NCBI RefSeq assembly: GCF_004364175.1
Contig: NZ_SNZW01000016.1
Location: forward strand, 343,133-407,132
Length of the DNA: 64,000 nt
Origin: Maribacter caenipelagi
GTDB taxonomy: Bacteria; Bacteroidota; Bacteroidia; Flavobacteriales; Flavobacteriaceae
Reading direction: 5' to 3'
The notes beneath the pieces are model-generated. The model had not been told where the DNA came from and did no database searches. It saw only the letters and a list, made by a program, of their open reading frames with translations. Shown here piece by piece: positions 1 through 64,000 of this stretch. Both the position numbers and the translations under genes were made by a program. How positions within the stretch are numbered: the stretch's first letter is position 1; each line of letters opens with the position of its first letter.

Positions 1-112
1 GTTTTTTGTTGAAAGGTTAATGATCCTTCAGTCAGTAAGATAGCTAGTTTTAATTGCAGGTGATCTTTAACTTTTTAGCCTGTAATTCTTAAAATTTAAA
101 TGTCTTGGAAAC

Positions 113-1084
113 CTATTCTACTTCGTATGCAATATGGAAGATTGCGTCGCCTTGATTCACGATCGGTGATTCGTTGATGCAAATTATATATCCGGTTTCT
201 TTTGCTTTTATTTTCTTTTCAAAATACCCGAACGGACCAGAAATACTTCCTATTTCTTCTCCTTTTTTTACTGCTTGTCCAATTTTGATTGTAGGGTGAA
301 ACATACCTGAATGTTTTGCTCGAACCCATTTAGAGGCATGAACCAATTTCGGAACTGTTTCTTTTAAGGCATAGTGAGAAAGTTCTTCTTCAAAATTTCG
401 CATGCCTAGATGATGCATCATCCGCAGTGCACCAACAATACCTGTATCGGTTATTTCGCTATCAATATGAAGCGATTTTCCGCCTTCGTATAACAATACT
501 TTTTTGTCAAGTTGATGTAACGTCTCACGAAACGATTTTTCTCTTCCGGCAGATTTAACAATGAATTCTGCACCAAAAACTTTGGCTAACGCCAACCCGT
601 CTACATCATCACTGTCAATTCTAATCTGCGGAGCATTAAAACGGCTGTCACCACCTGTGTGATAATCTATACAGTAATCTATAACCGGAGCAATGTCTTT
701 CACCAAATGATGTGCAAAACGGCTCGCTAAGGATCCTCTTAAGCTTCCGGGAAAAACTCTGTTCAAATCTCGACCGTCAGGAAATTGACGGGTCTGGTTC
801 AAGAACCCGAATATGTTTACTACTGGAATACAAATAACCATACCACATTCTGGACGGTTGAATTTTTTGGAAACAATTTGTCTGACAATTTCTACACCGT
901 TAATTTCATTACCGTGAATACCACCAGTAATCAATAGGGTAGGACCGTCTTTTTTACCACGCTGTACTATTACCGGAACTTCAATTTTGGTTCTGGTATG
1001 TAGTTTCGCGATATCTAAATTCAATTGGGCACCTTTGCCTTTCTGAATGGTTTCACCTAAAACTGTATATTTTTTATTAAACAT
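113..1084 (-). CDS. Succinylglutamate desuccinylase/aspartoacylase (AstE/AspA) family protein
   Basis: This 323-residue protein has the zinc-carboxypeptidase-like fold of the AstE/AspA family, which hydrolyses N-acyl amino acids. The expected metal site is present: H57 and E60 in GGIHGNE, and H142 in DYHTGG. The family segment GRDLNRVFPG (residues 104-113) is also intact. The C-terminal part (about 245-320) looks like the beta-barrel lid with a biotinyl-like GxxVKKGEEIG segment. No signal peptide is seen, so it should be cytoplasmic. It follows the xylan locus on the same strand after a 106-bp gap and may be a separate unit. Related genes often sit beside rimK, but rimK is not in this window. 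The substrate cannot be named; family assignment is secure, specific function is not. Confidence 0.85.
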   Translation of the reverse strand: MFNKKYTVLGETIQKGKGAQLNLDIAKLHTRTKIEVPVIVQRGKKDGPTLLITGGIHGNEINGVEIVRQIVSKKFNRPECGMVICIPVVNIFGFLNQTRQFPDGRDLNRVFPGSLRGSLASRFAHHLVKDIAPVIDYCIDYHTGGDSRFNAPQIRIDSDDVDGLALAKVFGAEFIVKSAGREKSFRETLHQLDKKVLLYEGGKSLHIDSEITDTGIVGALRMMHHLGMRNFEEELSHYALKETVPKLVHASKWVRAKHSGMFHPTIKIGQAVKKGEEIGSISGPFGYFEKKIKAKETGYIICINESPIVNQGDAIFHIAYEVE

Positions 1085-1190
1085 CTCGTATTACCTATAT
1101 TAAGATTTCTACTATAACCTAAAAGGTTGCAGTTTGGTATATTTCAATCGGTAAAATTAGTGTTTAAAATTGCATTTAATTGGTGATTCT

Positions 1191-3149
1191 TTATTCTGTA
1201 GTAAATGGACTTGCAGGTAAGCCTTCTTTATTATATAAGTTTGGATTGTCTGGGTTATCTGCCCAAGCATAGCGTGCGTATTTCGGATTTGGGATATTTT
1301 CGTTCCATATCACCACTTTGTTGTCCTCGATTTTTGCATCTGCCCAAACCCATTTTTTATCTGAGCCAGCAATAGCGAAATGGTGAGGAGCCAAATTATC
1401 TTTAGTAATTAGTGCTGACCCAATATGAGAAAACGATATAATTATCTTGTTTCCTTTGATTGTATGGCTTTTATACAAAGGTCCGGAATAGACTACATCT
1501 TCATTATAAGCTAGTCTAAATGCCGCTAATGCCATACGTTCACCAACATCTTTTTTGTTGTCAGGGTGAATATCGTTCCATTCACCAAGGTCTATATTTA
1601 TTGTCATTGCCGTATTTGGTTGATGTAAACCATGCATTTGTGCGGCTCTAAATTCTGCCCATTTGCTTTCTTCAGGTGTATAGTTAACATCCATAAAGTT
1701 TGGTAACTGTGCGTATATAAACGGAATATTTGGTTGTTGAAATTGCTTACGCCAATCTTTTATCAATGTTTCTTGAAATGCACCATACTTTTCTGGTTCA
1801 CCAGTATTAGATTCACCTTGATACCAGAGCAACCCTTTAAAAGTGAGTTGGGTGTAAGGGGCTATCATCGCATTATACAATGCTGCTGGTTGGTTCTGAG
1901 TATTAATAGGGCTATCGAAAGATGGTATAGGTTTTGGTTCAAATACTTCACCGACCTTGTAGTGCCAAGTTCCTTTTAAATCAACCGTATCATTTCCTGC
2001 AAAAAGGTAATAGGGTTTATCTGGTACAAATCCGCCTTTGTTATTGTAATTGGTGACTTTAATCACAAAGGTGTTTTTTCCTGGTTTCAATACATCTGAA
2101 GCAATGGGATACCTACGCTGTGGATATTGGTAGGTCGTCTCAGCTATTTTTTTGCCGTTGATATATAAGGTGTTGGCATCTATGATTCGTCCTAAAAATA
2201 CTTTTGCTTGTTTACCGACCATTGTTGCCGGAATATCAATTTCTTTTCTGTACCAGACCGTTCCATCTAGGTTTCGAATTCCCTGGTCTTCCCAGTAACC
2301 AGGAATGTTTATGCTTCGCCAATTTTTTGGTATAAAATCGGACTCATACCATTTTACAGGTGCGGCTATGCCTTTGTCTATAGTAGTTTTAGGGTGTTGA
2401 GTTTCAAATTCTTTATTCTTTCGAATTAAGTCATTTAAAAACGTGGTGTCCTTATTTCTATCGATAGTCTTTAAAACATCAGGGAACTCTTTGAATCCTT
2501 CTTCGCTAATCCAAGATTCAATAGGTGTTCCCCCAACGCTGGCATTTATGAGTCCGATAGGTACTTTATTTTTCTCATAAATTTTCTTGGCAAAAAAATA
2601 GGCAACAGCAGAAAATGAACGGACTTCTTCTGAAACCGCTTTATTCCAAGCACCGCCTTCAAAATCTTTTGCCGGGGCATTTAAATTTGTTTGAGTAGGT
2701 ATTTTAAAATGCCGTATTTCATAATAGTTTGCATTCTTTATCTCATCGGCATAGGTAACATCGTGAATATCTAATTGATGCACCATATTAGATTGCCCTG
2801 CACAAAGCCATATATCGCCAATTAATATATTATCTAGAGTAATTTCATTGGATGCCTTTATGACCATTTTATAAGGTCCACCTGCTTTCATTTTAGGGAA
2901 ATCTACTTGCCAATCGCCTTTAGAAGATGCTACCGTAGAACGTGTTTTTCCATTAAATTTCACAGATATCTCTTCACCTTGGTTAGCCCAGCCCCATATT
3001 CTAATCGTATTATTGCGCTGTAATACCATGCTATCGCGAATAATCTGAGGTAGCTTTACCTGTGCCTGACATACTTCTATGGCTGAAACCAGTAGTAGTA
3101 CTAACAATATTGTTTTAGAGATTTTCACAGCTATCTGTTTAGACATCAA
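1191..3149 (-). CDS. Secreted SGNH-family acetylesterase (sialate O-acetylesterase-like), probable acetylxylan esterase
   Basis: This 652-residue SGNH/GDSL-type esterase starts with a signal peptide (hydrophobic residues about 12-28), so it acts outside the cytoplasm. The nucleophile is S120 in GQSNM (block I); WYQGESN lies near residue 440 and the NDIHPD segment with the catalytic Asp/His near residue 527. A beta-sandwich segment (about 275-400, with GYWEDQG, WYRKEI and LYINGKKI motifs typical of glycoside-hydrolase accessory domains) is inserted between the two halves of the catalytic domain. Annotation pipelines call such proteins sialate O-acetylesterases. Here the gene sits 14 bp after a GH43 gene in a xylan locus, so removal of acetyl groups from xylan fragments is the more likely role. 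Family call is firm; substrate is inferred from context. Confidence 0.85.
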   Translation of the reverse strand: MMSKQIAVKISKTILLVLLLVSAIEVCQAQVKLPQIIRDSMVLQRNNTIRIWGWANQGEEISVKFNGKTRSTVASSKGDWQVDFPKMKAGGPYKMVIKASNEITLDNILIGDIWLCAGQSNMVHQLDIHDVTYADEIKNANYYEIRHFKIPTQTNLNAPAKDFEGGAWNKAVSEEVRSFSAVAYFFAKKIYEKNKVPIGLINASVGGTPIESWISEEGFKEFPDVLKTIDRNKDTTFLNDLIRKNKEFETQHPKTTIDKGIAAPVKWYESDFIPKNWRSINIPGYWEDQGIRNLDGTVWYRKEIDIPATMVGKQAKVFLGRIIDANTLYINGKKIAETTYQYPQRRYPIASDVLKPGKNTFVIKVTNYNNKGGFVPDKPYYLFAGNDTVDLKGTWHYKVGEVFEPKPIPSFDSPINTQNQPAALYNAMIAPYTQLTFKGLLWYQGESNTGEPEKYGAFQETLIKDWRKQFQQPNIPFIYAQLPNFMDVNYTPEESKWAEFRAAQMHGLHQPNTAMTINIDLGEWNDIHPDNKKDVGERMALAAFRLAYNEDVVYSGPLYKSHTIKGNKIIISFSHIGSALITKDNLAPHHFAIAGSDKKWVWADAKIEDNKVVIWNENIPNPKYARYAWADNPDNPNLYNKEGLPASPFTTE

Positions 3150-3163
3150 ATTACTAGAGATGG

Positions 3164-4183
3164 TTATTCTTTGTACGGAGAAAGTGTTTTTATGTGACCA
3201 TCTGCCAAGTGTTCTATTTCTGCCATTTTTACAGAGCGTAGGTGTGTTACACCTTTAGATAAGCTACTGTCGTGATAGAACAAATAGAATTTACCTTCTA
3301 CCTGACAGATAGAATGGTGGGATGTCCAACCCACTACAGGTTCTAATATTCTACCACCATAGGTAAATGGTCCGTAGGGGTTATCTCCAATGGCGTAGCA
3401 TATAAAATGGGTGTCTCCCGTTGAATACGAGAAGTAGTATTTTCCGTTGTATTTATGCATCCAAGAAGCTTCAAAGAATCTGCGGTCATTATCGCCTTCT
3501 AGCAATAATTCTCCGTTTTTATCTAAAATTTGAATTTCTTTTGGAATCTCTGAAAACTCTAAAAGGTCATCGGTCATTTTTGCTACTATGGGTAGTAGTG
3601 CGACTTCTTCTGGTTTTGGAAGCTCATTGTTGGCACCATATTCATTTTTACGGTATTTCTGTAGCTGACCGCCCCAAATACCACCAAAATACATGTAAAA
3701 GCTTCCGTCTTCATCTTCAAAAACAGCTGGATCAATAGAGTAACTTCCTTTTATAGCCTCTGGTTCTGGTATAAAAGGACCGGTAGGACTATCAGAAACA
3801 GCAACGCCTATTTGAAAAATACCATCGGCCTTTTTCGCTGGAAAATACAAATAGTACTTGCCGTTTTTATGGGCCGCATCTGGTGCCCACATCTGCTTCT
3901 CTGCCCATTCAACATCTTTGACGTGAAGTGCAACCCCGTGGTCAGTGGTTGTTGAATCTACATCATCCATTGAAAGTACATGATAATCTTCCATGGCAAA
4001 GTGACTACCTAAATCATCGAACGGAATATCGGACTCTATATCGTGCGACGGGTAGATGTAGATTTTTCCATTAAAATAATGGGCAGATGGATCTGCGGTG
4101 TATATATGATTTACTAAAGGCTTTGAAATAGCCTTTTCGTTTAACTCATCAAAATCTATATGTTCAATACTATCTTCTGGCAT
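3164..4183 (-). CDS. GH43 family beta-xylosidase/alpha-L-arabinofuranosidase, cytoplasmic
   Basis: This 339-residue protein is a five-bladed beta-propeller glycoside hydrolase of family 43. The three acidic residues of the family can be placed: D31 in TADPSAH (general base), D151 in SIDPAVF (pKa modulator/orientation) and E238 in FFEASW (general acid). No signal peptide is present, so it should act in the cytoplasm on oligosaccharides brought in by the adjacent GPH symporter, from which it is separated by only 2 bp. It would release xylose and/or arabinose from short xylo-oligosaccharides. GH43 contains xylosidases, arabinofuranosidases and endo-enzymes; exact specificity cannot be read from sequence, but context favours exo-acting xylosidase or arabinofuranosidase. 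Confidence 0.88.
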   Translation of the reverse strand: MPEDSIEHIDFDELNEKAISKPLVNHIYTADPSAHYFNGKIYIYPSHDIESDIPFDDLGSHFAMEDYHVLSMDDVDSTTTDHGVALHVKDVEWAEKQMWAPDAAHKNGKYYLYFPAKKADGIFQIGVAVSDSPTGPFIPEPEAIKGSYSIDPAVFEDEDGSFYMYFGGIWGGQLQKYRKNEYGANNELPKPEEVALLPIVAKMTDDLLEFSEIPKEIQILDKNGELLLEGDNDRRFFEASWMHKYNGKYYFSYSTGDTHFICYAIGDNPYGPFTYGGRILEPVVGWTSHHSICQVEGKFYLFYHDSSLSKGVTHLRSVKMAEIEHLADGHIKTLSPYKE

Positions 4184-4185
4184 GC

Positions 4186-5637
4186 TTATACTTTTCTTCT
4201 TGTTATTAAATCTTGTTCTATCTGGTTCTCCATTTTTTTATTTATTTCATAAAAAAACAATAATCCTATGGCTGCAAAGAAGGCTAATGCTGGGTATACG
4301 CTTACCAACATTTTGGTGCCCTCAACAGCGTTATCTGGTTGAATAATAGCTTCTGTAGTTGCGAATTTTTTTGGTATGTAATCATATAATCCTAAAATCC
4401 AAGTAACCAATGAACTACCAATGGTGAGTCCTAATTTTAAGCCTATCATCATGGCAGAAAATATAATGGCCGTTGCTCGTCTATTATTTTTCCACTCAGA
4501 AAAATCGGCAACATCGGCAATCATAGCCCATAATAAGGGTATGGTAATACCATAGAAAAACCCGTGTAATATTTGAGATAGAAACATCAGTTCTACAGAT
4601 GTTGGTGCAAAAAAGTAAAACACAGCGATGAACAATGTCGATACAAATAATGCTGAGCCAAATACATCACGTTTTCCATATTTATCTGCGAGTCCTTTAG
4701 ATAAAGATATGCCTACGATCATAAAAATGATTCCGCCAGCATTAAAAAGTCCGAAACCAGCAGAGATAGGGTTGTCTCCAAAGAAATCTACACCTATGCT
4801 TTTCAATCCGTTTAAAATTGGACCTATAAAATCAGCTAAACTATTGGCATCTACATAATTTTCAAAATAGTATACATACGAACCACCCTTCATAGCCAAC
4901 GTAATAAAAACCAAAGTGGTCAAAAGCAACATGATTATCCATGGTCTGTTTTTAACCAAATCGCCCAAATCTTCTTTGAAGCTAGATTTTTGTTCAATGG
5001 TAGGTATGACCCTCTCTTTGGTAGTAAAAAAGGTAATTAGTAACATTATCGTACCTATAATGGCTAAATAGGTCATGACAACTTCAATACCCATTGCCTT
5101 GTCTCCGTCACCTGCATATTCTATAATAGGCAACATGAAAACCTGAACAAAGAACTGCGCGAACATTACCGCTACAAAACGATATGATGAAATACTGTTT
5201 CGCTCTTTCATACTGCCCGTAATTACTCCGCTTAAAGCAGCGTAAGGCAGATTGTTCGCAGCATATAACAGTAATAATAGGGTATAGGTGATAGCGGCAT
5301 AAACGACTTTACCGGAATAATCAAAATTAGGAGTACTAAAAGCTAGTAATGCTACTATACCCAGCGGAACAGAGGTAAACAAGATCCAAGGTCTGAATTT
5401 TCCCCATTTACTACGGGTTCTATCTGCCAATGCACCTATTATTGGGTTGAAGGCGAATGCGGCTATCATACCAACTATGAAAATGATTAAAGAGGCATCG
5501 TTGGTTTCTAGACCGTAAATATCGGTGTAGAAGTATGCTAAATAGGTAACTAAAGTTTGAAAAACCAAGTTTGCGGATAGATCTCCTAAAGAATATCCTA
5601 TTTTCTCTTTTAAAGATATTTTAAAATCGTTGCTCAT
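4186..5637 (-). CDS. GPH (glycoside-pentoside-hexuronide):cation symporter, probable xylo-oligosaccharide importer
   Basis: This 483-residue membrane protein belongs to the GPH branch of the major facilitator superfamily. The N-terminus carries the family's EKIGYSLGDLSANL start and the GALADRTRSKWGKFRPW loop after the second membrane segment, and about twelve hydrophobic segments run to residue 465. Members such as MelB and XynP import sugars or oligosaccharides with Na+ or H+. It lies between the GH10 xylanase (23 bp away) and the GH43 enzyme (2 bp away), so it should carry xylo-oligosaccharides across the inner membrane. The coupling ion and chain length are not determined by the sequence. 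Confidence 0.88.
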   Translation of the reverse strand: MSNDFKISLKEKIGYSLGDLSANLVFQTLVTYLAYFYTDIYGLETNDASLIIFIVGMIAAFAFNPIIGALADRTRSKWGKFRPWILFTSVPLGIVALLAFSTPNFDYSGKVVYAAITYTLLLLLYAANNLPYAALSGVITGSMKERNSISSYRFVAVMFAQFFVQVFMLPIIEYAGDGDKAMGIEVVMTYLAIIGTIMLLITFFTTKERVIPTIEQKSSFKEDLGDLVKNRPWIIMLLLTTLVFITLAMKGGSYVYYFENYVDANSLADFIGPILNGLKSIGVDFFGDNPISAGFGLFNAGGIIFMIVGISLSKGLADKYGKRDVFGSALFVSTLFIAVFYFFAPTSVELMFLSQILHGFFYGITIPLLWAMIADVADFSEWKNNRRATAIIFSAMMIGLKLGLTIGSSLVTWILGLYDYIPKKFATTEAIIQPDNAVEGTKMLVSVYPALAFFAAIGLLFFYEINKKMENQIEQDLITRRKV

Positions 5638-5660
5638 GTAAGTTAGATTTGGTTAATTAA

Positions 5661-6815
5661 TTATAATGTACTGTCATTGGCAACTTCCAATACGCTGTAA
5701 TAAGCTGCTTTTGGTTGATAATTTCTGTCAAATAGAAGAGGGTAGTTGGTTCTGTTTCTAATAGGCCAGTTGTTTAACCATGAACTGTTATCGTTAACAC
5801 CCCAAAAGGTAACCCTGCTAATTTTATCGCTATGTTTTTTAAATAGCTTGAAAATATCTTTGTATCTATTGGCAAGTTGGGTAGCTACAGAATCGGGCAT
5901 TTCTTTGGGATAAGGATTCATGTATTCACTTCCCTCAAAGTTTTGACTGACCTCGGCGCCTACTAGGTCCCAAGGGTTTGGTAAAACCGTTATATCTAAT
6001 TCAGTAATCATTACTTGAACACCTAAAGCAGAATACTCTAAAATACTTGTCTCTATTTCTTCTAGAGTAGGGTCAACCAAATTCCAATGTCCTTGCATAC
6101 CGATAGCATCAACTCTAGCGCCTTCCTTTTGCAGTTTCTTCACCAATGCTATAGCACCTGCTCTTTTTTCGCTATTCGTCATATTATAATCATTATAGTA
6201 GAGCTCTGCATTGGGGTCGGACTCCTGTGCCCACTTAAAAGAATTGACCAAATACTGCGGACCCAATTTTTCTAAAAATAATGAGTTTCGTAACGTACCA
6301 TCCTCATTTAATGCTTCATTGACTACATCCCATCCGTGTATTTTACCTGCATATCTAGAAGCAATGGTCTGTACGTGATTTTTTAAACTAGTATTAAGCT
6401 CTTCCTTGGATTCTATTTCTTCTACCCAACTCGACAACTGACTGTGCCAAACCAAATTGTGGCCAATAAAGGCGATATTGTTATTTTTGCTGAAATCAAC
6501 ATAGCTATCTGAAGTTTTAAATTCAAATACACCTTGTTCTGGTTCCATATGCTCCCACTTCATGGAATTCTCAGGTGTTATGGTATTATATTCTCTTTTT
6601 ACAAGTTGAGCACCAATACTGTCACTTTCAAAAATAAGATAATCATTTACTGCAACTCCAATCAAAAATTCATTTTTAAACACATCTTTCATTGTAGCAG
6701 GTTCACTGTGTTCTGTTGATACTTGTTTTTCACTACATGCTACCATCAAGAATAATGCGGTTGTGTAAATTAAACTAAACTTGAATTTTGGGTAAATAGA
6801 TAAGCTGTTTTTCAT
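5661..6815 (-). CDS. GH10 endo-1,4-beta-xylanase, lipoprotein
   Basis: This 384-residue protein hydrolyses internal beta-1,4 bonds of xylan. The GH10 (beta/alpha)8 barrel spans about residues 45-378. The acid/base is E167 in WDVVNEAL and the nucleophile is E272 in ITELDI; the substrate-binding motifs GHNLVWH (118-124) and WGVND (338-342) are also intact. A signal sequence ends in a lipobox with Cys27 (LMVAC), so the enzyme is membrane-anchored, perhaps at the cell surface. A 210-bp gap separates it from the regulator upstream, leaving room for its own promoter, though I see no clear TAnnTTTG element there. It is compact: a single catalytic domain without a carbohydrate-binding module. Function is certain at family level. 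Confidence 0.95.
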   Translation of the reverse strand: MKNSLSIYPKFKFSLIYTTALFLMVACSEKQVSTEHSEPATMKDVFKNEFLIGVAVNDYLIFESDSIGAQLVKREYNTITPENSMKWEHMEPEQGVFEFKTSDSYVDFSKNNNIAFIGHNLVWHSQLSSWVEEIESKEELNTSLKNHVQTIASRYAGKIHGWDVVNEALNEDGTLRNSLFLEKLGPQYLVNSFKWAQESDPNAELYYNDYNMTNSEKRAGAIALVKKLQKEGARVDAIGMQGHWNLVDPTLEEIETSILEYSALGVQVMITELDITVLPNPWDLVGAEVSQNFEGSEYMNPYPKEMPDSVATQLANRYKDIFKLFKKHSDKISRVTFWGVNDNSSWLNNWPIRNRTNYPLLFDRNYQPKAAYYSVLEVANDSTL

Positions 6816-7025
6816 ATGATCGGTCTATAGTTTTTATTTAGTAGAGTGGGTGTTAAAATTACAATCTACCTCTATGTTGAATTAGCAGATTTGACGCATT
6901 CGTTGAAAATTTTGTTGCATTTTAGAAGAATAAAACGTCTAAAAATGACAATCTGCTATTTTGGTAGCTGTTATATTGAAGAATTGAAAACTTATGACCT
7001 AATATAAGAACTGTTTTGTAGTTCT

Positions 7026-10000
7026 TTAATTTGTGGTTTTAATTTCAGTCGGAAGGATGCCAAACTCGTTCTTAAAGCATTTGCTAAAATAAGATGCAGA
7101 AGAAAAACCAACCTTAAAACCAACTTCACTAATAGATTCGCTACCACTTTCTATCATCTGTTTTGCTTTTTTTAAGCGTATTTTTCTAATGAGTTCATTT
7201 GCGGTCATACCTGTTATCGCTTTAATTTTACGATATAGTTGACTTCTACTTAAAGACATGTCGTCTGCTAAATGTTCTACTTTTAAATCTGGTTCGCCTA
7301 AATTTTCGTTTACATAATCTAAAACCCTTTGCATGAAGGTCTTATCTAGACTTGTGGTATTATCTAATAGGGTGATTTTGTTTTTATCATTTATATTTTT
7401 TTCTATAAACTGTTGACGACTCTTAATAAGACGGTTAATGTATGACTTTAGTAATTTCATCTCAAAAGGTTTGTTGAGGTAGGCGTCTGCGCCTGAGTCA
7501 ATACCCTTAATTTTGTCACTGCTCATAGCTTTTGCGGTAAGCATTAAAACTGGAATATGGCTGGTCTTTAGGTCTTCTTTAATTTGTTTACAGAATTCAA
7601 ATCCGTCCATCTCTGGCATGATTACATCGGTAATAATTATATCTGGAATTCCCTTCAATGCTATTTGTAATCCTATTTTACCGTTCTCAGCTTCTACTAC
7701 GGTGTAATCAACTCTCAGTTTATTCTTTAGATAATTTCTTAGTTCAGTGTTATCCTCTACAATGAGTATGGTCTTTTTGTTTTTAGTTTCTAAGTTTAAA
7801 AGTTGATTTTTAGATTCTTCATCTTCAATGGGTTCTTCTGTAATATCCTTATTTTCTTTTCCCGTTGGGATTGATAGTTCTGATGATTCTAAATGCTCTT
7901 TTCCTAATGGAAATAACAATGTGAATTTTGTGCCTTCACCTATTTCACTTTTGACTTCTACGATGCCTTTATGTAATTGAACAAAACTCTGAACCAATTC
8001 TAGACCTATGCCTGTACCAGAACTACCAAAATACTGTTGGGTCTTATCGGATGCCTGATAGAACCTTTCAAAAATATGTTCGATATCCTCTTTATTAATG
8101 CCAGACCCTGTGTCTTCTATACAAATTTCTAATGCATGATATGGAGTTGCATCATCTATTAGTGGAAAAATAATTTTACTGTTATGGGCATAAACACCTA
8201 AAGTGATAACTCCGTTCTCTGGTGTAGCCTTAAAAGAATTGGATAGCAAGTTGAAAATGACCTTCTCCAATAACCCTGGATCTCCCCAGAATTCTATTTC
8301 ATTGTTGTCATCTGTTTCTATGTTAAGTAGAATGTTTTTCTCAAAAGCTTCTTCTTCAAAGTGTTCGGTAATTTCTTTCACGAATTTATGAGCATTTATT
8401 CGTGAAGTATTTAAGGTCATCTTATGTAAATGGAGTTTTCTGAAATCCATTAATTCATCGATCAAGTTTTTAAGTCGATTTGCATTTCGGAATATAATTC
8501 TATGTTTTTCTTTTAGCCCTTTATTTAATTTATAATTATTGGTGTCCATGATATCCATAATGGGATTCATAATCAACGTTAAAGGTGTTCTGAACTCGTG
8601 AGATATATTAGTAAAAAATTGAATTTTCTTTTCGTTTAACATCTCTTCTTGTTGACGTTGAGATCTTTCAAATTGAATGGTTCTACGTTCTTCTCTTTGT
8701 TTATTCAAGAACCAGTTGATTAAAAAGATAAAAGTTATGAATGCTATTATATAACCAAATATAGCCCATGTGGTAGCCCACCATGGTGCTAGTATGGTAA
8801 TAGGCAAAGCAAGAGGTTTTTCCGTCCAAACACCATCATTGTTAGATGCTTTTACATGAAAGGTATAATTACCTGGAGATAGATTGGTATAAGTTGCAGA
8901 TCTTGAGTTTCCCACATAATTCCAGTCATTTTCAAACCCTTCTAGGTAGTAGGCATATTGGTTATTGTTAGCTCTGGTAAAATTTACCGCAGCATACTCT
9001 AGTGTAAATACAAATTGTTTAGGTTTTAAGGTCAGATGGTCGACTTCTGAAATATTTTTTTGAATAGGCACCCCTTTTTCTGAAGGGATTACTGATTTGT
9101 TAAATAGTTTTAAATCAGTAAAATAAACTAATGGTTTGTTTGTGTTTCGTAAAATATTATTAGGATTGAAATAATTAATCCCTTCATAATTACCGAAGTA
9201 AAGAATGCCATTTTTACCCTTAGTGACAGCATTGTAGTTAAAGTTATTGGCTAGTAATCCATCTTCTTTGTTATAGTTTAAAAATTTCTTGGTTCGGCTA
9301 TCGAGCATAGAAAGTCCTGTTTCACCACTAACCCAAATATTCTTATTATCATCTTCTATAACAGATGAGATATTATCTATTAATAAACCATCATCAGAAT
9401 TAAACCAGTTTATTGTATTTTCTGCGATATTGATTTTGCCTAATCCCATTCCGTAAGTGCCTAACCAAATATTGTTGACACTATCTTCATATAAAGATCT
9501 GGCATCGATGGTACCCTGAATATTTGAGTCTTCAGAAATAATATTGGTGAATACTACAGTTTTGTGTTCATCATTTGAAAAACTTACTCTTAATATACCG
9601 TCGGGTCCACCAATCCATATTTGATCTTGGTGATCTACTAATAGCGTTCTAATATGCCCTTCTTTTCCTAAAAGTTTAGTAAAAGTATCACTAGAGTGGT
9701 GGTGAAATTCTCTTGTTTTAGGATTGTACGAATGTAAACCGCCATAGTACGTGCCGATCCAAATAGTACCCTTAGAATCTTCAGAAAAGGTAGTAATGCT
9801 GTTAGAGGTAAGAGTTCGGTTGGTCGTTTCTATTGAAAAGTTTTTAAACGATTTATCCCCTTTGGGCAAATAAAATATACCGGAACTCCAGGTGCCTACC
9901 CATAAGTTTTCTTTTTTGTCTAAATGGATGGTTTGAACATCTAAGTTTTTTAGTTCTTCAGAATTAGTAGTGACGATATCGGAGATATGTATGAATTCTT

Positions 10001-11186
10001 TAGTTTCTAAATTGTATTTGTCAATACCACCACCGTCCATTCCAATCCAAAGTTGATTGTCGCCTCCTTCTGCAATGCCGGTTACAGATGGGGATTGTAA
10101 GGAATTCTCGCTATATGGTAGACTTTCTAAATCTGAGAATTTATCATAATACTTGTCGTAAACACTAATGCCCTTATTGTAATAACCTAGCCAAATGCGT
10201 TCGTTATTGTCTATAAAAATTGACCAAATGGAATTTGAACGAATTCGTTTTGGGTCAGATTTGTCATAGGTGTAATTATGAATCGGATTTCCTTTGATGT
10301 CTAAAACAAAAAGCCCATCATTCTCTGTAGCACATATGACGGTATTGTTTGCTAATATTTTTACTGCAAAAATACGTTTGTTGGTAAAATTAAAAACATC
10401 AACAGCATAGTGTTCGTCTATATCGTTTCGTACTTTTAATAAGCCCTTCGTAAAAGTTCCTATCCATATATTATTATCGGTATCTATGGTTATTGATTGT
10501 ATGGCATAATCAACAAGTAAAGTTCCATTTTTAGTACTTATTTGTTGTGGCTTTAATTGGTTATCTCGAGTGTCGTATTTGAATAAACCATCGGTAGAAC
10601 CTACAAGCATATCGCCATTTTTCAACGGAACAATGACATTTATAACTGACTGTGTTCCATTTGAACCTTCTTCATCTTTTATTTCTTCTATTGAATAATC
10701 AGTTACGTCTAATTTATAAAGTCCGTTGGCAGGTGTGCCAATGAAAATAGACCCGGTACTATTTTCACTTATTGCAAAGACGGGTATATCTTTATTGGTT
10801 AAGGTATTCTTAGAAATACTTATGCTGTGGAATATGTCTAATTCTTTATCGTATTTATTTAGGCCTTCGTTTGTACCTACCCAAATATTATCATTGGAAT
10901 CTATAAATATGGTATTGACTATAGAAGTATTTATTGATTTGCTATCGTTCTCATTTTGTTTGTATGCTTTTAAGTCTGTACCATTATACTTGAACAGACC
11001 TTCGCCATTGGTAGCTATCCAAATAAGCCCATCTTTGTCTTGAACAATTTTGGTAATTGCACTTTTAGGTATGCCATCATCAATAGTCACAAAATTATAT
11101 GCATCAGCAACTTTTTGAGCAGTAGCGGTAAACACTAAGCTCAAAATAAATTGTATCACTAGTATGTATCGTAGACTGTTTTTCAT
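7026..11186 (-). CDS. Hybrid two-component system regulator (HTCS) of the xylan locus
   Basis: This 1386-residue protein combines sensor, kinase, receiver and DNA-binding parts in one chain, as in Bacteroidota polysaccharide loci. Domains in order: signal peptide (1-23); a double seven-bladed propeller of Reg_prop repeats with recurrent GxIWIGT-like strands (about 35-690); Y_Y_Y domain (about 735-800); transmembrane helix (about 805-828); HisKA dimerisation domain with phosphorylated H863 in ISHEFRTP; HATPase (about 965-1085, DTGSGI and GTGIGL motifs); receiver domain with D1187 in ITDVIMPEMDG; AraC-type HTH at the C-terminus (about 1285-1384). The periplasmic part would bind a xylan oligosaccharide and the HTH would activate the surrounding genes. 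It is transcribed in line with its targets, between GH67 and GH10. The ligand is inferred from context. Confidence 0.95.
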   Translation of the reverse strand: MKNSLRYILVIQFILSLVFTATAQKVADAYNFVTIDDGIPKSAITKIVQDKDGLIWIATNGEGLFKYNGTDLKAYKQNENDSKSINTSIVNTIFIDSNDNIWVGTNEGLNKYDKELDIFHSISISKNTLTNKDIPVFAISENSTGSIFIGTPANGLYKLDVTDYSIEEIKDEEGSNGTQSVINVIVPLKNGDMLVGSTDGLFKYDTRDNQLKPQQISTKNGTLLVDYAIQSITIDTDNNIWIGTFTKGLLKVRNDIDEHYAVDVFNFTNKRIFAVKILANNTVICATENDGLFVLDIKGNPIHNYTYDKSDPKRIRSNSIWSIFIDNNERIWLGYYNKGISVYDKYYDKFSDLESLPYSENSLQSPSVTGIAEGGDNQLWIGMDGGGIDKYNLETKEFIHISDIVTTNSEELKNLDVQTIHLDKKENLWVGTWSSGIFYLPKGDKSFKNFSIETTNRTLTSNSITTFSEDSKGTIWIGTYYGGLHSYNPKTREFHHHSSDTFTKLLGKEGHIRTLLVDHQDQIWIGGPDGILRVSFSNDEHKTVVFTNIISEDSNIQGTIDARSLYEDSVNNIWLGTYGMGLGKINIAENTINWFNSDDGLLIDNISSVIEDDNKNIWVSGETGLSMLDSRTKKFLNYNKEDGLLANNFNYNAVTKGKNGILYFGNYEGINYFNPNNILRNTNKPLVYFTDLKLFNKSVIPSEKGVPIQKNISEVDHLTLKPKQFVFTLEYAAVNFTRANNNQYAYYLEGFENDWNYVGNSRSATYTNLSPGNYTFHVKASNNDGVWTEKPLALPITILAPWWATTWAIFGYIIAFITFIFLINWFLNKQREERRTIQFERSQRQQEEMLNEKKIQFFTNISHEFRTPLTLIMNPIMDIMDTNNYKLNKGLKEKHRIIFRNANRLKNLIDELMDFRKLHLHKMTLNTSRINAHKFVKEITEHFEEEAFEKNILLNIETDDNNEIEFWGDPGLLEKVIFNLLSNSFKATPENGVITLGVYAHNSKIIFPLIDDATPYHALEICIEDTGSGINKEDIEHIFERFYQASDKTQQYFGSSGTGIGLELVQSFVQLHKGIVEVKSEIGEGTKFTLLFPLGKEHLESSELSIPTGKENKDITEEPIEDEESKNQLLNLETKNKKTILIVEDNTELRNYLKNKLRVDYTVVEAENGKIGLQIALKGIPDIIITDVIMPEMDGFEFCKQIKEDLKTSHIPVLMLTAKAMSSDKIKGIDSGADAYLNKPFEMKLLKSYINRLIKSRQQFIEKNINDKNKITLLDNTTSLDKTFMQRVLDYVNENLGEPDLKVEHLADDMSLSRSQLYRKIKAITGMTANELIRKIRLKKAKQMIESGSESISEVGFKVGFSSASYFSKCFKNEFGILPTEIKTTN

Positions 11187-11250
11187 ACTACCAAAAATCC
11201 ATGTTTTTGTAATGCTATAATTATCCCATTTGCTTTAGTAAAAAAACACA

Positions 11251-13425
11251 CTAGTCCCATTTTGGTTTAATGCCAGGGGCAAAGGGGAATTTAAGCGATT
11301 GATAATATTCTAAAGTATGGGTAGGTTTTTCTACTTTGTCAGGCAATGGTAATTTAGAGAATGTCTGAAAATACAATAGGCAAGCATCTCGCCACCATTG
11401 AGCTTCTTTTAATTGAATTTGCAATAACATTTTTACATCGTTGTACTCTTGTTCGCTCACATATGATTTTGAAGCATCCCAAGTTTTTATCATAGTCTTT
11501 ACCTGATCAACCCCTTCTTGATATTTAATGGCTATTCCATCCCATAAAATTTCTCCATTTTTTAATTTATAGTTCCAAGGTAAATGATGGAACCAAAGAA
11601 GGTACTCCTCAGGTATGGCGGTAACATCATTGTACATGTCTTGTACATGTGGAGCATATTGCTCTGTTGCATTACTACCTGATGTTGTACGGTCAAAACC
11701 AATACCTTCGGTGTCTGTTTGGTGGTAATAAACGGGGTTCCAATCTGGTCTTCCTAAATTATCTACCCAAGGACCAGGACCATAATGATGTCCGGTATCA
11801 AAAATATGGTGTAACCCGATCGGATTCATATAATTTACAACTGCTTCACGAGAGGTAAGCATCATTCTTTTAACAGGCTCAACAAAAGCATCGTCAGTAT
11901 TATAAGTTAAGCGTAGCCATTCATCTGCAATTTGCTCTGAACTTATATAAGGATCCCATGCTAATCGTCCAAAACCATACCAGTTTGCTTGTGCAAAAGG
12001 ATGTCCTGTCCAGTTTATATCTGTTCCAATGTTAGAAACACCAGCCATTACAGTGATTTTATTACGATACAAACTACCGTCTATAATTTTTGCTATAGTA
12101 GAGCCTTTTCCTTTTTGGTAGGTATCGGTATCTAATACTTCTTCAAATAATTTAGGCAAGAAAACCAAATGACTGCTAAACCCTAAATATTCTTGCGTAA
12201 TCTGAAACTCCATCGCTAAGGGAGTTTTCTTTAAAGCGCCGAACATAGGGTGAAAAGGTTCTCTTGGCTGAAAATCTATAGGTCCGTTTTTAACCTGTAC
12301 TACTACATTATCCTTAAACTTTCCGTCATAGGGCAGGAATTCATCATAGGCTTGTTTAGCTCTATCTGTATCATCATGCTCTGAGTACACAAAGGCTCTC
12401 CAAATTACATTTCCGCCAAAAGGCTCTAAAGCAGTAGCCATCATGTTGGCACCATCCACATGGTTGCGACCGTAGTTCTGAGGACCAGGTTGTCCTTCGG
12501 AGTTTGCTTTAACCAAGAATCCACCAAAATCAGGAATTCGCTTATATATTTCAGAAGCTTTATTTGCCCACCACTTTTGTACTTCTGAATCAAGTGGATC
12601 AGCTGTTTCTAAGTTTCCAATTTCAATAGGTGCGGAAAACCTTGCTGTTAAATAAACTTTAATTCCGTAGCCTCTGAATACATTAGCCAACGCTTCTACC
12701 TTCTCCAAATACATAGGCGTTAATACCAATGCGTTGGCATTTACGTTAGTAAGAACTGTAGCATTGATACCTATGGATGCATTTGCCCTAGCATAATCTA
12801 TATAACGCTGATCTATATGTTCCGGTAGTTTTTGCCAATTCCAAAGTGAAAATCCTGCATAGCCACGTTCTACGCTACGGTCTAGATTATCCCAATGATT
12901 AAGCATTCTTAGTTGGATTTTAGGACTATCAACCACATCAATGTCAGTTAGTGGTTTGTGCAACTGCATAAACTCTAAAAGCTTGAAAGTACCATACAAT
13001 AATCCGACCTCTTTTTTTGCAGTAATAATGGTCAACTGTTTATTATTAAATGCTATGGACTTTATAATAAAGCCTTCTTCATTTACCGAATCTATACTCT
13101 TCTGAATTTTAGGTTTTAAGTCTGTGGGTAGATTTTTGAAAGTATCAATTAAAAGCGTTGTCTCATTTGTAAAGCCATTTTGAAACTTGGTTTTATTATT
13201 TAGTATTTTCGGTAATGCTAGGGATAATTCTTTTTTCAAATTTTTAAATACCTCACTTTCAGAAGAGATACTAATGGAGTTTGTTATCTTAGAATAAGAA
13301 TCTGATAGTTCTGAGTTTTCTATGAGGTTATACTTTAACCAAAGGTCGTAATCACTTAGCTGTTGACTTTGTGCAACAGTAATCATTAAAAAAAAGAATA
13401 GAACTAATACGTTTCTCTGTTTCAT
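11251..13425 (-). CDS. GH67 alpha-glucuronidase, secreted
   Basis: This 724-residue enzyme removes 4-O-methyl-glucuronic acid from the non-reducing end of xylo-oligosaccharides. A signal peptide (1-20, ending VAQSQ) directs it out of the cytoplasm. The catalytic residues match the GH67 pattern: E310 in ANSEGQPGP as the acid, D384 in VKNGPIDFQPREP and E412 in ITQEYLG as the pair of bases, with the same 28-residue D-E spacing as characterised members. Length is standard for the family and all three domains are present. It stands 64 bp upstream of the regulator. GH67 acts only on terminal glucuronic acid, so it works after GH10 cleavage, probably in the periplasm. Together with GH10 it marks the target as glucuronoxylan. 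Confidence 0.95.
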   Translation of the reverse strand: MKQRNVLVLFFFLMITVAQSQQLSDYDLWLKYNLIENSELSDSYSKITNSISISSESEVFKNLKKELSLALPKILNNKTKFQNGFTNETTLLIDTFKNLPTDLKPKIQKSIDSVNEEGFIIKSIAFNNKQLTIITAKKEVGLLYGTFKLLEFMQLHKPLTDIDVVDSPKIQLRMLNHWDNLDRSVERGYAGFSLWNWQKLPEHIDQRYIDYARANASIGINATVLTNVNANALVLTPMYLEKVEALANVFRGYGIKVYLTARFSAPIEIGNLETADPLDSEVQKWWANKASEIYKRIPDFGGFLVKANSEGQPGPQNYGRNHVDGANMMATALEPFGGNVIWRAFVYSEHDDTDRAKQAYDEFLPYDGKFKDNVVVQVKNGPIDFQPREPFHPMFGALKKTPLAMEFQITQEYLGFSSHLVFLPKLFEEVLDTDTYQKGKGSTIAKIIDGSLYRNKITVMAGVSNIGTDINWTGHPFAQANWYGFGRLAWDPYISSEQIADEWLRLTYNTDDAFVEPVKRMMLTSREAVVNYMNPIGLHHIFDTGHHYGPGPWVDNLGRPDWNPVYYHQTDTEGIGFDRTTSGSNATEQYAPHVQDMYNDVTAIPEEYLLWFHHLPWNYKLKNGEILWDGIAIKYQEGVDQVKTMIKTWDASKSYVSEQEYNDVKMLLQIQLKEAQWWRDACLLYFQTFSKLPLPDKVEKPTHTLEYYQSLKFPFAPGIKPKWD

Positions 13426-13634
13426 ATATGATAATTGTGTTATAAGGGGCTACCTTTAAAAATAGCCATATTTCTACTGAAATGCAGCTGATTTAACTAT
13501 CATGGAATGATGCAGACCTTCATGAAAGTGTACACACTTCTTCCGTGATTTTTAAATCAGTCACGGTATACAATAGGCTAGGGGCATAATTCTTTAAATA
13601 TTTTATCGATAAAGTAATTACGATAACCTTTTCG

Positions 13635-16600
13635 TCAATTCCACCTTACAAATTGCAGGTAGTCATTGTTTTTAGCAGCAATTAGGTAAGGTGTTTTCTT
13701 ATTTTTATGAATAATGCTCATTGTTTTTACATCACCAGGAATAAATAATCCGCTTTCGTCGGCAGTAACACTTTTAAAATCTCCTTTACCGTTACCTTTT
13801 AATAGCAATCCATAACCCGCATCGTTTCTTGGAGTTTCTACCTCAGAAACAAATAAGTTACCTGCAATAAGGATGTCTAAAAATCCGTCTTTATCATAAT
13901 CATTCACCAAAATTGCATTGATGCTTGATATTTGTGCTTCTACAGGTAGTTTGTGAATAATTAATTTTCCGTCCTTGTTTTCCAAATACACACTTGCAAA
14001 AGACTTCACTTGATAATGCAAAGCGGACTCAAGCGATTTTTCTGTGTATACATCTTCAAGTGTAGCTTCTGCAAAGCTTTCGTAATTCTGGAACTTTTGT
14101 TTTATTGCCGGTATTTGTTGAGAAGAGCATTCACGCCCTCTTAATGGATATTGTTTACCATCATTATAATAGCTTAACACAATATCTTCTTTACTATCCT
14201 TATCAAAATCGTTTACGAAAATATCGAAGGTTTCATCTTTGGTTGCCTTGTATTTGTAGTTTAATCCATTATTGCCAACGATGTAGTCCATGTCACCATC
14301 TTGATCAAAATCACCTTGTTCTATACTCCACCACCAGCCGGTAGTGTCTGTAGTTAAGCCCATGTCTTTAGAAACTTCAGTAAATCCTGTTGCGCTATTT
14401 TTAAATACTCTAATAGGCATCCATTCACCAACTACAATAATATCTTGCCAACCATCATTGTTGTAATCTGTAACAACAGCGCTGGTAGCCATACCTAAGT
14501 TTTTAAATGCTGTAGGTTGTAATTTTTCATTTATTTGAAACGCCAATTTGTCCTTAGTGCTGATGTTTTCTAGTATGTAACTATCAGTTGGGCTAGGATA
14601 ATTACCTGGTACTTGTCTGCCTAGAACCAATAGGTCGTCATCACCATCTTTGTCAAAATCTGCATTATAGACTTTAGAGCCGCTAATGGTCAAATTTGGC
14701 ATGTTTTCATCAGTTACTTTACTGAAATTACCTGTGCCATTGTTGACATACAATCTATCTTTCAATTTTTTGTCGTTTAGAGTAAATTCATATCCGCCGC
14801 TTGCTATATAAAGATCATTGTCACCATCACCATCTGCATCAAAAAATAAGGCACCAGTATCTTCGCTTAATATATCTTCATCTAAAAAAGAGGTATCTGC
14901 TTTTATAAATCCGTTAGATTCTTGTAGAAAAAGACTACCGGTTGAACTTACAGAACCGCCAATGAAATAATCTTCTAAACCATCTCCATTTACATCGCCA
15001 ACCGCCAAAGCCGGACCAAAAGCTGACATTTGATGGGGCAGTAGTACTTGGGTTGCAAAGTCATCATAATAATTTTCTTGGTGTCTATAGTTAGGAAAGA
15101 CTTGGGTAGTATCTGTTTCAAAGATTCTAGCAGCATTTGAAACTTCGGTCAGGTTCGCGTTGGCATCTGTACGAGACAATATTAACTCTTGATTACTATC
15201 TATATTATTTAGCTTTTGAACACTGCCATCTGTCCAGACTATTTTTATTTCGTCAACTTTAGCATGTTTTCCTAAACCAAAGTGCAATTCAGGTGCAACA
15301 GATGATTGAAAACCTCTAGAAAGGGTTAACTCTTGTGTTTGGGTTATACCTTCTGTGGTAACAAAGACCCTATTGCCCAAGCCAGAAGTGTTTCCTTTTT
15401 CACCTGTGAATTTGATTGATAGATAATTATTTGTTTCTGAGCTTTTATTCTCAAATAGAGATGCTTTGTCGTCAATATTATTTGTGATTATTTCAAGATC
15501 ACCGTCATTATCCAAATCGGCATAAACAACTCCGTTAGAAAATCCCTTATATTCTATGCCCCAAGTTTTATTGGCCATTTCAAAATCTAAATTGCCATTA
15601 TTCTTAAAGATGAAGTTTTCTATTTTTTCAGACGGTATGCTCTTACTTAGTTCTAATAATGTGTCTTTTTCAATTTTAATATCGTCTAGTTTATTGAAAT
15701 AATCATTGTTATTGATTTCTTTTCTAGTTCCGTTTGAAACAAATAGATCTTTGTTTCCATCATTATCAAAATCGGCAAATAAAGGTCCCCAGCTCCAGTC
15801 GGTCGAAGAGGTACCCGTGATTCTTGATATATTAGAGAAGTGGGGAATGCCATCAGTAAATATTCCGGAATTTAATTGCATGCAATTGTGCATGTATTGA
15901 TAGTGAAAACCAGCATTTACAACATCCCAAAATAAACTAGGATTCATACTTGCCATGTTTGCCTTTTTTCGCCTATTGCTTCTGGCATCCATATCAACTT
16001 GAAAAATATCTAAGTTTCCGTCATTATTAATATCCGCAATATCAGTACCCATGCCGTAGAATGCTGTATGCGCCGTTGCCTCTTTTATAACCTCTTTGAA
16101 TGTACCATTTTGGTTGTTGAGGTACATGAAATCTGGAGAATTGAAATCATTTGAAACATAAAGATCTGGCCAGCCGTCATTATTAATATCGCCTACTGTC
16201 GCACTTAATGTAAGTCCGAAATTCTTTAGACCTGCCTGTTCTGTAACATCTGTAAATTTGTTTCCGTCATTTCTGTATAAGTGATCAGAATCATTATTCT
16301 CTAAATTATTCATCTTAAAAGAATAGTAAAATGTTGGTGACTTAAAGTTTGTAGGCGGGTAATTGGCAACATACATATCTATATCACCATCTTTATCGTA
16401 ATCTAAAAATGTGGCTTGTACGCTATTGCCTGTATCAGCTATACCGTATTCTTCTGCTCTTTCTGTAAATGTGCCATCTGTATTATTAATATATAATTGA
16501 TTTTCTTTTGGTTTGAACTTACCGCCAACAGAGCAATAAATATCCAAAAATCCGTCTCCGTTTACATCTGCCATGGTAACACCTGTATACCAGCGATTAT

Positions 16601-16943
16601 CACCAGAAACGCCCGCTTTATCAGATATATCTTCGAATTGCAGATTACCTTTGTTGAGGTATAATTTGTTGGGTACTTGATTTCCTGTGAAGAATAGGTC
16701 GAGAAGGCCGTCATTATTGATGTCACCCGTGGCAACACCGCCACCCATATACAAGTACGAGTAAGTGAAGTAATTTAATGAGTCGTTTTCGGTAAGAATA
16801 TTACTGAAATCGATACCGGTTTGGTTAGCAGCTATACTTGTGAATATTTTACTGTTTACCGGTTCTGTTTTTTTTGAGCAATTGATGAACGCCAATAAAA
16901 CTATTGAGAATATTAATGGTCTAAGCACAATTGTAAATTTCAT
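13635..16943 (-). CDS. FG-GAP/VCBS repeat lipoprotein with ASPIC/UnbV domain
   Basis: This is a 1102-residue lipoprotein (lipobox Cys22 in AFINC). It contains at least ten FG-GAP/VCBS-type calcium-binding propeller repeats of the form DxNxDGxxD or DxDxDGDxD, e.g. DINNDGLLD near residue 75 and DFDNDGNKD near residue 390. An ASPIC/UnbV domain lies at about 515-590 (GNRVFV, GFQSS, GLGKHAKVDEIKIVW), followed by a second set of propeller repeats (about 640-1090). Such proteins commonly accompany SusCD pairs in marine flavobacteria and are thought to sit on the surface, possibly binding glycan, but I know of no settled function. It follows susD after a 113-bp gap containing a terminator-like hairpin, so its expression may be set below that of susCD. 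Confidence 0.82.
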   Translation of the reverse strand: MKFTIVLRPLIFSIVLLAFINCSKKTEPVNSKIFTSIAANQTGIDFSNILTENDSLNYFTYSYLYMGGGVATGDINNDGLLDLFFTGNQVPNKLYLNKGNLQFEDISDKAGVSGDNRWYTGVTMADVNGDGFLDIYCSVGGKFKPKENQLYINNTDGTFTERAEEYGIADTGNSVQATFLDYDKDGDIDMYVANYPPTNFKSPTFYYSFKMNNLENNDSDHLYRNDGNKFTDVTEQAGLKNFGLTLSATVGDINNDGWPDLYVSNDFNSPDFMYLNNQNGTFKEVIKEATAHTAFYGMGTDIADINNDGNLDIFQVDMDARSNRRKKANMASMNPSLFWDVVNAGFHYQYMHNCMQLNSGIFTDGIPHFSNISRITGTSSTDWSWGPLFADFDNDGNKDLFVSNGTRKEINNNDYFNKLDDIKIEKDTLLELSKSIPSEKIENFIFKNNGNLDFEMANKTWGIEYKGFSNGVVYADLDNDGDLEIITNNIDDKASLFENKSSETNNYLSIKFTGEKGNTSGLGNRVFVTTEGITQTQELTLSRGFQSSVAPELHFGLGKHAKVDEIKIVWTDGSVQKLNNIDSNQELILSRTDANANLTEVSNAARIFETDTTQVFPNYRHQENYYDDFATQVLLPHQMSAFGPALAVGDVNGDGLEDYFIGGSVSSTGSLFLQESNGFIKADTSFLDEDILSEDTGALFFDADGDGDNDLYIASGGYEFTLNDKKLKDRLYVNNGTGNFSKVTDENMPNLTISGSKVYNADFDKDGDDDLLVLGRQVPGNYPSPTDSYILENISTKDKLAFQINEKLQPTAFKNLGMATSAVVTDYNNDGWQDIIVVGEWMPIRVFKNSATGFTEVSKDMGLTTDTTGWWWSIEQGDFDQDGDMDYIVGNNGLNYKYKATKDETFDIFVNDFDKDSKEDIVLSYYNDGKQYPLRGRECSSQQIPAIKQKFQNYESFAEATLEDVYTEKSLESALHYQVKSFASVYLENKDGKLIIHKLPVEAQISSINAILVNDYDKDGFLDILIAGNLFVSEVETPRNDAGYGLLLKGNGKGDFKSVTADESGLFIPGDVKTMSIIHKNKKTPYLIAAKNNDYLQFVRWN

Positions 16944-16991
16944 GTTTTATAAGTTTGATAGTTAAATATACCACACTAATTGTTATTATTG

Positions 16992-17020
16992 AAAAAGCAG
17001 CATGACTGCACATGCTGCTT
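16992..17020 (-). terminator. Intrinsic terminator downstream of susD
   Basis: On the minus strand a perfect 10-bp stem (arms 16995-17004 and 17011-17020, loop of 6) is followed by five T residues. It lies 37 bp after the susD stop and before the FG-GAP gene. Because the downstream genes point the same way without a clear promoter, partial read-through is likely, which would keep susCD transcripts in excess. Confidence 0.75.
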
Positions 17021-17056
17021 AATGTAATTCAACTAAACTAACTTAATAATAAAATT

Positions 17057-18541
17057 TTAATAACCAGGGTTCTGGTCAGCAGCAGATACATTTTCATTAG
17101 ATGTTATTTCTCTATCTGGAATTGGCCAAAGCTCATTTTTACCAACTTGAAAGTTGGTTCCCGCCAATTCAGTTGAAACTAAGTTCCATCTAAGAATATC
17201 GTTAAAACGAACTTGTTCACCAGCTAATTCTACTTTTCTTTCATGAACAATAGCATCAAAAACTTCAGCTTTTGAAAGTCCGTAAGGCAAATCGACAAGA
17301 CTTGCTCTTTCACGAACTTCGTTGATAAGATCTACGGCATTATCTTGCGTGCCGATCTCATTTTCACATTCTGCCATCATTAATAGAACATCGGCATATC
17401 TTAAGTATTTAAAATTGATACCAGACTCTTGATCTTCATTAGCATCTTTGTAGTAATTCTGATATTTTTTCCAGCCGGCACGTCTCTCATCACCTGCAGT
17501 TAGCATTTCTGCGGTTACTGTACCACCTCCAAAGGTGTCACCAACAGAATAAAAGCTATCGGCATATCTTGTATCTCCAACTTCAAATTCATCTAAAAGA
17601 TCATCAGAAGGAAAAACATTGAACCAGTCATTGAAACCATATTCTTGACCTCTAAATGTTGCTTCGTTTGGTCCGGCACCCGTAACAGACGAGTCCCATT
17701 TTGCACCAGCTCCAAGCGCATCATCATATTCGATTTCGAATATTGATTCTACACCGTGCTCTGTTTCTTCAGTAAAGTTGTAAAAATAGTTAGGCTCTAA
17801 AGCATAACCAGAAAGTTTATTAAACTCGGTTAACGCCAATGAATGCTCCCCTAAAAATAAATATACTTTACCTAGCAAGGCAATAGCTGCACCTTTTGTA
17901 GCTCTACCATTATCTTCGTCACTTTTATTGAATAAGCTTGAAGAAGCTGATTGAAGATCAGAAATAATCAAAGCATAAACTTCGGATGCCGAAGACTTGG
18001 CAATACCTTCTGTTGTAGTTGGTATTTCTGTTATTAAAGGTATATCTCCAAATCTAGTGACCAATAAGAAGTTATATAGTGCACGTAAAAATTTAGCTTC
18101 ACCTATAAACTTTTGCTTGGTTGCATTGCTCATTATCGATTCTTCGATTTCGTTGATCAACTCTTCGTTACCAATAACGAAATTAGCTTTATTGATACCT
18201 CTGTAGCAACTTTCCCAATAGTCGGCAATAGGGCCATGACTTGAATCAAAAGAGAAATCTAAATATTGTCTCTTATCTGCTTCTAATTGAGGGTTACCAT
18301 CATTCTCGTGAGACATGTTGTCTTGTGAGAAAAACATGTGTCTAGAATACAGTCCTCTAGTTTGTAAATTGGCGTAAGCTGCATTTACAGCGGATTGTAC
18401 TTGTGCTTCTGTCTTAAAAAATGTTTCTGGAGATAACCCATTTGGGTTTACCAACTCCAAATCATTTTCGCTACATGCATTTACTATTACCATTATGGTA
18501 AAGAGCATAAACATTGAAAAAATTATTCTTGTTGCTTTCAT
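17057..18541 (-). CDS. SusD/RagB family outer-membrane glycan-binding lipoprotein
   Basis: This 494-residue SusD homologue forms the lid over the SusC pore and binds the incoming oligosaccharide at the cell surface. A lipoprotein signal ends at Cys23 (VNACSEN). The N-terminal SusD segment has FFKTEAQVQSAVNAAYANL (about 42-60), and TPR-like helices follow (GEAKFLRALYNFLL near 145-158). The C-terminal RagB/SusD domain contains YLRYADVLLMMAECEN (about 388-403) and ends with LWPIPDREI, the usual family ending. It starts 20 bp after susC. In this locus the ligand should be xylan-derived oligosaccharide. Confidence 0.95.
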   Translation of the reverse strand: MKATRIIFSMFMLFTIMVIVNACSENDLELVNPNGLSPETFFKTEAQVQSAVNAAYANLQTRGLYSRHMFFSQDNMSHENDGNPQLEADKRQYLDFSFDSSHGPIADYWESCYRGINKANFVIGNEELINEIEESIMSNATKQKFIGEAKFLRALYNFLLVTRFGDIPLITEIPTTTEGIAKSSASEVYALIISDLQSASSSLFNKSDEDNGRATKGAAIALLGKVYLFLGEHSLALTEFNKLSGYALEPNYFYNFTEETEHGVESIFEIEYDDALGAGAKWDSSVTGAGPNEATFRGQEYGFNDWFNVFPSDDLLDEFEVGDTRYADSFYSVGDTFGGGTVTAEMLTAGDERRAGWKKYQNYYKDANEDQESGINFKYLRYADVLLMMAECENEIGTQDNAVDLINEVRERASLVDLPYGLSKAEVFDAIVHERKVELAGEQVRFNDILRWNLVSTELAGTNFQVGKNELWPIPDREITSNENVSAADQNPGY

Positions 18542-18561
18542 ATTTCTTTTCTTTTTAGCAA

Positions 18562-21555
18562 TTAAAATGATACTTGTAGACCTATTAAATACGTCTTAGG
18601 TTGTGGGTAGGCACCTCTATCGATACCAAATTCGAATAAATCGCCATTACCCACTTCTGGATCTAAACCAGAGTAATCAGTAATGGTAATCAAGTTTTGT
18701 CCACTAACATAAACTCTGAATTTTGAGAATAAATCTTGACCAAACGTATCACTAGGTAGTGTGTACCCTATAGTTAGGTTCTTAAGTCTTGAGAAAGATC
18801 CATCTTCTACAAAACGATCAGATAATTGAATGTTCTGTGGTGCGCCGCCAGCTCTTGGTACTGTAGTAGATGGGTTACTGGTAGTCCATCTATCTAACAC
18901 ACCAACACCTGCGTTGAACAGTCTTGGCATACCTTCAAGGTCATAAATATTTGTGTTATATAAATCTCTGCCATAAATACCTGTCCAGAACATATTGAAA
19001 TCCCAATTTTTATAATCGGCACTTAAATTAAGACCGTATGTAAAATCTGGTAATGGGTCACCAATAATGGCTCTGTCTTCTGATGTGATATCGCCATCGT
19101 TGTTCAAATCTTTAAATCTAATATCACCTGGTTGTACAGTTGTTTGACTTGGGTTTGCGGTAAACACAGCGTCAACCTCCGCTTGGTTTTGATAAATACC
19201 ATCTGTAACCAAACCAAAGAAATGGAATAGCGATTCACCTTCGGTGACTCTTGTAATTTGTTGAGTTTCAAAACCACCACCGTTTAATTCGTCTACACCA
19301 CCTAAAGATAGCGCCTCGTTAGTGCTAGTAGATAAATTTAAGTTGGCAGACCATTTGAAATCACCTTCAAAATCGTTGTATCCTAAGCTCAATTCAAAAC
19401 CTGTTGTTTCAACTGCACCTACATTTCTTACTTGACTACCTTCATTAATACCTAAAGATGTGGAAGTAGGTACACTAATTAACAAATCATCACTTCTATT
19501 TTCATAGTATTCTAAGGCAGCAGTGAATTTATCATTTGCAAAACCTAAATCAACACCAACGTTCATTTGTCTTGTTTCCTCCCATTTTAAATCAGGATTG
19601 GCCAAACCGAAAGCGGTCGTTCCTACAGCGTTAGACCCAGCTATTGGATATAAAAAATTGTTGACCAAGGTTGCACTATATAGGTAATTTGCTATTCTGT
19701 CATTACCGGAATACCCTAAACTACCTCTTAGTTTTAATGTACTTACATTGGTATCTAACATGAAGTTTTCTTTGGCAACGTTCCATCCTAACGCATAAGA
19801 AGAGAACCATCCCCAGCGATTATTAGAACCAAATTTAGAAGAAGCATCACGTCTTAATGATACCGCAGCAATATACTTGTCATCATAGTTATAGTTTAAC
19901 CTTCCTAAGAAGCCTAATCTATTGTATTCAAATGATGTACTCTCTAAGCTCGAGTCTTCATTAGACAATTCATCAATTTCGTCAGAAACCGAATTTCTAC
20001 TATTGGCATTTAAACTTGTTCCTTTACTTTCGAACTTTTCTGCTAATAATAATGCTTCAAAGTTATGTACATCAGCTATTGTCTTATTATATGTTAAACT
20101 ATTTGTAAATATTATAGTTTGACCGTCAGAAGAGTTCTTGGTAATAGCTGCAAAAGCTTGTTGGTGCGTACCGCCTAAACTATCATCGTTATATGAAGGT
20201 ATAAATTGGTTGCTGTTACTTTTAAAATAATCTAAACCAACTTGAGACTTAAATTTAAGACCGTCTATTATAGAATATTCTGCAAAAATATTACCTACTA
20301 AGCTAAAAGTGTTGTTAACGGCATTACCATGCTTTAGTACCCTTACCGGGTTTTCAGCATCTTGTCCATCACCCGCACTATTTGGACCTTGAAAACCACC
20401 AAGATTGTTGGCGTTATAAACTGGTAAATATGGAGCAGCTTTAATTGCATGCTCTAATAGTGAACGTCCGCCGGAGCCATTATCCGGATTTTGTTTGTTA
20501 AAATTGATAGACATATTCTGTCCTAACTTCAATTTTCCAAAAGTAAAATCGCTATTTGCTCTAAAAGAGTATCTCTGAAAACCAGTTTCGATGATGATAC
20601 CTTCTCTTTCAAAATATCCTCCAGAAATTCTGAAATTGCTGGTTTCGCTACCACCGGAAGCTGCCATGTCGTAACTTCTTATAAGTCCCGTAGTGTAAAT
20701 TTCATCTTGCCAATTGGTATTTAAGCCAGAAGAAGATAAAGGAGTGTTTGGTACAATACCAAAAGCATCACTGGCATATTGTAAATATTGCTCAGTGTTC
20801 AACACATCATATCTCTGGGTATTTTGCTGAAAACCTGTGTGTGCGTTAAAAGATAATTGGGTTTTACCACTTTTTCCTTTTTTTGTAGTTACGATAATTA
20901 CACCGTTAGAACCTTGTGCACCGTAAACAGCTGTTGTTGATGCATCTTTAAGTACGTTAATGGTTTCAATATCATTTTGGTTGATACCAGAAAGATTACC
21001 AACGATCACTCCGTCAACTACAAATAGGGGAGAGTTGTTACCAAAAGTACCTAAACCTCTAATTGTTATAGAAGGTTCTGTTCCCGGTGCACCTGTGTTA
21101 ACTACAGAAATACCTGCAGCACGACCTTGTAGTGCTTCTGTTGCATTAGCTACGGGCACAGCATTTAGATCTTCAGATTTTACACTGGAAATTGCGCCAG
21201 TTACTGCAGCTCTACTTTGAGCACCATAACCAACAACGACTACTTCGTCTAGAGCTTGCGCGTCTATTTCCAAAGTTACGTTGATAGATGATTGTCCGTT
21301 AACCTGTATCTTTTGTGATTGATACCCTATGTAGCTAATCGATATTGTTCCATTGGATGGTACGTTTGACAGTGAAAAATTTCCATCAAAATCGGTTTGT
21401 GTACCATTTGTTGTGCCCGATACCACAACAGATGCTCCTGGAAGAGGTGCACCGGTTTCATCAGAAACAACACCTGTTACGGTAGATGTTTGTGAGTAGG
21501 CAAATTGCCCCAACATTGCAATAATTGCAATGAATGTCATTTTGAGTTTAGTCAT
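18562..21555 (-). CDS. SusC/RagA family TonB-linked outer-membrane transporter
   Basis: This 997-residue protein is the TonB-dependent pore of the xylan locus. It has a signal peptide (1-21) and a carboxypeptidase-regulatory-like domain (about 24-100; GVVSDETGAPLPGASV). The TonB box region and plug follow (DEVVVVGYG; LQGRAAGISV; LFVVDGVIV), with the SusC signature VLKDASTTAVYGAQGSNGVI and IIVTTKKGK near 205-225. A 22-strand barrel continues to the C-terminal aromatic residue (GLQVSF). It is first in the operon and partners the SusD 20 bp downstream. Substrate specificity (xylo-oligosaccharides) is inferred from the enzymes that follow. The start fits the signal peptide and lies about 50 bp downstream of a TATATTTG element. 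Confidence 0.96.
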   Translation of the reverse strand: MTKLKMTFIAIIAMLGQFAYSQTSTVTGVVSDETGAPLPGASVVVSGTTNGTQTDFDGNFSLSNVPSNGTISISYIGYQSQKIQVNGQSSINVTLEIDAQALDEVVVVGYGAQSRAAVTGAISSVKSEDLNAVPVANATEALQGRAAGISVVNTGAPGTEPSITIRGLGTFGNNSPLFVVDGVIVGNLSGINQNDIETINVLKDASTTAVYGAQGSNGVIIVTTKKGKSGKTQLSFNAHTGFQQNTQRYDVLNTEQYLQYASDAFGIVPNTPLSSSGLNTNWQDEIYTTGLIRSYDMAASGGSETSNFRISGGYFEREGIIIETGFQRYSFRANSDFTFGKLKLGQNMSINFNKQNPDNGSGGRSLLEHAIKAAPYLPVYNANNLGGFQGPNSAGDGQDAENPVRVLKHGNAVNNTFSLVGNIFAEYSIIDGLKFKSQVGLDYFKSNSNQFIPSYNDDSLGGTHQQAFAAITKNSSDGQTIIFTNSLTYNKTIADVHNFEALLLAEKFESKGTSLNANSRNSVSDEIDELSNEDSSLESTSFEYNRLGFLGRLNYNYDDKYIAAVSLRRDASSKFGSNNRWGWFSSYALGWNVAKENFMLDTNVSTLKLRGSLGYSGNDRIANYLYSATLVNNFLYPIAGSNAVGTTAFGLANPDLKWEETRQMNVGVDLGFANDKFTAALEYYENRSDDLLISVPTSTSLGINEGSQVRNVGAVETTGFELSLGYNDFEGDFKWSANLNLSTSTNEALSLGGVDELNGGGFETQQITRVTEGESLFHFFGLVTDGIYQNQAEVDAVFTANPSQTTVQPGDIRFKDLNNDGDITSEDRAIIGDPLPDFTYGLNLSADYKNWDFNMFWTGIYGRDLYNTNIYDLEGMPRLFNAGVGVLDRWTTSNPSTTVPRAGGAPQNIQLSDRFVEDGSFSRLKNLTIGYTLPSDTFGQDLFSKFRVYVSGQNLITITDYSGLDPEVGNGDLFEFGIDRGAYPQPKTYLIGLQVSF

Positions 21556-21614
21556 AATTAATTAAGTTTTAAGTTGTTATTTGTAGCGAATGAGTTTTGA
21601 AAAACACTACGTAA

Positions 21615-21622
21615 CAAATATA
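21615..21622 (-). promoter_or_regulatory. Candidate -7 promoter element for susC
   Basis: Read on the minus strand the sequence is TATATTTG, matching the Bacteroidota -7 consensus TAnnTTTG. It would start transcription about 50 nt before the susC ATG. The nearest TTTG that could be a -33 element is at a longer than usual spacing (26 bp), so only the -7 part is convincing. Confidence 0.4.
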
Positions 21623-21770
21623 AAATGAGGGCTTTGTAGAGAATAAAACAAATGAAGCGAACACTGGTAATTATGATGCATAATCATTGTGAACAATAGT
21701 AATACGGTAATTTTAGGGTGTAAAATTTGTCATTGTAGTATTTTAAGCTTTAGTGAAGTGTGTATTTCTT

Positions 21771-21793
21771 AATATTGTTTGTAAATATTGTTT
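21771..21793. repeat. 10-bp direct repeat upstream of susC, candidate regulator site
   Basis: AATATTGTTT occurs twice with a 13-bp period. AraC-type output domains, such as that of the nearby hybrid regulator, often bind direct repeats, but the site is about 160 bp upstream of the likely susC start and the sequence is AT-rich, so chance cannot be excluded. Confidence 0.25.
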
Positions 21794-21869
21794 ATTTCAT
21801 AATTTCTAGTGTTGTTACTTTCTGTGATTTTGAAAGAATTATAGAATTATGAGATAGATAAATTAAATA

Positions 21870-21877
21870 TATCTTTG
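21870..21877 (+). promoter_or_regulatory. Candidate -7 promoter element for the DUF255 gene
   Basis: TATCTTTG matches TAnnTTTG and lies 20 bp before the ATG at 21897. No TTTG is found at the usual -33 distance. If used, it gives a very short leader, which supports the ATG start over the TTG at 21888. Confidence 0.4.
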
Positions 21878-21896
21878 AATCTATTATTTGAGACTT

Positions 21897-24023
21897 ATGA
21901 AAATTAATAGCTTATTTTTTGTTCTTATCGGTATACTGGTTTTCAGTTCTTGTAATGATCAAAATAAGAAGGAAGGTGATGTTTTAGCGCAAGATGAACA
22001 TAAATACACCAATGAATTAATCAATGAGACCAGCCCTTATCTTTTGCAGCACGCACACAACCCTGTTGATTGGAAAGCATGGTCAGATGATGCATTCAAG
22101 AAAGCAGCAGATGAGAATAAATTGGTCGTTTTAAGTGTAGGGTATTCTACGTGTCACTGGTGTCATGTTATGGAAGAGGAATCATTTGAAGATGTTGAAG
22201 TGGCAAAGCTTATGAACGATAAGTTTGTCAGTATTAAGGTGGACCGCGAGGAACGACCGGATCTTGATATGGTGTACCAAACAGCACTACAATTAGTAAA
22301 CGGAACAGGTGGGTGGCCAATGAACGCCATTATTATGCCCAACGGGAGTCCAGTTTTTTTGGGTACGTACTATGAAAAAGAAGAATGGAAGAGTATACTG
22401 GTCAAATTTAGTTCTGAATATGAAAAGAACCCTGAAAAAATGAAACAGTACGCCACAATGCTCGCAGATGGCGTTCAGGAGGTTTATGAACAGCCAGCAA
22501 AACAATTGGCAGATGCCATTACACCAAATAAGTTTGTAAACGGAATTACGGAGTGGGCTACCGTGTGGGATAAGCAATGGGGCGGTAACCTGGGTCAGCA
22601 GAAATTTATATTACCTGCCAATTTAACCATGTTGTTAGATTATGCCGTGCTTCAGCAAGATAGTGAGGCAAAAGAGCATGTGCTTACCACTTTGGATAAA
22701 GTGATGCATGGGGGAATTTACGATTACGTAGATGGCGGATTTTTTAGATATAGCACTGATAATACATGGAAAGTTCCGCATTTTGAAAAGATGTTATATG
22801 ATAATGCACAACTGGTGTATCTGCTTTCGAAGGCATATAAATTGAATGAAAATGAGGAGTACAAAAAGAAAGTAGAAGAAACACTCAAGTTTTTGAAGGC
22901 TGAAATGCGAAATGAAGATGGTGGTTATTTTAGTGCTATGGATGCTGATACCAATGGTGAAGAAGGAGTGTATTATGTTTGGAAGAAGCAAGAATTAGGA
23001 TCATTGCTTGCAGATGATTTTGCTATGTTTTCAAAATACTTCAATATTGAGGATAGTCAAGTATGGGAAGATGAAAATTTTGTATTGAACAATACCATAT
23101 CTAAAGGTGAATTTTTAAAGGAGTTCAAATTAAGTGAAGAAGGCTTTGATGAGAACATGACAAATTGGAAATCAATTTTGTATCAAGCGCGGCAAAAAAG
23201 GGAGAAGCCCACCAAAGATTATAAGATTTTAACATCTTGGAACGCACTTTTAGTTGACGGACTATTAGAGGCCTATAAAGCTTTTGGCGAAGATGCATAT
23301 TTAAGCGAGGCAGTGTCGGTATTTAATTATTTAAAAAATAATAATTATAAAGATGGAGAATTAGTGCATTCTTATACCAAAGATAGTAAGCGTAAAGAGG
23401 TATTTTTAGAAGATTATGCTTTTCTTGCCAAAAGTGCTTTTAGCTTGTACGAGGTTACACTAGATGTTTCATATCTAAAGACTTCAAAAGAGTTGATGAA
23501 TATAGGCTCAGAAAAATTTAAGAGTACTTCTGAGTTGTTCTATTATAATGTTTCTAGTGACTTGGTGCCGAGTATAATTAATACTTCTGACGGGGTGGTG
23601 CCTTCTGCTAATGCTATTATGGCGCAGAATTTTTTACGAATTGGTCATTTAGAATACAATATCGATTATTTGAAAAAGGCTGAGGCAATGGGGGCATTGA
23701 TTACAGGTGATTTTGAAAGTCACGCCATAAGCTACGGGGCATGGGGGTCGTTACTTTTACAGCAAGCATATCCTTTTTATGAAATAGTGGTTGTTGGTAG
23801 TGATGCTGAAGAATTAATGAGTGAAATACATAAGAAATATATAGTTAATTCGATTATCGTTGGTTCTACTGTTGAAAGTGATATTTCTCTTTTTAAAGAT
23901 CGTTATAATGCAGATGATACTTTCATTTATGTTTGTCAGAATAATACCTGTAAATTACCTGTTAATACTACTCATGATGCATTTGATCAGATGAAATCTT
24001 TTGGTTACCAAGGGTTTAAGTAG
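21897..24023 (+). CDS. DUF255 thioredoxin-domain lipoprotein (YyaL/SPATA20-like)
   Basis: From the ATG at 21897 the product has 708 residues; a TTG nine bases upstream is in frame but would add only three residues in front of a good lipoprotein signal (lipobox Cys19, VFSSC). The N-terminal thioredoxin-like domain (about 38-200) has the family start [17 protein letters not shown] and a CHWC redox motif (C86, C89). The rest is an alpha/alpha six-hairpin barrel (about 210-690) as in N-acylglucosamine-epimerase-like folds, with [16 protein letters not shown] conserved. The family is widespread from bacteria to mammals, but its biochemical role is not established. Lipidation here places it in the envelope. 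It stands alone, divergent from susC. Confidence 0.85.
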
Positions 24024-24089
24024 ATTTATGAGTAGTTGATCTTTAATAGCTTTAGTTTTTATTTTATTTAAGCTTAAAGAGCTTGTTAT

Positions 24090-24845
24090 ATGGAAGAGTG
24101 GTATGCCTATCCTTTATTGATATTAGTTGGTTTCGTTGTTGGTTTTGTCAATACGGTTGCAGGAGGTGGTTCTCTTCTTTCATTACCTATATTAATCTTT
24201 CTAGGACTTCCTTCAACTTTAGCAAATGGTACAAATAGGGTTGCTGTAATTTTTCAAACAGCTGTAGCTACTGCAGGGTTTAAAAGTAAAGGTGTTTCTA
24301 CATTTCCATTTAATATATACTTAGGATGTTCTGCATTTTTTGGCTCTATTCTCGGAGCCCGTTTAGCGGTTGATATTAGTGGGGCGCTTTTTAATAGAAT
24401 TCTAGCCATTGTAATGATTTGTGTAGTGCTTATTGTAGCATTCGGACCAAAAATTGGAATGAAAGAAATTCAAGAACGACTTACTGGTAAATATTTATGG
24501 CTTGGAATCATTGCTTTTTTCTTTTTCGGAATTTATGGCGGATTCATTAATGCGGGACTTGGCTTTATAATCATTCTATTTCTTCATTATGTTAATAGAA
24601 TGACTTTAGTGCGTTCTAATGCGACCAAAGTTGCTGTTGTTTTTATGTATATGGTTTCGGCATTGATCGTATTTGCGTGGAACGATCAGGTGAATTGGAA
24701 AATTGGTTTAATACTGGCAATCGGTAATGCTAGTGGAGCTTGGGTAGCCAGTAGAGTGTCTGTAAATATGGGTGATGGCTTCGTGAAAAAGTTCTTGATT
24801 TTTATGGTCTCGATACTAGCCGTAAAACTTTGGTTTTACCAATAA
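24090..24845 (+). CDS. TSUP family permease (TauE/SafE)
   Basis: This 251-residue protein has seven to eight hydrophobic segments in two related halves, each opening with the TSUP motif: GFVVGFVNTVAGGGSLLSLP (about 14-33) and GIYGGFINAGLGF (about 148-160). TSUP proteins export sulfite, sulfoacetate or related small anions, or take up sulfate; the substrate cannot be told from sequence. It follows the DUF255 gene by 66 bp and precedes the aminotransferase by 39 bp, on the same strand. There is no obvious sulfur-metabolism gene next to it. Confidence 0.85.
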   Translation: MEEWYAYPLLILVGFVVGFVNTVAGGGSLLSLPILIFLGLPSTLANGTNRVAVIFQTAVATAGFKSKGVSTFPFNIYLGCSAFFGSILGARLAVDISGALFNRILAIVMICVVLIVAFGPKIGMKEIQERLTGKYLWLGIIAFFFFGIYGGFINAGLGFIIILFLHYVNRMTLVRSNATKVAVVFMYMVSALIVFAWNDQVNWKIGLILAIGNASGAWVASRVSVNMGDGFVKKFLIFMVSILAVKLWFYQ

Positions 24846-24884
24846 TTTAAGCAAAATTTGTAATACAATATAAAATAAGATAGC

Positions 24885-26078
24885 ATGCCAGGTTTTGAGT
24901 TGTTTGGAGAGAGTGAGAAAAGTCAAGTTCAAGATGTTTTAGATTCTGGGGTGTTGATGCGTTACGGCTTTGACGGTATGCGAAATAACCACTGGAAAGC
25001 TTTAGAACTTGAGGAAGCTTTATCTAAAAGAATGGAATCTAAGTATGCACAATTAGTTAGTAGCGGTACTGCCGCTTTAACTGTTGCGCTTGCCAGTGCT
25101 GGTGTTGGTGCTGGGGACGAGGTAATTATGCCAACCTTTACATTTGTAGCCAGTTTCGAATCTATTTTAGCAATTGGTGCAATACCAATTTTGGCAGATG
25201 TTGATGATTCATTGACTTTAGATCCAGCTGCTGTTGAAAATGCTATCACCGATAAAACTAAGGTTGTAATGCCGGTCCATATGTGCGGTTCTATGGCTGA
25301 TTTGGGTGCTTTGAAGGCTATATGTGATAAACATGAGTTATTGCTTATAGAAGATGCCTGTCAGGCAATAGGAGGTAGTTATGATGGTAAACCATTGGGT
25401 AGTTATGGTGATTTAGGCTGTTTCTCGTTCGATTATGTAAAAACCATAACTTGTGGCGAAGGCGGAGCAATCATTACCAATGATGAACTGTATAAAATAA
25501 ATGCCGATCATTATTCCGATCACGGTCATGATCATGTGGGCAACAATCGCGGAACGGAAACACACCCGTTTTTAGGGTATAATTTTAGAATATCAGAATT
25601 GCATGCTGCCGTGGGTTGTGCGCAAATAGCGCGTTTAGATGATTTTTTGTCTATTCAAAAGAGAAATTACACGGTTTTGAGAAAAGCCTTATCTCCACTT
25701 TCTAATATTACGTTTAGAAAAGTGCCTGAAGGTGGAGTGGAAAATTATTCATTTATTTCTTTTTTCTTACCAACTACAGAAATAGCAAAAAAAGCGCACA
25801 CAGCTTTAGGTGAAGCTGGTGTTGATGCCTGTTTTTATTGGTTTGATAATAACTGGCACTACTACAAAAAATGGGAGCATTTGACCCAAAAAAGATCTTT
25901 AGGTAAATTGCCGCAAGAGGTAATAAATCAGTTGCCTGACTATTCGCAATCAGACTTTTCAAAATCTGATGCATGGATCGGTAGAACCATTTCATGTCTT
26001 GTAAAATTAAGCTGGACAGAAGAAGAGGTTTCTGAACGAGCAACTAAAATGAAATATGTTTTAGAAAAGTTTATTTAG
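24885..26078 (+). CDS. DegT/DnrJ/EryC1/StrS family PLP-dependent aminotransferase
   Basis: This 397-residue member of the DegT/ArnB family is recognised by GTAALTVAL (61-69), MPTFTFVAS (82-90), the cofactor Asp157 in LIEDACQA, and the PLP Lys186 in SFDYVKTITCGEGGA. The family usually transaminates keto-sugars of nucleotide-activated sugars using glutamate, though some members only dehydrate. There are no surface-polysaccharide genes around it, so the substrate is open. It ends 4 bp before the convergent ribB-type gene, leaving no room for a terminator between them. Confidence 0.88.
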   Translation: MPGFELFGESEKSQVQDVLDSGVLMRYGFDGMRNNHWKALELEEALSKRMESKYAQLVSSGTAALTVALASAGVGAGDEVIMPTFTFVASFESILAIGAIPILADVDDSLTLDPAAVENAITDKTKVVMPVHMCGSMADLGALKAICDKHELLLIEDACQAIGGSYDGKPLGSYGDLGCFSFDYVKTITCGEGGAIITNDELYKINADHYSDHGHDHVGNNRGTETHPFLGYNFRISELHAAVGCAQIARLDDFLSIQKRNYTVLRKALSPLSNITFRKVPEGGVENYSFISFFLPTTEIAKKAHTALGEAGVDACFYWFDNNWHYYKKWEHLTQKRSLGKLPQEVINQLPDYSQSDFSKSDAWIGRTISCLVKLSWTEEEVSERATKMKYVLEKFI

Positions 26079-26082
26079 AGCA

Positions 26083-27219
26083 TTAATACTTCACGTATTC
26101 TAAAATTTCTAATCCGTATCCGACAATACCTACGCGTTTCGCTTGGGTACTGTTGGTCATTAATTTCATTTTATGAATACCTATGTCGTGTAGTATCTGA
26201 GCTCCGATACCGAAGTCACGATTATCCATTTCAATTTTAGGTGCTTTGTGAACGCCTTGTTTTTGCAATTCTTTCAACTCTTTTAATCTTGAAAGTAGAT
26301 TAAGTGATTCTGAATCTTGATTGATGAAGACAATTGCTCCTTTACCTTCTTTATTAATCTTGTTGAACATATCCTCTAACTTTTCGTCAGGGTTATGTGT
26401 CAACGTTCCTAAAATATCATTATTGATCAGGGTAGAGTTGATACGGGTCAATATTTTTTCTTCAGATGACCACGAACCTTTTGTTAATGCAATATGTATA
26501 TGGTTGTTTGTAGTCTGCTTATAAGCTCTTAATCTAAATTCACCAAAACGCGTGGTAATATCAAAATCAACTTCTTTGTCGATTAAGCTATCATGCTCCA
26601 TTCTGTAGGCAACAAGAGATTCAATAGAGACAATCTTTAAATCGAATTTTTTAGCAACATCGACCAATTGAGGTAGGCGTGCCATCGTACCATCTTCATT
26701 CATGATTTCTACGATAATTCCTGCTGGCTGTAGTCCAGCTAATCTTGCAAAATCAATGGCAGCTTCTGTGTGCCCAGTTCTTCTTAATACGCCACCTTCT
26801 TTAGCAACTAAAGGAAAAATATGCCCTGGTCTGGCTAAATCATGGGGTTTGGTATCACTTTCGGTTAATGCAATGACAGTTTTAGATCTATCACCGGCAG
26901 AAATACCTGTAGTAACTCCTTTTCCTCTTAAATCTACAGATACCGTAAAAGCCGTTTCTAAAGGATCGGTGTTGGTGCTTACCATCATATGTAACCCTAA
27001 ATCTTTACAACGACCTTCGGTTAATGGAGCGCAAATAAGACCTCTGCCATGAGTGGCCATAAAGTTGACCGTCTCAGGTGTCGCTAGTTCTGCAGCTGCC
27101 AGAAAATCTCCTTCATTTTCACGATTTTCATCATCAACTACGATAATTACTTTACCGGCGCGAATATCTTCAATCGCTTCTTCAATGCTATTCAATTTTA
27201 TTGTACTAAGATCTGTCAT
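26083..27219 (-). CDS. ribB: RibBX: DHBP synthase fused to a degenerate GTP cyclohydrolase II domain
   Basis: This 378-residue protein begins with a complete 3,4-dihydroxy-2-butanone-4-phosphate synthase domain (about 1-205), with the active loop DDENRENEGD (29-38), RPGHIFPL (130-137) and GHTEAAIDFARLAG (149-162). It makes the four-carbon riboflavin precursor from ribulose 5-phosphate. The second domain aligns with GTP cyclohydrolase II but has lost its chemistry. The three zinc cysteines of the RVHSECLTGD...RCDC region are absent (RINSTLINND...GTLTHNPDE, 259-279), and the catalytic Arg stretch of RQEGRGIGL reads KEGKGAIVF (290-298). Only scaffold motifs such as DFGIGAQIL (335-343) remain. 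Known RibBX hybrids have inactive second domains. It is last in the tpx-to-ribB gene run, 2 bp after the Lpt permease. Confidence 0.9.
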   Translation of the reverse strand: MTDLSTIKLNSIEEAIEDIRAGKVIIVVDDENRENEGDFLAAAELATPETVNFMATHGRGLICAPLTEGRCKDLGLHMMVSTNTDPLETAFTVSVDLRGKGVTTGISAGDRSKTVIALTESDTKPHDLARPGHIFPLVAKEGGVLRRTGHTEAAIDFARLAGLQPAGIIVEIMNEDGTMARLPQLVDVAKKFDLKIVSIESLVAYRMEHDSLIDKEVDFDITTRFGEFRLRAYKQTTNNHIHIALTKGSWSSEEKILTRINSTLINNDILGTLTHNPDEKLEDMFNKINKEGKGAIVFINQDSESLNLLSRLKELKELQKQGVHKAPKIEMDNRDFGIGAQILHDIGIHKMKLMTNSTQAKRVGIVGYGLEILEYVKY

Positions 27220-27221
27220 GG

Positions 27222-28730
27222 TTAAGAATCAGCTTTATCTTTTTTCTTAAATAATTTTTTGAAGAAATCGGCTATAAATCCGAAGTCCATCAATCCTTTA
27301 TCTTCAGTTGCTCTTTTGGTTAATACAACACCTAAAGGTAGCATAATCAGCGTTGCTAGCCATGCACCTAACATTGGGTGTATATTACCTTCTTTGGCGT
27401 AGTTTCCTGCAAAAACACCTATAAAATAATAAATTAGGAAAAGGACTATGGCGATTACCATAGGCAAACCTAATCCTCCTTTCCTAATAATAGCACCTAA
27501 AGGGGCGCCTACGAAGAAAAGAATGATACAGGAGAACGCTAATGCATACTTGTTATGAAGCGAAAGAATATGCATATTGTAGATTTTATATCTCTTCTGC
27601 ATTTCTTCTTTTTTGCCGCTAACGGTTCCTAAAATACTAGTCGTGGCATTTTTAGCGCTACTTAATATCTGAATTTGTTGCCAATCTGGAAAAAGGACAA
27701 GAAAATTGTCATTGATGGAATCTTGCAGTGCTATATTTTTTTTGGCAATACCTGCCTTAACATTTAAAATGGAATCTTTTTTACGAGCCATGTCCGTTTT
27801 GGTAGAATCATTTTTGTTTGGTACCAAAGGGATGAACATGCCTGTTCTACTTTCTATGTTTTTTGAAAACGCACGAACAATACGGTAATTATCGCCACGT
27901 AACGAATCTATATCTTTTGAGAGTCGCGATATATTCTTCATTTTATCGGTACTGATATCTCGCTCTTCCTCTAGATCATCATTATTGATTTCTGGTATTT
28001 CAATGTTCATGGTGTACTCGTCGAAATCTGCCTGAGCGAAAGGAAATTTCATTTTATTGTCATTACTTTTTGAAGTAACATCTTCATAATAATGCCCGTC
28101 TGTTAATACCAATTGTATTAGGTCAGAGTCTTCACTGCTTATTAATTCTCCAGTTTTAGATTTAATAACTGTGGTATTTAGGTTATTTGCAGATTTTCTA
28201 TGGATGATAACATTTCTAAGAAAGCGGTCATTTTCACCATACTTCTCGTCCACTTTAATATTCATACCCTCGAAATCACTAAATACACCTTCAGACACTA
28301 CTGCCGCAGGTTTTACCTTGGCAATATTTCTACGGAGGTTGTATATTTTTCGTTGTGATAATGGAATGACGTTGTTGGCAAAGAAAAATGTTACTCCGCC
28401 TAAAATGGTCACGAATATGATTAAACTCAACATAGAACGTTGTAGTGAAATCCCTGATGCTTTCATTGCAGCGAATTCATAATTTTCTGCAATAGAACCA
28501 AAAGTTAAAATAGAAGATAAAAGTACTGTTAGCGGTAATACTTTTTCGGTAAGGTCTGGCATTAAATAGAACAAGAATTTACCGATAATGATAATGTCTA
28601 AACCTTTGCCCGCAAGGTCATCAATAAAAAGCCAAATCGTTTGAAATATGAAGATGAACATCAATATTACAAACGAACTGACAAAATTAAAAACGAACCT
28701 TGATAGGATATATCGGTCTAGTATTCTCAA
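27222..28730 (-). CDS. LptF/LptG family lipopolysaccharide export permease
   Basis: This 502-residue inner-membrane protein has the LptF/G layout: three transmembrane helices at the N-terminus (about 12-38, 60-80, 98-122), a large periplasmic beta-jellyroll (about 130-385), and three helices at the C-terminus (about 395-475). It opens with ILDRYILSRFVFNF, the family start. With LptB and a partner it drives LPS from the inner membrane to the LptC-A-D bridge. LptF and LptG are hard to tell apart; Bacteroidota carry them at separate loci, so only the family is given. The neighbouring lolA ends 5 bp upstream, making this an envelope-transport cluster. Confidence 0.88.
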   Translation of the reverse strand: MRILDRYILSRFVFNFVSSFVILMFIFIFQTIWLFIDDLAGKGLDIIIIGKFLFYLMPDLTEKVLPLTVLLSSILTFGSIAENYEFAAMKASGISLQRSMLSLIIFVTILGGVTFFFANNVIPLSQRKIYNLRRNIAKVKPAAVVSEGVFSDFEGMNIKVDEKYGENDRFLRNVIIHRKSANNLNTTVIKSKTGELISSEDSDLIQLVLTDGHYYEDVTSKSNDNKMKFPFAQADFDEYTMNIEIPEINNDDLEEERDISTDKMKNISRLSKDIDSLRGDNYRIVRAFSKNIESRTGMFIPLVPNKNDSTKTDMARKKDSILNVKAGIAKKNIALQDSINDNFLVLFPDWQQIQILSSAKNATTSILGTVSGKKEEMQKRYKIYNMHILSLHNKYALAFSCIILFFVGAPLGAIIRKGGLGLPMVIAIVLFLIYYFIGVFAGNYAKEGNIHPMLGAWLATLIMLPLGVVLTKRATEDKGLMDFGFIADFFKKLFKKKDKADS

Positions 28731-28735
28731 TAGTT

Positions 28736-29380
28736 CTAATTTCTTAGAATGAAATATCCTTCATCCTTATATTTAGCTTCATCAAAAGTAAATAAGGTTT
28801 TGGACAAAGTTTGATCTGTTTTAAAAGAATTAACAGTGATGGTCGTTTTTGTACCGTTCTTACCAGTTTCAATTAAGTTATAAATGTGCTTTGTGCCCAT
28901 ATCTATGCCTAATAATCTTGATTTTATTTCGGTATCAGAATCGATAGGAGTCAATTTTACGTATTGTATCTTTCTTCCTTGAATATCCTGTAAAATATCC
29001 CAAGCATAGTTATGTCCTTCTTTGTAGAAGGTCAGCATTTTAGAGGGAGTCATCGCATTTTCGTCTTCAGACTTATCCTCTATCGTTACTTCTTCATTTT
29101 CTGGCACAATAGTGTATACTTTATTACCGTCAAATATTTGTTGAGAACCTAAATAATTGAACATGTATTTATTTCCGGCGAGGGTAACATCGCCTCTTGT
29201 CTCTTGGTTGATACCTGCTTCGGCATTCTTTAAATCGAACTTGAAGTCTACAAAGATGTTGTCGTAACTCTGTACTTTGTTATAAACTTCATCAAGTAAG
29301 GCTTTCGCTTTATCTGAACCTTGAGCGTTAACAAAGGTTGCGGTAAACATAATCGTCAAAACAATAATAACTTTCTTCAT
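28736..29380 (-). CDS. lolA: LolA-like outer-membrane lipoprotein carrier
   Basis: This 214-residue protein has a signal peptide (1-19, ending VNAQ), so it is periplasmic. The rest is a single LolA-type half-barrel domain: the N-terminal helix KAKALLDEVYNKVQSYDN (about 24-41) is followed by antiparallel strands with VDFKFDL, GDVTLAGNKYMFNYLG and KVYTIVPENEEVTI. LolA carries lipoproteins from LolCDE to the outer membrane. It is shorter in motif than the proteobacterial protein but in the usual flavobacterial place, 12 bp after ftsK and 5 bp before the Lpt permease. The family also includes LolA-fold proteins of other function, so the role is likely but not proven. Confidence 0.85.
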   Translation of the reverse strand: MKKVIIVLTIMFTATFVNAQGSDKAKALLDEVYNKVQSYDNIFVDFKFDLKNAEAGINQETRGDVTLAGNKYMFNYLGSQQIFDGNKVYTIVPENEEVTIEDKSEDENAMTPSKMLTFYKEGHNYAWDILQDIQGRKIQYVKLTPIDSDTEIKSRLLGIDMGTKHIYNLIETGKNGTKTTITVNSFKTDQTLSKTLFTFDEAKYKDEGYFILRN

Positions 29381-29392
29381 CTCTTTTTAATA

Positions 29393-31771
29393 TTATTCAT
29401 TATCCAATATTTGTTGAAGGGCAACCATGTCAGATACATAAACCTGTCGTGCTTTACTACCTTCAAACGGACCTACAATGCCTGCGGCTTCTAATTGATC
29501 AATAATTCTACCGGCTCTATTGTACCCTAATTTCAACTTTCGTTGAATTAAAGAAGCAGAACCTTGTTGGGCAATTACGATAACTTCAGCAGCTTCGCGA
29601 AACTTTGCATCTCTGTCAGACACGTTATTATCAAGACTCGTGCCAGAATCTTCACCAACGTACTCTGGTAATTCGTGTGCATCTGGGTAAGCACGCTGAC
29701 TACCAATGAATTCCACAATTTTTGCTACCTCTGGGGTGTCTACAAAAGCACATTGAATACGAGTGACATCGTTACCTTGTGTAAATAACATATCTCCTCT
29801 ACCAATTAATTGATCTGCACCTGCGGTATCTAAAATTGTTCTTGAATCTATTTTAGAAGTTACCCTAAAAGCTAACCTTGCAGGGAAGTTGGCTTTAATG
29901 ATACCGGTAATAACGTTTACAGATGGTCTTTGCGTTGCAATGATCAAATGTATACCAATTGCTCTCGCTAATTGCGCTAATCTAGCTACAGGCGTTTCTA
30001 CCTCTTTACCAGCTGTCATGATCAAATCGGCAAACTCATCAATTACTAGAACTATATAAGGTAAAAATTTATGACCGTCATTCGGGTTCAGTTTTCTAGC
30101 CTTAAACTTGGTATTGTATTCTTTTAGGTTACGAACCATGGCTAATTTCAACAGTTCGTATCTATTGTCCATTTCAATACAAAGTGAATTCAGTGTGTGA
30201 ATTACTTTTGTATTATCGGTGATAATAGCTTCTTCTGAATCAGGAAGTTTGGCTAAGAAATGACGCTCAATTTTATTATAAAGTGTAAGTTCAACTTTCT
30301 TTGGATCGACCAATATGAATTTTACCTCTGCCGGATGCTTTTTATACAATAGCGAAGTAAGTACAGCATTTAAACCTACCGATTTACCTTGACCGGTAGC
30401 CCCTGCCATTAATAGGTGAGGCATTTTTGCTAAATCTACTACAAAGGTTTCGTTACTAATAGTCTTACCGAATGCGATTGGTAATTCCATTTCTGCCTTT
30501 TGAAATTTACTAGAAGCGATTACAGAACGCATAGATACTATCGATGAATTCTTGTTCGGTACTTCAATACCAATAGTTCCTTTACCAGGAATAGGGGCAA
30601 TGATACGTATTCCCAAAGCTGCTAATGATAGTGCAATATCATCTTCAAGGTTTTTAATTTTCGATATTCTAACACCAGCCTCTGGTACTATTTCGTATAA
30701 GGTAACGGTCGGACCAATGGTTGCCTTAATTTGGGCAATTCCGATTTTATAGTTTTTTAGAGTTTCAACAATTTTATTCTTGTTTTCTTCTAATTCTTCT
30801 TGATTAATAGTGATACCGCCGGTTGCACCGTGTTGGTCTAGAAGATCAATGTGCGGAAATTTATAATTTCCTAACTCCAACGTAGGGTCAAATTCGCCAA
30901 AATCATCTACAAGTTTGTTGGCAAGAACATCAATTTCTTCTGGTTCTTCAATAACCGATTCAACCTCCATTGCCAAAGTTTCTTCAGGCTCTGGCTCAGG
31001 TATAGTAACTTCAAAATCGTTAGTTTTTTCTTCTTTTTCTAAATGTGGAATTTCGGTCTTATGGGTATACGTATCTAATATAACCGGAGTTTCTTCTTCT
31101 AGCGAAGTAGTAAGAATGTCTTCTTGTTCTTTCTTTTTGCTTGCCTTGCGTTCTTGGTTAGCTTTAAACTCTGTAGAAATAGCTTCTTTTCTAGATTTAA
31201 AAAACGATAAAATACCTTCTGGTGTAACATCGAACAATCGTACTAGAATAAATATGAGACCGAATACCAATAAAAGAAGTACGCCAATTTTACCAGCGTA
31301 ATCTTGTAAGAAATCGTTCATCTCAAATCCAACCAATCCGCCTAATAACGGGCTAGAGGTTGCAAAGAAACCTAAGGTAATTGAAATCCAGATAATGAAT
31401 AACAAACCCCAAATCCATTTTTTGAACAAGGCTTTTAAAGGTAGTCCTAAAAAGAGATAGATACCTGTAATACAAATAAGAAAAGGAACAATAAGAGAAG
31501 CTACACCAAAGCCTTTATACATGAAAAAGTGACTAATACTAGCCCCGAATTTGTTCAGTAAGTTTTTAGCAAGTTCATTACGGTCTTTAAACTCTGACAA
31601 AAGACTTTGGTCATCTTGCCAGTTAAAGTAAAATGAAATAAACGAAAAGAACAATGCAATACTAAAGAGCATCAATAAACTACCCAAAATAATTTTATTC
31701 TGTTTGGATAATCTAAACGGTGTTCGCTTTTTAGTAGGTTTCGGCTTTGATTTAGTTGCCTTTTTTGCCAT
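29393..31771 (-). CDS. ftsK: FtsK/SpoIIIE DNA translocase
   Basis: This 792-residue hexameric ATPase moves DNA through the closing septum and helps resolve chromosome dimers. It has four to five N-terminal transmembrane helices (about 28-185), an acidic linker rich in Glu (about 200-285), the alpha/beta motor with Walker A GATGQGKSVGL near residue 456 and Walker B-like IVLVIDEFADL near 570, and a C-terminal gamma winged helix (about 725-790; GSASLIQRKLKLGYNRAGRI) that reads the orienting KOPS-type sites. Length is normal for Bacteroidota. It follows dgkA by 64 bp and is followed by lolA. Confidence 0.96.
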   Translation of the reverse strand: MAKKATKSKPKPTKKRTPFRLSKQNKIILGSLLMLFSIALFFSFISFYFNWQDDQSLLSEFKDRNELAKNLLNKFGASISHFFMYKGFGVASLIVPFLICITGIYLFLGLPLKALFKKWIWGLLFIIWISITLGFFATSSPLLGGLVGFEMNDFLQDYAGKIGVLLLLVFGLIFILVRLFDVTPEGILSFFKSRKEAISTEFKANQERKASKKKEQEDILTTSLEEETPVILDTYTHKTEIPHLEKEEKTNDFEVTIPEPEPEETLAMEVESVIEEPEEIDVLANKLVDDFGEFDPTLELGNYKFPHIDLLDQHGATGGITINQEELEENKNKIVETLKNYKIGIAQIKATIGPTVTLYEIVPEAGVRISKIKNLEDDIALSLAALGIRIIAPIPGKGTIGIEVPNKNSSIVSMRSVIASSKFQKAEMELPIAFGKTISNETFVVDLAKMPHLLMAGATGQGKSVGLNAVLTSLLYKKHPAEVKFILVDPKKVELTLYNKIERHFLAKLPDSEEAIITDNTKVIHTLNSLCIEMDNRYELLKLAMVRNLKEYNTKFKARKLNPNDGHKFLPYIVLVIDEFADLIMTAGKEVETPVARLAQLARAIGIHLIIATQRPSVNVITGIIKANFPARLAFRVTSKIDSRTILDTAGADQLIGRGDMLFTQGNDVTRIQCAFVDTPEVAKIVEFIGSQRAYPDAHELPEYVGEDSGTSLDNNVSDRDAKFREAAEVIVIAQQGSASLIQRKLKLGYNRAGRIIDQLEAAGIVGPFEGSKARQVYVSDMVALQQILDNE

Positions 31772-31835
31772 TAAAACTTAATTCTGATGCTAAATTACAA
31801 ATTTACGATGAGCTACGCGGAAACTAAAAACTAAC

Positions 31836-32201
31836 CTATAGAATCTTAGGTAAGTAGATTATGAGTCCGACAATGGCAGATGCTATTGAAACCAGCATTA
31901 CGGCACCCGCAGAAATGTCTTTTATGAATCCGATTTTGACATCAAATTCTGGTTGAATATAGTCTGCAATTTTCTCCACAGCGGTATTCATACCTTCAAT
32001 TCCTAAAACCATTGCTATTGCAAATATTTGAAGTATCCATTCAGTACTCGAAATATCATGGTAGAAACCTACGGCGGTCATTACTATGGCGATGAACACC
32101 TGAATTTTTATACTTGCTTCGGTTCGTATCAAAAGAAATGCGCCTTTAAGGGCAAAGCCTACACTTTTAATACGATTTACCAAAAAGGATTCTTTGGGCA
32201 T
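31836..32201 (-). CDS. dgkA: DgkA-family diacylglycerol (or undecaprenol) kinase
   Basis: This 121-residue integral membrane kinase has three hydrophobic helices (about 32-48, 54-70, 94-118). The active-site signature of the small DgkA family is intact: E in GIEGMNTAVEKIADY (about 67-81) and KDISAGAVML (about 93-102). It would phosphorylate diacylglycerol or undecaprenol in lipid recycling. The sequence does not separate the two activities; Gram-positive homologues act on undecaprenol. It begins 15 bp after tpx ends and precedes ftsK. Confidence 0.85.
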   Translation of the reverse strand: MPKESFLVNRIKSVGFALKGAFLLIRTEASIKIQVFIAIVMTAVGFYHDISSTEWILQIFAIAMVLGIEGMNTAVEKIADYIQPEFDVKIGFIKDISAGAVMLVSIASAIVGLIIYLPKIL

Positions 32202-32216
32202 GAGTGTCCTTTGTTT

Positions 32217-32720
32217 TTAGTTCATTAATGCCTCTAAAGCAGCTTTGTAATTTGGCTCTTCTGTAGTTTCTGCTACTTGCTCTGTATACAATACATTACC
32301 TTTTTCATCAACTACAACCACTGCTCTAGAAAGTAAGGGAGCTAATGGTCCGTCAGAGAATGCTACATTGTAACCTTTACCGAAATTACCATCTTTAAAA
32401 TCGGAAAGCATTTCAACATTTTCAATCCCTTCAGCACCACAAAATCTTGCTTGTGCAAACGGTAAATCTTTAGAAATACATAAAACAATGGTATTATCAA
32501 GCTCAGCAGCTTCTTGATTGAATTGGCGAACAGATTGTGCACAAGTACCAGTATCTACGCTTGGAAATATATTTAATACTACTCTAGAACCTTCGTAATC
32601 TGAAAGTTTTACTGTAGATAAGTCATTCTTAGTTAATTGAAATTCTGGAGCTTTTCCGCCATTTGCAGGTAAAGTTCCTAATGTGTGTATTTCGTTTCCT
32701 TTTAGTGTAACCGAAGCCAT
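32217..32720 (-). CDS. tpx: Thiol peroxidase Tpx (atypical 2-Cys peroxiredoxin)
   Basis: This 167-residue periplasmic-type or cytosolic peroxiredoxin of the Tpx subfamily shows no signal peptide here, so it is cytoplasmic. The peroxidatic Cys60 lies in PSVDTGTCAQSV and the resolving Cys94 in ARFCGAEGIENV, the spacing typical of Tpx. It reduces organic hydroperoxides and H2O2 with thioredoxin as donor; a thioredoxin-like gene lies about 400 bp upstream. It starts a run of genes through dgkA and ftsK. Confidence 0.95.
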   Translation of the reverse strand: MASVTLKGNEIHTLGTLPANGGKAPEFQLTKNDLSTVKLSDYEGSRVVLNIFPSVDTGTCAQSVRQFNQEAAELDNTIVLCISKDLPFAQARFCGAEGIENVEMLSDFKDGNFGKGYNVAFSDGPLAPLLSRAVVVVDEKGNVLYTEQVAETTEEPNYKAALEALMN

Positions 32721-32790
32721 AACTTTTGTCTTTTTATAATTGAGAATGTGAAATTATAAAATATAAAGCTGAAATGAGCGGGAATATGAT

Positions 32791-32822
32791 AAAAAAAGTC
32801 CTTTCATAATTGAAAGGACTTT
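32791..32822 (-). terminator. Intrinsic terminator after the trx/small acidic protein pair
   Basis: A perfect 12-bp stem (arms 32795-32806 and 32811-32822, loop TAAT) is followed on the minus strand by seven T residues. It lies 17 bp past the stop of the 85-residue gene and upstream of tpx, separating the two transcription units. Confidence 0.9.
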
Positions 32823-32839
32823 GTGTTTTGTAAAAGCCA

Positions 32840-33097
32840 TTATTTATCTATGGAGCCTAAAACACGCTGCATAAATTGATTCATAGCTTCTTTCTTTGGT
32901 ATGCCTTGCTGAATACTGTTTGCAACATCTAAGGCACCGTACATATTAGAAATCAATTCGCCAATTACATCAAGCTCTTCATCTTTTAATGAAGGAAGCT
33001 CGGTCAAGGCTTCTAAAGTCTCAATGGTCTCTAGAACGTAATCGCTATCTTTTTCTTCAATGAACTCTGTCAGTAATTTAATTAGGGGTAATCTCAC
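32840..33097 (-). CDS. Small acidic helical protein of unknown function, coupled to thioredoxin
   Basis: This 85-residue protein has no signal, cysteine or transmembrane segment. It is rich in Glu and Leu and predicted mostly helical (LIKLLTEFIEEKDSDYVLETI, then LPSLKDEELDVIGELISNM), ending in a basic stretch. Its start overlaps the end of the thioredoxin-like gene by 20 bp in another frame, so translation is probably coupled. I recognise it as a small conserved protein that accompanies this thioredoxin in flavobacteria, but know no function. Its position between two peroxiredoxins and a thioredoxin suggests a link to thiol-redox metabolism, which is inference. Confidence 0.75.
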   Translation of the reverse strand: MRLPLIKLLTEFIEEKDSDYVLETIETLEALTELPSLKDEELDVIGELISNMYGALDVANSIQQGIPKKEAMNQFMQRVLGSIDK

Positions 33098-33392
33098 TGA
33101 TCAAATCTTTTAATAGGTCGTACTTATTAGTTTGAACCTGATTTTTAATTTTTCCTTTCTCGAAAGATGCGAACGTTGGTAAGTTGCTTACATCTGCTAG
33201 CTTTCTTGATTCAGGAAATTTTTCTGCATCTGCCAATACAAATGTAATATTGTCATTTTGTGAAGCTTCTTTTTTGAATTTAGGCTTCATGATTCTGCAG
33301 TTACCACACCATGTTGCAGAATATTGAACTACAACATTTGGATTATTATCTATGATTTCCTGTAAATTATCTTGTTCTAATTCTAATAACAT
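33078..33392 (-). CDS. Thioredoxin-family protein
   Basis: This 104-residue single-domain thioredoxin has an active site WCGNC (C29, C32), preceded by VVVQYSATWC as in classical thioredoxins, and the cis-proline in NLPTFASF (near residue 74). The central dipeptide is GN rather than the usual GP, which tends to change the redox potential. No signal peptide, so cytoplasmic. It lies between prx upstream and the small acidic protein it overlaps downstream, and could be the electron donor for the neighbouring peroxidases. Confidence 0.9.
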   Translation of the reverse strand: MLLELEQDNLQEIIDNNPNVVVQYSATWCGNCRIMKPKFKKEASQNDNITFVLADAEKFPESRKLADVSNLPTFASFEKGKIKNQVQTNKYDLLKDLISEITPN

Positions 33393-33418
33393 AATTAAAA
33401 ATGTTTAAAGATTAATAC

Positions 33419-33451
33419 AATGAACATGAAGTCAATAACTTCATGTTCATT
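33419..33451 (-). other. Perfect 14-bp hairpin between prx and trx
   Basis: Arms 33419-33432 and 33438-33451 are perfectly complementary with a 5-nt loop. The T-run on the minus strand lies before the hairpin, not after it, so it is not a canonical terminator for prx. It may protect the prx mRNA 3' end or be an inefficient terminator. Confidence 0.6.
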
Positions 33452-33463
33452 AAAAAAATATAC

Positions 33464-34108
33464 TTAGTTGGCGTGTGCAGAAAGGTAGCTAGCAACACCG
33501 TCTCTATTTGCAGACATAGCTTCTTTACCTTCTTCCCAGTTTGCTGGGCAAACCTCACCTTTTTCTTGAACGTGTGTTAAAGCATCTACCAAACGTAAGT
33601 ACTCACCAACATTTCTACCTAAAGGCATATTGTTGATGCTTTCGTGTTGTACAACGCCTTCTTCATCAATGATGTATGTAGCTCTGTAGGTAACATTGTC
33701 ACCTTCTACTTGAACTGTTTCTGTTTCTTCGTCGTAAACTTCATTTTGGATATCTAAAATACCTAAAACGCTAGATAGGTTACGGTTGCTATCTGCCAAT
33801 ATTGGGTAAGTAACACCTTCAATACCACCGTTATCTTTATCTGTGCTTAACCATGCAAAGTGTACTTCTGGAGTATCACAAGATGCACCGATTACCAAAG
33901 TGTTTCTTTTTTCGAATTCACCAATGGCTGCTTGAAAAGCGTGTAATTCTGTTGGACAAACAAAAGTGAAATCTTTTGGGTACCAAAATAAAACCACTTT
34001 CTTGTTATTTTTTTGTGCTTCTTCTAAAACATTAAGTTTAAAAGTATCGCCCATGTCGTTCATTGCGTTAACACTAATGTTTGGGAATTTCTTTCCTACA
34101 AATGCCAT
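33464..34108 (-). CDS. Typical 2-Cys peroxiredoxin (AhpC/Prx1 type)
   Basis: This 214-residue cytoplasmic peroxidase reduces H2O2 and hydroperoxides. The peroxidatic Cys51 sits in DFTFVCPTELHAF and the resolving Cys187 in GEVCPANW, both in the expected places for a decameric typical 2-Cys enzyme. The usual C-terminal helix follows, and a third Cys (C77, GASCDTP) is common in this subgroup. A TAnnTTTG element lies 33-40 bp upstream of the ATG and a perfect 7-1-7 palindrome just above it, suggesting peroxide- or metal-dependent control. A thioredoxin-like gene follows 71 bp downstream. Confidence 0.93.
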   Translation of the reverse strand: MAFVGKKFPNISVNAMNDMGDTFKLNVLEEAQKNNKKVVLFWYPKDFTFVCPTELHAFQAAIGEFEKRNTLVIGASCDTPEVHFAWLSTDKDNGGIEGVTYPILADSNRNLSSVLGILDIQNEVYDEETETVQVEGDNVTYRATYIIDEEGVVQHESINNMPLGRNVGEYLRLVDALTHVQEKGEVCPANWEEGKEAMSANRDGVASYLSAHAN

Positions 34109-34140
34109 AATATGTTTTCGTTTTATAATTTATTAAAACA

Positions 34141-34148
34141 CAAAATTA
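34141..34148 (-). promoter_or_regulatory. Candidate -7 promoter element for the peroxiredoxin
   Basis: TAATTTTG on the minus strand fits TAnnTTTG and would give a leader of about 25 nt. No TTG is found at the usual -33 distance, which would suit an activator-dependent promoter. Confidence 0.4.
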
Positions 34149-34172
34149 AGACTTGATAAAAGGATTACCGAC

Positions 34173-34187
34173 TTTCTAAATTAGAAA
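34173..34187. promoter_or_regulatory. Perfect 7-1-7 palindrome upstream of prx, Fur/PerR-like operator candidate
   Basis: TTTCTAA-A-TTAGAAA is a perfect palindrome with one central base, the same geometry as Fur-family boxes (PerR: TTATAATNATTATAA). It lies 24 bp upstream of the prx -7 element. The base sequence differs from the Bacillus PerR box, and AT-rich DNA makes short palindromes likely, so binding by PerR is a guess. Confidence 0.35.
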
Positions 34188-34331
34188 TTTCAATGCTAGG
34201 ATAACTATTTTGAATAGCTAAGTTAATAACGCTATTTAGATAAGAATGACGTAATTTAAACGCATTAAAATTATCAGATCAATAGTGTATTATTGTCTAA
34301 TGTGTAGATAAAGTAAAATAGGTGTTTCACT

Positions 34332-35819
34332 TTATTTTGAAGTAAGCCTTTTGATCTTAATATTAAATCCGGCGAATATAAATGTCATTATCGGACTTAA
34401 CCAGTTGAAGATGGCGTATACAAAGTATTCAGCTACACCAACTCCTAAAACACCGCTATGATAGGCTCCACAAGTGTTGTAAGGAATCAATACAGATGTT
34501 ACCGTACCAGTATCTTCTAGTGTTCTACTTAAGTTTTCAGGTGCCAAGCCTCTGTCTTTAAATGCTTTTGAGAACATTTTTCCTGGTACAACTATTGCCA
34601 AATATTGATCAGATGCCGTTCCATTTAAAACAATACAGCTTATACCTGTACTAAAGAATAGACCAAATGTAGATTTAGCCATTTTCAAAAGCGATTTTGT
34701 AATTCTTGATAAAGCACCTATACCATCCATAATTCCTCCAAAAAACATAGCGCAGATAATTAGCCAGATAGTACCTAGCATACCTGTCATTCCTTTAGAA
34801 GAAAATAAATCGCTTAACGCTTTGTTGTCTGTCGGTATATCGGTACTTACCGTAATTGCTTTTAGTATACCTTGATACCCAGATTGAAAAGTTAATTCTG
34901 ATGATCCTGTAATACCGGCAACTATACCTGGTTGAAAAATTAGGGCAAAAAGAGCTGCTAATAACGTACCTACAAGCAAGGCTGCTAATGGTGGTGTTTT
35001 TTTAACGATTAGAGCTATAACTGCTATCGGTACTAAAAATAACCAACCATTGATATCAAAAGATGAATCAATAGATGCTAAAATTGCATCAACATCTGCT
35101 TCACCATTGGTTTCTAGACTAAAACCTATTATTAGAAATACAATAAGGGTGACGGAAATTGTTGGTACTGTAGTCCATAACATATATTTAATATGAGAGA
35201 ACAGTTCGCCACCTGCCATTGCAGGTGCTAAATTCGTGGTATCACTTAGTGGAGAAAGTTTGTCTCCAAAATATGCTCCAGATAAAACGGCACCAGCAGT
35301 CATTCCTAAAGAAATGCCTAATGCTTCACCGATACCTATTAATGCAATACCTACCGTGGCAGATGTTGTCCAACTACTTCCTGTGGCTACTGATATAATA
35401 GCACAGATAATTACACATGCCGCCAAAAAGATGGTCGGGTTCAGAATTTGAAGTCCATAATAAATCATCGCAGGTATTATGCCACTGACCAACCAAGTTC
35501 CTGCTAACGCACCTACCATAAGTAAAATAAGCAATGCACCTGTTGTAGATCGAATGTTTTCTTCTACTTCGGCTATCATTTGCTTGTAAGAAACCCTGTT
35601 CATGAAACCTACAATTGCGGCTACTGCGCCACCTAATAATAGTATGAATTGATTTGAGCCACTTAAGGCGTCATCACCAAATACATACACATTATATGCC
35701 AACATAGCTACTAGGGCTATAACGGGAATTAAAGCGGCAATTATGCTTAATTCTTTATTGTCAACGATATGTTCGTTTTCCCTGTGTTCGTTGGTGTTCT
35801 GGTCTGACATTAAGTGCAA
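34332..35819 (-). CDS. NhaC-family Na+/H+ antiporter
   Basis: This 495-residue membrane protein has about eleven to twelve hydrophobic segments and the NhaC pattern: AAIVGFMNR, ATGSSWTTSATVGIALIGIG (about 145-164), GAYFGDKLSPLSDTTNLAP (about 183-201) and, near the C-terminus, PYNTCGAYHSGVLGV. These loops hold the acidic and polar residues of the ion path. NhaC proteins exchange Na+ for H+, or malate/lactate in some members. A second Met (MSDQ) three codons in is an equally good start. It ends 223 bp before the peroxiredoxin start and seems to be a single-gene unit. Substrate is by family only. Confidence 0.88.
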   Translation of the reverse strand: MHLMSDQNTNEHRENEHIVDNKELSIIAALIPVIALVAMLAYNVYVFGDDALSGSNQFILLLGGAVAAIVGFMNRVSYKQMIAEVEENIRSTTGALLILLMVGALAGTWLVSGIIPAMIYYGLQILNPTIFLAACVIICAIISVATGSSWTTSATVGIALIGIGEALGISLGMTAGAVLSGAYFGDKLSPLSDTTNLAPAMAGGELFSHIKYMLWTTVPTISVTLIVFLIIGFSLETNGEADVDAILASIDSSFDINGWLFLVPIAVIALIVKKTPPLAALLVGTLLAALFALIFQPGIVAGITGSSELTFQSGYQGILKAITVSTDIPTDNKALSDLFSSKGMTGMLGTIWLIICAMFFGGIMDGIGALSRITKSLLKMAKSTFGLFFSTGISCIVLNGTASDQYLAIVVPGKMFSKAFKDRGLAPENLSRTLEDTGTVTSVLIPYNTCGAYHSGVLGVGVAEYFVYAIFNWLSPIMTFIFAGFNIKIKRLTSK

Positions 35820-35885
35820 GTTTGGTTTCTACGTAATATTACGATTTCTGTTACTGATGTGCAAACCCATTTTAGAATTGAAAGA

Positions 35886-37106
35886 TTATGCTTTTATACT
35901 TTTGACATCCAGTATATTAAGGTCTTCAAGACATTTTTTCATTAGTGTGTACGTTCTTTGAATGTCATCATCCAATCCTATTGAGAATCGAATTAATCCG
36001 TTTCCAAGTCCCATTTCTTCTTGTTCTTCTAACGGAATTTCTGAAGATGTGGAGCTTCCGGGTGCGCTGAATAATGTTTTATAAAACCCGAGGCTAACTG
36101 CTAGGTAACCTAGTTTTCTTTCTTGCATTAGTTCCATCAAAGCATTGGCATTTTCAAGAGTGCCTACATCCATAGTTATTAAACCGCCATATCCGTATTC
36201 CGGATTCATCTGATCTTCCATAATCAAATGTCCTGGGTGAGAGGGGAGTCCTGGGTATACAACTCTTAATCCGTCCTTTTCAAAATTTTCAGCTAAAAAT
36301 TGGGCATTTTGGCTATGCTGTTTCATTCGAATGTGTAGCGTACGCATGTTCTTTAAAATCGATGCTGCTCTCATGCTATCAAGGGTGCTTCCTAAAAGCA
36401 TTCCTGCTCCATTATTTACATCTTTAAGACTAAGGCAGAATTCTGTTGTGCCACAAACGACACCGGCAACACAGTCACTGGTTCCATTAATAAATTTGGT
36501 AAGGCTATGAATAACAATGTCAGCACCTAATTTGGCAGGTGATACGGTTAATGGAGAAAATGTATTGTCAACAATTAATGGTAGCTGATTTTTTTTTGAA
36601 ATGCGTGAAAGTGCTGAAATATCTGCAACCTCTAAAAGCGGATTACTTACACTTTCGCAGTATATCATCTTAGTATTTGGCGTAATAGCTTCGGCTACGG
36701 CATCAAGATCGGTGATATCTAGAAATGTTGTTTTGATTCCGAATTTAATCAAGAAGTTTTTCATGAAGGCGTATGTGCCACCATAAATTGTTCTACTACT
36801 GATGATATGGTCGCCAGAATTACACAGCTGTAAAATAACCGTTGTTATCGCGCCCATGCCGCTAGCCGTTACATTGGCGCTTTCGGTACCTTCTAAAGCA
36901 GCTAAAGCTTCTCCTAAATATAAGTTTGAAGGTGAAGAATGTCTGCTGTATAAATAGCACCCTTCTGTATTTCCCTCAAAAGTGTCGAACATTGTTTTTG
37001 CCGATATAAAAGTATAGGTAGATGAATCTGAAATGGACGGGTTGACTCCACCATATTCGCCGAAGTATTGTAAATCTTGTAGGTCGTTGCTGTTTTTTTG
37101 GCTCAT
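35886..37106 (-). CDS. Cys/Met metabolism PLP-dependent enzyme (methionine gamma-lyase/cystathionine gamma-synthase family)
   Basis: This 406-residue enzyme of the trans-sulfuration family has PLP Lys204 in HSLTKFINGTSD, the phosphate-binding ASGMGAITT (81-89), cofactor Asp180 in LIVDNTFSP, and YLYSR near 51-55. Family members cleave or form C-S bonds (methionine gamma-lyase, cystathionine gamma-lyase/synthase, O-acetylhomoserine sulfhydrylase). The Cys next to the substrate in classical methionine gamma-lyases (YGCT) is Gly here (TIYGGTY), so a lyase role is not certain. It is divergent from an Lrp/AsnC regulator across a 150-bp gap with a palindrome, so amino-acid-responsive control is likely. 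Confidence 0.85.
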   Translation of the reverse strand: MSQKNSNDLQDLQYFGEYGGVNPSISDSSTYTFISAKTMFDTFEGNTEGCYLYSRHSSPSNLYLGEALAALEGTESANVTASGMGAITTVILQLCNSGDHIISSRTIYGGTYAFMKNFLIKFGIKTTFLDITDLDAVAEAITPNTKMIYCESVSNPLLEVADISALSRISKKNQLPLIVDNTFSPLTVSPAKLGADIVIHSLTKFINGTSDCVAGVVCGTTEFCLSLKDVNNGAGMLLGSTLDSMRAASILKNMRTLHIRMKQHSQNAQFLAENFEKDGLRVVYPGLPSHPGHLIMEDQMNPEYGYGGLITMDVGTLENANALMELMQERKLGYLAVSLGFYKTLFSAPGSSTSSEIPLEEQEEMGLGNGLIRFSIGLDDDIQRTYTLMKKCLEDLNILDVKSIKA

Positions 37107-37194
37107 GATTTGTTGTTTTCTGTAAAAATACCTTTTGAATGTAAAATTGTCAATAGGTTAGTATTTTATTAGAATTTAAAACTATAATTAATAT

Positions 37195-37219
37195 AATAAT
37201 AGATTTATATTCTATTATT
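37195..37219. promoter_or_regulatory. 25-bp inverted repeat between the PLP lyase and the Lrp/AsnC gene
   Basis: Perfect 9-bp arms AATAATAGA and TCTATTATT are separated by 7 bp. It lies 38 bp upstream of the regulator gene and about 90 bp from the lyase start, a good place for auto-control by the Lrp/AsnC protein. Lrp-type sites are AT-rich imperfect palindromes, in line with this. Confidence 0.45.
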
Positions 37220-37256
37220 GTGTATTTTGTAACAACTGAACAGAATTATATTCGTT

Positions 37257-37715
37257 ATGAAACTTGATCAAATAGATAATAGACTCCTAGAGTTATTACA
37301 AGAAGATAGTAAGAAGACCACTAAAGAGTATGCTTTAAAGTTAGGACTTTCTACGACTGCCATTTATGAACGTATAAAAAGGTTAGAGCGTGGAGGTGCA
37401 ATTAGAAGTTACGTAGCCTTAGTAGATAAAGCTATTGTAAATAGGAACTTTACGGTATTTTGCCATGTGAAATTAGTACAGCATGTTAAGGATAATATTG
37501 CACAATTTGAAGCGCAGGTTATGCGTTTGCAAGAGGTAGTTGAGTGTCATCATTTAAGTGGTGATTATGATTACCTTTTAAAAATACACGTTCAAGATAT
37601 GGATGCGTACCGAAATTTTATGGTCAATAAATTAACGACCATGAATCATATTGGTAGTACCCAAAGCTCTTTTACCATAAAAGAGGTGAAGCATTCTACT
37701 GCTATTCCTCTTTAA
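37257..37715 (+). CDS. Lrp/AsnC family transcriptional regulator
   Basis: This 152-residue regulator has the two-domain layout of the family: an N-terminal winged HTH (about 1-62; LDQIDNRLLELLQ, then STTAIYERIKRLERGGAI) and a C-terminal RAM/ACT-like ligand domain (about 68-148; VVECHHLSGDYDYLLKIHVQDM). These proteins form octamers that sense an amino acid. The divergent neighbour handles sulfur amino acids, so methionine or a related compound is a likely effector and that gene a likely target; both are inference. Confidence 0.93.
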   Translation: MKLDQIDNRLLELLQEDSKKTTKEYALKLGLSTTAIYERIKRLERGGAIRSYVALVDKAIVNRNFTVFCHVKLVQHVKDNIAQFEAQVMRLQEVVECHHLSGDYDYLLKIHVQDMDAYRNFMVNKLTTMNHIGSTQSSFTIKEVKHSTAIPL

Positions 37716-37763
37716 AACTAAAAATAGTATTAATTTTGTAAGACATTAGAAAACAAATATTTT

Positions 37764-39170
37764 ATGGATCAATATGATGTAGCCATTATAGGCTCAGGAC
37801 CTGGAGGATACGTAGCGGCAATACGTTGTGCACAACTAGGAATGAAAACAGCGATAATCGAAAAATATTCCACTTTGGGTGGAACATGTTTGAATGTTGG
37901 TTGTATTCCTTCAAAGGCGTTGTTAGATTCTTCTCATCATTACGAAGATGCTACCAAGCATTTCGAAGAGCATGGTATTGAAATTCCTGGTGAGATTAAA
38001 GTGAATTTAGAGAAAATGATTGCACGTAAGCAAGGCGTTGTAGATCAGACAACCAAGGGAATTGAGTTCTTGATGGATAAAAATAAAATTACCGTTTATG
38101 AAGGTGTTGGTAGCTTTAAAGATGCTACTCATGTTAACATCAAAAAAAACGATGGTAAGACAGAAGAAATAGAAGCAAAGAATATTATTATCGCAACTGG
38201 TTCTAAACCTTCAACTTTACCTTTTATAAAATTAGACAAAGAACGCATCATTACTTCTACCGAAGCTTTAGAGCTTAAAGAAATACCAAAACATATGATT
38301 GTTATTGGTGGTGGTGTAATTGGTCTTGAATTAGGACAAGTATATAAGAGACTTGGAGCGGAAGTTACAGTAGTAGAATTTATGGACCGTATTATTCCTG
38401 GTATGGACGGTGCGCTTTCTAAAGAGTTAACTAAAGTGATGAAAAAGCAAAAAGTAAAATTTGCGTTATCTCATAAAGTGAAGTCGGTTGAAAGAAAAGG
38501 TGATCAGGTAATAGTTAAGGCTGATAATAAAAAAGGCGAAGAAGTAGTTTTTGAAGGTGATTATTGTTTAGTTGCCGTAGGAAGAAAACCATATACAGAC
38601 GGATTGAATGCTGATGCCGCTGGTGTTAAACTTGATGAAAGAGGTAAGGTTATTGTTGACGAGCATTTGAAAACAAACGTTGATAATATTTACGCTATCG
38701 GTGATGTAATCAAAGGTGCTATGTTAGCTCACAAAGCTGAAGAAGAAGGTACTTTGGTTGCTGAGATATTAGCAGGTCAAAAACCGCATATCGATTACAA
38801 TTTAATACCTGGCGTAGTTTATACATGGCCAGAGGTTGCTGCTGTTGGTAAAACAGAAGAGGAACTAAAAGAAGCAGGAGTAGCATATAAGGTAGGTCAA
38901 TTTCCTATGCGTGCATTAGGTCGGGCTAGAGCAAGTATGGATACTGACGGATTCGTAAAGATTTTAGCGGATAAAAAGACCGATGAAGTTTTAGGTGTAC
39001 ATATGGTTGGTGCTCGTTGTGCCGATTTAATTGCCGAAGCAGTTACAGCAATGGAGTTTAGAGCTTCTGCTGAAGATATTTCTAGAATGAGCCATGCTCA
39101 CCCTACATATGCTGAAGCGGTTAAAGAAGCAGCGTTAGCAGCTACCGATGATCGTGCTTTGCATGTGTAA
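37764..39170 (+). CDS. lpdA: Dihydrolipoyl dehydrogenase (E3)
   Basis: This 468-residue FAD-dependent disulfide oxidoreductase reoxidises the lipoyl arms of 2-oxoacid dehydrogenase complexes and the glycine cleavage system. FAD binding is at IIGSGPGGYVAA (8-19), the redox disulfide at GGTCLNVGCIPSKALL (C42, C47), NAD binding at VIGGGVIGLELG (about 181-192) and the C-terminal catalytic dyad at SHAHPTYAEAV (about 442-452). All landmarks are intact. No E1/E2 gene is beside it, so the enzyme probably serves several complexes. It ends just before a strong bidirectional terminator. Confidence 0.96.
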   Translation: MDQYDVAIIGSGPGGYVAAIRCAQLGMKTAIIEKYSTLGGTCLNVGCIPSKALLDSSHHYEDATKHFEEHGIEIPGEIKVNLEKMIARKQGVVDQTTKGIEFLMDKNKITVYEGVGSFKDATHVNIKKNDGKTEEIEAKNIIIATGSKPSTLPFIKLDKERIITSTEALELKEIPKHMIVIGGGVIGLELGQVYKRLGAEVTVVEFMDRIIPGMDGALSKELTKVMKKQKVKFALSHKVKSVERKGDQVIVKADNKKGEEVVFEGDYCLVAVGRKPYTDGLNADAAGVKLDERGKVIVDEHLKTNVDNIYAIGDVIKGAMLAHKAEEEGTLVAEILAGQKPHIDYNLIPGVVYTWPEVAAVGKTEEELKEAGVAYKVGQFPMRALGRARASMDTDGFVKILADKKTDEVLGVHMVGARCADLIAEAVTAMEFRASAEDISRMSHAHPTYAEAVKEAALAATDDRALHV

Positions 39171-39191
39171 ATAGCATAAATTTTTGATATA

Positions 39192-39217
39192 AAAAGGCAG
39201 CCAACTGGCTGCCTTTT
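39192..39217. terminator. Bidirectional intrinsic terminator between lpdA and the acyltransferase
   Basis: Perfect 11-bp stem, arms 39192-39202 and 39207-39217, loop AACT, with an A-run on the left and T-run on the right. It lies between two convergent genes and should stop transcription from both sides. Confidence 0.93.
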
Positions 39218-39240
39218 CTGTTTTATAATTATATGTGAAT

Positions 39241-40425
39241 TTAGTTTTTTATTAAACCTAGAACTCGTAATACTTTCTCTGTAGCAGATTTTAAAACTTC
39301 AAAAGCGATAATAGCGAATTGTTCTAAGTAAATTCTAGTAGTGGATAAAACGGAATGTATGTTTGCCTTTATTTCAGCTTTATGATTCTCGTATTTTAAA
39401 GCAAAAAAGGTGCTTGCGATCATAAATAGAATAGCGCCAGGTACCACTAAATACGGATTTAATGAATGATGAAAGAATCGGTATAAGCCTACTCCCGTAA
39501 AACTACCGTATAATATAATGAAATGAATGATGTAGATAGATAAGGTGCTTTGACCTATTCTTAGCCAAGTTGCATTCATTAAGAATTTTCTAAGTACTAT
39601 GAATATAGAAAAAACAAGTAGCACATCACCCAAACGTATAAATAAGTAGTTGTTGTTAAAAATTGATTGAAACAATTGTATTCCAGTAGCTTCATAAATT
39701 GAAAGGAAAAAATCTGAAGAAAGGAATATCAATGTTAGTCCGGTTGCTATGTAAGCTGGTACAATATAATTATACAGGTTTTTACTGTCTTGGTATTTAG
39801 AGAAAATAACAGACATAAAACTACCAATAGTAGCATAACCCAACCATGGTATAATCGTAAAAACAGATCCATTGGCTTTTGTTAGGTAATTTGCAAAAAC
39901 CTGCGGTAAAAACTCAAAACTAGATGCTTTATACATCGGTTCAAAAATGAATAGTAATAGGGTAGTAGTTAAAAGAATTGTTGGGAATATCCATTTTTGT
40001 TTTGCAGAGGTTAGTATGTAAAATCCGATAATGAATAATATCGATAACCCTATACAATGTAGAACATCTACCAAATAGAAAGAATCATAAATTTCACCTT
40101 TGAACAAACCAAAGATGTTTATTCGTAATAGGTAAGCAATGACCAATAGTTCTAATCCGCGTTTAATTCCCTTTTTAACTCGTGGGTTCGACCAACCGGT
40201 TTGCTTGGATCGAATTAATAAGAATGTAAAAATGAATCCAGATACAGTAAAAAATACTGGTGCGGTAATTCCTCTAAAATATTTCCAAGTACTGAACAAC
40301 ATATTAGAGTTGTCTCTAAAGGCATTATCAAGTAGGCCGTCTATAAAATGACCTTGTAACATCATTAAAATAGCCCATGCTCTTATGGCATCTAAAAAAA
40401 ACAATCTTGACTTAGAGTTGCTCAT
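39241..40425 (-). CDS. Multi-pass membrane acyltransferase-like protein (HGSNAT/DUF1624 type)
   Basis: This 394-residue protein has about ten hydrophobic segments and the family opening RLFFLDAIRAWAILMMLQGHFIDG (His at residue 26), followed by FFTVSGFIFTFLL. These features fit the membrane acyltransferases of the DUF1624/heparan-alpha-glucosaminide N-acetyltransferase and YeiB group, where an early His is used in acyl transfer. It ends with a charged amphipathic tail. No neighbour points to a substrate; a cell-envelope glycan is the usual guess. It has its own TAnnTTTG element and shares the terminator with lpdA. Confidence 0.7.
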   Translation of the reverse strand: MSNSKSRLFFLDAIRAWAILMMLQGHFIDGLLDNAFRDNSNMLFSTWKYFRGITAPVFFTVSGFIFTFLLIRSKQTGWSNPRVKKGIKRGLELLVIAYLLRINIFGLFKGEIYDSFYLVDVLHCIGLSILFIIGFYILTSAKQKWIFPTILLTTTLLLFIFEPMYKASSFEFLPQVFANYLTKANGSVFTIIPWLGYATIGSFMSVIFSKYQDSKNLYNYIVPAYIATGLTLIFLSSDFFLSIYEATGIQLFQSIFNNNYLFIRLGDVLLVFSIFIVLRKFLMNATWLRIGQSTLSIYIIHFIILYGSFTGVGLYRFFHHSLNPYLVVPGAILFMIASTFFALKYENHKAEIKANIHSVLSTTRIYLEQFAIIAFEVLKSATEKVLRVLGLIKN

Positions 40426-40481
40426 TATAACAATTATATCCTATATACTTATAAAACAGTATGTTTAGATGTTTAAAACGG

Positions 40482-40489
40482 CAAAATTA
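40482..40489 (-). promoter_or_regulatory. Candidate -7 promoter element for the membrane acyltransferase
   Basis: TAATTTTG on the minus strand matches TAnnTTTG and lies 57 bp upstream of the ATG. No -33 partner is visible. Confidence 0.3.
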
Positions 40490-40553
40490 GATAAAATATT
40501 CTAAGATGTATCGTAATTGAATTAAATTCGCAATCATACATTAAAATAAGTCT

Positions 40554-41090
40554 ATGAGTTATGTTTTAGCATTTGCAGGTAGTAATTCTTCAGTATCCAT
40601 TAATTATAAATTGGTAAAGTATACTGCTACTTTAATAAAAGGAGAAGAAGTTAGGTTAAGGGATCTTTCAAAATATCCATTTCCGATATACAGTCAAGAT
40701 GCAGAAAAGGAAAACGGGTTCTCTAATTCGTTAGTAGAATTCAATAATGAAATTGCCAATTCTAAAGGGTTGCTCATATCGGTAAATGAGCATAATAGCT
40801 ACCCATCGGCATACTTTAAAAATACGATGGATTGGTTATCTCGATTTGATACTAAATTTCTTGCAGATAAAAAGATTTTATTGATGGCAACTTCAAACGG
40901 TGGTCGTGGAGCTATCGGTGCTTTAGAAGTGGCGTAAAAAATGATTGCTAGATTTCAGGGCACGGTTGTAGCATCTTTCTCATTGCCGAAATATAGCGAG
41001 AACTTTGATGAAGTAGAGGGAATTACAAATGTTGAGCTTGCTAAGATTTATGCAGACAAAGTAGCTTCTTTTGTAAAGTCTATTTCTTAA
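40554..41090 (+). pseudogene. NADPH-dependent FMN reductase gene interrupted by an in-frame TAA
   Basis: The first 127 codons encode the flavodoxin-like fold of an NADPH-dependent FMN reductase: FAGSNSSVSINYKLV (phosphate loop, 7-21), PFPIYSQDAE, ISVNEHNSYPSAYFKNTMDWLSR and ATSNGGRGAIGAL. A TAA at 40935-40937 then stops the frame. The same frame continues after the stop for 50 more sense codons (KMIARFQG...ASFSLPKYSENFD...) to a TAA at 41088-41090, giving about 178 codons in all, the usual family length. One base change (for example from AAA or GAA) explains the break. The product lacks the last strand and helix and is probably non-functional. A sequencing error is possible. There is an ATG at 40941 that could reinitiate. 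Confidence 0.85.
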
Positions 41091-41167
41091 CTATAGAACG
41101 TACTACAAAAGTTAAATAAACCTAAGTCTTCCCTATTAGGTTTAGGGGACTTCGTTACCTTTGTTTC

Positions 41168-42478
41168 GTGTTTAAAGCTTTTACAAAACATATTAAAGAT
41201 TCTTTTCCAGAATTGTTAGATACTCACTTCATCATCGCATGTAGTGGTGGTTTGGACAGTACAGTTTTAGTTGAATTGTGCCAGCAAGCTAAATTGAACT
41301 TTTCAATAGCACATTGTAATTTTAGATTGCGAGGCGCTGCAAGTGATGGTGATGAATCTTTTGTTCGTGAGTATGCCGAAAAAATTAAAAAGGAAGTCTT
41401 TGTAACCCATTTCGCCACCCTTGACTATGTTAATCAACATAAAGTTTCGGTACAAATGGCAGCTCGTGAATTGCGATATGCATGGTTTGAACAATTACTA
41501 AAAGAGAATAAAAGTTTTTACTTGCTAACGGCACATCATGCCAATGATAATTTAGAAACTTTTATTATTAATCTATCGCGAGGTACCGGTATTGATGGCT
41601 TAACAGGTATTCCAGAAAAAATCAATTATATAAGAAGACCTTTGTTACCTTTTACGCGTCAAGAATTGGAATCTTTTGCGCAGACTGAAAATATGAATTG
41701 GCGTGAAGACGCTAGTAATGCCGATACCAAATATTTGCGGAATAAAATTCGACTAGAGATTATTCCGAAATTGAATGAGCTACATCCAACTTTTTCAGAG
41801 AATTTTAGAAATACACTGGATTATTTACAGCAGACCGAAGCCATTGCTTCGGCTTATCTCAAGAAATTAAAAGAAGAACTTTTTGTTGCTAAAGGCGATA
41901 GGTTTGAAATTGAAATATCAAAATTGAAAGAGTTACGTCCGCTTTCAACTTACTTGCATGGTTTATTCAGTGCTTTCGGATTCAAGGAAATGGATAATCT
42001 TGAAGCACTGTTAGACGGACTAACTGGCAAGCAATTGGCTTCTAGTACACATGTTATGGTTAAAAACCGAGATGTATTGATTTTATCTACAAAGGAGAAA
42101 AGTAAATTAGATGCTCAGGAGTATGTGATTACGGAAGAAGAAGTACCTTTGAACCTTCCTTTGAACTTGAAATTTACTGTGGTATACGAACGTTTTGATA
42201 ATACTGATAATGTGATTTTTGTTCAAAAGAATGCATTAAAGTATCCGCTGACAGTAAGAAAATGGAAAACGGGCGACTATTTTTATCCGATAGGTCTAAA
42301 TCGGAAAAAGAAATTGTCAAAGTTTTTTAAAGATGAGAAAGTAGATGTCTTGTCAAAAGAAGAAACTTGGTTATTATGCTCAGAAGGGCAAATTGTTTGG
42401 GTTATTGGTATGCGTGCAGACCACCGTTTTAGGGTTACCGATACCGTTCAAGAGATTTTAAAAATAGAATGTAAATGA
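41168..42478 (+). CDS. tilS: tRNA(Ile)-lysidine synthetase
   Basis: This 436-residue enzyme modifies C34 of tRNA-Ile(CAU) to lysidine so that it reads AUA codons. The PP-loop is at SGGLDST (26-32) and the family motif TAHHANDNLETFI lies at about 120-132. The N-terminal ATPase domain is followed by an RNA-binding middle part and the C-terminal substrate-recognition domain (about 355-434; LTVRKWKTGDYFYPIG). The start is GTG at 41168; no ATG with a better context lies upstream. The stop overlaps the dsbD-like ATG by 4 bp (ATGA), so the two are co-translated. Essential in most bacteria. Confidence 0.95.
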   Translation: MFKAFTKHIKDSFPELLDTHFIIACSGGLDSTVLVELCQQAKLNFSIAHCNFRLRGAASDGDESFVREYAEKIKKEVFVTHFATLDYVNQHKVSVQMAARELRYAWFEQLLKENKSFYLLTAHHANDNLETFIINLSRGTGIDGLTGIPEKINYIRRPLLPFTRQELESFAQTENMNWREDASNADTKYLRNKIRLEIIPKLNELHPTFSENFRNTLDYLQQTEAIASAYLKKLKEELFVAKGDRFEIEISKLKELRPLSTYLHGLFSAFGFKEMDNLEALLDGLTGKQLASSTHVMVKNRDVLILSTKEKSKLDAQEYVITEEEVPLNLPLNLKFTVVYERFDNTDNVIFVQKNALKYPLTVRKWKTGDYFYPIGLNRKKKLSKFFKDEKVDVLSKEETWLLCSEGQIVWVIGMRADHRFRVTDTVQEILKIECK

Positions 42479-44439
42479 TTAGATTTTTTGCTTTATTACT
42501 TTTTGTATTTGTATTACCACTTGGTACATTCGCACAAACTGATGATGAACCTGTAGTTTGGGAACATCATATAAATAAGATTTCTGATTCGGAATATGAA
42601 TTGGTAATGCGAGCAAAAATCTTAGATGGTTGGCATATGTACTCTCAATTTACTTCAGAATTTGGCTCTTTGCCAAGTGAATTTACCTATAATGGTAATG
42701 GTACAATATATGAACTTATCGACGGTACAGAAGAGAGTAAAACCATAAAAGAATACAGCGAAATATTTGAGGTTGAAGAGACGTATTTTAAAAATGATGC
42801 AACCTTTACACAGCGTATTAAAATATTAGACCCGGCAATAAATCAGATTGATGTTGACTTGTTTTTTCAAGTATGTAAAGAGGTATGTATACCTATGGAT
42901 AAGAAATTTATCTTTACCCTAGATGGTTCTGCAGCTCAAGAAATTATAACAACTGTTGATGACAGAAGTTTAGCATTAGGGCAAAAGTTACGATTAGATT
43001 TAAAGAATAAAGAACTGCTTGCCCAAGGTCAAGATAACATTGCAGAGACGACTAATATTTGGGTAATTTTCGGGTTAGGTTTTCTTGGCGGATTAATAGC
43101 TCTGTTGACTCCATGTGTGTTTCCAATGATCCCGCTAACGGTATCATTCTTCACCAAACATTCTAAAAATAAATCGAAAGGGATTGTAAATGCATTGCTT
43201 TATGGATTCTTTATTATTCTAATCTACTTTTTATTGAGCCTACCATTTCATTTGTTCGATTCTGTAGATTCTCAAATTCTAAATTCTATCGCCACTAATG
43301 TCTGGTTGAATTTATTATTCTTTGTCATATTCATATTCTTCGCCTTTTCGTTTTTCGGATACTATGAATTGACCTTACCAAGCTCATGGGCTAACAAAAT
43401 GGATGATGCATCGTCTAAAGTTGGTGGAGTGTTAGGTATCTTTTTTATGGCCGTAACCTTGGCTATTGTATCTTTCTCTTGTACTGGTCCTATTTTAGGC
43501 GGACTACTTGGTGGCACTACTTTGGCGGAAGGTGAAGTGGCTACCAATCTTACCGCTGGTATGACTGGGTTTGGGGTGGCATTGGCATTGCCCTTTGCGT
43601 TATTTGCGTTATTCCCTGCATGGTTAAATTCACTTCCAAAATCTGGTGGATGGATGACTACCGTTAAAGTGGTGTTAGGCTTTCTAGAAATTGGTTTAGC
43701 ACTTAAATTCTTGTCGAATGCAGATTTAGTAGGTCATTGGGATATTTTGAAGAGAGAAGTATTTTTGGTTATTTGGATTGTGTTAGGAATAGCAATGACA
43801 TTATACTTATTCGGATTATATAAATTTCCGCACGATGGTCCTGTTAAGAAATTATCTTTTGGCAGAAAAGTTACTGCCTTTATAAGTGCAGCCTTTACCA
43901 TCTATATGATATTAGGTGTTGCTAAAATTACCAACTTGAAATTGTTGAGTGGTTTTCCTCCGCCAGAGTTTTACAGCGTTTTTGAGCAAGAAAGCGATTG
44001 CCCGCTAGGTATAGATTGTTTCAAAGATTTTGATGAGGGTCTTGCGCATGCGAAAGAGGTGAATAAACCTATTCTATTAGATTTTACGGGTTGGGCTTGT
44101 GTTAACTGTAGAAAGATGGAAGAAAATGTATGGAGCGATGCAGAAGTATTCCCGATTATAAAGGATAATTACGTTCTTATTTCTTTATATACCGATGATC
44201 GAGAAGAATTGCCTGAAATAGAACAATTTAATTTTCAATATGATAGTGGTCGAGTTAAAGAAATTAGTAACATTGCTCAAAAATGGGGTACTTTTCAAGA
44301 TGTAAACTTTAGCTCTATCTCTCAACCATTTTATGTGTTGCTTTCGCCAGATTTGAAAGTGTTGAATACATCTATTCAAAATTCAGATATACCAACCTAT
44401 AAAAACTGGTTGTTAGAAGGATTACGAAATAATAATTAA
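42475..44439 (+). CDS. dsbD: DsbD-family thiol:disulfide interchange protein
   Basis: This 654-residue inner-membrane protein carries electrons from cytoplasmic thioredoxin to the periplasm. It has a signal peptide (1-20), an N-terminal DsbD-alpha-like domain (about 25-170; FFQVCKEVCIPM with a Cys pair), an eight-helix membrane domain (about 185-490) with the redox cysteines in LLTPCVFPMIPL and SFSCTGPILGG, and a C-terminal thioredoxin-like domain with WACVNCRKME (about 545). All six cysteines of the relay are present, so it should be active. It is coupled to tilS by a 4-bp overlap. Periplasmic partners are not in this window. Confidence 0.92.
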   Translation: MIRFFALLLFVFVLPLGTFAQTDDEPVVWEHHINKISDSEYELVMRAKILDGWHMYSQFTSEFGSLPSEFTYNGNGTIYELIDGTEESKTIKEYSEIFEVEETYFKNDATFTQRIKILDPAINQIDVDLFFQVCKEVCIPMDKKFIFTLDGSAAQEIITTVDDRSLALGQKLRLDLKNKELLAQGQDNIAETTNIWVIFGLGFLGGLIALLTPCVFPMIPLTVSFFTKHSKNKSKGIVNALLYGFFIILIYFLLSLPFHLFDSVDSQILNSIATNVWLNLLFFVIFIFFAFSFFGYYELTLPSSWANKMDDASSKVGGVLGIFFMAVTLAIVSFSCTGPILGGLLGGTTLAEGEVATNLTAGMTGFGVALALPFALFALFPAWLNSLPKSGGWMTTVKVVLGFLEIGLALKFLSNADLVGHWDILKREVFLVIWIVLGIAMTLYLFGLYKFPHDGPVKKLSFGRKVTAFISAAFTIYMILGVAKITNLKLLSGFPPPEFYSVFEQESDCPLGIDCFKDFDEGLAHAKEVNKPILLDFTGWACVNCRKMEENVWSDAEVFPIIKDNYVLISLYTDDREELPEIEQFNFQYDSGRVKEISNIAQKWGTFQDVNFSSISQPFYVLLSPDLKVLNTSIQNSDIPTYKNWLLEGLRNNN

Positions 44440-44443
44440 ATTA

Positions 44444-44451
44444 TAGTTTTG
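44444..44451 (+). promoter_or_regulatory. Candidate -7 promoter element for the penicillin acylase gene
   Basis: TAGTTTTG matches TAnnTTTG just past the dsbD stop and would give a leader of about 90 nt. No TTG at the usual -33 distance. Confidence 0.3.
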
Positions 44452-44519
44452 TAGGATGTTGACTACTTGTCAATAAAAAGCAGAGCTGCGAGGCGTTTAA
44501 TGTAAAAAATAGTTATAAC

Positions 44520-44538
44520 TTGGGGTCAATTCCCCCAA
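44520..44538 (+). promoter_or_regulatory. GC-rich hairpin immediately before the penicillin acylase start codon
   Basis: TTGGGG (44520-44525) pairs with CCCCAA (44533-44538) over a 7-nt loop, ending 8 nt before the ATG. It is unusually GC-rich for this genome and could mask the ribosome-binding region. Confidence 0.35.
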
Positions 44539-44546
44539 ACTGAACT

Positions 44547-46940
44547 ATGAAAGCATTAAAAAAAATAGGAGCATTTCTGTTGGTTGTTATAACCCTTCTG
44601 ATTATTGTTGTTGGAATATTCGCATACACCTTAAAACCAGATTATTCTGGTGAAAAAGAATTAGCAGACCTACAAAAAGAGGTCACCGTGTACTACGATG
44701 AATACGGTATTCCCCATATTTATGGTGAAAGTGAAAAAGATGCCTTTAGAACTTTGGGTTATGTGCATGCACAAGATCGTTTGTGGCAAATGGAGCTGTT
44801 GCGAAGAATCGCTAGTGGTGGTTTGTCAGAAGTTTTTGGTGCTGATTTAATTGGTACCGACAAATTCTTTTTATCTCTTGGTATTGCAGATGCTTCTAAA
44901 GTGTCCGCCACTAATGCAGATTTAAGTGATGCCGGAGTGATGTTGTCCAAAGCATACTTAGACGGCATTAATCAATTTATAAAGGAAGGACCAACACCTG
45001 TTGAGTTTTATCTTACTGGTATAGAAAAGAAAGAATTTGTATTAGAAGATGTTTATAATACTATAGGTTATATGGCTTTTAGTTTTGCTATGGCGCACAA
45101 GACCGATCCTCTTTTAACCACAATAAATACAAAACTAGGAGCCGAATACTTGAATGATTTGCACGTTGGCTCAAGTACAGAAACGGAGTGGATAAAAAAT
45201 TATAACCCGTCGCAGTCAGACTCTATTCAAAATAATCTTACAGCAGCGGTCAATAAAGCATTGGGTGCATTAGATATACCGTTATTTGAAGGAAGTAATA
45301 GCTGGGTAATTGCTCCTGAAAAGACAAAGAATGGCAAAGTTATTTTAGCTAATGATCCTCACATTGGCTTTGCTCAACCGTCTGTTTGGTACGAAGCTCA
45401 CATTGAAACACCGACGTACTCAAAGTACGGTTATCATATTGCGGGTATACCGTTTCCGCTATTAGGGCATAATAGAAAAATGGCTTACGGAATTACGATG
45501 TTTGAGAATGATGATGTTGATTTCTATTATGAGCAGAACAATCCAGAAAACGACAATCAATACTTATCTGAAAATGGATATGTAGATTATGAAATTATAA
45601 CGAAGACCTTCAAGGTAAAAGATTCATCTGATGTTGAGTTTACATTTAAAAAATCAAATCACGGACCAATACTAAATGGAATAGCTGATCAAGTGCAGGG
45701 CGAGCGACCAATTGCTATGTCTTGGCTATACACTCAAATGGAAAATAGAGTAATTGATGCTTTATTCGGTTTAAGCCATTCTAATAATCTTAAAGAATTT
45801 AAATCTGCTTTACCAAAAATTCATGCGCCAGGTTTAAATATAATGTACGGAGACGATGAAGGTAATGTTGCATGGTTTGCTACTGCCCAACTTTATAAAA
45901 TTCCAGATTCGATAAATACAAAATTGATATTTGATGTAGGAGAAGGGCTTCCGGTAGATAAAGAATTTATTAGTTTTAATGAGAATCCGCAGGCAATAAA
46001 TCCCCCAAATAATTATGTGTATTCCGCAAATAATCAACCAGATTCTATCGCTGGTATGCTATACCCAGGTTATTATTTACCTGAAAATAGAGGCAAACGA
46101 ATTGTGCAGTTATTAGAGCCAAAAAATGATTGGGATTTAAATGCTGCCAGTGAAATGATTACAGACGTTATTTCATCTGTCGATCCGCAAATTGTCACCA
46201 ATTTATCTAAATATCTAGATGTATCATTATTGAGTGAAAATGGCTTAAAAGCAATTGATAGTTTAAAAATGTGGACGGGTGATTATGAATTATCTTCAGT
46301 AGAAGCAACTATTTACAATAGATGGGTGTATTACTTTTTAGAAAATACGTTTGAAGATGAATTGGATACGGAGCTATTTGATCAATTATTAAGTACCCAT
46401 TTTACAAAAAGATTAATAGCACCATTATCTAAAGATGAAGAGTCTGTTTGGTTAGATGATGTAAATACGGCAGATGTAAAAGAAACCATGGCAGATATTG
46501 TGAACACCTCTTTTATGGAGGCAGTAGTTTCTTTGGAAAAAGATTTTGGCAATAATATGGATTATTGGCGATGGGAGCGAGTGCATAGTATTGAACACCC
46601 TCATCCTATTGGTCAAATCGCAGCCTTGCGGTCCTTTTTTAATGTTGGTCCTTTTCCGGTGAATGGTACTAGAGAGGTAATCAATAATCTAGCATTTTCT
46701 TATGATGAAACCGGATTTTACAAAACCACCTCTGGACCGTCTACTAGAAGGCTTATAGATTTTTCTGATATAGAGAATAGTATTAGTATTTTACCTACAG
46801 GGCAATCTGGTAATCCGTTTAGTAAACACTACAGAGATCAAGCGGAAATGTTTGTCAACGGAGAGTTTCGTAAAATGATGATGAATAAGGCTGAAATTCA
46901 AAAGAGTAAAGAAATCCTTACTTTTAAGCCAAAGGATTAA
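44547..46940 (+). CDS. Penicillin acylase family Ntn-hydrolase
   Basis: This 797-residue precursor is of the type that cuts itself into two chains. An N-terminal membrane helix (about 8-27) may serve as signal or anchor. The alpha-chain region has DEYGIPHIYGESEKDAFRTLGYVHAQDRLWQME (about 51-83, here split by function rather than motif). The autocatalytic Ser250 lies in EGSNSWVI, followed by the family segment ANDPHIGF (268-275). Members hydrolyse amide bonds of penicillins, cephalosporins or acyl-homoserine lactones; the natural substrate cannot be told. It is followed by comM/yifB after only 2 bp, so the two are co-transcribed. Confidence 0.92.
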   Translation: MKALKKIGAFLLVVITLLIIVVGIFAYTLKPDYSGEKELADLQKEVTVYYDEYGIPHIYGESEKDAFRTLGYVHAQDRLWQMELLRRIASGGLSEVFGADLIGTDKFFLSLGIADASKVSATNADLSDAGVMLSKAYLDGINQFIKEGPTPVEFYLTGIEKKEFVLEDVYNTIGYMAFSFAMAHKTDPLLTTINTKLGAEYLNDLHVGSSTETEWIKNYNPSQSDSIQNNLTAAVNKALGALDIPLFEGSNSWVIAPEKTKNGKVILANDPHIGFAQPSVWYEAHIETPTYSKYGYHIAGIPFPLLGHNRKMAYGITMFENDDVDFYYEQNNPENDNQYLSENGYVDYEIITKTFKVKDSSDVEFTFKKSNHGPILNGIADQVQGERPIAMSWLYTQMENRVIDALFGLSHSNNLKEFKSALPKIHAPGLNIMYGDDEGNVAWFATAQLYKIPDSINTKLIFDVGEGLPVDKEFISFNENPQAINPPNNYVYSANNQPDSIAGMLYPGYYLPENRGKRIVQLLEPKNDWDLNAASEMITDVISSVDPQIVTNLSKYLDVSLLSENGLKAIDSLKMWTGDYELSSVEATIYNRWVYYFLENTFEDELDTELFDQLLSTHFTKRLIAPLSKDEESVWLDDVNTADVKETMADIVNTSFMEAVVSLEKDFGNNMDYWRWERVHSIEHPHPIGQIAALRSFFNVGPFPVNGTREVINNLAFSYDETGFYKTTSGPSTRRLIDFSDIENSISILPTGQSGNPFSKHYRDQAEMFVNGEFRKMMMNKAEIQKSKEILTFKPKD

Positions 46941-46942
46941 AA

Positions 46943-48478
46943 ATGCTTACAAAAGTTTATGGGAGTGCAGTATTTGGTGTAGAGGCCACAACAATCATTG
47001 TAGAAGTAAATATCGATAAGGGAATCGGTTATCATTTAGTAGGGCTACCCGACAATGCTATCAAAGAAAGCAATTATAGAATAGCGGCTGCATTACAGAA
47101 CAACGGTTATAAAATTCCCGGTAAAAAAATCACCATAAATATGGCGCCTGCAGATCTTCGAAAAGAAGGTTCTGCTTATGATCTTACATTGGCTATCGGG
47201 ATTTTGGCTGCATCAAGTCAAATAAAATCTGAAGATATTGAGAAGTATATCATTATGGGAGAACTGTCTTTAGATGGCAGTTTACAACCTATTACAGGTG
47301 CTTTGCCAATAGCTATAAAAGCCCAACAAGAAGGATTTACCGGTTTCATTTTACCAACAGCAAATGCCAAAGAGGCTGCTATCGTTGGAGATTTGAAAGT
47401 TTACGGGATTGATAATATCAAACAAGTTTTAGATTTCTTTGACCAAGGCACGCCGCTTGAACAGACGATAATTGATACAAGAGAAGAGTTTTATAAGAAT
47501 CTAGATTTTCCAGAATTTGATTTTTCTGATGTTAAAGGACAAGAAAGTATTAAGCGCTGTATGGAAATTGCCGCAGCAGGTGGTCATAATATAATTTTGA
47601 TTGGACCACCAGGTGCTGGTAAGACGATGTTAGCAAAACGGTTGCCTTCTATTTTGCCACCAATGACGTTACATGAAGCTTTGGAGACTACTAAAATTCA
47701 TAGTGTAGTTGGTAAGATTAAGAACATGGGGTTGATGAGTCAAAGACCATTCAGAAGTCCCCACCACACAATTTCGGATGTTGCTTTAGTAGGTGGCGGA
47801 GCTTACCCACAACCGGGGGAAATATCTCTTTCTCACAACGGAGTTTTATTTTTAGATGAACTGCCAGAATTTAAACGAGGAGTATTAGAGGTGATGCGTC
47901 AGCCGTTAGAAGATAGAGAAGTTACGATATCAAGAGCTCGTTTTACTGTTACTTATCCGAGTAGTTTTATGTTGGTGGCTAGTATGAACCCTAGTCCGGG
48001 TGGGTATTTTAATGACCCCGATGCTCCAGTAACATCTTCCCCTGCAGAAATGCAACGATATTTAAGCAAAATTTCTGGACCTTTATTGGATCGAATCGAT
48101 ATTCATATAGAGGTTACTCCGGTTCCTTTTGAAAAGTTATCCGAAGAACGAAAAGGAGAGAGCAGTGTCGATATAAGAAAGAGGGTTACGGCGGCAAGAG
48201 AGTTACAAACCTTAAGATTTGAAAGGATGGATTATGTGCATTACAATGCTCAAATGAATACAAAGCAGATTCGTGAATATTGTAAGTTAGACGATAAGTC
48301 TAAAGCCTTATTGAAAAATGCGATGGAAAGATTGAACCTTTCTGCCAGGGCTTATGATAGAATTTTAAAGGTAGCAAGAACTATTGCTGATTTAGCCGGT
48401 GAGCAGGCATTGAACGGTAATCATATTTCAGAGGCCATTCAATACCGTTCACTCGACAGAGAGGGTTGGTTGGGGTAA
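46943..48478 (+). CDS. comM: YifB/ComM family Mg-chelatase-like AAA+ ATPase
   Basis: This 511-residue protein has an N-terminal Lon-protease-like ChlI domain (about 20-140), an AAA+ module with Walker A GPPGAGKT (221-228) and Walker B FLDELPEF (about 308-315), and a C-terminal Mg_chelatase_C helical domain (about 395-505; ARAYDRILKVARTIADL). In naturally transformable bacteria ComM is a branch-migration helicase that extends incoming DNA into the chromosome, but the gene is common in non-competent species too. It starts 2 bp after the acylase gene and ends just before a convergent gene. Confidence 0.93.
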   Translation: MLTKVYGSAVFGVEATTIIVEVNIDKGIGYHLVGLPDNAIKESNYRIAAALQNNGYKIPGKKITINMAPADLRKEGSAYDLTLAIGILAASSQIKSEDIEKYIIMGELSLDGSLQPITGALPIAIKAQQEGFTGFILPTANAKEAAIVGDLKVYGIDNIKQVLDFFDQGTPLEQTIIDTREEFYKNLDFPEFDFSDVKGQESIKRCMEIAAAGGHNIILIGPPGAGKTMLAKRLPSILPPMTLHEALETTKIHSVVGKIKNMGLMSQRPFRSPHHTISDVALVGGGAYPQPGEISLSHNGVLFLDELPEFKRGVLEVMRQPLEDREVTISRARFTVTYPSSFMLVASMNPSPGGYFNDPDAPVTSSPAEMQRYLSKISGPLLDRIDIHIEVTPVPFEKLSEERKGESSVDIRKRVTAARELQTLRFERMDYVHYNAQMNTKQIREYCKLDDKSKALLKNAMERLNLSARAYDRILKVARTIADLAGEQALNGNHISEAIQYRSLDREGWLG

Positions 48479-48505
48479 AATTTTGGGTTATAAAGAGGAA
48501 TTCGT

Positions 48506-49069
48506 TTAAGAATATAGTTCCTCGTTATTAACATCGTCTTCATTATTTTTTGGTGCTGTAAATATATCTTTAAGTATGTAGCTGGTTACTATGGTTAGAC
48601 CAAGCGTAAGGGTTGGTATAGAATAATCCCAATTTAATAATTGCATGAGACCACCACAGATAAGTGTAATTACGCCTATCACCATTACAAAATTCCATAT
48701 AATTTCGGTTGTACTATTCTTGACATCACCATCTTTAGACATGAAATAGGCCGTTCCTTCCATTGCAAACCATACAATGAAGGTAAATGCAGTACCAATT
48801 TGAAAAAACAGCGTATGGGTAAAATCTAAAATTGTTAATAGTCCGTTGGTTGTCCAAAAAAGAACCAAAGCCATTTTAATTAAATCAACGGTCTTTTTTT
48901 CATCTTTTCTTGAAAAGCGAACTGCATATAAGACTAATATAGCAGCAAAGGAGATAAATATTATTCCTTCAGAAAAAGGCCAGTGAAGTATTCGCATTAC
49001 CATACCAATCAATAGGGTTGCTATTGCTGCCCTAATGGGGTTTCTAAATGCTTTTTTAGAATTTTCCAT
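48506..49069 (-). CDS. Six-segment membrane protein of unknown function with a GldL-like helix
   Basis: This 187-residue protein has about five to six hydrophobic helices (13-30, 35-50, 66-85, 90-108, 124-145, 150-168) with a polar, acidic C-terminal tail. The first helix reads IGMVMRILHWPF, similar to the FKILHWPG signature of the gliding/secretion protein GldL, but the long periplasmic part of GldL is absent. I do not recognise a family. It begins 10 bp after the small zinc-finger gene on the same strand, so the two are very likely one unit. A structural or sensory membrane role is all that can be suggested. Confidence 0.65.
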   Translation of the reverse strand: MENSKKAFRNPIRAAIATLLIGMVMRILHWPFSEGIIFISFAAILVLYAVRFSRKDEKKTVDLIKMALVLFWTTNGLLTILDFTHTLFFQIGTAFTFIVWFAMEGTAYFMSKDGDVKNSTTEIIWNFVMVIGVITLICGGLMQLLNWDYSIPTLTLGLTIVTSYILKDIFTAPKNNEDDVNNEELYS

Positions 49070-49079
49070 GACTAGTTTT

Positions 49080-49526
49080 TTAGTTAATAACTTTAATGTT
49101 GGCTTTTAGACCTTGCATAATTCCGATAATATTGTTTACGGTTTCATTTAGGTAATACCGTACTACAATATGAGGAATTCTAATGGTTGTAAATCCATTT
49201 TTAAAGGAATGCATCGCTTCTTCTAAATTATTGATAGCCTCATGTTCGGTAAGCTTATCGTATTCAGAATCTATTTCGATATTAAGCTTTACACGAGAAA
49301 TGGCGATATCGATAGATTTTTTACCATTCCACCATTCTAGCATTGAATTTACTCCTGCTTCTTTTAAAGCATAGTAGAGCTGAATAGCTTCTAAAGGTGT
49401 ATTATGCTTATTTATCAATAACTTAATACGTTCGTGATGCTTCATGCACAGCTCAACGCCTGCACTTTCCATTGCATTTTTGTGATCTAAGTAACCGAGT
49501 TCTTTTTTACATTCTAAACAAATCAT
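49080..49526 (-). CDS. Zinc-finger protein with a DUF559/PD-(D/E)XK nuclease-like C-terminus (unknown function)
   Basis: This 148-residue protein starts with a likely zinc knuckle: C3-x2-C6 and C27 with H30/H31. A helical linker (about 43-66) follows. The C-terminal half reads like a short DUF559-type PD-(D/E)XK fold: D73 in SIDIAI, then an E-x-D pair (E84, D86) in KLNIEIDSEYD, a helix with EAINNLEEAMHSF, and a strand FTTIRIPHIVVR where DUF559 has its vLRf strand. The usual His of the DGxxH segment is missing. This is a visual match only. It is probably co-transcribed with the membrane protein 10 bp downstream. No function is known to me. Confidence 0.6.
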   Translation of the reverse strand: MICLECKKELGYLDHKNAMESAGVELCMKHHERIKLLINKHNTPLEAIQLYYALKEAGVNSMLEWWNGKKSIDIAISRVKLNIEIDSEYDKLTEHEAINNLEEAMHSFKNGFTTIRIPHIVVRYYLNETVNNIIGIMQGLKANIKVIN

Positions 49527-49740
49527 TAATAGGTTAAGTTTAAGGTTTGGGGATAGCTATAACCTAGTTATTTTAGGATTAGTATGTAATCTCGATGAAT
49601 GACATCCAACTTTTAGACGAACTGCAATTTTTTAGATTAACTGCATTTTGAAATGTTAAAATTGTGGTGAAAATGATTCTGGGTATGGTGAGCAAAGTCA
49701 TATTTACCAATTATATTTACAAGAACTATAATTTTACTAA

Positions 49741-50934
49741 ATGTTTAAGAAATTAGGTCCGGGAGTACTGGTAGCTGCTGCGTTTATTGGTCCAGGTACG
49801 GTTACTGCATGTACCTTGGCAGGGGTCGATTTTGGCTTTAGTTTACTGTGGGCCATGCTGTTATCTATTATAGCGACTTATATTCTTCAAGAAATGTCTG
49901 CCCGTTTAGGTATTGTTACACAGAAGGGTTTAGCAGATGTAATCAAACAAGAGCTGCACAATCCTTGGATTCGCAATAGTGTTATTGCTCTTATATTTTC
50001 TGCCATAATAATAGGTAATGCATCTTATGAAGCTGGTAATATTGGTGGTGCTACCTTGGGTATGGAGGCATTGTTCGGTTTAGAATATAGTTCTATGTAT
50101 CCTTTTATACTAGGTGGCTTGGCTTTTCTTTTATTATATCTCGGTAGTTATAAAGCCTTGGAGAAGGTATTCATAGTACTTGTACTTATTATGAGTCTGT
50201 CTTTTGTAATGACGGCGATATTAACAAAACCAGATATGTGGGCACTTATTAAAGGATTGTTTATACCTACAATTCCTGAAGATGGTATTCTTACTATAAT
50301 CGCTTTGGTCGGTACTACCGTTGTACCTTATAATCTCTTTTTGCATGCAGCGCTTGTAAGTGAGAAATGGAAATCGAAGGATGATTTAAAACTGGCTAAG
50401 CGAGATACGTTGGTTTCAATCATTTTAGGCGGACTCGTTTCTATAAGTATAATTATATCTGCTGCAGCCATAAATTCATCTGAAGTAAATAATGTAATAG
50501 ATATGGCTAAAGCCTTAGAGCCCTTGTACGGTTCTGCTGCTTTATATTTTTTAGGAATTGGTATGTTCGCAGCCGGTATTACCTCTGCAATTACAGCACC
50601 TTTGGCTGCTGCATATGTGGCGAATAGTTGTTTTGGATGGAATGCAGGTTTTAAAGATTCTAAATTTAGAATGATATGGATGATAATTTTAGCTCTTGGT
50701 GTTTTCTTTTTATCCTTCGGTATTAAACCTATTGAGATTATAAAATTTGCTCAGATTACCAATGGCTTGTTATTACCTATTATCGCAGTCTTTTTGTTGT
50801 GGGTAGTTAATAGAACGGGTGTGATGGGTAAATACAAGAACAATCTAATGCAGAATATTTTTGGAGCATTGATTATTATACTTTCTGTTTTATTAGGTGC
50901 TAAAAGTATACTAACAGTATTAGGTGTTTTATAG
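49741..50934 (+). CDS. Nramp-like transporter of the 5-oxoprolinase operon, lacking the canonical metal ligands
   Basis: This 397-residue protein has eleven hydrophobic helices in the LeuT/Nramp arrangement and clear Nramp segments in helices 1 and 6. The metal-binding residues are not conserved: the DPGN of helix 1 reads GPGT (17-20), and the AxxMPH of helix 6 reads TTVVPYN (192-198), so the Asp, Asn and Met that coordinate Mn2+/Fe2+ are gone. Its stop codon directly abuts pxpA. The Bacillus subtilis YcsG protein is an Nramp homologue in the same setting. Transport of 5-oxoproline or another non-metal substrate is plausible but unproven; pipelines will call it a divalent-metal transporter. 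Confidence 0.85.
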   Translation: MFKKLGPGVLVAAAFIGPGTVTACTLAGVDFGFSLLWAMLLSIIATYILQEMSARLGIVTQKGLADVIKQELHNPWIRNSVIALIFSAIIIGNASYEAGNIGGATLGMEALFGLEYSSMYPFILGGLAFLLLYLGSYKALEKVFIVLVLIMSLSFVMTAILTKPDMWALIKGLFIPTIPEDGILTIIALVGTTVVPYNLFLHAALVSEKWKSKDDLKLAKRDTLVSIILGGLVSISIIISAAAINSSEVNNVIDMAKALEPLYGSAALYFLGIGMFAAGITSAITAPLAAAYVANSCFGWNAGFKDSKFRMIWMIILALGVFFLSFGIKPIEIIKFAQITNGLLLPIIAVFLLWVVNRTGVMGKYKNNLMQNIFGALIIILSVLLGAKSILTVLGVL

Positions 50935-51678
50935 ATGACGAAACAATTTATTGATATTAATTGTGATGTAGGGGAAGGGGTAGGTAATGAAGAAGAGTTA
51001 TTTCCTTTGATAAGTTCTTGCAATATTGCTTGTGGTGGTCACGCGGGTTCAAAAGAGACTATTCAGTTGTGTTTAGAACTAGCAAAGAAATATGATGTTA
51101 AGGTCGGTGCGCATCCATCATATCCTGACAGGGAAAACTTTGGTCGTGTTTCATTGAACTTGTTCGACGATGAATTAATCCTCAGTATAAAACAACAAAT
51201 GCAATTGTTCACGTCTATATGTAGTCAGATGGATGTTGAATTGCATCATATTAAGCCTCATGGTGCCCTTTATAATGATATTGCAAAAGACGAACGTTTA
51301 GCCATTACTTTTTTAACTGCTATAGAAGAGTTCAAGAAAGGGGTGCTAATATATGTTCCTTATGGTAGTGCTATTCAAAAACTGGCAATTAAAAACGGAT
51401 TCAAAGTTTTGGTGGAAGCCTTCGCTGATAGAAATTACAACACTGATTTAAGTTTGGTTTCTAGAAAAGAATGTAATGCCTTATTAACTGATGGTAAAGA
51501 GGTGCTAAATCATCTTTTAAGAATGTACAAAGAAAATAAGGTAAAAACGGTAAGCGGAGATAACATTCCTATTATTGCAAATACCTTTTGTATTCATGGC
51601 GATACACCTTCGGCATTGCAAATTTTGGCGTATCTTTCAAATGAATTACCTCATCATAATCTACTAGTAAAATCGTGA
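50935..51678 (+). CDS. pxpA: 5-oxoprolinase subunit PxpA (LamB/YcsF family)
   Basis: This 247-residue cytoplasmic subunit of ATP-dependent 5-oxoprolinase opens 5-oxoproline to glutamate together with PxpB and PxpC. Family motifs are FIDINCDVGEGVGNE (4-18), SSCNIACGGHAGS (27-39), GAHPSYPDRENFGR (about 57-70) and ELHHIKPHGALYN (about 101-113). It starts directly after the transporter stop and overlaps pxpB by 4 bp (GTGA), so the four genes form one tight operon. The set recycles the damage product formed from glutamine and glutamate. Confidence 0.95.
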   Translation: MTKQFIDINCDVGEGVGNEEELFPLISSCNIACGGHAGSKETIQLCLELAKKYDVKVGAHPSYPDRENFGRVSLNLFDDELILSIKQQMQLFTSICSQMDVELHHIKPHGALYNDIAKDERLAITFLTAIEEFKKGVLIYVPYGSAIQKLAIKNGFKVLVEAFADRNYNTDLSLVSRKECNALLTDGKEVLNHLLRMYKENKVKTVSGDNIPIIANTFCIHGDTPSALQILAYLSNELPHHNLLVKS

Positions 51679-52412
51679 ATTCCCCTAAAATAAATATCAA
51701 ACCATTTGGAGTACATTCCGTCTTAATTGAATGGCCAAATGAGGTCAGTGAAGTCATATTAGAAAAGATATTACATTTTGAACGGTTTTTAAACAAAGAG
51801 GTGTTTACGAATAAGGAGTGGGAGTTAGTACCTTCTTATAATTCACTTTTGATTATTAATAGGACAAAACAGATCGATTTTCAGAAATTATCTTCCGATA
51901 TAAGCAACTGGTATGTACAACTAAAAGAATCTCCAAAACCAGATAGATATTTATGGCGGTTACCTGTTTCATATGATTTGGAATTTGGACTAGATCTTGA
52001 AGAGGTCGCAAATCATTTTCATAAAACAAAAGAAGAGATTATAGCCTTACATACGGGTGCTACTTATACCGTATTCGGTATTGGGTTTTTACCTGGCTTT
52101 ATGTATTTGGGCGGTATTAATAAAGAATTAGAAATGCCAAGAAAAGCAACGCCTCGGGCTAAAGTGGTTAAAGGTGCCGTTGGTATTGCAGGTAAACAAG
52201 CGGGTATCTATCCGCAAGAATCACCAGGAGGTTGGAATATCATCGGAAATTGTGCAGTGCCCATTTTTGATGCATCAAAAGAGAATCCATGTTTTGTAAG
52301 TGTTGGCGATAAAATAGAATTTTATAAGATTTCAAAAGCAGAGCATGACCTTCATAGAATTGAGGCTGAAGTGGGAATATATAAACCTGAAAAAATTAAG
52401 ATAGATGCTTAA
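51675..52412 (+). CDS. pxpB: 5-oxoprolinase subunit PxpB (KipI-like)
   Basis: This 245-residue protein of the carboxyltransferase subdomain C/D family (allophanate-hydrolase subunit 1, KipI). Motifs: RLPVSYDLEFGLDLEEVA (about 95-112), YTVFGIGFLPGFMYLGG (about 133-149), PRKATPRAKVVKGAVGIAG (about 155-173) and the cyclophilin-like ending GGWNIIGN. The GTG start is imposed by the 4-bp overlap with the pxpA stop; no nearby ATG fits. With PxpC it forms the part of the enzyme that phosphorylates 5-oxoproline. Confidence 0.94.
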   Translation: MNSPKINIKPFGVHSVLIEWPNEVSEVILEKILHFERFLNKEVFTNKEWELVPSYNSLLIINRTKQIDFQKLSSDISNWYVQLKESPKPDRYLWRLPVSYDLEFGLDLEEVANHFHKTKEEIIALHTGATYTVFGIGFLPGFMYLGGINKELEMPRKATPRAKVVKGAVGIAGKQAGIYPQESPGGWNIIGNCAVPIFDASKENPCFVSVGDKIEFYKISKAEHDLHRIEAEVGIYKPEKIKIDA

Positions 52413-53244
52413 AGTTCTAAAAGCAGGTTTTTACACCACGGTTCAAGACGCAGGTAGATTTCATTATAGAAATAAAGGGGTACCCGTGTCTGGTGTTATG
52501 GATGAAATGTCGGTTTTTAAGGTGAATTCTCTGCTTGAGAATGAAGAGTCTTCTGCCGTGTTAGAAATTACTATGACGGGACCAACTCTCATTTTTGAAA
52601 AAGAAACCTCTATGGCGCTTGGTGGTGCAAAAATGTCTGCCACACTTAATAATTTACCTATTCAGAATTATAAAGTCTATAGGATAGAAAAAGGTGATAT
52701 ACTTTCTTTTGGTCGTTTAGAAAAAGGGTTTAGATCATACCTAGCTGTAAAGGGTGGCTTCACATCTAAAGAAATATTGGGTAGTAGATCATTTTACAAA
52801 CCTATTACCAAAGTCAATAGATTGATTGATAATGATAATGTTCCTTTTTCGCTAGTGGAAGATTTTCAGCCTAAATTATCAGAAATAAAGGTCGCTTCAT
52901 TTTTAGATGAATCTGTTTTAGAGGTAAACAAAGCACCAGAATTTGATATATTGACGGATAAGCAGTTGGAAGAAATTTTCTCTAAAACATTTACTGTAGC
53001 TCATGAGAATAACAGAATGGCATATCAGTTATCAGAAACTATAACACCACATACGAAATCAATGCTTACTTCGGCAACTATACCTGGTACGGTACAATTG
53101 ACACCTGCTGGAAAATTGATTGTGCTAATGAAAGATGGACAAACAACTGGCGGATATCTAAGGGCTGTTCAATTAACAGATAAGGCAATCTGTATTCTAG
53201 CACAAAAGAAGGGCGGAGACGTTGTTAGCTTTAAATTGGTGTAA
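52405..53244 (+). CDS. pxpC: 5-oxoprolinase subunit PxpC (KipA-like)
   Basis: This 279-residue protein of the carboxyltransferase subdomain A/B family (allophanate-hydrolase subunit 2, KipA). It opens with the family start LKAGFYTTVQDAGRFHYRNKG (split over residues 4-24) and has ALGGAKMSA, RSYLAVKGGF (about 111-120) and LTSATIPGTVQLTPAGKLIVLM near the end. It overlaps pxpB by 8 bp and closes the operon. It is slightly shorter than the Bacillus protein but carries the main motifs. Confidence 0.94.
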   Translation: MLKVLKAGFYTTVQDAGRFHYRNKGVPVSGVMDEMSVFKVNSLLENEESSAVLEITMTGPTLIFEKETSMALGGAKMSATLNNLPIQNYKVYRIEKGDILSFGRLEKGFRSYLAVKGGFTSKEILGSRSFYKPITKVNRLIDNDNVPFSLVEDFQPKLSEIKVASFLDESVLEVNKAPEFDILTDKQLEEIFSKTFTVAHENNRMAYQLSETITPHTKSMLTSATIPGTVQLTPAGKLIVLMKDGQTTGGYLRAVQLTDKAICILAQKKGGDVVSFKLV

Positions 53245-53312
53245 TATGATACTTTTTCAACCGATTTTGTTAAGGCGCGATTAATCACCCATATTTTCAG
53301 TACTATTGTAGT

Positions 53313-53363
53313 ATGAAATTATTAAACCTACATATTGAAATAGTCATTGTCATTCCTATTTGA
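53313..53363 (+). CDS. ilvL: ilv operon leader peptide (attenuator), 16 residues
   Basis: The ORF reads MKLLNLHIEIVIVIPI. Ten of sixteen residues are branched-chain: three Leu, five Ile and two Val, the end products of the operon that follows. Codons 8-14 alternate Ile and Val with one Glu. The ORF ends inside the first arm pair of an overlapping hairpin set, and an intrinsic terminator begins 27 nt after its stop codon. This is the layout of classical ribosome-mediated attenuators such as E. coli ilvGMEDA. When charged Ile/Val/Leu tRNA is scarce the ribosome should stall over codons 10-14 and free the antiterminator. Confidence 0.88.
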   Translation: MKLLNLHIEIVIVIPI

Positions 53364-53427
53364 GGATGATATAGCTTTTCATAATATGGAAAAACCTGTA
53401 TCAGATGTATTTGATGCAGGTTTTTTT
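53350..53427 (+). promoter_or_regulatory. Transcription attenuator: alternative hairpins upstream of ilvD
   Basis: Three mutually exclusive pairings are visible. Pause hairpin (1:2): 53350-53357 with 53363-53369, seven pairs with one bulged T, overlapping codons 13-15 of the leader ORF. Antiterminator (2:3): 53367-53374 (TGATATAG) with 53396-53403 (CTGTATCA), eight pairs including one G-U. Terminator (3:4): 53390-53403 with 53412-53425. Segment 2 cannot pair with 1 and 3 at once, nor 3 with 2 and 4. Confidence 0.85.
53390..53427 (+). terminator. Attenuator terminator of the ilv operon
   Basis: Fourteen-bp stem with one G-U pair (arms 53390-53403 and 53412-53425), 8-nt loop, and a run of seven T ending at 53427. 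It lies 207 bp before ilvD, far from the pxpC stop (145 bp), and is preceded by the Leu/Ile/Val-rich leader ORF, so it serves as attenuator rather than as the pxp terminator alone. Confidence 0.9.
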
Positions 53428-53580
53428 ATGGAAAAAGAATAATATCAGTCTGATTCAAAGTATTGAATATGGTATATAGTTGTTGTTTAAATATCTGATA
53501 TACAGTTTTTTAGACATAATTTTGATAAAATGAATTTGTATTGTCAATTATTGTTAAAATTAGAAATTTTTATAAACTTT

Positions 53581-53588
53581 TATCTTTG
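53581..53588 (+). promoter_or_regulatory. Candidate promoter element between attenuator and ilvD
   Basis: TATCTTTG matches TAnnTTTG, 46 bp upstream of ilvD. The nearest TTG lies 27 bp upstream, longer than normal. If active, it would supply attenuation-independent transcription. Confidence 0.3.
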
Positions 53589-53634
53589 ATTAAGGAGTAT
53601 TAAGAAATCAAGATAAGCATACGAGAATTATATT

Positions 53635-55311
53635 ATGGAGTTGAACAAACATAGTAAGAATGTAACCCAAGATCCAACACAACCAGCGGCACAAGCAATG
53701 CTTTATGCTATTGGTTTAACTGAAGAAGATTTAAAGAAACCATTAATTGGTATTGGTAGTACAGGTTATGAGGGTAATCCTTGTAATATGCACTTAAATG
53801 ATTTGGCACAAGAGGTCAAAGTCGGTGTCAATAGCAATGGCTTAGTTGGTCTTGTATTTAATACTATTGGTGTAAGTGATGGTATTTCTATGGGTACATA
53901 CGGTATGCGTTACTCTTTACCTTCAAGAGATATTATCGCAGATTCTATGGAAACTGTGGTGCAAGCAATGAACTATGATGGTTTGGTTACTGTTGTAGGT
54001 TGTGATAAAAATATGCCTGGTGCGCTTATGGCAATGATCCGTTTAAATAGGCCTTCCGTATTGGTTTACGGTGGTACTATAGCTTCCGGTTGTTATAAAG
54101 ATAAGACCTTAGATATCGTTTCTGCTTTTGAAGCTTGGGGAGAGAAGGTTGCCGGTACTATGAATGAAGATGATTACAAAGGTGTAATTCAGAACGCATG
54201 TCCTGGTGCAGGTGCATGTGGTGGTATGTATACTGCTAATACCATGGCATCTGCTATTGAAGCTTTGGGTATGGCTATGCCTTATAATTCTTCTAACCCT
54301 GCTATTGGAAAAGATAAGCAGTACGATGCTATAAATTCTGGTAAGGCTTTAAGAAACCTTCTAGAGAAAGATATTAAGCCAAGCGATATCATTACCCGTA
54401 AATCTATGGAGAATGCTATCCGTTTGCTGACACTTTTAGGTGGGTCAACGAATGCAGTACTACACTTCTTGGCGATTGCCAAAGCTGCCGATGTTGAATT
54501 TACTTTAGATGATTTTCAAAAAATTAGTGATACCACGCCATTCTTGGCAGATTTAAAACCTAGTGGTAAATTCTTGATGGAAGATGTTCACCGTGTTGGA
54601 GGTGTACCTGCCGTTATGAAGTTTATGCTAGAAAACGGAATGTTACATGGCGACTGTCTTACTGTTACTGGTAAAACAATTGCAGAAAACTTAGCTGAGC
54701 TTCCAGGTTTATTGGAACATCAGCAGGTTATTAAGCCTTTGAGCAATCCTATTAAGGCGACAGGTCATTTACGTATTCTTTATGGCAACCTTGCAACTGA
54801 AGGTGCTGTGGCTAAGATAACTGGTAAAGAAGGTTTGTATTTTTCAGGTCCGGCTAAAGTATATAATGACGAGTTTCTTGCCAATGCAGGTATCGGTAGA
54901 GGTGAAGTGAAAAAGGGAGATGTTGTGGTTATTCGCTATGAAGGACCAAAAGGAGGGCCTGGTATGCCAGAAATGTTGAAACCGACTGCAGCTATTATGG
55001 GTGCGGGTCTTGGTAAAGATGTTGCTTTGATTACAGACGGTCGTTTCTCTGGTGGTACGCACGGTTTCGTAGTAGGTCATGTGGCTCCTGAAGCACAAGA
55101 TGGTGGTACAATCGGTTTATTAGAAGACGGAGATATTATCACTATTGATGCAGAGAAGAATGAAATATCTGTGGATCTTACAGACGAGCAATTATCAGAA
55201 AGAAAAAAGAATTGGAAACAACCAGAATTAAAGGTAAAAAGAGGAAGCTTATACAAATATGCACGTATGGTATCTTCGGCATCTAAAGGTTGTGTTACCG
55301 ACGAGTTTTAA
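53635..55311 (+). CDS. ilvD: Dihydroxy-acid dehydratase
   Basis: This 558-residue enzyme dehydrates 2,3-dihydroxy-isovalerate and -methylvalerate to the 2-keto acids that yield Val, Leu and Ile. The Fe-S cysteines are in place: GNPCNMHLN (about residue 51), [10 protein letters not shown] (about 123) and [13 protein letters not shown] (about 190-202, the last Cys in ACGG), followed by [16 protein letters not shown] near 470, which holds the catalytic Ser. Length and motifs are standard for the IlvD branch. It is the first structural gene after the attenuator, and the operon continues with ilvB 93 bp later. Confidence 0.97.
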
Positions 55312-55404
55312 ATAACACCGGCTAGATTTTAATTAGTTCTAGTAGGATTTTAATGTCAGGCTATTGTAACTCTTATATGCAATACTTGAATTTGATTATT
55401 AATT

Positions 55405-57138
55405 ATGGAAACAGTAAAAGAGAAGAAAAAAAGTACAGATTCCAAGAAAACTATTAAGATTTCTGGAGCAGAGGCAATAATTCATTGTTTGTTGGCTGAA
55501 GGTGTGGAGACAATGTATGGCTACCCTGGTGGCGCAATTATGCCCGTCTACGATGAACTATATAAGTTTCAAGATAAATTAACGCATATTCTTACTAGAC
55601 ATGAACAGGGCGCTACGCATGCTGCTCAAGGGTATGCACGTGTTTCCGGTAAAGTAGGTGTTGCTATTGCAACTTCTGGTCCTGGTGCTACTAACTTAGT
55701 TACCGGTCTTGCAGATGCACAAATAGATTCAACTCCTATGGTTTGCATTACAGGTCAGGTTACTAGACAACTGTTAGGTACAGATGCTTTTCAAGAAACT
55801 GATATCATAGGTATTTCTACACCGGTAACGAAATGGAACTATCAAATTACCGAAGCTTCTGAAATACCAGAAGTAATGGCGAAAGCTTTTTACATAGCTA
55901 AATCAGGTAGACCAGGTCCGGTTCTAGTTGATATTACTAAAAATGCACAAATAGATACCTTCGATTTCTCTTACGAGAAATGTACTGCTGTTCGTAGTTA
56001 TAAGCCGGTTCCAAAACCAAAAATGAGTGCAATTCAAGCAGCTGCAGATTTAATCAACAGCGCTAAAAAACCATTTATAGTTTGGGGGCAAGGTGTTATT
56101 CTTGGTCAGGCAGAACAAGAATTAAAAGCGTTGGTAGAGAAAGCTGGAATTCCTGCTGCATGGACTATAATGGGTGCATCTGCTTTAGATACCGCTCACC
56201 CTTTAAATGTTGGTATGGTGGGTATGCACGGTAATTACGGACCAAACTTAATGACCAATGAGTGCGATTTGTTAATTGCCATTGGTATGCGTTTCGATGA
56301 TCGTGTAACTGGTAGATTAGAAGATTATGCGACACAAGCGAAAGTCATACATTTTGAAATTGATCCGGCAGAGATAAATAAAAACGTTCATGCAGATGTT
56401 GCCGTTTTAGGAAATTCTAAAGAAACATTAGGCCTACTATTACCATTAGTAAATGAAAATAAGCACGAAGCTTGGCATAATATTTTTAAAGAGAAATATC
56501 AAATTGAGTTCGATACTATTATAAAGAATGATATTCATCCAACCAAAGATGGCTTGACCATGGGTGAGGTGATAGAAGAAATTAATTTAGCTTCAAACAA
56601 TAAAGCAGTTATCGTTTCTGATGTAGGTCAGCACCAAATGATCGCTTGTAGGTATGCTAAATTCTCTCAGTCTAAAAGTAATATTACTTCAGGTGGATTA
56701 GGTACTATGGGTTTTGCTTTACCAGCAGCTATAGGTGCCAAAATGGGCGCTATGGATAGGGAAGTGGTTGCTATCATTGGAGATGGTGGTTATCAAATGA
56801 CTATTCAGGAATTAGGTGTAATTTTTCAACATAAAGTACCTGTTAAGATTGTTGTTTTAAATAATGAGCATTTAGGTATGGTTCGCCAATGGCAAGAGTT
56901 GTTCTTTGAGAAGAGATATGCATCGACTGTAATGGTGAATCCGGATTTTGTAAAAATAGCCGAAGGATATAGCATTGAGGCAAAACGAATTTCTGAACGC
57001 AAAGATTTAAAATCTACTATTCAGGAAATGATGGCTTCTAAAGAACCTTATTTCTTAGAAGTTAAGGTGGAGCAAGAAGATAATGTTTTTCCAATGATTC
57101 CTTCCGGAGCTTCTGTTTCTGAAGTTAGATTGAAATAA
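55405..57138 (+). CDS. ilvB: Acetolactate synthase, large (catalytic) subunit
   Basis: This 577-residue ThDP enzyme condenses pyruvate with pyruvate or 2-oxobutyrate. ThDP Glu is in RHEQGATHAAQGYAR (about 72-86), FAD-linked motifs include GVAIATSGPGATNLVTGLADA, and the ThDP/Mg2+ site is GDGGYQMT (about 461-468) with NNEHLGMVRQWQ. It also has the early motif YGYPGGAIMPVYDEL (about 39-53). It needs IlvN, encoded two genes downstream, for full activity and feedback inhibition by valine. A short Lys/Ser-rich N-terminal extension (1-15) is unremarkable. Confidence 0.97.
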   Translation: METVKEKKKSTDSKKTIKISGAEAIIHCLLAEGVETMYGYPGGAIMPVYDELYKFQDKLTHILTRHEQGATHAAQGYARVSGKVGVAIATSGPGATNLVTGLADAQIDSTPMVCITGQVTRQLLGTDAFQETDIIGISTPVTKWNYQITEASEIPEVMAKAFYIAKSGRPGPVLVDITKNAQIDTFDFSYEKCTAVRSYKPVPKPKMSAIQAAADLINSAKKPFIVWGQGVILGQAEQELKALVEKAGIPAAWTIMGASALDTAHPLNVGMVGMHGNYGPNLMTNECDLLIAIGMRFDDRVTGRLEDYATQAKVIHFEIDPAEINKNVHADVAVLGNSKETLGLLLPLVNENKHEAWHNIFKEKYQIEFDTIIKNDIHPTKDGLTMGEVIEEINLASNNKAVIVSDVGQHQMIACRYAKFSQSKSNITSGGLGTMGFALPAAIGAKMGAMDREVVAIIGDGGYQMTIQELGVIFQHKVPVKIVVLNNEHLGMVRQWQELFFEKRYASTVMVNPDFVKIAEGYSIEAKRISERKDLKSTIQEMMASKEPYFLEVKVEQEDNVFPMIPSGASVSEVRLK

Positions 57139-57156
57139 TATCAAGAGAATAATTTC

Positions 57157-57735
57157 ATGAACGATACTAACATACAAGACATTCCAAAAATACATACGGA
57201 GATTATCCGTAAATCTGAGGAAATCGGATTCACAATGCCGTCAGATTTGTATGTTGGTAGCTTTCTAAAAACCTTGATAGCCTCTAAGCCTAACGGTAGG
57301 TTTTTAGAAATAGGTACCGGTATTGGTCTTAGCCTTTCTTGGATGATAGAGGGTATGGATGCCGAATCTAAATTAATATCCGTAGATAATGATCAAGAGT
57401 TAATTTCTATTGCCACTAGTTATTTTGGCGGTGATGATAGGGTTGAGGTTATTTGTAAAGATGGTGCAGATTGGATAAAGAATTATACAGGATTAAAATT
57501 CGATTTAATTTTTGCTGATGCCTGGCCAGGAAAGTATAGTGAGATCGATGGGGTTTTGGATTTAGTTAAAGTTGGCGGATTTTACATTATCGATGATATG
57601 ACAAAACAACCAAATTGGCCAGATGGTCATGAAGATAATGTCGTTGAACTGACAGCGTATTTAGAGCAACGTGAAGATTTGCAACTTACAAAAATGAACT
57701 GGTCTACCGGTTTAATAATGGCAGTTAAGAAGTAG
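57157..57735 (+). CDS. O-methyltransferase-like SAM-dependent methyltransferase within the ilv operon
   Basis: This 192-residue class I methyltransferase of the catechol-O-methyltransferase type (Methyltransf_24/3). The SAM loop is FLEIGTGIGLSLSWM (49-63), the ribose-binding acid is in LISVDND (73-79), motif IV is LIFADAWPGKYSE (117-129; the Asp121 that binds metal in related enzymes), and GGFYIIDDM lies at 140-148. It sits 18 bp after ilvB and 63 bp before ilvN, so it is transcribed with the pathway genes although no methyl transfer is known in branched-chain synthesis. The substrate is unknown. Confidence 0.85.
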   Translation: MNDTNIQDIPKIHTEIIRKSEEIGFTMPSDLYVGSFLKTLIASKPNGRFLEIGTGIGLSLSWMIEGMDAESKLISVDNDQELISIATSYFGGDDRVEVICKDGADWIKNYTGLKFDLIFADAWPGKYSEIDGVLDLVKVGGFYIIDDMTKQPNWPDGHEDNVVELTAYLEQREDLQLTKMNWSTGLIMAVKK

Positions 57736-57798
57736 TATAGAATAATAATAATGACACCATAAAATCCTTCTGTAGAAAGGAATAGGTAATTAAAGCTT

Positions 57799-58317
57799 AT
57801 GGAAAATAAATGGTTTACAATATCGGTATATTCAGAGAATAATGTTGGATTACTGAACAGAATATCAGGTATATTTTTAAAGAGACATATTAATATAGAG
57901 AGTCTAAATGTCTCTAAATCAGAGATTGATGATGTTTCTAAATTTACGATTGTAGCACATACAACCGAAAAATGGGTGCATAATATCGTTGGCCAGATCG
58001 AAAAACAAATAGAGGTTATAAAAGCATATTACCATACTGATGATGAAACCATTTATCAAGAATCTGCTTTGTTCAAAATAGCATCGGGTCTTTTGTTTGA
58101 CGAACGTCAAATTCAGAATATCATAAAAGATAACAATGCACAGATCGTCACCGTATCAAGAGACTTTTTCGTAATTGCTAAAAGTGGTAGAAGAAATGAA
58201 ATTGATGAAATGCATGATCAATTAAAGCCGTACGGCATCATGCAGTTTGTACGCTCTGGTCGTATTTCGGTTACTAAAGATGAAATGAAAATTTCAGCGA
58301 TACTAAAAGAATTTTAA
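57799..58317 (+). CDS. ilvN: Acetolactate synthase, small (regulatory) subunit
   Basis: This 172-residue subunit has an N-terminal ACT domain (about 5-77; FTISVYSENNVGLLNRISGIFLKRHINIES spans two motifs) that binds valine, and a C-terminal domain (about 85-170; RDFFVIAKSGRRNEID and MQFVRSGRISV) that contacts and activates IlvB. Length equals that of the longer bacterial IlvN/IlvH subunits. It is separated from ilvB by the methyltransferase gene, which is unusual, and followed by ilvC after 40 bp. Confidence 0.96.
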   Translation: MENKWFTISVYSENNVGLLNRISGIFLKRHINIESLNVSKSEIDDVSKFTIVAHTTEKWVHNIVGQIEKQIEVIKAYYHTDDETIYQESALFKIASGLLFDERQIQNIIKDNNAQIVTVSRDFFVIAKSGRRNEIDEMHDQLKPYGIMQFVRSGRISVTKDEMKISAILKEF

Positions 58318-58357
58318 ATAAAGAATCTAAACAATAATCAAATAAAGTAAATACAAA

Positions 58358-59833
58358 ATGGCCAATTATTTTAATACGCTATCATTAAGAGATAAATTAA
58401 CGCAACTTGGAAAATGTCGTTTCATGGATTCGGCTGAGTTTGCAGATGGTGTAAATGCTTTAAAAGGCAAAAAAATTGTAATCGTAGGTTGTGGTGCACA
58501 AGGGTTGAACCAAGGTTTAAACATGAGAGATTCTGGTTTAGATATTTCTTACACACTTCGTGATGCTGCTATAAAAGAAAAGAGACAATCTTTTGTAAAT
58601 GCATCTGAAAACGGATTCACAGTGGGTACCTATCAAGAATTGATTCCTACTGCAGATGTTGTTATTAACCTTACTCCAGACAAGCAGCATACAGCTGTCG
58701 TTAGTGCGGTAATGCCATTAATGAAAAAAGGCGCTACGCTTTCTTATTCTCACGGTTTCAATATCGTAGAAGAAGGTATGCAAATACGTGAAGATATAAC
58801 GGTAATTATGGTTGCTCCAAAATGTCCGGGATCAGAAGTACGTGAAGAATATAAAAGAGGTTTCGGTGTACCAACTTTAATAGCGGTTCACCCAGATAAC
58901 GATCCTCAAGGTAAAGGATTGGAGCAGGCTAAAGCTTACGCAGTTGGTACTGGTGGAGATAGAGCAGGTGTATTAATGTCTTCTTTTGTTGCTGAAGTAA
59001 AATCAGATTTAATGGGCGAGCAGACTATTCTATGTGGTTTGTTACAAACAGGTTCTATTCTTTGTTTCGATAAAATGATCGAAAAAGGAATTGACGCCGG
59101 CTATGCTTCTAAATTGATTCAATACGGATGGGAAACTATTACGGAAGGAATGAAATATGGTGGTATTACACACATGATGGATCGTCTTACCAATCCTGCA
59201 AAAGTTAAAGCTTTTGAATTATCAGAAGAATTAAAAGATATCATGCGTCCGTTGTTCCAAAAGCATATGGATGATATTATGACCGGTCATTTCTCTAAAA
59301 CGATGATGGAGGATTGGGCTAATGATGATAAGAATTTATTAACATGGAGAGCGGCAACAGGAGAAACTGCTTTCGAGAAAACTCCTGCAGGTAGCCAAGA
59401 GATTACTGAACAGGAGTTTTATGATAACGGCGTGCTAATGGTTGCTATGGTAAGAGCTGGTGTAGAATTGGCTTTTGAGGCAATGACAGAATCAGGAATT
59501 ATTGCTGAGTCTGCATACTACGAATCTTTACATGAAACTCCGTTAATTGCGAACACGATTGCTCGTAAGAAATTGTTTGAGATGAACCGTGTTATTTCTG
59601 ATACTGCTGAATATGGTTGTTACTTATTTGATCATGCATGTAAGCCATTATTGACTGATTTTATGAAAGGCATAGATACTGATGTTATCGGTACAAACTT
59701 TTCTGAAGATATTGATAATGGAGTAGATAATGCGCAATTAATTGCGATAAACAAGGCATTACGTACACATCCGGTAGAAATTGTTGGTACACGATTACGT
59801 GAGTCAATGACAGCGATGAAGCCTATCGTATAG
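58358..59833 (+). CDS. ilvC: Ketol-acid reductoisomerase, class II (long form)
   Basis: This 491-residue enzyme converts acetolactate and acetohydroxybutyrate to dihydroxy acids with NADPH and Mg2+. The Rossmann loop is [20 protein letters not shown] (35-54 region), followed by [16 protein letters not shown], whose Arg/Lys side chains suit NADPH. The core [12 protein letters not shown] holds metal and substrate residues. The length and the duplicated C-terminal knotted domain mark it as class II, like the E. coli and plant enzymes, rather than the roughly 330-residue class I. It lies between ilvN and ilvA. Confidence 0.97.
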
Positions 59834-59859
59834 ATTTATAATCTATTATAGTTATACCG

Positions 59860-59940
59860 ATTGTCCGGTTGAGTGCATTCTAAAATTTGCAATCCTTTGT
59901 GGAATAGCAGTTTTTAAAGAGCTGTACTTAACCGGACAAT
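59860..59940 (+). repeat. Long-range inverted repeat in the ilvC-ilvA gap
   Basis: A perfect 11-bp inverted repeat (ATTGTCCGGTT at 59860-59870 and AACCGGACAAT at 59930-59940) extends to an 18-bp stem in RNA when G-U pairs are allowed (59860-59877 with 59923-59940), closing a 45-nt loop. No T-run follows, so it is not a standard terminator. It may be an RNA-processing or stability element between the two messages. Confidence 0.7.
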
Positions 59941-59988
59941 TTAGGTTTTAAACTAGTTTTAAAATTTTAATAGTAGAATACAATTAAT

Positions 59989-61254
59989 ATGAAAGGGACT
60001 AAACCGGCATATTTTCCAGAACTAGATGATGTCTTACAGGCAGCACAGACTATTTCTGAAATTTCAGAGGTGACTCCGCTAACAGAAAGTATTCGTTTGT
60101 CTAAACAGTATAACTGTCAAGTTCGTTTAAAACGAGAAGATTTACAACGTGTACGTTCTTACAAAATTAGAGGTGCTTTTAATAAAATAAGCTCTTTAAC
60201 CGAAGAGGAACGAGCAAAAGGTGTCATTTGTGCCAGCGCTGGTAACCATGCACAAGGAGTTGCTTTTGCATGTTTCCATTTAAAAATTAAGGGTACAATT
60301 TATATGCCATCGGTTACTCCAAAACAAAAAGTCGAGCAGACTAAACTGTTTGGTGGCGAATGGGTAGAAATCGTTCTGGAAGGAGATACGTTTGATGATG
60401 CCTCTCTAGCTGCTAAAGCCTTTGGTGATAGCACAGGTAAAATCTTTGTTCACCCGTTTGATGATCCTAAGATTATTGAAGGTCAAGCTACGGTTGGTCT
60501 TGAGTTGATTTCACAATCAAAAACACCTATAGATTATCTATTTGTATGCATTGGTGGCGGTGGTCTAGCATCTGGACTCATTGGTGTTTTTAGTCAGCTT
60601 TCGCCAAATACTAAAATTATAGGAGTGGAACCTAAGGGTGCTCCATCCATGAAAACATCTATTGAGGCAGGTAAAGTGGTTGCGCTTGATCATATTGATA
60701 AGTTTATAGATGGTGCTGCGGTTAAAAAAGTTGGTAGTTTAACCTATCCTATCTGTAATTATTACTTAGATAATATGATTACGGTAGATGAAGGTAAAGC
60801 GTGCCAGACTATTCTAGATCTTTACAATAGAGATGCCATAGTTGTTGAACCTGCCGGTGCGTTATCTATTGCAGCTTTAGATGAATATAAAGAGGAAATT
60901 GAAGGTAAAAATGTAGTTTGTATTATTGGTGGAAGTAATAATGATATTACGAGAACAGCGGAGATAAAGGAAAGAGCATTGCTTTATGGAAAACTAAAGC
61001 ATTATTTTATCATAAGATTTCCTCAAAGACCTGGTGCCTTAAAAGAGTTTGTGGTAGATATATTAGGACCAACGGACGATATTACCCATTTTGAATATTC
61101 TAAGAAGTCTAGTAAGGAAAATGCACCAGCTGTAGTGGGTATTGAGCTTAAACATCCCGAAGATTTAAAACCATTGATCGAACGTATGAAAACTAACAAT
61201 TTTTATGGCGATTATATAAATGATAAACCAGATTTGTTTGAATATTTGGTTTAA
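59989..61254 (+). CDS. ilvA: Threonine ammonia-lyase (threonine dehydratase), IlvA
   Basis: This 421-residue PLP enzyme deaminates threonine to 2-oxobutyrate, the first step to isoleucine. PLP Lys59 is in VRSYKIRGAF, the phosphate loop is CIGGGGLASG (about 185-194), and SAGNHAQGVAFA lies near residue 84-95. The C-terminal part (about 335-420) is a single ACT-like regulatory domain (FIIRFPQRPGALKEF), so it is of the shorter Bacillus-type architecture rather than the two-domain E. coli form. Placement in the ilv operon supports the biosynthetic role. It is set apart from ilvC by 155 bp containing a large hairpin. Confidence 0.95.
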   Translation: MKGTKPAYFPELDDVLQAAQTISEISEVTPLTESIRLSKQYNCQVRLKREDLQRVRSYKIRGAFNKISSLTEEERAKGVICASAGNHAQGVAFACFHLKIKGTIYMPSVTPKQKVEQTKLFGGEWVEIVLEGDTFDDASLAAKAFGDSTGKIFVHPFDDPKIIEGQATVGLELISQSKTPIDYLFVCIGGGGLASGLIGVFSQLSPNTKIIGVEPKGAPSMKTSIEAGKVVALDHIDKFIDGAAVKKVGSLTYPICNYYLDNMITVDEGKACQTILDLYNRDAIVVEPAGALSIAALDEYKEEIEGKNVVCIIGGSNNDITRTAEIKERALLYGKLKHYFIIRFPQRPGALKEFVVDILGPTDDITHFEYSKKSSKENAPAVVGIELKHPEDLKPLIERMKTNNFYGDYINDKPDLFEYLV

Positions 61255-61278
61255 ACTACTTTTAATATATCAGATTCA

Positions 61279-61300
61279 ATTTCTAATTGTTTTTAGAAAT
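61279..61300 (+). other. Small hairpin after ilvA
   Basis: ATTTCTAA (61279-61286) pairs with TTAGAAAT (61293-61300) over a 6-nt loop. There is no T-run after it, so termination here would be weak; the aldehyde dehydrogenase could be read from the ilv transcript. Confidence 0.35.
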
Positions 61301-61345
61301 CAATCCTAAGTACGATTATCAATCATAGTGTAAAATTAAAAAGAA

Positions 61346-62932
61346 ATGAGTGATATTAAAATTCCAGAAGAATTTCAGATTACATCAACTATAGATCAAA
61401 AAAAGTATTTGGTCAACGGAGAATTGAAGGAGTGGAAAGGTGAAACTACAGCAGTATATTCTACTATTTCTTCGACAAAAGAATATAAGCCAACTTTACT
61501 TGGTAGTATTCCAGATTTGCAAGAGGCAGAAGCATTAGATGCCTTAGATGGTGCGTTAAAAGCATATGATAAGGGGCAAGGAGTGTGGCCAACCATGCAC
61601 GTTAAAGATCGTATTGAATGTATGGAGGTTTTCGTTAAAAAAATGAAGACTAAAAGAGAAGAGGTAGTTAAATTATTAATGTGGGAAATAGGAAAGTCAT
61701 TACCAGATTCTCAGAAAGAATTTGACCGTACAGTTGAATATATTGAAGATACCATTGAAGATTATAAGCAGTTAGATAGAGATGCAGCTAAATTTACAAA
61801 ACATGATGGTGTCTATGCCCATATAAAAAGAGGTCCTTTAGGGGTTGTTTTATGTTTAGGACCATATAACTATCCGCTTAACGAAACATTTGCATTGCTA
61901 ATTCCTGCAATTATAATGGGGAACACCACCATCTTTAAACCTGCAAAACATGGTGTTTTATTGATTACTCCACTTTTAGAGGCTTTTCAAACAAGTTTTC
62001 CTAAAGGGGTGGTAAATGTATTATTTGGTCGTGGTAGAACTGTTGCCGCACCAATTATGCAAACCGGTAAGGTAGATGTGTTAGCATTAATTGGTAATAG
62101 TAAATCTGCCAATGCTTTACAAGATCAGCATCCAAAAAGCAATAGATTGCGATTAGTTCTTGGGTTAGAAGCAAAAAATCCTGCTATTATATTACCTGAC
62201 GCTGATTTGGACCTAACCATTAATGAATGTTTGGCCGGTACATTGTCTTTTAATGGGCAGCGTTGTACCGCTTTAAAAGTGGTTTATGTTCATGAAGATA
62301 TCAGGGCAGATTTCAATAAAAACTTTGCAAAGAAAGTAGACGAGCTAAAGTTTGGAAATCCTTGGGAAGATGGTGTCAAACTTACTCCCTTACCTGAACC
62401 TGATAAAGCAGCTTACATACAAGGACTTATTGATGATGCGCTTTCTAAAGGTGCTAAGATCATTAATAAAAAAGGCGGTCAACATTTTGATAATTACATT
62501 TGGCCAGCGGTGCTATATCCTGTGACCAAAGAAATGCGTGTATATCAAGAAGAGCAATTTGGCCCTATTATTCCTATCGTACCTTTTACGGATATTGAAG
62601 AACCTTTAGATGACATGGCAGAAAGTAATTATGGTCAACAAGTAAGCTTGTTCGGTAAAGATGTGTATGCACTTTCTCCGCTGATAGATACCTTGGTGAA
62701 CTTGGTATGTCGTGTTAACTTAAACAGCTCTTGCCAAAGGGGACCAGATGTTTATCCGTTTACCGGAAGAAAAGACTCTGCCCAGGCAACTTTAAGTGTG
62801 CATGATGCCTTACGCTCATTTTCAATAAGAACATTCGTTGCATTTAAGGATAACGAATTAAATACCGATATTATTGAAAATTTATTAGAGGCTAAACTGT
62901 CCAATTTTGTAAGTACAGACTATATCTTATAA
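61346..62932 (+). CDS. Aldehyde dehydrogenase, GapN-like (NADP-dependent glyceraldehyde-3-phosphate dehydrogenase type)
   Basis: This 528-residue member of the aldehyde dehydrogenase superfamily has catalytic Cys307 in [10 protein letters not shown], general base Glu275 in GLEAKNPAI, and the oxyanion/cofactor segment [10 protein letters not shown] (about 172-181). The end has [22 protein letters not shown]-type residues (about 452-473), related to those by which non-phosphorylating GAPDHs are recognised. Non-phosphorylating GAPDH makes 3-phosphoglycerate and NADPH directly from glyceraldehyde-3-phosphate. The product is longer than bacterial GapN (about 475), with extra residues at the N-terminus. 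Substrate is by similarity. It follows ilvA by 91 bp without a clear terminator. Confidence 0.78.
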
Positions 62933-62958
62933 GTTACCTTAATTGATTTATTTTAAGG

Positions 62959-62995
62959 AAAACCTCTTCTAATTTTTAGGAGAGGTTTCTTTTTT
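62959..62995 (+). terminator. Intrinsic terminator after the aldehyde dehydrogenase
   Basis: Stem of 12 bp with one G-U (arms 62960-62971 and 62977-62988, loop 5), followed by a T-rich stretch (CTTTTTT, 62989-62995). It overlaps the last codons of the convergent TPR-like gene, so the hairpin is shared with coding sequence. Confidence 0.85.
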
Positions 62996-63610
62996 GCATT
63001 CTGTGGAAATGGCTTTTGCTCTTTCTAAACCAGAATATGGGTAGTAAGGTATGGTTTGTTCTTCTGCTTCAAATAATGTGATGGCACGTTCAATATCTTT
63101 ACAAAATGGAACTGTTGATTTGCCAAAGAACTTAGCTGCGCCCATGTCCCATTCGGTTTTGCTTAAGACCACTCTTGGATTGTTTGGTGCAATACTTAAA
63201 GCTTTTTGATAAATTGCTGCATTCTCTCCAGACAAGGTCATACCATACTTAGCACCGTCAAAAGCTATATATGCTGTATTTAAGAGCGCATAGGATATCA
63301 TGATTTCTGGATTGTTTTCTGAAATTGCCGATGCTGTATCTAAAAATTCTTTAGCCCTTGTGAGTTTTGTGGTCAATACCGTTTCATCCTTTAGCCCAAA
63401 GCTACTTACAATTTCAATTAAACCTGCATAATATGGTGGCAACCAATTATCGGTTTCTGCAGCTGAAATTCTTTCAAAAAGTTGAGATGCTTCGGTATTC
63501 TTTTGTTGGTCCCATAAAGCAAAAGCTTTGTTCATACCTTTTTCGTAAGACGTTTGTGCGGTAATGTTCATTGTGAAAATAAAGGTGATGACTAATAGTA
63601 AGGTTCTCAT
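62969..63610 (-). CDS. Secreted TPR-like protein of unknown function
   Basis: This 213-residue protein has a signal peptide (1-19, ending NITAQ), so it is periplasmic. The mature part is all helical with TPR-like repeats: GMNKAFALWDQQKNTEASQLF (about 25-45), LPPYYAGLIEIVS (about 57-69), and IYQKALSIAPNNPRVVLSK (about 133-151). I recognise no named family. Downstream of the partial TonB-dependent receptor, 107 bp apart and same strand, it may be co-transcribed with it. A binding or scaffold role is the likely limit of inference. Its stop lies in the terminator of the convergent gene. Confidence 0.7.
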   Translation of the reverse strand: MRTLLLVITFIFTMNITAQTSYEKGMNKAFALWDQQKNTEASQLFERISAAETDNWLPPYYAGLIEIVSSFGLKDETVLTTKLTRAKEFLDTASAISENNPEIMISYALLNTAYIAFDGAKYGMTLSGENAAIYQKALSIAPNNPRVVLSKTEWDMGAAKFFGKSTVPFCKDIERAITLFEAEEQTIPYYPYSGLERAKAISTECKKETSPKN

Positions 63611-63717
63611 GGTATAATTTTTATATGTTATTTATTGTTTTCAAATATCTTTCTATTTAAATGTTATTAATAAAATAGATGACCCAGTTGTAGGTTATGG
63701 GTATTGAGTTGTAAGTA

Positions 63718-64000
63718 TTAAAGGTTGTCTAGCTGGTTGTCATTTTTATTTTTACTGATTGTCCAGAAGAAACCAATGAAAAAGAAGCGGTCTGCGGCGG
63801 GTGTAATTGTTCTTCGGTCGAATATACCATCAGTATTTGGCTGATCCGTATATTGGTAACCATTTTTGTTTTTTGTACCCAGTACATTACTAACGGATAA
63901 GTACAATATTTTCTGCGGACTTATCAAATAGGCGTAGTTGAAGTTTAGTGAGTTGAAACTTTTGGCTTTTTCCGTTAAAAAACGGCCTGTGTTTGGGTCT
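63718..64000 (-). CDS. TonB-dependent receptor, C-terminal fragment (continues past window edge)
   Basis: The frame is open from the right edge (last complete codon 63997-63999) to a TAA at 63718-63720, giving 93 residues of a longer protein. They show alternating hydrophobic/polar beta strands (SFNSLNFNYAYLI; ILYLSVSNVLG), a loop with GYQYTDQPNTDG, then ITPAADRFFFIGFFWTIS, the end of an outer-membrane barrel. The SVSNVLG...GY...ITP pattern is common at the C-terminus of TonB-dependent receptors. A 12-residue charged tail follows the last strand. It is partial because of the window, not broken. Confidence 0.75.
   Translation of the reverse strand, partial: DPNTGRFLTEKAKSFNSLNFNYAYLISPQKILYLSVSNVLGTKNKNGYQYTDQPNTDGIFDRRTITPAADRFFFIGFFWTISKNKNDNQLDNL

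Follow-up and report, generated by a model that had tools for sequence, protein, structure and literature searches.

Directly 5′ of the isoleucine/valine biosynthesis genes of Maribacter caenipelagi lies a compact module that probably acts as an Ile/Val attenuator and shuts these genes off when both amino acids are plentiful. We consider it very likely that it works by classical ribosome-mediated attenuation, sensing charged Ile and Val tRNAs. A short leader ORF, encoding the amino acids that are the products of the operon's genes, is followed by three overlapping hairpins, the last of them an intrinsic terminator. We regard the locus as a well-supported example of a known attenuator type, with two local twists: a probably leaderless start of the leader ORF and a probable bypass promoter. 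All positions are those of the window, by which we mean the whole 64,000-nucleotide stretch of DNA that was analysed.

The leader ORF and its three hairpins

Downstream of the attenuator, the operon runs in the order ilvD-ilvB-(a gene with weak methyltransferase-type matches)-ilvN-ilvC-ilvA, and the ilvD of the window shares 97% identity with its Maribacter stanieri counterpart. The bracketed gene, at 57157-57735 between ilvB and ilvN, has NCBIfam matches that are of methyltransferase type and weak. On the upstream side, a pxpC-like 5-oxoprolinase subunit gene ends at 53244, and the leader ORF starts 69 nt later. The attenuator and the operon genes comprise the following features:

53313..53363, plus strand: leader ORF, MKLLNLHIEIVIVIPI followed by a stop codon; an Ile/Val/Leu-rich ORF is present here in 33 + 26 non-redundant leaders
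53343..53354, plus strand: control codons GTC ATT GTC ATT, from the codon profile of 33 genus-level leaders and masked folding
53350..53369, plus strand: pause (1:2) hairpin, arms 53350-53357 and 53363-53369 with one bulge, pairing conserved
53367..53403, plus strand: antiterminator (2:3), arms 53367-53374 and 53396-53403, inner stem 53376-53380 and 53389-53393
53390..53427, plus strand: intrinsic terminator (3:4), arms 53390-53405 and 53410-53425, T-run 53421-53427
53635..55311, plus strand: ilvD, dihydroxy-acid dehydratase (TIGR00110 above cut-off)
55405..57138, plus strand: ilvB, acetolactate synthase large subunit (TIGR00118 above cut-off)
57799..58317, plus strand: ilvN, acetolactate synthase small subunit (TIGR00119 above cut-off)
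58358..59833, plus strand: ilvC, ketol-acid reductoisomerase (NF003557 and TIGR00465 above cut-off)
59989..61254, plus strand: ilvA, threonine ammonia-lyase (TIGR02079 above cut-off)

The leader ORF has 16 codons, and 10 of the 15 residues after Met are branched-chain amino acids (3 Leu, 5 Ile and 2 Val). This Leu/Ile/Val fraction is reached by 2 of 349 window ORFs, the leader ORF being one of the two, in a comparison set of ATG-started ORFs of 13-20 codons on both strands that includes nested starts. A first-pass annotation had claimed this ORF and the three hairpins from the sequence, with segment 2 common to pause and antiterminator and segment 3 common to antiterminator and terminator; every part was found where it had been placed, and the segments are shared as described.

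The antiterminator comprises 8 pairs in its outer stem and 13 with the inner stem (-8.9 kcal/mol), and the terminator stem has a fold energy of -18.4 kcal/mol. Folding of the stretch 53313-53440 gave -35.2 kcal/mol, whereas its shuffles averaged -20.1 (z -4.27) and none of 200 was as good; by our reading, the excess stability comes mostly from the terminator. A simple terminator scan of positions 52800-54000 reported no terminator, probably because the A-tract of the stem pairs with the T-tract and leaves no free T-run. Such a scan is uninformative for this stem type, as is an E. coli-type promoter scan for this phylum.

Conservation of the module in Maribacter and its family

We searched for ilvD in 60 genomes, including that of the window, and found a match at E <= 1e-150 in 38. 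The module lies upstream of ilvD in 33 of the 39 loci obtained (the window's own counted), 32 of them from the genus of the window, Maribacter, and one, L020, from a sister genus. The loci without it are one that ends inside ilvD (L018), a second ilv cluster (L040), three from other families (L029, L037 and L039) and that of a congener, L019, which has no attenuator module upstream of ilvD. From these and further loci we analysed two alignments, A1, with 33 rows at genus level, and A2, with 29 rows across the family. Of the 40 loci L041-L080, A2 contains 29 and leaves out L064, L069 and L072-L079, in which ilvD was not found, and L080, which is antisense of the window; because these loci were those found by model R1, pairing in A2 is biased towards the R1 terminator.

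All three stems pair in the great majority of aligned cells. The terminator is paired in 100% of cells in A1 (13 pairs tested) and 99.4% in A2 (11 pairs tested), and in either alignment five pairs are changed on both sides (0/500 shuffles each). Double-change cells of the terminator number 17 in A2 (0/500 shuffles), and further pair types stand at 393/500. For the pause stem, 97.8% of cells are paired in A1, with covariation not above shuffles (54/500), and 91.1% in A2, with 25 double-change cells (0/500 shuffles) and a number of doubly changed pairs not above shuffles (208/500). The antiterminator is paired in 97.6% of A1 cells (covariation score 0/500 shuffles, doubly changed pairs 31/500) and 95.3% of A2 cells, its covariation in A2 not exceeding that of shuffles (score 47/500, double-change cells 246/500). 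When the stems were slid by 1-3 columns, at most 63% of cells paired in all six tests, and slid versions of the antiterminator paired in just 23-43% of A2 cells. The antiterminator is thus supported by conserved pairing and not by strong covariation, each of its arms being constrained by a second stem, and its covariation is the weakest point of the attenuator assignment. This comparison had been proposed in the first-pass annotation, and when it was run, relatives proved to share not only the leader ORF and its Ile/Val codons but also the three pairings. The compensatory changes that it had looked to are present in the terminator and pause stems, but the antiterminator covaries weakly in A2 and the module is missing from L019.

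We profiled the codons of 59 non-redundant leaders (33 from A1 and 26 from A2, with L041, L042 and L043 dropped as duplicates), the choice among several possible start codons, here and in the ORF and box counts, being made by script or by hand. Where codons start 16-27 nt before segment 2 (four positions), Ile, Val or Leu codons account for 85-100%; at 13-15 nt they account for 94% in A1 and 65% in A2, and closer to the segment for 0-19%. Among the 33 genus-level leaders, 94-97% of codons starting 13-24 nt before segment 2 encode one of the three, which are also frequent at some positions farther upstream, with 85% at 31-33 nt and 76% at both 37-39 and 46-48 nt. Ile/Val/Leu codons peak at the place where stalling would put the ribosome over segment 1 and leave segment 2 free. 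In 45 of the 59 leaders the stop codon is the codon that opens segment 2, and in the window it stands 6 nt earlier. Of the 33 A1 leaders, 25 have GTC as the codon that begins 24 nt before segment 2, while among the Val codons of the 11 window genes counted GTC has a share of 9%; pairing may explain part of this bias, because the second GTC in the window and segment 1 overlap.

Across the family, model R2 matched 55 of 199 genomes at E <= 0.01. Among the ilvD places listed, 41 of the 199 have an R2 match on the ilvD strand and no more than 1.2 kb upstream of ilvD; 28 of these genomes supplied the model's training leaders and 13 did not. The match lies 0.9-1.14 kb upstream in 8 of the 41, leaving space for an intervening gene, which by reading is ilvE-like in those loci inspected. 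At E <= 1e-6, all 37 matches in the 199 genomes are upstream of ilvD on its strand, 28 of them being the model's own training leaders and 9, from 8 genomes, coming from outside the training set. Among the weaker matches, judged against the ilvD places listed, 20 are located elsewhere and another 10 are antisense shadows of the same hairpins. With ilvD found at E <= 1e-200 in 152 of the 199 genomes, most ilvD-bearing members of the family are unmatched by R2 upstream of the gene. We inspected 16 loci without an R2 match; in those of G153 and G190, terminator-like stems follow leader ORFs, indicating that R2 misses some leaders, and the same scan gave no leader in the remaining 14.

Among 80 named ilvD loci, searched with up to 600 nt upstream and including some named copies of the model-building genomes, 38 matched on the right strand at E <= 0.01. 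The matching records include Maribacter, Arenibacter, Zobellia, Cellulophaga, Allomuricauda, Saonia, Croceivirga and Tenacibaculum. A phylum-wide search with R1 matched 12 of 296 genomes at E <= 0.01; five of the matched genomes are outside the family and none of the five has ilvD in the retrieved locus, so that nothing beyond the family was found with R1. L039, from another family of the order (genome G038), has a different Ile/Leu/Val-rich ORF, MRVNNVILSIIILLCQL, upstream of ilvD, and by eye a hairpin and a T-run lie between the two, an arrangement that suggests attenuators beyond the Flavobacteriaceae.

Two loci hold more than one unit. In L114 (G150:C40:14900-16800), two tandem attenuator copies 134 nt apart, at about 400-668, are identical at 80 of 88 bases over the compared leader stretch; each has its own Ile-rich leader ORF and terminator-like hairpin, and the pair precedes an ilvE-like gene (by reading) and then ilvD. 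On the minus strand of L142 (G001:C1:3764900-3766100), a congener's second ilv cluster, two successive and dissimilar leader ORF-terminator units stand before an ilvE-like gene. One leader ORF there is MKNRNIIASILEIVIISHER and another ends in MTTIISKIIISIIILPPR, and the first unit has a TATATTTG box 15 nt before its ATG. In a crude scan of the same genome, the stretches before hisG, trpE, two homoserine-dehydrogenase genes and two leuA-like genes yielded no matching leader ORF accompanied by a terminator. The negative is a weak one: for one leuA-like gene, most of the stretch was taken up by the preceding operon, and about 540 nt lay upstream of that operon.

Promoter-like boxes on either side of the terminator

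The leader ORF and ilvD are each preceded by a promoter-like box, with a further conserved block between the terminator and the second box:

53301..53308, plus strand: P1 -7 box TACTATTG, matching 5/6 of TAnnTTTG, with the transcription start predicted at or next to 53313
53461..53471, plus strand: conserved block TATTGAATATG, between terminator and P2, a 90% consensus of 33 aligned regions
53581..53588, plus strand: P2 -7 box TATCTTTG, past the terminator, with the start predicted at about 53593

We called a -7 box at a match of at least 5/6 to TAnnTTTG. Such a box precedes the leader start codon in all 33 A1 leaders, at 12 nt in 32 and at 13 nt in one, and stands at 12-13 nt in 15 of 29 A2 leaders. 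An additional box lies at 22-24 nt in 13 of the 33 A1 leaders; the window is without one. As a control, a box was found 12-13 nt before 37 of the 2407 ATGs of the window, and before 12 of 426 in AT-rich surroundings. In F. psychrophilum the -7 box spans -12 to -5 (PMC9723704), and the transcript should therefore begin at, or about one base from, the leader AUG. The leader ORF would then probably be leaderless and translated from the first RNA base. Leaderless mRNAs make up only 5.5% of the mapped F. psychrophilum mRNAs, according to the same study, which also describes the unusual promoters of Bacteroidota and their departure from Shine-Dalgarno use at translation starts (PMC9723704). Leaderless leader ORFs have precedents elsewhere, in S. 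meliloti trpL (PMC7298713) and C. glutamicum ilvB (by a title cited in PMC10272879).

The P2 box lies 45-58 nt before ilvD in all 33 aligned regions, reading TATCTTTG in 32 and TACCTTTG in one, and TAnnTTTG occurs somewhere between the terminator and the next ORF in 21 of 29 A2 loci. The attenuator-less congener L019 retains the box. This conservation predicts a promoter that bypasses the attenuator, and P2 is probably such a promoter. In the block TATTGAATATG, every column is conserved to at least 90% across 33 relatives; L019 has the block as well, and it is perhaps a regulator site. Although otherwise borne out, the first-pass annotation had missed both the probable leaderless start and this second promoter-like box between terminator and ilvD.

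The presence of two boxes raises the alternative of a weak P1 and a P2 that accounts for most ilvD transcription, with the attenuator tuning a minor fraction only. P2 is a full match to TAnnTTTG, versus 5/6 for P1, and persists in L019 where the attenuator is lacking, but a box match is a poor guide to promoter strength and the attenuator has been kept upstream of ilvD in the 41 of 199 family genomes counted above (among the ilvD places listed). We judge this alternative to be rather unlikely. In the attenuation that we propose, P2, lying beyond the terminator, would probably supply basal expression outside attenuator control.

The proposed switch and its known counterparts

From the anatomy of the module, its conservation and its base pairing, we infer the following order of events. 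RNA polymerase would use P1 and begin either on the A of the leader AUG or right beside it, and because transcription starts there, the ribosome would load on an almost leaderless 5′ end. With Ile and Val plentiful, the ribosome would get to the stop codon and cover segment 2, and the 3:4 terminator at 53390-53427 would form. With Ile or Val short, the ribosome would stall on the GTC/ATT codons at 53343-53354, covering segment 1 and leaving segment 2 to pair with segment 3, which would allow read-through into ilvDBNCA. If no ribosome were present, 1:2 would pair and the terminator would form.

Folding of the nascent RNA is consistent with this scheme. In RNA extending to 53405, the antiterminator folds with an assumed ribosome footprint to 53355 or 53364; with the ribosome assumed at the stop (footprint to 53373), it cannot form, and without a ribosome the pause stem forms. 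In full-length RNA the terminator forms whether the assumed ribosome mask covers segment 1 or segment 2, and therefore the switch must be kinetic. A kinetic choice between folds is a property of classical attenuators. Judged from sequence, the locus combines the features of a classical ribosome-mediated attenuator: a short leader ORF in which codons for the amino acids made by the operon abound (10/15 in the window; 59 leaders profiled); a mutually exclusive antiterminator and terminator with a common segment (pairing conserved, covariation of the A2 antiterminator weak); a pause/anti-antiterminator stem that overlaps the end of the leader ORF; and control codons at which a stalled ribosome would mask segment 1 alone, together with a stop at which it would mask segment 2 (from the profile, the stop offsets and folding with an assumed footprint). 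The earlier reading of the locus as following the logic of an E. coli ilv-type attenuator was right, on the basis of anatomy, comparative conservation and nascent-RNA folding.

A metabolite riboswitch, T-box or protein-bound leader in which the ORF is incidental is a very improbable alternative, even though elements of such kinds control ilv genes elsewhere, as T-boxes do in other bacteria. A ppGpp riboswitch on ilvB is also mentioned (PMC10272879), but nothing in the window scores at the gathering threshold of any Rfam family, and the conserved stretches of the leader are largely accounted for by the codons and the three stems. The best cis-regulatory Rfam match is a sub-threshold one to Thr_leader RF00506 over 53319-53430; at 19.5 bits it is far below the gathering score of 55, and membership was rejected. 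Equally hard to credit is that the hairpin is a mere terminator of the upstream pxpBC operon beside an ORF that is Ile/Val-rich by chance: the 5-oxoprolinase subunit gene does end only 69 nt before the leader ORF, but the P1 box sits between pxpC and the hairpin, and we rejected an upstream-operon terminator alone since conservation extends from the terminator to the ORF, its codons and the two alternative stems, also in loci where tblastn gave no pxpB or pxpC within about 1500 nt upstream (e.g. L044, L050, L051 and L056).

Ribosome-mediated attenuation of the classical kind is exemplified by the E. coli ilvGMEDA and ilvB leaders. The module described here shares with them an Ile/Val/Leu-rich leader ORF, the pause/antiterminator/terminator logic and ilv genes downstream, but differs in sequence and phylum and in its probable leaderless start and second promoter-like box past the terminator. 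The Corynebacterium ilvB leader (ilvB-II motif) likewise has a branched-chain-rich uORF that attenuates an ilv operon (PMC10272879, PMC11857589), but it is actinobacterial, precedes ilvB and has another sequence; the C. glutamicum ilvB leader peptide is formed without a ribosome binding site, going by the title of Morbach 2000 as cited in PMC10272879. As predicted here, the 5′ end of the attenuator RNA of Sinorhizobium meliloti trpL is the ATG of the leader ORF (PMC7298713), although that is a Trp leader of an alphaproteobacterium.

The first-pass annotation had called such attenuators less well described in this phylum, which is fair, but they are not unknown there. The abstract of Vitreschak 2004 is said to name Bacteroidetes/Chlorobi. 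In the same family as the window, the F. psychrophilum transcriptome gave clues to leader-peptide attenuation, with structured 5′ regions before amino-acid operons, in an account whose available part names no ilv leader, ORF or switch details (PMC9723704). A trp motif of Bacteroidetes, thus from the same phylum, is listed as Bacteroid-trp RNA RF01692 (PMC2864571). In the open-access literature we found no described flavobacterial ilv leader. Given the attenuator features of the locus, the lack of an Rfam family at threshold and flavobacterial attenuation in print without ilv details, we therefore regard it as an uncatalogued example of a known mechanism. We incline, by a small measure, to a fuller picture: an uncatalogued, Flavobacteriaceae-wide Ile/Val attenuator with a 5′-terminal leader ORF, a bypass promoter that sets the floor of expression and, in some relatives, a tandem two-terminator gate.

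The basic mechanism is textbook; its conservation in many relatives and the probable first-base translation start are what make this case distinctive. The alignments A1 and A2 and the models R1 and R2 now represent a family with no Rfam score at threshold, and the module may offer a natural Ile/Val-responsive part for marine flavobacteria. If our reading is true, Bacteroidota gain a concrete, testable amino-acid attenuator. Because leaderless mRNAs are rare in F. psychrophilum, a leader ORF that is both conserved and leaderless would reveal how sensing ribosomes are loaded there, and such a ribosome could do without Shine-Dalgarno-type loading, of which this phylum makes hardly any use.
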